DNA of 13,604 nt from Candidatus Brocadiia bacterium (GTDB lineage Bacteria > Planctomycetota > MHYJ01 > JACQXL01): the NCBI GenBank assembly GCA_020062035.1, contig JAGUXD010000110.1:1-13604 (forward strand), given 5' to 3'. The position numbers were made by a program, and so were the translations under genes. The notes under the pieces are model-generated. The model did no database searches. It was not told the DNA's origin and worked only from the letters and a program-made list of their open reading frames with translations. The first letter of the stretch is position 1; the number at the start of each line of letters is the position of its first letter. Shown here in pieces: positions 1-13,604 of this stretch.

Positions 1-980
1 ATTCCCATAATTGATGGTTCAACACCTGATGCTGATGAAGCCACAAGCCGTCCTAATGGCTTCAGATTCATTTCAACGGCTTTTTGTACCGATGTCAGGA
101 CCATTGCCGCACCGCCATCTACTATACCACAGGAATTAGCCGCAGTCTGAACTCCATCCTCAGAATAAACAGGTGGTAGGGCTAATATCTTTTCTAATTT
201 GGTATCAGGCCTCGGGTGTTCATCTATACTGACTGACTCCACACCTTTTGGTAATTTTACATAACGCGGTTTGAGATTATGTGCTTCTAATGTGCAGTTA
301 GTTACTGGAACAATTTCATCCTTAAGATGTCCTTCTTTCATCGCCTTACCGGCACGTTGCTGTGAAAGAATAGCAAATTCATCGGCTTCCTGTTTAGTAA
401 TCTTATATTTCCTAGCGAGGTTTTCAGCAGTCAACCCCATTGGACAATCACAGGAGGTATCCAGAAATGCCTCCCAGAGATAATCCACAAAATTGGGTCT
501 GCCTAATGCAAATCCCATCCGACCACCGAAAGAAGCAACAGGCACCTGCGTCAGATTTTCAGAGCCACCAGCCAGGACAAAATCTGCCTTACCAAAATAT
601 ATCTGCTCTGCGGCCTGGGCAATTGCCTCAATACTACTGGTGCAGATTCGCTGGACTAAATGACAGGGCGTGCTGATAGGACAACCAGTATATAAGCCAA
701 TATGTCTGGGAAAGAAAAAGGCATCACCGCTGGATGCGGCAACATTGGCAAATATTACCGATTCAATATTATCCGGCTTAATACCTGCCTGGTCAATAGC
801 GGCACGGGATGCAATCACTCCAAGTTCCATAGCCCCGATATTGGCTAAACCGCCCATAAACCTGCCAAAAGGTGTGCGTTTACCTGATAGAAAGACAATC
901 CCTTCATACCTTGCTCCGTAACCTAATGTCTTATCCTTGGCACCTTTTACGCTTGCTGGGACGACATATTTTTTATCCAT
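1..980 (-). CDS. Thiolase family protein (acetyl-CoA acyltransferase type), 3' end outside window
   Basis: Thiolases condense or cleave acyl-CoAs in fatty-acid or acetoacetyl-CoA metabolism in the cytoplasm. The first 326 codons are visible and the gene runs off the left edge. An RTPFGRFMGGL motif (about residues 35-45) matches the thiolase N-terminal signature. VQRICTSSIEAIAQ (109-122) places the nucleophilic cysteine at Cys113. AGGSENLTQVP (137-147) and NSCGIVDGGAAMVL (282-295) are further family motifs. The later GxP-His and CxG active-site motifs would lie outside the window. The start at 980 is fixed on the 5' side by an in-frame TAA one codon upstream; the ribosome site is weak. Two oddities are visible. 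About 24 residues precede the usual N-terminal strand, and the cysteine is followed by TSS where most thiolases have a G/S-S-G pattern. Family assignment is secure, but the acyl specificity cannot be told. Confidence 0.9.
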   Translation of the reverse strand, partial: MDKKYVVPASVKGAKDKTLGYGARYEGIVFLSGKRTPFGRFMGGLANIGAMELGVIASRAAIDQAGIKPDNIESVIFANVAASSGDAFFFPRHIGLYTGCPISTPCHLVQRICTSSIEAIAQAAEQIYFGKADFVLAGGSENLTQVPVASFGGRMGFALGRPNFVDYLWEAFLDTSCDCPMGLTAENLARKYKITKQEADEFAILSQQRAGKAMKEGHLKDEIVPVTNCTLEAHNLKPRYVKLPKGVESVSIDEHPRPDTKLEKILALPPVYSEDGVQTAANSCGIVDGGAAMVLTSVQKAVEMNLKPLGRLVASSASGVEPSIMG

Positions 981-1089
981 AAGTTATCTCATTAGATACT
1001 GTCAGTAGCAAATAGATGTTATGTTTTTTATCACGCACCTAAATTATGCGCGGGATTTACACCCTCCTTAAAGATGAAGAATACAGGTT

Positions 1090-1105
1090 ATATTCTATAG
1101 AATAT
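1090..1105. repeat. Perfect 16-bp AT-rich palindrome downstream of dapF
   Basis: ATATTCTATAGAATAT is a perfect palindrome three bases past the dapF stop codon, in the 128-base gap between dapF and the thiolase gene. It has no GC-rich stem and no T-run, so it is not a convincing terminator. It could be a dimeric protein-binding site or chance in AT-rich DNA. The rest of the gap shows no gene. Confidence 0.4.
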
Positions 1106-1108
1106 GAG

Positions 1109-1927
1109 TTATATATTGCCGTTAAAGACCATTTCGGCTGTGCCAGTGAGAAATAATCCAGAATCCTTTTGCCAGGATACTTCTAAAACACCACCGGGAA
1201 GATGGACCTTTACATTGTTTGAACGAAGTTTATTGGCTGAGATACCAGCAATAACAGAGGCACAGGCACCTGTGCCGCAGGATAGTGTTTCTCCGACGCC
1301 TCTTTCCCAGACACGCATTCTTATTTGATTTCTATTTATTATCTTAACAAATTCTACATTGGTTCTTTTAGGGAAAAGACGGTGTCTTTCAATCAGAGGA
1401 CCATATTTTTCTACCGGGAAGTTCGTAACATTATTTACAAAGACCACGCAATGTGGATTACCTAATAGGACCCTGACTATCTCGTCGCCACGGATACACG
1501 TCTGCCTGATGCAGGCAGGGATCAGACCTTTTGGTATGGTAGTAACTTTTGGTTTCAAAGGAAGATGAACAAATACCTTTTTTACGATATTGTTTTCAGT
1601 GATAAGTTTAATCGGAATACTGCCTGCTCGTGTTTTTATAATGAGTTCTTTGTTTTTAATTAAACCGCTTTCATAGACCAGTTTACCGAGGCATCTGATG
1701 CCGTTTCCGCACATTTCGGCTTCAGAGCCATCTGCATTAAAGAAGCGCATTCTGAAATCTGATTTTTTATCTCTGGCTGGGAAGATAAGAATCAGGCCAT
1801 CTGCGCCGACCCCCAAATGACGGTCGCAGATATTTTTAATACGTCCTCGGGTAAAAAACCGCTCATCCGAAGGAATGTTAAAGAGGATAAAATCATTACC
1901 AGTTGCCTGCATCTTTACAAATTGCAT
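1109..1927 (-). CDS. dapF: Diaminopimelate epimerase
   Basis: DapF converts LL- to meso-diaminopimelate, the last step before meso-DAP is used for peptidoglycan or decarboxylated to lysine; it is a cytoplasmic, cofactor-free epimerase. At 272 residues it has normal family length. The N-terminal MQFVKMQATGNDF contains the conserved GNDF motif. The two catalytic cysteines of the family are visible: Cys73 in MCGNGIRC and Cys217 in SCGTGACA. GADGLI (41-46), FFNADGSEAEMCGNG and GNPHCV (156-161) are also conserved. The gene starts 8 bases after the STAS gene stop, which suggests co-transcription; its ribosome site is weak. A short perfect inverted repeat inside the gene (1502-1518) encodes part of PACIRQTC and may be a small palindromic insertion. 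Confidence 0.97.
   Translation of the reverse strand: MQFVKMQATGNDFILFNIPSDERFFTRGRIKNICDRHLGVGADGLILIFPARDKKSDFRMRFFNADGSEAEMCGNGIRCLGKLVYESGLIKNKELIIKTRAGSIPIKLITENNIVKKVFVHLPLKPKVTTIPKGLIPACIRQTCIRGDEIVRVLLGNPHCVVFVNNVTNFPVEKYGPLIERHRLFPKRTNVEFVKIINRNQIRMRVWERGVGETLSCGTGACASVIAGISANKLRSNNVKVHLPGGVLEVSWQKDSGLFLTGTAEMVFNGNI
1502..1518. repeat. Short perfect inverted repeat inside dapF
   Basis: CTGCCTG, a 3-base loop and CAGGCAG form a perfect 7-bp stem within the dapF reading frame, translated as part of PACIRQT (about residues 137-143). It lies in a variable segment just before the conserved GNPHCV motif. It may be a small palindromic insertion tolerated in frame, or chance. Confidence 0.4.
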
Positions 1928-1935
1928 AGAGTGGA

Positions 1936-2298
1936 TTATTTCTTCGGTGGTTCGGTAAATACCTTTAATGCGGAGTTCACATCTTTTTCTTCTATGATAA
2001 AATTAAATAAGCCAAATAATTGCAGGGCGTCTCTCACAGCCGGCCGGGGCGAGACAATGATGATATTGCCGTAATTTTCCCTGCAGGTATTCATTATCTT
2101 TACAAGAGCGCCTATTCCTGGTGAGGTAATGATAGATAATCTGGAAAGGTCAAAAACGAGCCGATAGACTCCTTCAGCATTAATTTTCCTTATAGCGCCT
2201 TCAAATTCGTCCAGAGTGGTATTATCTAAACTACCCTCAACTCCAATGACCATAATATCATCAGGGTATTGTAGTGTTTCAAGAAGAATGTCTGTCAT
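1936..2298 (-). CDS. STAS-domain protein, anti-sigma factor antagonist type
   Basis: This is a single STAS domain of 120 residues, the usual size of SpoIIAA/RsbV-like antagonists. In those systems the unphosphorylated protein binds an anti-sigma or partner kinase, and a serine kinase switches it off. The family core is visible: VIGVEGSLDNTT (17-28), then VFDLSRLSIITSPGIGALV (48-66). Ser59 in TSPGIG aligns with the serine phosphorylated in SpoIIAA/RsbV, although the usual preceding Asp is replaced by Thr. No partner anti-sigma kinase or phosphatase is seen in the window. It sits between the MATE gene (45 bases upstream) and dapF (8 bases downstream). A role in partner-switching signalling is inferred from the family. 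Other STAS proteins serve in lipid transport or chemosensing, so the exact role is open. Confidence 0.88.
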   Translation of the reverse strand: MTDILLETLQYPDDIMVIGVEGSLDNTTLDEFEGAIRKINAEGVYRLVFDLSRLSIITSPGIGALVKIMNTCRENYGNIIIVSPRPAVRDALQLFGLFNFIIEEKDVNSALKVFTEPPKK

Positions 2299-2343
2299 AA
2301 TGTCTCTTTTATATTATTTTATACTTTTCTATACTGCAAGAAA

Positions 2344-3684
2344 TTAGAAACTAATTTTCTGCCAGTGTTTTTTCTGGAAAATAATTTTATAAATAACCGC
2401 TCTGACAAACCAGTCAATTGGCATAGTCATCCAGACGCCAGATATCCCCCAGTGAAGCGACTCTACAAAAAGATAAGCAAGGGGCAATCTGATAAGCCAG
2501 ACTCCAATAAAGTTAATATAGAGAGGAACAACCGTGTTGCCGGCGCCTCTAAAAACCCCCTGATGCACCATACCATAAGCCAGAAACGGCTGTTCTATTG
2601 CCGCGATTATCAGACAGACCTTTCCCAAAATCCGCACATCAACATCCCCAGTAAAGATACTGATAATAAATGATGGAAAAAGCAAGAATAATAATCCTAA
2701 TGTGCCCATTATCATCATCGCAAAACCGATTGCATGATGAGAAGTTTGTTCTGCTAAATCACTTCTTTTAGCACCTAAATGTTGACCGACTAATGAGGCT
2801 GTAGCGATTGATAAGCCCATGCCTGGCATAAATGAGATACTTTCTATTCTGGTAATGACATGATGTGTAGCCAGAGCGGTCTGACCGATCCCCGCTACTA
2901 TCTTCAGGAAGAAAAGTCCGCCTAAATGTGTCAGAGCGGGCTCAATTGCCGCTGGTAGCCCGATTTGGAACAAGGTCTTCAGCGTCGCCCAGCCTATCTT
3001 TATTCTTTTTAATGATAGTTTAAGAGCCGTGTCTCTGGAGAATATAAAGAAAAGGATAATGATGGCTTCCAGACAGGAACAGATGAAGGTAGAAATAGCG
3101 GCGCCTTTCACGCCCATCTCAGGAAAACCGATTTTACCATAAATCAAAATATAATCTCCCACAATGTTAAGGGTATTTGCAAAAATAGTGATTATCAAAG
3201 GTGTTCTTGTATCACCTACGGCTCTGAGAAGTGCAGTTGATATCATAAAAAGATAATTCATTACAAATGCGGACAGCACAATAGAAAGATAAATAACCGC
3301 TTCCTGATATAGTTGCGAAGATGGGGTGGTAAAAAGAGAGATAATTTTCGGTGCGGCAATTGCGCCGATTGTAGAAACGAATCCGCCTAAAAATAGTCCA
3401 ACGAAAAGAGAAGTCCAGGCATTACTTGTGGTTTTGGATGGGTCTTTCTCACCAAAAGAACGGGAGACCATTGCCATCGCCGCAATCGGCACACACATCA
3501 AAACAAGCCGAGCCATCATCGTAATCGGACCAGATAAACCAATCGCGGCTAATCCGGATTGACTATACCAGCCGAGCATTATTGTATCAGACAGGAACAT
3601 CACGGAAATCAGGAGATTCTGAAGCATCACGGGCCAGGCAAGATGAATTACCGCACGACGAACCGCAACTCTGTCTTCTGACAT
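2344..3684 (-). CDS. MATE family multidrug/metabolite exporter (NorM/DinF-like)
   Basis: This is an inner-membrane Na+- or H+-coupled antiporter expected to expel drugs or metabolites. It is 446 residues long from the chosen start, typical for the 12-helix MATE fold. Two MatE repeats are visible, roughly residues 14-175 and 235-400, with many hydrophobic helices. Family-like segments include HLAWPVMLQNLLISVMFLSDTIMLG near the N-terminus, ALLRAVGDTRTP, IGLPAAIEPALTHLGG and GVFRGAGNTVVPLY. The ATG at 3684 is preferred over an in-frame GTG at 3690; neither has a clear ribosome site. A possible 24-codon leader ORF ends directly before that GTG, so translation may be coupled to it. The substrate cannot be predicted. 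Confidence 0.95.
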   Translation of the reverse strand: MSEDRVAVRRAVIHLAWPVMLQNLLISVMFLSDTIMLGWYSQSGLAAIGLSGPITMMARLVLMCVPIAAMAMVSRSFGEKDPSKTTSNAWTSLFVGLFLGGFVSTIGAIAAPKIISLFTTPSSQLYQEAVIYLSIVLSAFVMNYLFMISTALLRAVGDTRTPLIITIFANTLNIVGDYILIYGKIGFPEMGVKGAAISTFICSCLEAIIILFFIFSRDTALKLSLKRIKIGWATLKTLFQIGLPAAIEPALTHLGGLFFLKIVAGIGQTALATHHVITRIESISFMPGMGLSIATASLVGQHLGAKRSDLAEQTSHHAIGFAMMIMGTLGLLFLLFPSFIISIFTGDVDVRILGKVCLIIAAIEQPFLAYGMVHQGVFRGAGNTVVPLYINFIGVWLIRLPLAYLFVESLHWGISGVWMTMPIDWFVRAVIYKIIFQKKHWQKISF

Positions 3685-3690
3685 AAACAC

Positions 3691-3765
3691 TTATTCTAAA
3701 TAAAAGGAAAGATTAATCAAGGAAAAAGATGGGAAGAGGGGTTTAATGGCTCTGCAGGAAGGCAT
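3691..3765 (-). other. Possible 24-codon leader ORF upstream of the MATE gene
   Basis: In the 85-base gap between the M20 gene and the MATE gene, an ATG at 3765 opens a frame reading MPSCRAIKPLFPSFSLINLS plus four residues. It is preceded by AGAAGG six bases upstream, a better ribosome site than the MATE gene has. Its TAA stop abuts the GTG/ATG start region of the MATE gene, which would suit translational coupling or a leader peptide. The peptide resembles nothing I recognise, so it may be chance. Confidence 0.2.
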
Positions 3766-3775
3766 AGTATCCTTC

Positions 3776-5098
3776 TCAGATTATGTGTTTGATAAATCTG
3801 ATGCATTTATGATAGTCAGAGAGGAAGATATTTTCGTTTGGGGCGTGGATATTTGAGCCGTGATGAGCAATCCCTAAAGAAAAACAGGGAATCTTGAGCC
3901 AGTCAGTAAATAGATACATTGGTCCTGATGCAGGTGAGAGTGGTTCGGTAATAAACTCTTTTCCAAAGACCTTTCTTGAGGCATTATTGAATAGTGCCAG
4001 ATATTTTTTGACCACTGCTGATTTTATAGATGTCTTTGCGGGCGGATATCCGTGTGATGACATTATCTTCACATCACTAAAGCCCTGTTTATCTAAATGC
4101 CGACGGAGTTTCTTGATGATGTCATCTGGTTTCTGGTCCGGCACTAATCTAAAGTCAATCTTGGCAGATGCCTGTTTTGGTAGAATGGTCTTATGTCCTT
4201 TGCCCTGATATCCGCTGGTAAGTCCATTGATGTTGAGGGCCGGCTCGTAGAAATAACGTTTTCGTAGCGCTCTGCCTGATAGGTCTAACAAGAATTTCTT
4301 GATGCCTGTTTCCTGCTTGGTCGCTTTTTCGTCTAATAGGATAGGTCTAAGTATATCCATTTCTGTTCTGGTTGGTTTGAGACAGTTAGCGTAGAATCCT
4401 TTAATCAGAATTTGTTCGTGTTCATTTTTGAGAGAAGATAGAGCCCATATTAATCGCCAGGCAGGGTTAGGAATAATAATACCTCTTGATGAGTGCAAAT
4501 CCTGATTAGCCCCGCAGGTCGCGAGTTCAAGATAAAGGATACCTTTTACGCCTAAAGATAGTTCAGGACAACCTTCTTTATTGCGTCTTCCGAATTCCCA
4601 GATACATAAATCCGCAGAGAGTTTAGAGCGATATTTGTGGATGAAGTCAGATAGGCCCGGTGAACCGATTTCCTCTGCTCCATCTATAAGGAATTTTATA
4701 TTGACTGATAAGTTATGTTTGTCAATAAGCGATTTTACTGCTGAAAATCTCGCTATCAGGTCGCCTTTGTTATCAGCCACGCCTCTACCAAAGAGTTTTC
4801 CCTGTCTTATTGTTGGACTGAATGGCGCGGTCATCCATTCATCCAGAGGGTCAGGTGGCTGGACATCATAGTGGTTGTAAAAAAGGAGCGTTGGTTTAGT
4901 GGGGTAAACAGGATATTCCGCATAAATAATAGAGTTATCTTTAATCGTGTCTGACAGGACATTAAAGCCAGCATTCTTAAAGAGGTGTTTGACGAAATTT
5001 GCGGATTGGATTATTGGCTTTGCTTTTGGACCCTGTGCCGAGACCGAGGGGAGCCGCACAAAGTCCTTCAGGATACTTAATGAATTCTTATATCTCAT
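3776..5098 (-). CDS. M20 family metallopeptidase / deacylase
   Basis: This is a two-zinc hydrolase of the M20 family (carboxypeptidase G2, dipeptidases, acetylornithine deacetylase relatives), probably cytoplasmic since no signal peptide is seen. At 440 residues it is of normal length. The metal and catalytic motifs are visible: NHYDVQPP (75-82) with His76 and Asp78, GRGVADNKG (104-112) with bridging Asp109, DGAEEIGSPG (139-148) with catalytic Glu142 and metal ligand Glu143, and a terminal NIHAPNEN (416-423) with His418. The dimerisation-domain motif DLHSSRGI (200-207) includes His202. The PPDPLDEWMTAPFSP stretch is typical of the dipeptidase branch. The start lies 2 bases after the histidine kinase stop, so the two are surely co-transcribed. 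The substrate, likely a dipeptide or N-acyl amino acid, is an inference. Confidence 0.93.
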   Translation of the reverse strand: MRYKNSLSILKDFVRLPSVSAQGPKAKPIIQSANFVKHLFKNAGFNVLSDTIKDNSIIYAEYPVYPTKPTLLFYNHYDVQPPDPLDEWMTAPFSPTIRQGKLFGRGVADNKGDLIARFSAVKSLIDKHNLSVNIKFLIDGAEEIGSPGLSDFIHKYRSKLSADLCIWEFGRRNKEGCPELSLGVKGILYLELATCGANQDLHSSRGIIIPNPAWRLIWALSSLKNEHEQILIKGFYANCLKPTRTEMDILRPILLDEKATKQETGIKKFLLDLSGRALRKRYFYEPALNINGLTSGYQGKGHKTILPKQASAKIDFRLVPDQKPDDIIKKLRRHLDKQGFSDVKIMSSHGYPPAKTSIKSAVVKKYLALFNNASRKVFGKEFITEPLSPASGPMYLFTDWLKIPCFSLGIAHHGSNIHAPNENIFLSDYHKCIRFIKHII

Positions 5099-5100
5099 TC

Positions 5101-6579
5101 TTAACTATGTCTCGCCACCATTATTTCCATCTTCTTTTTCAGGACAGGCAGGGTTACTTTAGCGGTAATGCCTTTCTGGTCTTTATTATTCTGCAGGGTT
5201 ATTCTACCGCTGTGATTCTGGATAATGTTGTAGGCAACTGATAATCCAAGCCCTGTGCCTTTGCCAGGCTCCTTGGTAGTATAAAACCTATCAAAGGCAT
5301 GGGATAATTGCTCCTCAGACATTCCCGGTCCCGTATCACGAATACAAATCGTTATTTCTTTATCTGTTGTTTCAGAAAAGACCTCTATTTTTTTTTCCTG
5401 TTTAGGAGAAGCGGAAAGAGATAGCGAATCAGATGCGTTCATCAGGATATTTAAGAAGACCTGTTGCAGTTCGGTCTGGTCGCCGTATATCTGCGGTAAT
5501 GTGAGAGGGATAGAATTGGAGATAGCGATTTTATTGGCATCAAGACGATGTTTTACAAGAGAAATTGCGCGTTCAATAACAATCTTCAGGTCAAGCGGTT
5601 GCGGGCTAACCCGATGCGAGAATGATTGCAGGATTTTCTTGAGGGTATCCTGAATCCGTATCAGACCGTCAATTATCATGTCAAGATATTGCTGTGTTTG
5701 GGTCTTGTCTAAAGAGCCCTTTTTTAGTGCATCAGCCGCATTAAGGATACCGCCAAGTGGGTTATTTATCTCGTGAGCGATGCCTGCGGCAAGAGTTCCT
5801 GTTGCAGAAAGCCGCTGTGCCACGATTAACTGTGCCTCGGTTGCATCTATCTTCTCGCGGGCTTGTCTGATTTTGCCCTCCATATCCTTTTGGTATTCGT
5901 TTAACTCTTTTGCCATTATATTAAAGGTTTCTATAAGATTGGCGATTTCATCTTTGGTCCCGCTTGGTAGAATGCTTACATTATAATTACCATGTCCGAT
6001 TTCATAACTCGCCCGAGATAGCATCTCTATCGGTTTTAAGACAAATTTAGTTAGTAAAATATACATACTTAAAATCAATATCAATGTGCCTAATGGCATA
6101 ACCAGAAAAATTGTCTTTACGGATTCAATCGGGTCAAAATCCAAGCCCGGCAATGCCTGAATTTCCATTTTTAGAACAAAGAGTTTATTATCAGGGGTAA
6201 TTAATGGTGCGATTACCTTGCCGTCGTGGAAGATGGGCTGGCGGGTCTTTAATACATCAACAATAGATTTGTCGTTCTTAAAGATAGTCGCATCAGGAAT
6301 TGGGGACGCCGAAATAATGGGCGTGAACGTATTGTCAACAATTACCCATTTACCAAATAGTGTGGAATAATTTAACTTTGTTTTAAGCGCTTCCCAGTCA
6401 GCGCTGGTTTTGACCTCAGTAAGCCAATCCTGGGCGACACTTTTTATGAGTTCTGCCATCGCTCTCTGGTTGGTCTGAACCCGTCCCCAGGCCGTTATCC
6501 AGAGATGAAAAGTCAATATGCCGAGGATAAGGATAAGTAAAGAAGCAAGTGCCAATAATATTTTATATCGTAATGACAT
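5101..6579 (-). CDS. Membrane sensor histidine kinase with HAMP domain
   Basis: This is a two-component sensor kinase of 492 residues in the inner membrane. In order: first transmembrane helix (about 6-28), an extracytoplasmic sensor region of about 125 residues with no domain I recognise, second helix (about 155-177), HAMP (about 178-230), a coiled-coil linker rich in charged residues and Gln (228-256), the dimerisation/phosphoacceptor domain with His269 in GIAHEINNPLGGI, and the ATPase domain. The ATPase shows the N box around Asn381 (LNILMNASDSL), the G1 box DTGPGM (415-420), the F box around FDRFYTTK (429-436) and the G2 box GKGTGLGLS (439-447). This H-box style is that of NtrB/AtoS/ZraS-like kinases, which usually phosphorylate sigma-54-activating regulators. 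No response regulator is present, so it is an orphan here. It starts 30 bases after the pilC-like gene. Confidence 0.95.
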   Translation of the reverse strand: MSLRYKILLALASLLILILGILTFHLWITAWGRVQTNQRAMAELIKSVAQDWLTEVKTSADWEALKTKLNYSTLFGKWVIVDNTFTPIISASPIPDATIFKNDKSIVDVLKTRQPIFHDGKVIAPLITPDNKLFVLKMEIQALPGLDFDPIESVKTIFLVMPLGTLILILSMYILLTKFVLKPIEMLSRASYEIGHGNYNVSILPSGTKDEIANLIETFNIMAKELNEYQKDMEGKIRQAREKIDATEAQLIVAQRLSATGTLAAGIAHEINNPLGGILNAADALKKGSLDKTQTQQYLDMIIDGLIRIQDTLKKILQSFSHRVSPQPLDLKIVIERAISLVKHRLDANKIAISNSIPLTLPQIYGDQTELQQVFLNILMNASDSLSLSASPKQEKKIEVFSETTDKEITICIRDTGPGMSEEQLSHAFDRFYTTKEPGKGTGLGLSVAYNIIQNHSGRITLQNNKDQKGITAKVTLPVLKKKMEIMVARHS

Positions 6580-6608
6580 CGTTCTATCCAGCCGGGACTC
6601 TACGCTTC

Positions 6609-7853
6609 TTATCTTGCCGTGCCTAATTCTCTCATTATCACAACTAATGGTGAGAAAAGCGAAATCACGATAAAACCAACCGCGACACCTAAAAACACAA
6701 TGATTATTGGCTCTAAAATACTGGTAAGAGAAGAAACTAACGCATCCACTTCGGACTCATAACTATCTGCAATCTTATGGAGCATCTTATCTAATTCTCC
6801 GCTTTGCTCACCAACTTCTATCATATTAAGGACCATCAAATCAAAGGTCTTACTTTCTGAAAGAGGACTGACAATGCTTTCGCCTTCACGGATACTGTCG
6901 TGGACATGTTGAACCGCAGAGGCAAGGACTTCGTTGCCGACAGTATTTTTAACGATAATTAACGCCTCTAAAATAGGCACGCCGCTATTAAGGAGCGTTC
7001 CGAATGTTCTGGCAAATCTGGCAATTGCGGCCTTACGAAAGATAATGCCGAGAAGAGGAATTTTAAGTTTCATCTGGTCAATAAAGAACCGTCCCTTCGG
7101 GTTCCGGCCTAGTGCAACGGCTCCGAAATAAATCGCTACCGGAATAAACGGTATCAAAAACCACCAGTTGACCAGAACAGTACTTATACTCATTAATAAT
7201 TCAGTCTGAGGCGGCAGTCCTCGTCCAACTTCTAATTCTTCAAATATCTTGCTGAATTGAGGAACCACATTGGTCATAATCACGGTTAGAATTAAAGCCG
7301 CAACGACAATCACAACTGCTGGATATGTTACCGCACCGATAATTTTCCGTTTTAATGATTGGGCTTTTTCCATAAAAGTAGCAAGCCGTACTAAAACCGT
7401 ATCCAGGACACCGCCCGCCTCACCTGCTTTGACCATATTTACAAAAAGACGGTCAAAAACTCGCTGGTGTTTAGATAAAGAATCCGAAAACGAATTACCG
7501 CTCTCTACATCCAGAGAGACATCAGTAACAACATCCTTCAGCCGACAGGGTTTTAATTGATTAGCGAGAATCTTGAGAGACCTCAAAAGCGGTAGTCCGG
7601 CATCCTGAAGCGTTGCTAATTGCACGGTAAATTGAGTGAGTTGTTTGGAGCCGACACCGCCGATATAAAACTTTTTGGTTTTAGCAGCTGTAAGTCCTGG
7701 TGCGGTTTGAGAGCCGGTCTTTTTTTTAATACTTGATGGGAATAGCCCCATTCTCTTGATTTGGTTTGTGGCTTCTTGAGACGACTCGGCTTCTATTTCA
7801 CCCCTCGTTTGCTTACCTTGTCGGACAGCCGCTTCGTATATATATTTAGGCAT
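6609..7853 (-). CDS. pilC: Type IV pilus / type II secretion inner-membrane platform protein (PilC/GspF)
   Basis: This is the polytopic platform protein on which the assembly ATPase acts to build pili, pseudopili or a secretion piston. It has 414 residues, the usual size. The N-terminus, MPKYIYEAAVRQGK and a following GEIEAES, is typical. Two T2SSF domains follow: one at about 72-195 with GLPLLRSLKIL and MVKAGEAGGVLD, and one at about 275-397 with GVPILEALIIV and MIEVGEQSGELDKML. Hydrophobic helices lie near 175-197, 228-248 and 384-406. The ATG start is set by a strong AGAGGAGG ribosome site at 7861-7868, seven bases upstream. It is the first gene of the leftward block, and no pilB, pilT, pilin or secretin gene is near. 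PilC and GspF cannot be told apart without those neighbours. Confidence 0.93.
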   Translation of the reverse strand: MPKYIYEAAVRQGKQTRGEIEAESSQEATNQIKRMGLFPSSIKKKTGSQTAPGLTAAKTKKFYIGGVGSKQLTQFTVQLATLQDAGLPLLRSLKILANQLKPCRLKDVVTDVSLDVESGNSFSDSLSKHQRVFDRLFVNMVKAGEAGGVLDTVLVRLATFMEKAQSLKRKIIGAVTYPAVVIVVAALILTVIMTNVVPQFSKIFEELEVGRGLPPQTELLMSISTVLVNWWFLIPFIPVAIYFGAVALGRNPKGRFFIDQMKLKIPLLGIIFRKAAIARFARTFGTLLNSGVPILEALIIVKNTVGNEVLASAVQHVHDSIREGESIVSPLSESKTFDLMVLNMIEVGEQSGELDKMLHKIADSYESEVDALVSSLTSILEPIIIVFLGVAVGFIVISLFSPLVVIMRELGTAR

Positions 7854-7886
7854 ATTATTACCTCCTCTTTAGAATATAATTAAACA

Positions 7887-7915
7887 ATTTAACAGATTTA
7901 TTAGAACTTTGTCAA
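7887..7915 (-). promoter_or_regulatory. Predicted sigma-70-type promoter for the pilC-led block
   Basis: On the minus strand a perfect -35 TTGACA (7915-7910) is followed, after exactly 17 bases, by TTAAAT (7892-7887), 4/6 to the -10 consensus. Transcription would begin near 7880 and give a leader of about 27 bases with the AGAGGAGG ribosome site in it. The same bases on the plus strand read TTGTCA (7909-7914) with TATTTT 15 bases on (7930-7935), a weaker candidate for the nuo operon; the two -35 boxes would overlap. Confidence 0.5.
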
Positions 7916-7974
7916 TAAAAATTATTTAATATTTTCTTGTCTATTTTGCGACAGAAATATATTGATACTTGCCT

Positions 7975-8370
7975 ATGTTGTTTGACTTTGCTTCTATCTT
8001 CATATTTATAATTATTGCAATCCTTTTTGTCTTCTTCACGCTTGTATTTTCCTGGATTATCAGACCGAATAATCCCACACCAGAAAAAGCCACAACCTAT
8101 GAATGCGGAGAAATACCTAAAGGCGATTCCTGGATTAAGTTCAATATCCATTTTTATGTAATCGCCCTTGTCTTCATTATCTTTGAGGTGGAGGTTTTAG
8201 TGCTTTTCCCCTGGGCAGTGGTTTATAAGAAACTGGGCTTGGTTAGTTTTATAGAAATGCTCATTTTTGTCGGTATTCTTTTTGTGGGATTGGTCTATCT
8301 CTGGAAAAATGGAGATTTATCATGGGTTAAAGAGATTAAATATACAAAGCGAAAAGCGAATAGCAAATAA
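7975..8370 (+). CDS. nuoA: NADH-quinone oxidoreductase subunit A
   Basis: NuoA (ND3 family) is a small membrane subunit of respiratory complex I at the junction between the quinone-reducing arm and the membrane arm. From the ATG at 7975 it has 131 residues with three hydrophobic helices (about 6-28, 58-80, 90-110). The family signature is clear: [11 protein letters not shown] (41-50) with the loop cysteine Cys44, then [19 protein letters not shown] and PWA. The usual FD.E acidic pair reads FEVE here. An in-frame TTG lies two codons earlier (7969); neither start has a good ribosome site, and I prefer the ATG. It is the first gene of the nuo operon, divergent from the pilC-like gene. Confidence 0.95.
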
Positions 8371-8377
8371 CGTTATT

Positions 8378-8872
8378 ATGGGTTTGATAGAGAATCGGTT
8401 CAGTAAGAATGTTGTAATCACAAGTGCGGATTATTTTATTAACTGGTCGCGTTCCAACTCGCTCTGGCCCGTTACTTTTGGGCTGGCTTGCTGTGCCATA
8501 GAGATGATGGCAACCGGTGCCTCGCGTTATGATATCGCTCGCTTCGGGGCTGAGGTCTTTAGACCTTCACCCCGTCAGGCGGACCTGATGATTGTCGCAG
8601 GCACCGTCACGCACAAGATGGCATCAAGAATGAAACTTATTTATGACCAGATGCCCGAACCAAAGTATGTGATGGCAATGGGCTCCTGTGCCTCAAGCGG
8701 GGGACCATTTGTGAAATATTCATATTCAGTCCTTAAGGGTGCGGATTTAGTAATACCGGTTGATGTCTATGTCCCGGGCTGTCCGCCAAGACCAGAAGCG
8801 CTTCTGGAAGGACTAATGAAATTACAGGCAGTGATAAAAAGGAAAACGATTGCAAGGATATCTAAAACATGA
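8378..8872 (+). CDS. nuoB: NADH-quinone oxidoreductase subunit B
   Basis: NuoB (PSST) carries the terminal 4Fe-4S cluster N2 that hands electrons to quinone. At 164 residues it has normal length. All four cluster cysteines are present: Cys38 and Cys39 in [10 protein letters not shown], Cys104 in MGSCASSGG and Cys135 in [12 protein letters not shown]. The [19 protein letters not shown] stretch is strongly conserved. The open frame extends back to 8267 inside nuoA, but family length and the 7-base gap after nuoA favour ATG 8378. It overlaps nuoC by four bases (ATGA). Confidence 0.97.
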
Positions 8873-9339
8873 GAGAACAAGAAATATTTGAGAGGTTAAA
8901 AAGTGAATTAGGAGATGATGGGGTAGAATTCTATGACGACAAACTGTCTCCTTTTATAAAGGTCTATCCGGTTCATATCCAGAAAGCGGCGCATTTCCTG
9001 CACGAACAACAGGGTCTGCAGTTTGACTCGTTGATGTCTTTGACCTGCGTTGATTATCCTGACAAGTTCATTATAGTTTATCACTTATTCTCTATGAGGC
9101 ATCTTCATAAAATAACACTGAAGGTGGATGTGTCTAAAGATAATGCCAGTGTGTTGAGCGTGGAAAATATCTGGGAGTCGGCGAACTGGTTTGAGCGCGA
9201 GGTCTATGACCTCTTTGGCCTAAGATTTGAAGGCCACAGTAATTTGATAAGAATTATGTTGCCTGACGACTGGGAAGGTCACCCTCTGAGAAAGGATTAT
9301 CAATATCCAGCCACTTATCACGGAGTGCCAGCGGGATAG
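8869..9339 (+). CDS. nuoC: NADH-quinone oxidoreductase subunit C
   Basis: NuoC (30 kDa subunit) is a peripheral-arm subunit of complex I that packs against NuoD near the quinone site. It is 156 residues, a short form typical of separate nuoC genes and not of the nuoCD fusion. The signature [17 protein letters not shown] (113-129) and [14 protein letters not shown] near the C-terminus identify it. The start overlaps the nuoB stop, which implies translational coupling. nuoD follows after 7 bases. Confidence 0.95.
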
Positions 9340-9346
9340 AACAAAT

Positions 9347-10510
9347 ATGCAGGACTATACAACTATCGTTAAAAATGCGACTTCAAGTATTGAAGAAGTA
9401 ATCATCGGTGAGGAGATGCTGATTAATATGGGTCCCCAGCATCCTTCCACGCACGGCGTTTTGAATAAAGTCCTCAAGACCGATGGCGAAATCATAGATG
9501 AGGTATTTCCACAAATCGGTTATCTACACCGCGGATTAGAAAAGATTGCCGAGCGGTTAAACTACCATCAGTTCATTCCTTATACTGACAGGATTGACTA
9601 TATCTCGGCGATGAATTGTAACTTTGCCTATGCGCTGGCAATAGAAAAACTCGCTGGAATAGAAGTTCCCAAAAGGGCTGACTACATCAGGGTGATTATG
9701 GCGGAATTAAACCGTATTAGCAGTCATCTTATATTTATGGGCACAATGGGATTGGAGACCGGTGCTTTTACGCCTCTCCTTTATGGCTTTCGTGAAAGGG
9801 AGGAGATACTTGATTTATTTGAGATGACCTGCGGTCAGCGGCTTACATATAATTATATCCGTATCGGAGGTGTCTCGGCTGATTTGCCTTCGGGCTTTAT
9901 TGATAAAGCCCGTTCTTTCTGTAATTTACTGGAGAAGCGAATCAAGGAATATCACAATCTCCTTTCATACAATAGAATCTTTATAAACCGAATGGCTAAT
10001 ATCGGTGTACTACCTCAGGATTTAGCCATTGCTTATGGTGTAAGCGGTCCTAATTTAAGGGGCTCAGGCGTCAAATGGGACCTCCGTAAAAACGAGCCCT
10101 ATTCTGTCTATCCAGAATTAGAGTTTGATGTCCCTGTGGGCAGGGGCGAAGTTGGCACACCTGGCGACTCATGGGATAGATACATCGTCAGAATGAAGGA
10201 AATGGAACAGAGTATCCGTCTTATTCGCCAGGCACTTGATAAGATTCCTGATGGAGAGGTTCGCTCCAAAGTGCCGCGGCTCTTCAAACCACCACCAGGC
10301 GAGGTCTATGTCCGTGCAGAAAACCCGCGTGGAGAATTGGGTTTTTATGTAGTAAGCGATGGCTCAACTAATCCGTATCGCCTGAAAATCAGGGCACCTT
10401 CTTTTAGTAACCTCTCCGCAGTTCCGCCTATCAGTAAAGGTGCTATGATTGCTGACTTCGTTCTTTTACTGGGCAGTTTTGATATTGTTCTGCCTGAAAT
10501 AGATAGATAA
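9347..10510 (+). CDS. nuoD: NADH-quinone oxidoreductase subunit D
   Basis: NuoD (49 kDa subunit) forms the quinone-binding pocket with NuoB. At 387 residues it has normal length. Family motifs are MGPQHPSTHGVL (28-39), GYLHRGLEKIAE (58-69), DRIDYISAMN (81-90) and the C-terminal LLGSFDIVLPEIDR. His32, His36 and Tyr85 align, with a constant shift of two, with the quinone-site residues His34, His38 and Tyr87 of Thermus Nqo4. The gene is complete to its normal C-terminal DR. A repeat-rich element begins within a few bases of the stop codon, so it did not disrupt the gene. Confidence 0.97.
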   Translation: MQDYTTIVKNATSSIEEVIIGEEMLINMGPQHPSTHGVLNKVLKTDGEIIDEVFPQIGYLHRGLEKIAERLNYHQFIPYTDRIDYISAMNCNFAYALAIEKLAGIEVPKRADYIRVIMAELNRISSHLIFMGTMGLETGAFTPLLYGFREREEILDLFEMTCGQRLTYNYIRIGGVSADLPSGFIDKARSFCNLLEKRIKEYHNLLSYNRIFINRMANIGVLPQDLAIAYGVSGPNLRGSGVKWDLRKNEPYSVYPELEFDVPVGRGEVGTPGDSWDRYIVRMKEMEQSIRLIRQALDKIPDGEVRSKVPRLFKPPPGEVYVRAENPRGELGFYVVSDGSTNPYRLKIRAPSFSNLSAVPPISKGAMIADFVLLLGSFDIVLPEIDR

Positions 10511-10543
10511 TGATAAGTGGATATCCGTCATATCAAACTGGTT

Positions 10544-10560
10544 TTGGCACGGTATTTGCT
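10544..10560 (+). promoter_or_regulatory. Predicted sigma-54 (-24/-12) promoter pointing at nuoH
   Basis: TTGGCACGGTATTTGCT fits the sigma-54 consensus (TGGCACG, four bases, TTGC plus A/T) at every defined position, with the required 10 bases between the invariant GG and GC. Transcription would start near 10570 and run toward nuoH, so it could drive nuoHIJK under an activator. No activator binding site is established. The match is visible; activity is inferred. Confidence 0.6.
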
Positions 10561-10625
10561 TATGGGGAAACATCCCTGCGGAGGAAGGGACGGGAAAACA
10601 GCCTGGACTCAAAACCCAACCAATT

Positions 10626-10672
10626 TTCCCTTTCCCGCCCCCTCACAATAAAATGGGGGGCGGGAAAGGGAA
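10626..10672. repeat. Perfect 17-bp GC-rich hairpin at the centre of the element
   Basis: TTCCCTTTCCCGCCCCC (10626-10642) pairs exactly with 10656-10672 around a 13-base loop. It would fold very stably in RNA or as a DNA cruciform. Neither strand has a T-run after the stem, so it is not a standard intrinsic terminator, though it could stall polymerase or shield RNA from decay. The right arm continues a purine-only run with one exception up to about 10684. Confidence 0.85.
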
Positions 10673-10743
10673 GAAAAGAGAAAATGACTGATTATCAGCC
10701 GTTCTTTATTATTCACTCAGTTTTCCCGTCCCCCCATTCCCAT

Positions 10744-10760
10744 TGCAAATACCGTGCCAA
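10744..10760 (-). promoter_or_regulatory. Predicted sigma-54 promoter facing nuoD
   Basis: The minus strand reads TTGGCACGGTATTTGCA, again a full sigma-54 consensus, in the right arm of the 19-bp inverted repeat. It faces the plus-strand copy and would start near 10733, transcribing leftward through the hairpin and into antisense of nuoD. Confidence 0.5.
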
Positions 10761-10793
10761 AACAATAACACCCAATGGGTGAAATCCCAAATA

Positions 10794-10839
10794 ACTATAA
10801 CTATTTACATAACATAGAGTTATAGTCAAAACCTATGTT
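10794..10839 (+). other. Potential RNA pseudoknot upstream of nuoH
   Basis: ACTATAACT (10794-10802) is complementary to AGTTATAGT (10818-10826), and AACATAG (10811-10817) to CTATGTT (10833-10839). The pairs interleave as in an H-type pseudoknot: 9-bp and 7-bp stems, loops of 8, 0 and 6 bases. If not simultaneous, they are mutually exclusive hairpins. A further small hairpin, CACCCAATGGGTG, lies at 10769-10781. The site ends 63 bases before the nuoH start. Function is unknown. Confidence 0.35.
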
Positions 10840-10902
10840 TGATATGACGGATCCCCCATAAGAGAATTAGGGGATTAGAATATTAGGTAAATAGAATACA
10901 AT

Positions 10903-12039
10903 ATGCTCAAAGAATATATTGACGCAATTAAGAGTTTTGTAGATACTACCATACCATTCTTGGTGATAGACGCGCCGGTTGAATTGTGGTATATTGTCTG
11001 GATTTTCATATTCGGCGGGGTCGTCTTAGGCGGTGCGATGTTATTTGCCGGATTAGCCAGTTTTGCAGAGCGTCGTGTGGCTGGGTTTGTTCAATCCCGT
11101 TTAGGTCCAAATCGGGTTGGTCCTGAAGGACTCTTTCAATTTGTTGCTGACGGTATTAAGTTAGTAATGAAAGAGGATTTAATCCCGAGTGCGGCAGATA
11201 AACTACTTTTCCGTGCCGCTCCTTATGTCCTTTTTATCGGCACATTAGGTATATTCGCGGCTCTTCCTTTTAGTAAATCAGTGAGTATCACAAACCTTAA
11301 TTTAGGGTTACTTTATATATTCGCTATTTCCAGTTTTGTGGCAGTGGGAATTATTATGGCCGGATGGGCAAGCGGCAACAAATGGTCGCTTTTAGGTGCG
11401 ATGCGCTCTGCCTCACAACTTATCAGTTACGAAATACCTATCGCAATCTGCTTTCTGACTATCGTGATGATTGCAGGCACAATGAATATGCACCAGATTA
11501 TAGGACAGCAAACAGGCAGTATTTTTAGTTGGTTTATCTTTCGTTATCCGCCGTTTACAGTTATTACATTTATAGTATATTTCATAGCGGCATTAGCCGA
11601 GACCAACAGAACGCCGTTTGATTTACCTGAGGCCGAGTCCGAATTAGTCGGCGGGTATCATACAGAATACAGCGGAATGCGTTTCGCCTTCTTCTTTATG
11701 GGTGAATACGCCAATATGTTCGCGGTCTGTGCGATTGCGACAATTCTATTCTTGGGCGGATGGCTCAGCCCTTTACCTTTCTTTATCCTCAATGCACTAT
11801 TTGGTGACTATCAATTATTAACCATTATTGAGGGCTTTGGCTGGTTTATTGCCAAGATATTATTCTTGGTCTTTGTAATGATGTGGCTTCGTTGGACACT
11901 GCCGAGATATCGGGTTGACCAACTTATGGCTGTTTGCTGGAAGGTCCTTTTGCCGATTTCATTAGCCACTATGCTCATAATCGGTATCTGGAGCGGTATG
12001 GGGGAGTGGACCTCTCGGTACCGGGGATATGGTTTATGA
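10903..12039 (+). CDS. nuoH: NADH-quinone oxidoreductase subunit H
   Basis: NuoH (ND1) is the membrane subunit that forms the quinone entry channel with NuoB and NuoD and couples reduction to ion pumping. It is 378 residues with about eight hydrophobic helices. Family signatures are visible: RRVAGFVQSRLGPNRVGP (57-74) with FVADGIKLVMKED (80-92), and ALAETNRTPFDLPEAESELV (230-249) followed by GGYHTEYSGMRFAFFFMGEY. The ATG at 10903 has only a weak upstream ribosome site. nuoH follows nuoD directly, without nuoEFG, and is separated from it by the inserted element. It overlaps nuoI by ATGA. Confidence 0.97.
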   Translation: MLKEYIDAIKSFVDTTIPFLVIDAPVELWYIVWIFIFGGVVLGGAMLFAGLASFAERRVAGFVQSRLGPNRVGPEGLFQFVADGIKLVMKEDLIPSAADKLLFRAAPYVLFIGTLGIFAALPFSKSVSITNLNLGLLYIFAISSFVAVGIIMAGWASGNKWSLLGAMRSASQLISYEIPIAICFLTIVMIAGTMNMHQIIGQQTGSIFSWFIFRYPPFTVITFIVYFIAALAETNRTPFDLPEAESELVGGYHTEYSGMRFAFFFMGEYANMFAVCAIATILFLGGWLSPLPFFILNALFGDYQLLTIIEGFGWFIAKILFLVFVMMWLRWTLPRYRVDQLMAVCWKVLLPISLATMLIIGIWSGMGEWTSRYRGYGL

Positions 12040-12488
12040 TAACTTATTTTAAGGCAATTGTTGTTGGGCTATGGTCAGTTCTGGCCGGAATGGGCATTAC
12101 TATCAGGTATTTCTTCTCTAAAAAGGTAACGATGGAGTATCCTGAGAAACGTTGGCAGATGCCGGAACGATTTCGCGGAATGGTTAAATGCGATACGGAT
12201 AAATGTATCTCCTGTCTTTATTGCGTGAATATCTGCCCTGTGAGTTGCCTCACATTAGAAGGTATTAAAGCAGAAATACCATCCAGAGTGATTACACTGG
12301 AAGGTAAGGAAATGAAACGGATGAAGGATGTAACAAAGTTTGAAGTGGATATTTCTAAATGCATATTTTGTGGGCTATGCGCCGAAGGGTGTCCGACCTG
12401 TGCGATAGGTATGAGCGATGAATACGAACTTTCCGCTCTTAGCCGAAAAGAACTTGTGTATCAATATGCACGGTCAGGACAGAGGTAA
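12036..12488 (+). CDS. nuoI: NADH-quinone oxidoreductase subunit I
   Basis: NuoI (TYKY) is a ferredoxin-like subunit carrying clusters N6a and N6b that wire electrons toward N2. At 150 residues it has two complete 4Fe-4S motifs: CISCLYCVNICP (Cys57, 60, 63, 67) and CIFCGLCAEGCP (Cys109, 112, 115, 119). An N-terminal amphipathic segment (about 1-27) is usual for membrane attachment. The open frame extends to 11934 inside nuoH, but the ATGA overlap at 12036 and family length fix the start. nuoJ follows after 19 bases. Confidence 0.97.
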   Translation: MITYFKAIVVGLWSVLAGMGITIRYFFSKKVTMEYPEKRWQMPERFRGMVKCDTDKCISCLYCVNICPVSCLTLEGIKAEIPSRVITLEGKEMKRMKDVTKFEVDISKCIFCGLCAEGCPTCAIGMSDEYELSALSRKELVYQYARSGQR

Positions 12489-12507
12489 GATAAGAGAGGA
12501 ATGAAAG

Positions 12508-13014
12508 ATGTTATTAGGTGATTGGATTTATCAGATAATATTTTACGCATTCGTGGCATTGAGCATTGGTTCTGCAGTGATTGTTGCTTTTTCCCGCAAT
12601 ATTGTCTATTCCGCCTTTGCGCTTCTTTTGACTTTCTTCGGTGTTGCCGGAATTTATGTGTTTCTCTCTTCTGAATTCCTGGCAATCGCCCAGGTGATTA
12701 TTTATGTCGGCGGTATATTAGTTCTTGTGCTGTTTGCAGTGATGCTTACACATAAGATAAGAGATGTAAAATTATCCAATCCGTCAACCTCTCCTTATAT
12801 CGCAGGACCGTTAGTATTAATTATCTTTATCGGTCTGATCTGGCTGATTATGACTACACCCTGGCAGATAAAGGGTGCTCTGGAAATCGGAGGAATTAGT
12901 GATATTGGTAATGCCCTAATGGGTAAATATTTGCTGGCATTTGAAGTATCTGCTGTGTTACTTTTAGGTGCGTTGCTGGGTGCAACCTATCTGGCAAGGA
13001 AGAATTCGCTATGA
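12508..13014 (+). CDS. nuoJ: NADH-quinone oxidoreductase subunit J
   Basis: NuoJ (ND6) is a membrane subunit of complex I next to NuoA, NuoH and NuoK. It has 168 residues, with five hydrophobic helices at about 8-27, 32-52, 57-81, 95-113 and 139-162. The signature AIAQVIIYVGGILVLVLFAV (59-78) contains the family motif with a pi-bulge helix in known structures. The ATG at 12508 has a good site, AGAGAGGA at 12493-12500. An upstream ATG at 12501 is out of frame and closes at once. It overlaps nuoK by ATGA. Confidence 0.95.
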   Translation: MLLGDWIYQIIFYAFVALSIGSAVIVAFSRNIVYSAFALLLTFFGVAGIYVFLSSEFLAIAQVIIYVGGILVLVLFAVMLTHKIRDVKLSNPSTSPYIAGPLVLIIFIGLIWLIMTTPWQIKGALEIGGISDIGNALMGKYLLAFEVSAVLLLGALLGATYLARKNSL

Positions 13015-13316
13015 TAACATTACAACACTTTTTGGTATTAAGTGCGGTCATATTCTGTCTAGGACTTTATGTGGTGCTTACTCGTAAAAATGCGGTTGCC
13101 ATCTTAATGGGCGTAGAACTGATTCTCAATGCTGCGAGTATTTCTTTCGTCGCTTTTTCCAGATATATCAGCGGAGCAATCACAGGACAGGTCTTTGTAA
13201 TCTTTATAATTATTATAGCGGTCTCGGAAGCCGCGGTGGCTCTGGCCATTATCCTTAATATCTATCAGAACTTCCGAACTCTTGATGTGGATGAAACGAA
13301 AGAATTGAAATATTAA
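13011..13316 (+). CDS. nuoK: NADH-quinone oxidoreductase subunit K
   Basis: NuoK (ND4L) is a three-helix membrane subunit of the ion-pumping chain in complex I. It is 101 residues, the usual length. The two membrane glutamates essential in the family are present: Glu36 in MGVELILNAA and Glu73 in VSEAAVALAIIL. The start overlaps the nuoJ stop. nuoL should come next, but the following 288 bases to the window edge hold only repeats and no recognisable nuoL start. Confidence 0.97.
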   Translation: MITLQHFLVLSAVIFCLGLYVVLTRKNAVAILMGVELILNAASISFVAFSRYISGAITGQVFVIFIIIIAVSEAAVALAIILNIYQNFRTLDVDETKELKY

Positions 13317-13320
13317 GTAT

Positions 13321-13392
13321 GGTTCTTCATGGAAAAGTGTGGGTTATTTCAGTGTTCTGGCATTATTTACCCACACTAATCCGTGATGACCC
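13321..13392. repeat. 72-bp imperfect palindrome after nuoK
   Basis: The 24 bases at 13321-13344 match the reverse complement of 13369-13392 at 19 of 24 positions, with a perfect inner 9-bp stem (AGTGTGGGT). It begins four bases after the nuoK stop. The GGTTCTTC terminus with a GTGTGGG core reminds me of insertion-sequence ends of the ISL3 type, which is recollection and not a search result. No T-run follows, so it is not a clear terminator. It may be a tiny repeat element or an operon-internal RNA hairpin. Confidence 0.6.
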
Positions 13393-13422
13393 TAATAAGG
13401 GGGAATTGGGGTCAGTATTGTA

Positions 13423-13604
13423 ATCTGACTTGAAATCGGAGTTAGAAGCGGACTTGAAAGCGGTCTTGAAATTGCACCTGGAAGCAGACCTGGAACAAGA
13501 CCTATAAGCAGTCCTGGAAGTGGAGTTGGAAGCAGACCTGGAAGGCGTTCTGGAAGTGGAACCGGAAGTCGTCCTATAAGCAGACCTGGAACAAGACCTA
13601 TAAG
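13423..13604. repeat. Tandem array of 12-bp units (minisatellite)
   Basis: Fifteen consecutive units of exactly 12 bases, plus two bases, run to the right edge and probably beyond. The consensus is about AGCAGACCTGGA, with units ending TGAA, TGGA or TATA. Divergence is highest at the left. A 26-base stretch beginning at 13483 recurs exactly at 13579, giving a higher-order period of 96 bases (eight units). One plus frame (Ser-Arg-Pro-Gly-like) and one minus frame (ending at a TAG, 13392-13394) stay open, but this is expected of a 12-base period, and the plus frame has no start codon. I regard it as non-coding. Confidence 0.9.

Follow-up and report, generated by a model that had tools for sequence, protein, structure and literature searches.

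The feature that lies between nuoD and nuoH is, with a probability of about 0.83, a MITE-like non-coding palindromic repeat, referred to here as unit A, which is nested in a second element, B (10523-10852). The best explanation of the two convergent sigma-54 "promoters" in this feature is that each of them is one end of unit A. The window analyzed is the whole stretch of 13,604 nucleotides and corresponds to contig 111 of genome G000, a 1.19-Mb assembly in 211 contigs that is 64% complete. The features are listed in Table 1.

Table 1. Location of unit A, its enclosing and neighboring repeats, and the flanking genes in the window.
Feature	Position	Strand	Remarks
nuoD	9347-10510	+	
Element B (outer), left terminal repeat	10523-10538	+	ATCCGTCATATCAAAC; 16 nucleotides
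Unit A, MITE-like palindrome	10541-10763	.	223 bp
Unit A, left arm	10541-10559	+	Holds the inward-facing -24/-12 motif TTGGCACGGTATTTGC at 10544-10559
Inner stem, left side	10587-10599	.	13 nucleotides; pairs with 10720-10732
Central GC-rich hairpin	10626-10672	.	Arms 10626-10642 and 10656-10672
Inner stem, right side	10720-10732	.	13 nucleotides
Unit A, right arm	10745-10763	-	TTGGCACGGTATTTGC motif on the minus strand, 10745-10760
Element B (outer), right terminal repeat	10837-10852	-	16 nucleotides
nuoH	10903-12039	+	Downstream of unit A in sense orientation
Extra repeat directly after nuoK	13321-13392	.	Same type as the outer element around unit A on other contigs

The arms of unit A were returned by an inverted-repeat search as 19 nucleotides each, 100% complementary, with 185 nucleotides between them. 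Both arms fully match TGGCACG-N4-TTGC, with the GG at -24, the GC at -12, and the N4 spacing. The original prediction of a perfect 19-bp inverted repeat with a full inward-facing -24/-12 consensus in each arm is therefore confirmed. The strong hairpin that it placed at the center is present as well, with 17-nucleotide arms that are 100% complementary; this hairpin is still recognizable in all five intact copies of unit A. The whole nest folds far more strongly than shuffled sequence, with z values of -12.7 for DNA (10515-10870) and -12.5 for RNA (10541-10763). Two further nested inverted repeats, the terminal repeats of B around unit A and the inner stem inside it, were absent from the earlier description, as was the presence of several copies of the unit.

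For a window of this size, arithmetic predicts approximately 2e-5 perfect 19-bp pairs that are separated and lie within 400 nucleotides. The shuffle control gave one pair in the real window versus one in total over 50 base-shuffled windows, a loose count that also includes overlapping, loop-less palindromes. The perfect 19-bp inverted repeat is not due to chance. Only one ORF of at least 90 amino acids spans unit A, and it is without an NCBIfam match. Unit A is short and non-coding and has terminal inverted repeats, as MITEs do.

A DNA search of the same genome identified a second copy of unit A on contig 92, which is 96% identical over window positions 10542-10762. The boundaries of this copy fall at the arms, and by eye its flanks differ from those in the window. 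Partial DNA matches were present on contigs 129, 72, and 150. The 16-mer of the arm, allowing up to two mismatches, occurs at 16 sites in G000 (control pattern, 1). The original prediction had proposed a genome search for paired inverted copies, and these were found, with both arms present at five loci (contigs 111, 92, 129, 72, and 198). Unit A is truncated by contig ends in three cases (contigs 132, 150, and 87), and one arm remains in two (contigs 136 and 169). The match on contig 156 is a lone site and the sole one of the 16 outside such elements. A decayed arm with three mismatches was seen in part of contig 98. The contig ends at or near copies of unit A are probably the usual effect of repeats on short-read assemblies.

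The loci that contain unit A are unrelated. One follows a phenylalanyl-tRNA synthetase gene, another has an IMP-dehydrogenase gene on one side and a convergent ORF on the other, and another is flanked by genes for a pseudouridine synthase and an rRNA adenine dimethylase. On contig 72 the element sits between two ORFs that run toward it, one of them without a Pfam match, so neither arm would drive a neighbor in sense there. Unit A is thus multi-copy, is found at unrelated sites, and has sharp boundaries, again as MITEs do. No target duplication was seen by eye at the borders of the five intact copies. No transposase was found among the ORFs beside the copies, which were read by eye with ten proteins scanned, in the 64%-complete assembly. 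Because of these two results, the term MITE as applied to unit A rests on its anatomy.

Unit A is nested in at least three different outer contexts. Element B encloses it in contigs 111 and 72. The ends of B are present at 17 sites in G000 at up to two mismatches (control, 1), many of them without unit A, and visual inspection suggests that at least two of the 17, on contigs 59 and 137, are unrelated. The second context, defined by GTGTGGGT-type ends, was found on contigs 129, 150, 87, 136, 169, and 198, plus the decayed copy in contig 98; here the arms of unit A adjoin ends like GGTTCTTCACGGAAAAGTGTGGGT. The third is an outer flank common to contigs 92 and 132.

Thirteen loci were scanned for paired GTGTGGGT-type ends, and five gave a recognizable pair, none with a full A unit. 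Exact 8-bp target duplications are present at two GTGTGGGT-type elements (L149 in genome G003 and L160 in genome G002), both of which are free of unit A. A third element (L153 in G003) matches at 7 of 8 bp, and a fourth (L164 in G002) has no target duplication, with 3 or 5 of 8 depending on the pairing. The repeat directly after nuoK in the window has no target duplication either (2 of 8); of unit A it retains no more than the opening bases of a single arm (TTCTGGCA). Its interpretation as an empty site of unit A was set aside because these bases remain, and a deletion derivative is preferred.

The outer elements that carry unit A outside the window end in GGTTCTTC..GTGTGGGT-like sequence, which may be of the ISL3 type. 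They resemble ISL3-type MITEs in these ends and in the exact 8-bp target duplications of the two A-free relatives; they differ in that the outer element at nuoD-nuoH is B, which is another element. Four genomes were searched for an ISL3 transposase, with none found in G000, G001, and G003 and only a fragment in G002 (59 of 240 positions). An ISL3 transposase as the driver was set aside, as this fragment was the sole match. A search for an autonomous element by the outer-end-plus-arm pattern among 23 genomes of the class returned only the copies of G000.

At nuo the repeat is an addition: the nuoD-nuoH junction of three genomes of the same family is without unit A. The gap between the two genes is 392 nucleotides here versus 6 in G001, 42 in G002, and 88 in G003. 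In G006 and G005, of the same order, the NuoD and NuoH matches are 6-7 nucleotides apart. In G008, 674 nucleotides extend from the NuoD stop to the start of the NuoH match, with a separate ORF inside. Taken with the 392-nucleotide gap here, the ORF of G008 indicates that the nuoD-nuoH junction tolerates insertions and has taken more than one. By eye, this ORF (locus L122; G008 belongs to another genus) resembles an ORF6N-type protein.

Outside this genus, unit A rests on one interrupted copy in G002, since the arm-pair search matched only G000. Intact arm pairs were found in 1 of 392 genomes of the phylum (drawn from a larger group), which is G000 itself, and a loose arm-pair pattern likewise matched G000 alone among the 392. 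The exact arm-pair pattern gave 0 matches in named genome contigs and 0 in viral contigs. The end-plus-arm arrangement in G002 is 90% identical to contig 129 over 71 nucleotides and lies beside a different gene. After approximately 15 nucleotides, the arm at L101 (G002:C276) gives way to a sequence with further copies on four other G002 contigs, three of which have it at or close to their start. A covariance model of the five copies was run against 12 genomes. Its matches in G000 were these five copies, contig 169, and a marginal one on contig 23 (E 0.09). In four relatives it gave weak, unconvincing matches (E 0.003-0.1); in five genomes, 150 of the first-look candidates were scored.

The exact sigma-54 pattern, TGGCACGNNNNTTGC, occurs 11 times in G000, and the reversed control occurs 0 times. 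Ten of the 11 matches are arms of A elements. The remaining match, on contig 156, follows a gene whose product has response-regulator, sigma-54-activator, and Fis domains, and it precedes a response-regulator gene. Its 16-mer differs from that of the arm at a single base, with CTGG in place of TTGG; the contig 72 arms have the same change.

Exact sites were also compared with activator domains in G005, G003, and G001, which were chosen after the pattern search had shown many sites in them. Sites that follow a same-strand activator domain at a distance of 0.57-1.4 kb make up at least 15 of 35 in G005, at least 3 of 9 in G003, and at least 7 of 13 in G001, with 0.32, 0.04, and 0.09 expected, respectively. 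Combined, at least 25 of 57 exact sites lie just past activator domains versus approximately 0.5 expected. By eye, the TATTTGC of the arm is present in 21 of the 25 activator-linked sites and its GGTATTTGC in 4 of the 25. At the sequence level the sigma-54 link of the arms is real: the arm is identical to the core of the predicted sigma-54 sites beside the activator genes of relatives, and it matches the promoter type that these relatives appear to use there. The layout in the three relatives recurs as activator, promoter, and target, with exact sites approximately 600 bp past the activator domains, and several of these sites have large secreted-looking ORFs downstream (by eye). A perfect sigma-54 motif is also present in G006 (L108, G006:C59) at position 1717, 71 nucleotides before an ORF that by eye resembles DnaK.

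The original prediction expected both dinucleotides of the motif to be conserved among copies, which holds for GG and only in part for GC. At up to two mismatches, GG is kept in 16 of 16 arm sites and GC in 12 of 16 (GC was also counted with a pattern that presupposes GG). Element arms account for 15 of these sites, and GC is present in 11 of the 15. Four arms have GT at -12 (contigs 87, 136, and 198, the last in both arms), and in contig 98 the decayed arm retains neither dinucleotide. These losses count against use of the arms as promoters, as do the position of the contig 72 copy between convergent ORFs and a search for rpoN in the incomplete G000 assembly that did not find the gene.

The original prediction read the arms as convergent sigma-54 promoters by which the expression of nuo would be split and an antisense RNA of nuoD would be made, in effect a device built for nuo. 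The full -24/-12 consensus in both arms and the sense orientation of nuoH downstream are in favor of such a device, as are the activator domains of G000 and the rpoN genes of its relatives. Sigma-54 promoters need an activator, and G000 has at least five sigma-54 activator domains. The rpoN gene, also expected, was not found in the 64%-complete G000, which is one of three genomes without it among 40 searched (37 positive), though it is present in all three other genomes of the same family. The kinase at 5101-6579, described originally as NtrB-like, contains HAMP, HisKA, and HATPase domains. The best 25 of its 80 NCBIfam matches are all below the cut-off and include NtrB; the top match is AtoS at 158.8 bits (cut-off 646). 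AtoS and NtrB are both partners of sigma-54 activators, so the kinase is weak support at most. A device built for nuo is nevertheless very improbable. The same unit is a dispersed repeat that occupies unrelated loci, including the space between the convergent ORFs of contig 72, and it is missing from nuoD-nuoH in the three same-family genomes. The GT at -12 in arms of contigs 87, 136, and 198 also speaks against it. From the start of the rightward match to that of nuoH there are 358 nucleotides. Among 17 ORFs past the sites of relatives, 11 start within 160 nucleotides and the others at 261-349 (19 loci, two without an ORF), a weak comparison with a 400-nucleotide limit and uncurated start codons.

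A different objection concerns the promoter part only and overlaps with the mobile-repeat reading rather than competing with it: the likeness to sigma-54 promoters could be coincidental, the arm being only the recognition sequence of some transposase. Terminal repeats conserve their arms anyway, and the absence of GC from 4 of 15 element arms and the loss of both dinucleotides in contig 98 would be consistent with this. Coincidence is the main rival for this part but rather unlikely, as 11 fixed consensus bases in a given 17-bp block have a probability of approximately 1e-6 by arithmetic (for a motif chosen after the fact). The spacer also matches the sites of relatives, with TATTTGC in 21 of 25, and the one non-element site of the genome, past its own activator gene, has the same 16-mer bar one base. 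Least credible of all is a reading of unit A as a riboregulator or other structured non-coding RNA and no mobile repeat, even with its strong fold and the covariation across copies. The copies diverge, yet their arms stay complementary: across the five intact ones, 99% of the cells of the arm helix pair, and 89.5% do so over the whole structure. Changes on both sides were found in 14 pairs, versus a shuffled mean of 6.4 and 3-6 in slid controls, with partial copies left out and with a structure derived from those same five copies, which favors itself. Palindrome renewal during movement accounts for the covariation as well as RNA structure does, since doubled changes in the arms are expected from it too. 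The palindrome scores on both strands, with each of the five copies detected on both by the covariance model. Unit A has no Rfam match at gathering thresholds, and its copies sit in other repeats.

As a mobile repeat, unit A is very probably a non-autonomous palindrome moved in trans. Its spread would have depended on a transposase encoded elsewhere. The sigma-54 box may once have been the promoter of a transposase, or a captured host promoter, located just inside the end of a mobile element. The arm box starts 13-24 nucleotides inside the outer GTGTGGGT block (six matches), which fits a transposase promoter, but no such transposase was found in the four genomes searched for the ISL3 family or, by the outer-end-plus-arm pattern, in the 23 genomes of the class. 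An inverted duplication would then have doubled the box, so that both arms point inward. The favored origin is descent from an element end that had a sigma-54 promoter facing inward and was then doubled in this way. The boxes are perhaps weakly or conditionally active, in which case transcription would run on through the hairpin and out of the element at either end.

The resemblance of the arm to the activator-linked sites of relatives, 21 of 25 of which have TATTTGC, means that a mobile repeat may be spreading inward-facing predicted sigma-54 promoters. It is unlikely, though conceivable, that the arms of this repeat family are working promoters of this kind that bring activator-dependent pairs to new places. 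If so, insertions would put neighbors, such as nuoHIJK together with an antisense RNA, under the control of enhancer-binding proteins, with a long hairpin in every transcript. The ends of the repeat would be the sigma-54 promoter core of the host lineage, and tightly switched promoters could spread by this route. The growth of sigma-54 regulons by transposition would become testable. If the motif is silent, it is a warning that perfect sigma-54 matches in such genomes can be repeat ends, as in 10 of 11 exact matches here.

Prokaryotic MITEs can carry sigma-70-like promoters and can insert into one another, as stated in part of a 2024 review (PMC10969869). Unit A is similar to the Correia repeat enclosed elements of Neisseria and other promoter-bearing MITEs in the same part of that review, which are short non-coding repeats with promoters able to drive neighbors. 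It differs in that the promoters named there are sigma-70-like, while the motif of unit A is sigma-54 and predicted only. In the portion of another report considered here, PEP-CTERM genes have sigma-54 motifs (motif 2) tied to an NtrC-type response regulator (PMC1569441). The likeness is a -24/-12 site linked to a regulator, as the sites of relatives are to activator domains. Each promoter described there stands singly ahead of a host gene, and its activator motif is on average approximately 63 nucleotides upstream, whereas the arms of unit A are paired and inward-facing. Among open-licence papers, nothing on point for sigma-54 promoters in MITEs was identified by title or the start of the abstract.

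The central hairpin is not among the intrinsic terminators predicted in 10400-10950. Two terminator-like sites were found in this region, against a shuffled mean of 0.6, and each is a minus-strand site. The same region contains five sigma-70-like promoter matches versus a shuffled mean of 1.8; two of the five are plus-strand matches located either in the stretch from the element to nuoH or where nuoH starts. Many contigs of G000 have a mosaic of nested short palindromic repeats with B-family ends (ATCCGTCATATCAAA), often near gene ends, and several of the B-family copies contain CCCCGAAAGTATTCGGGG.
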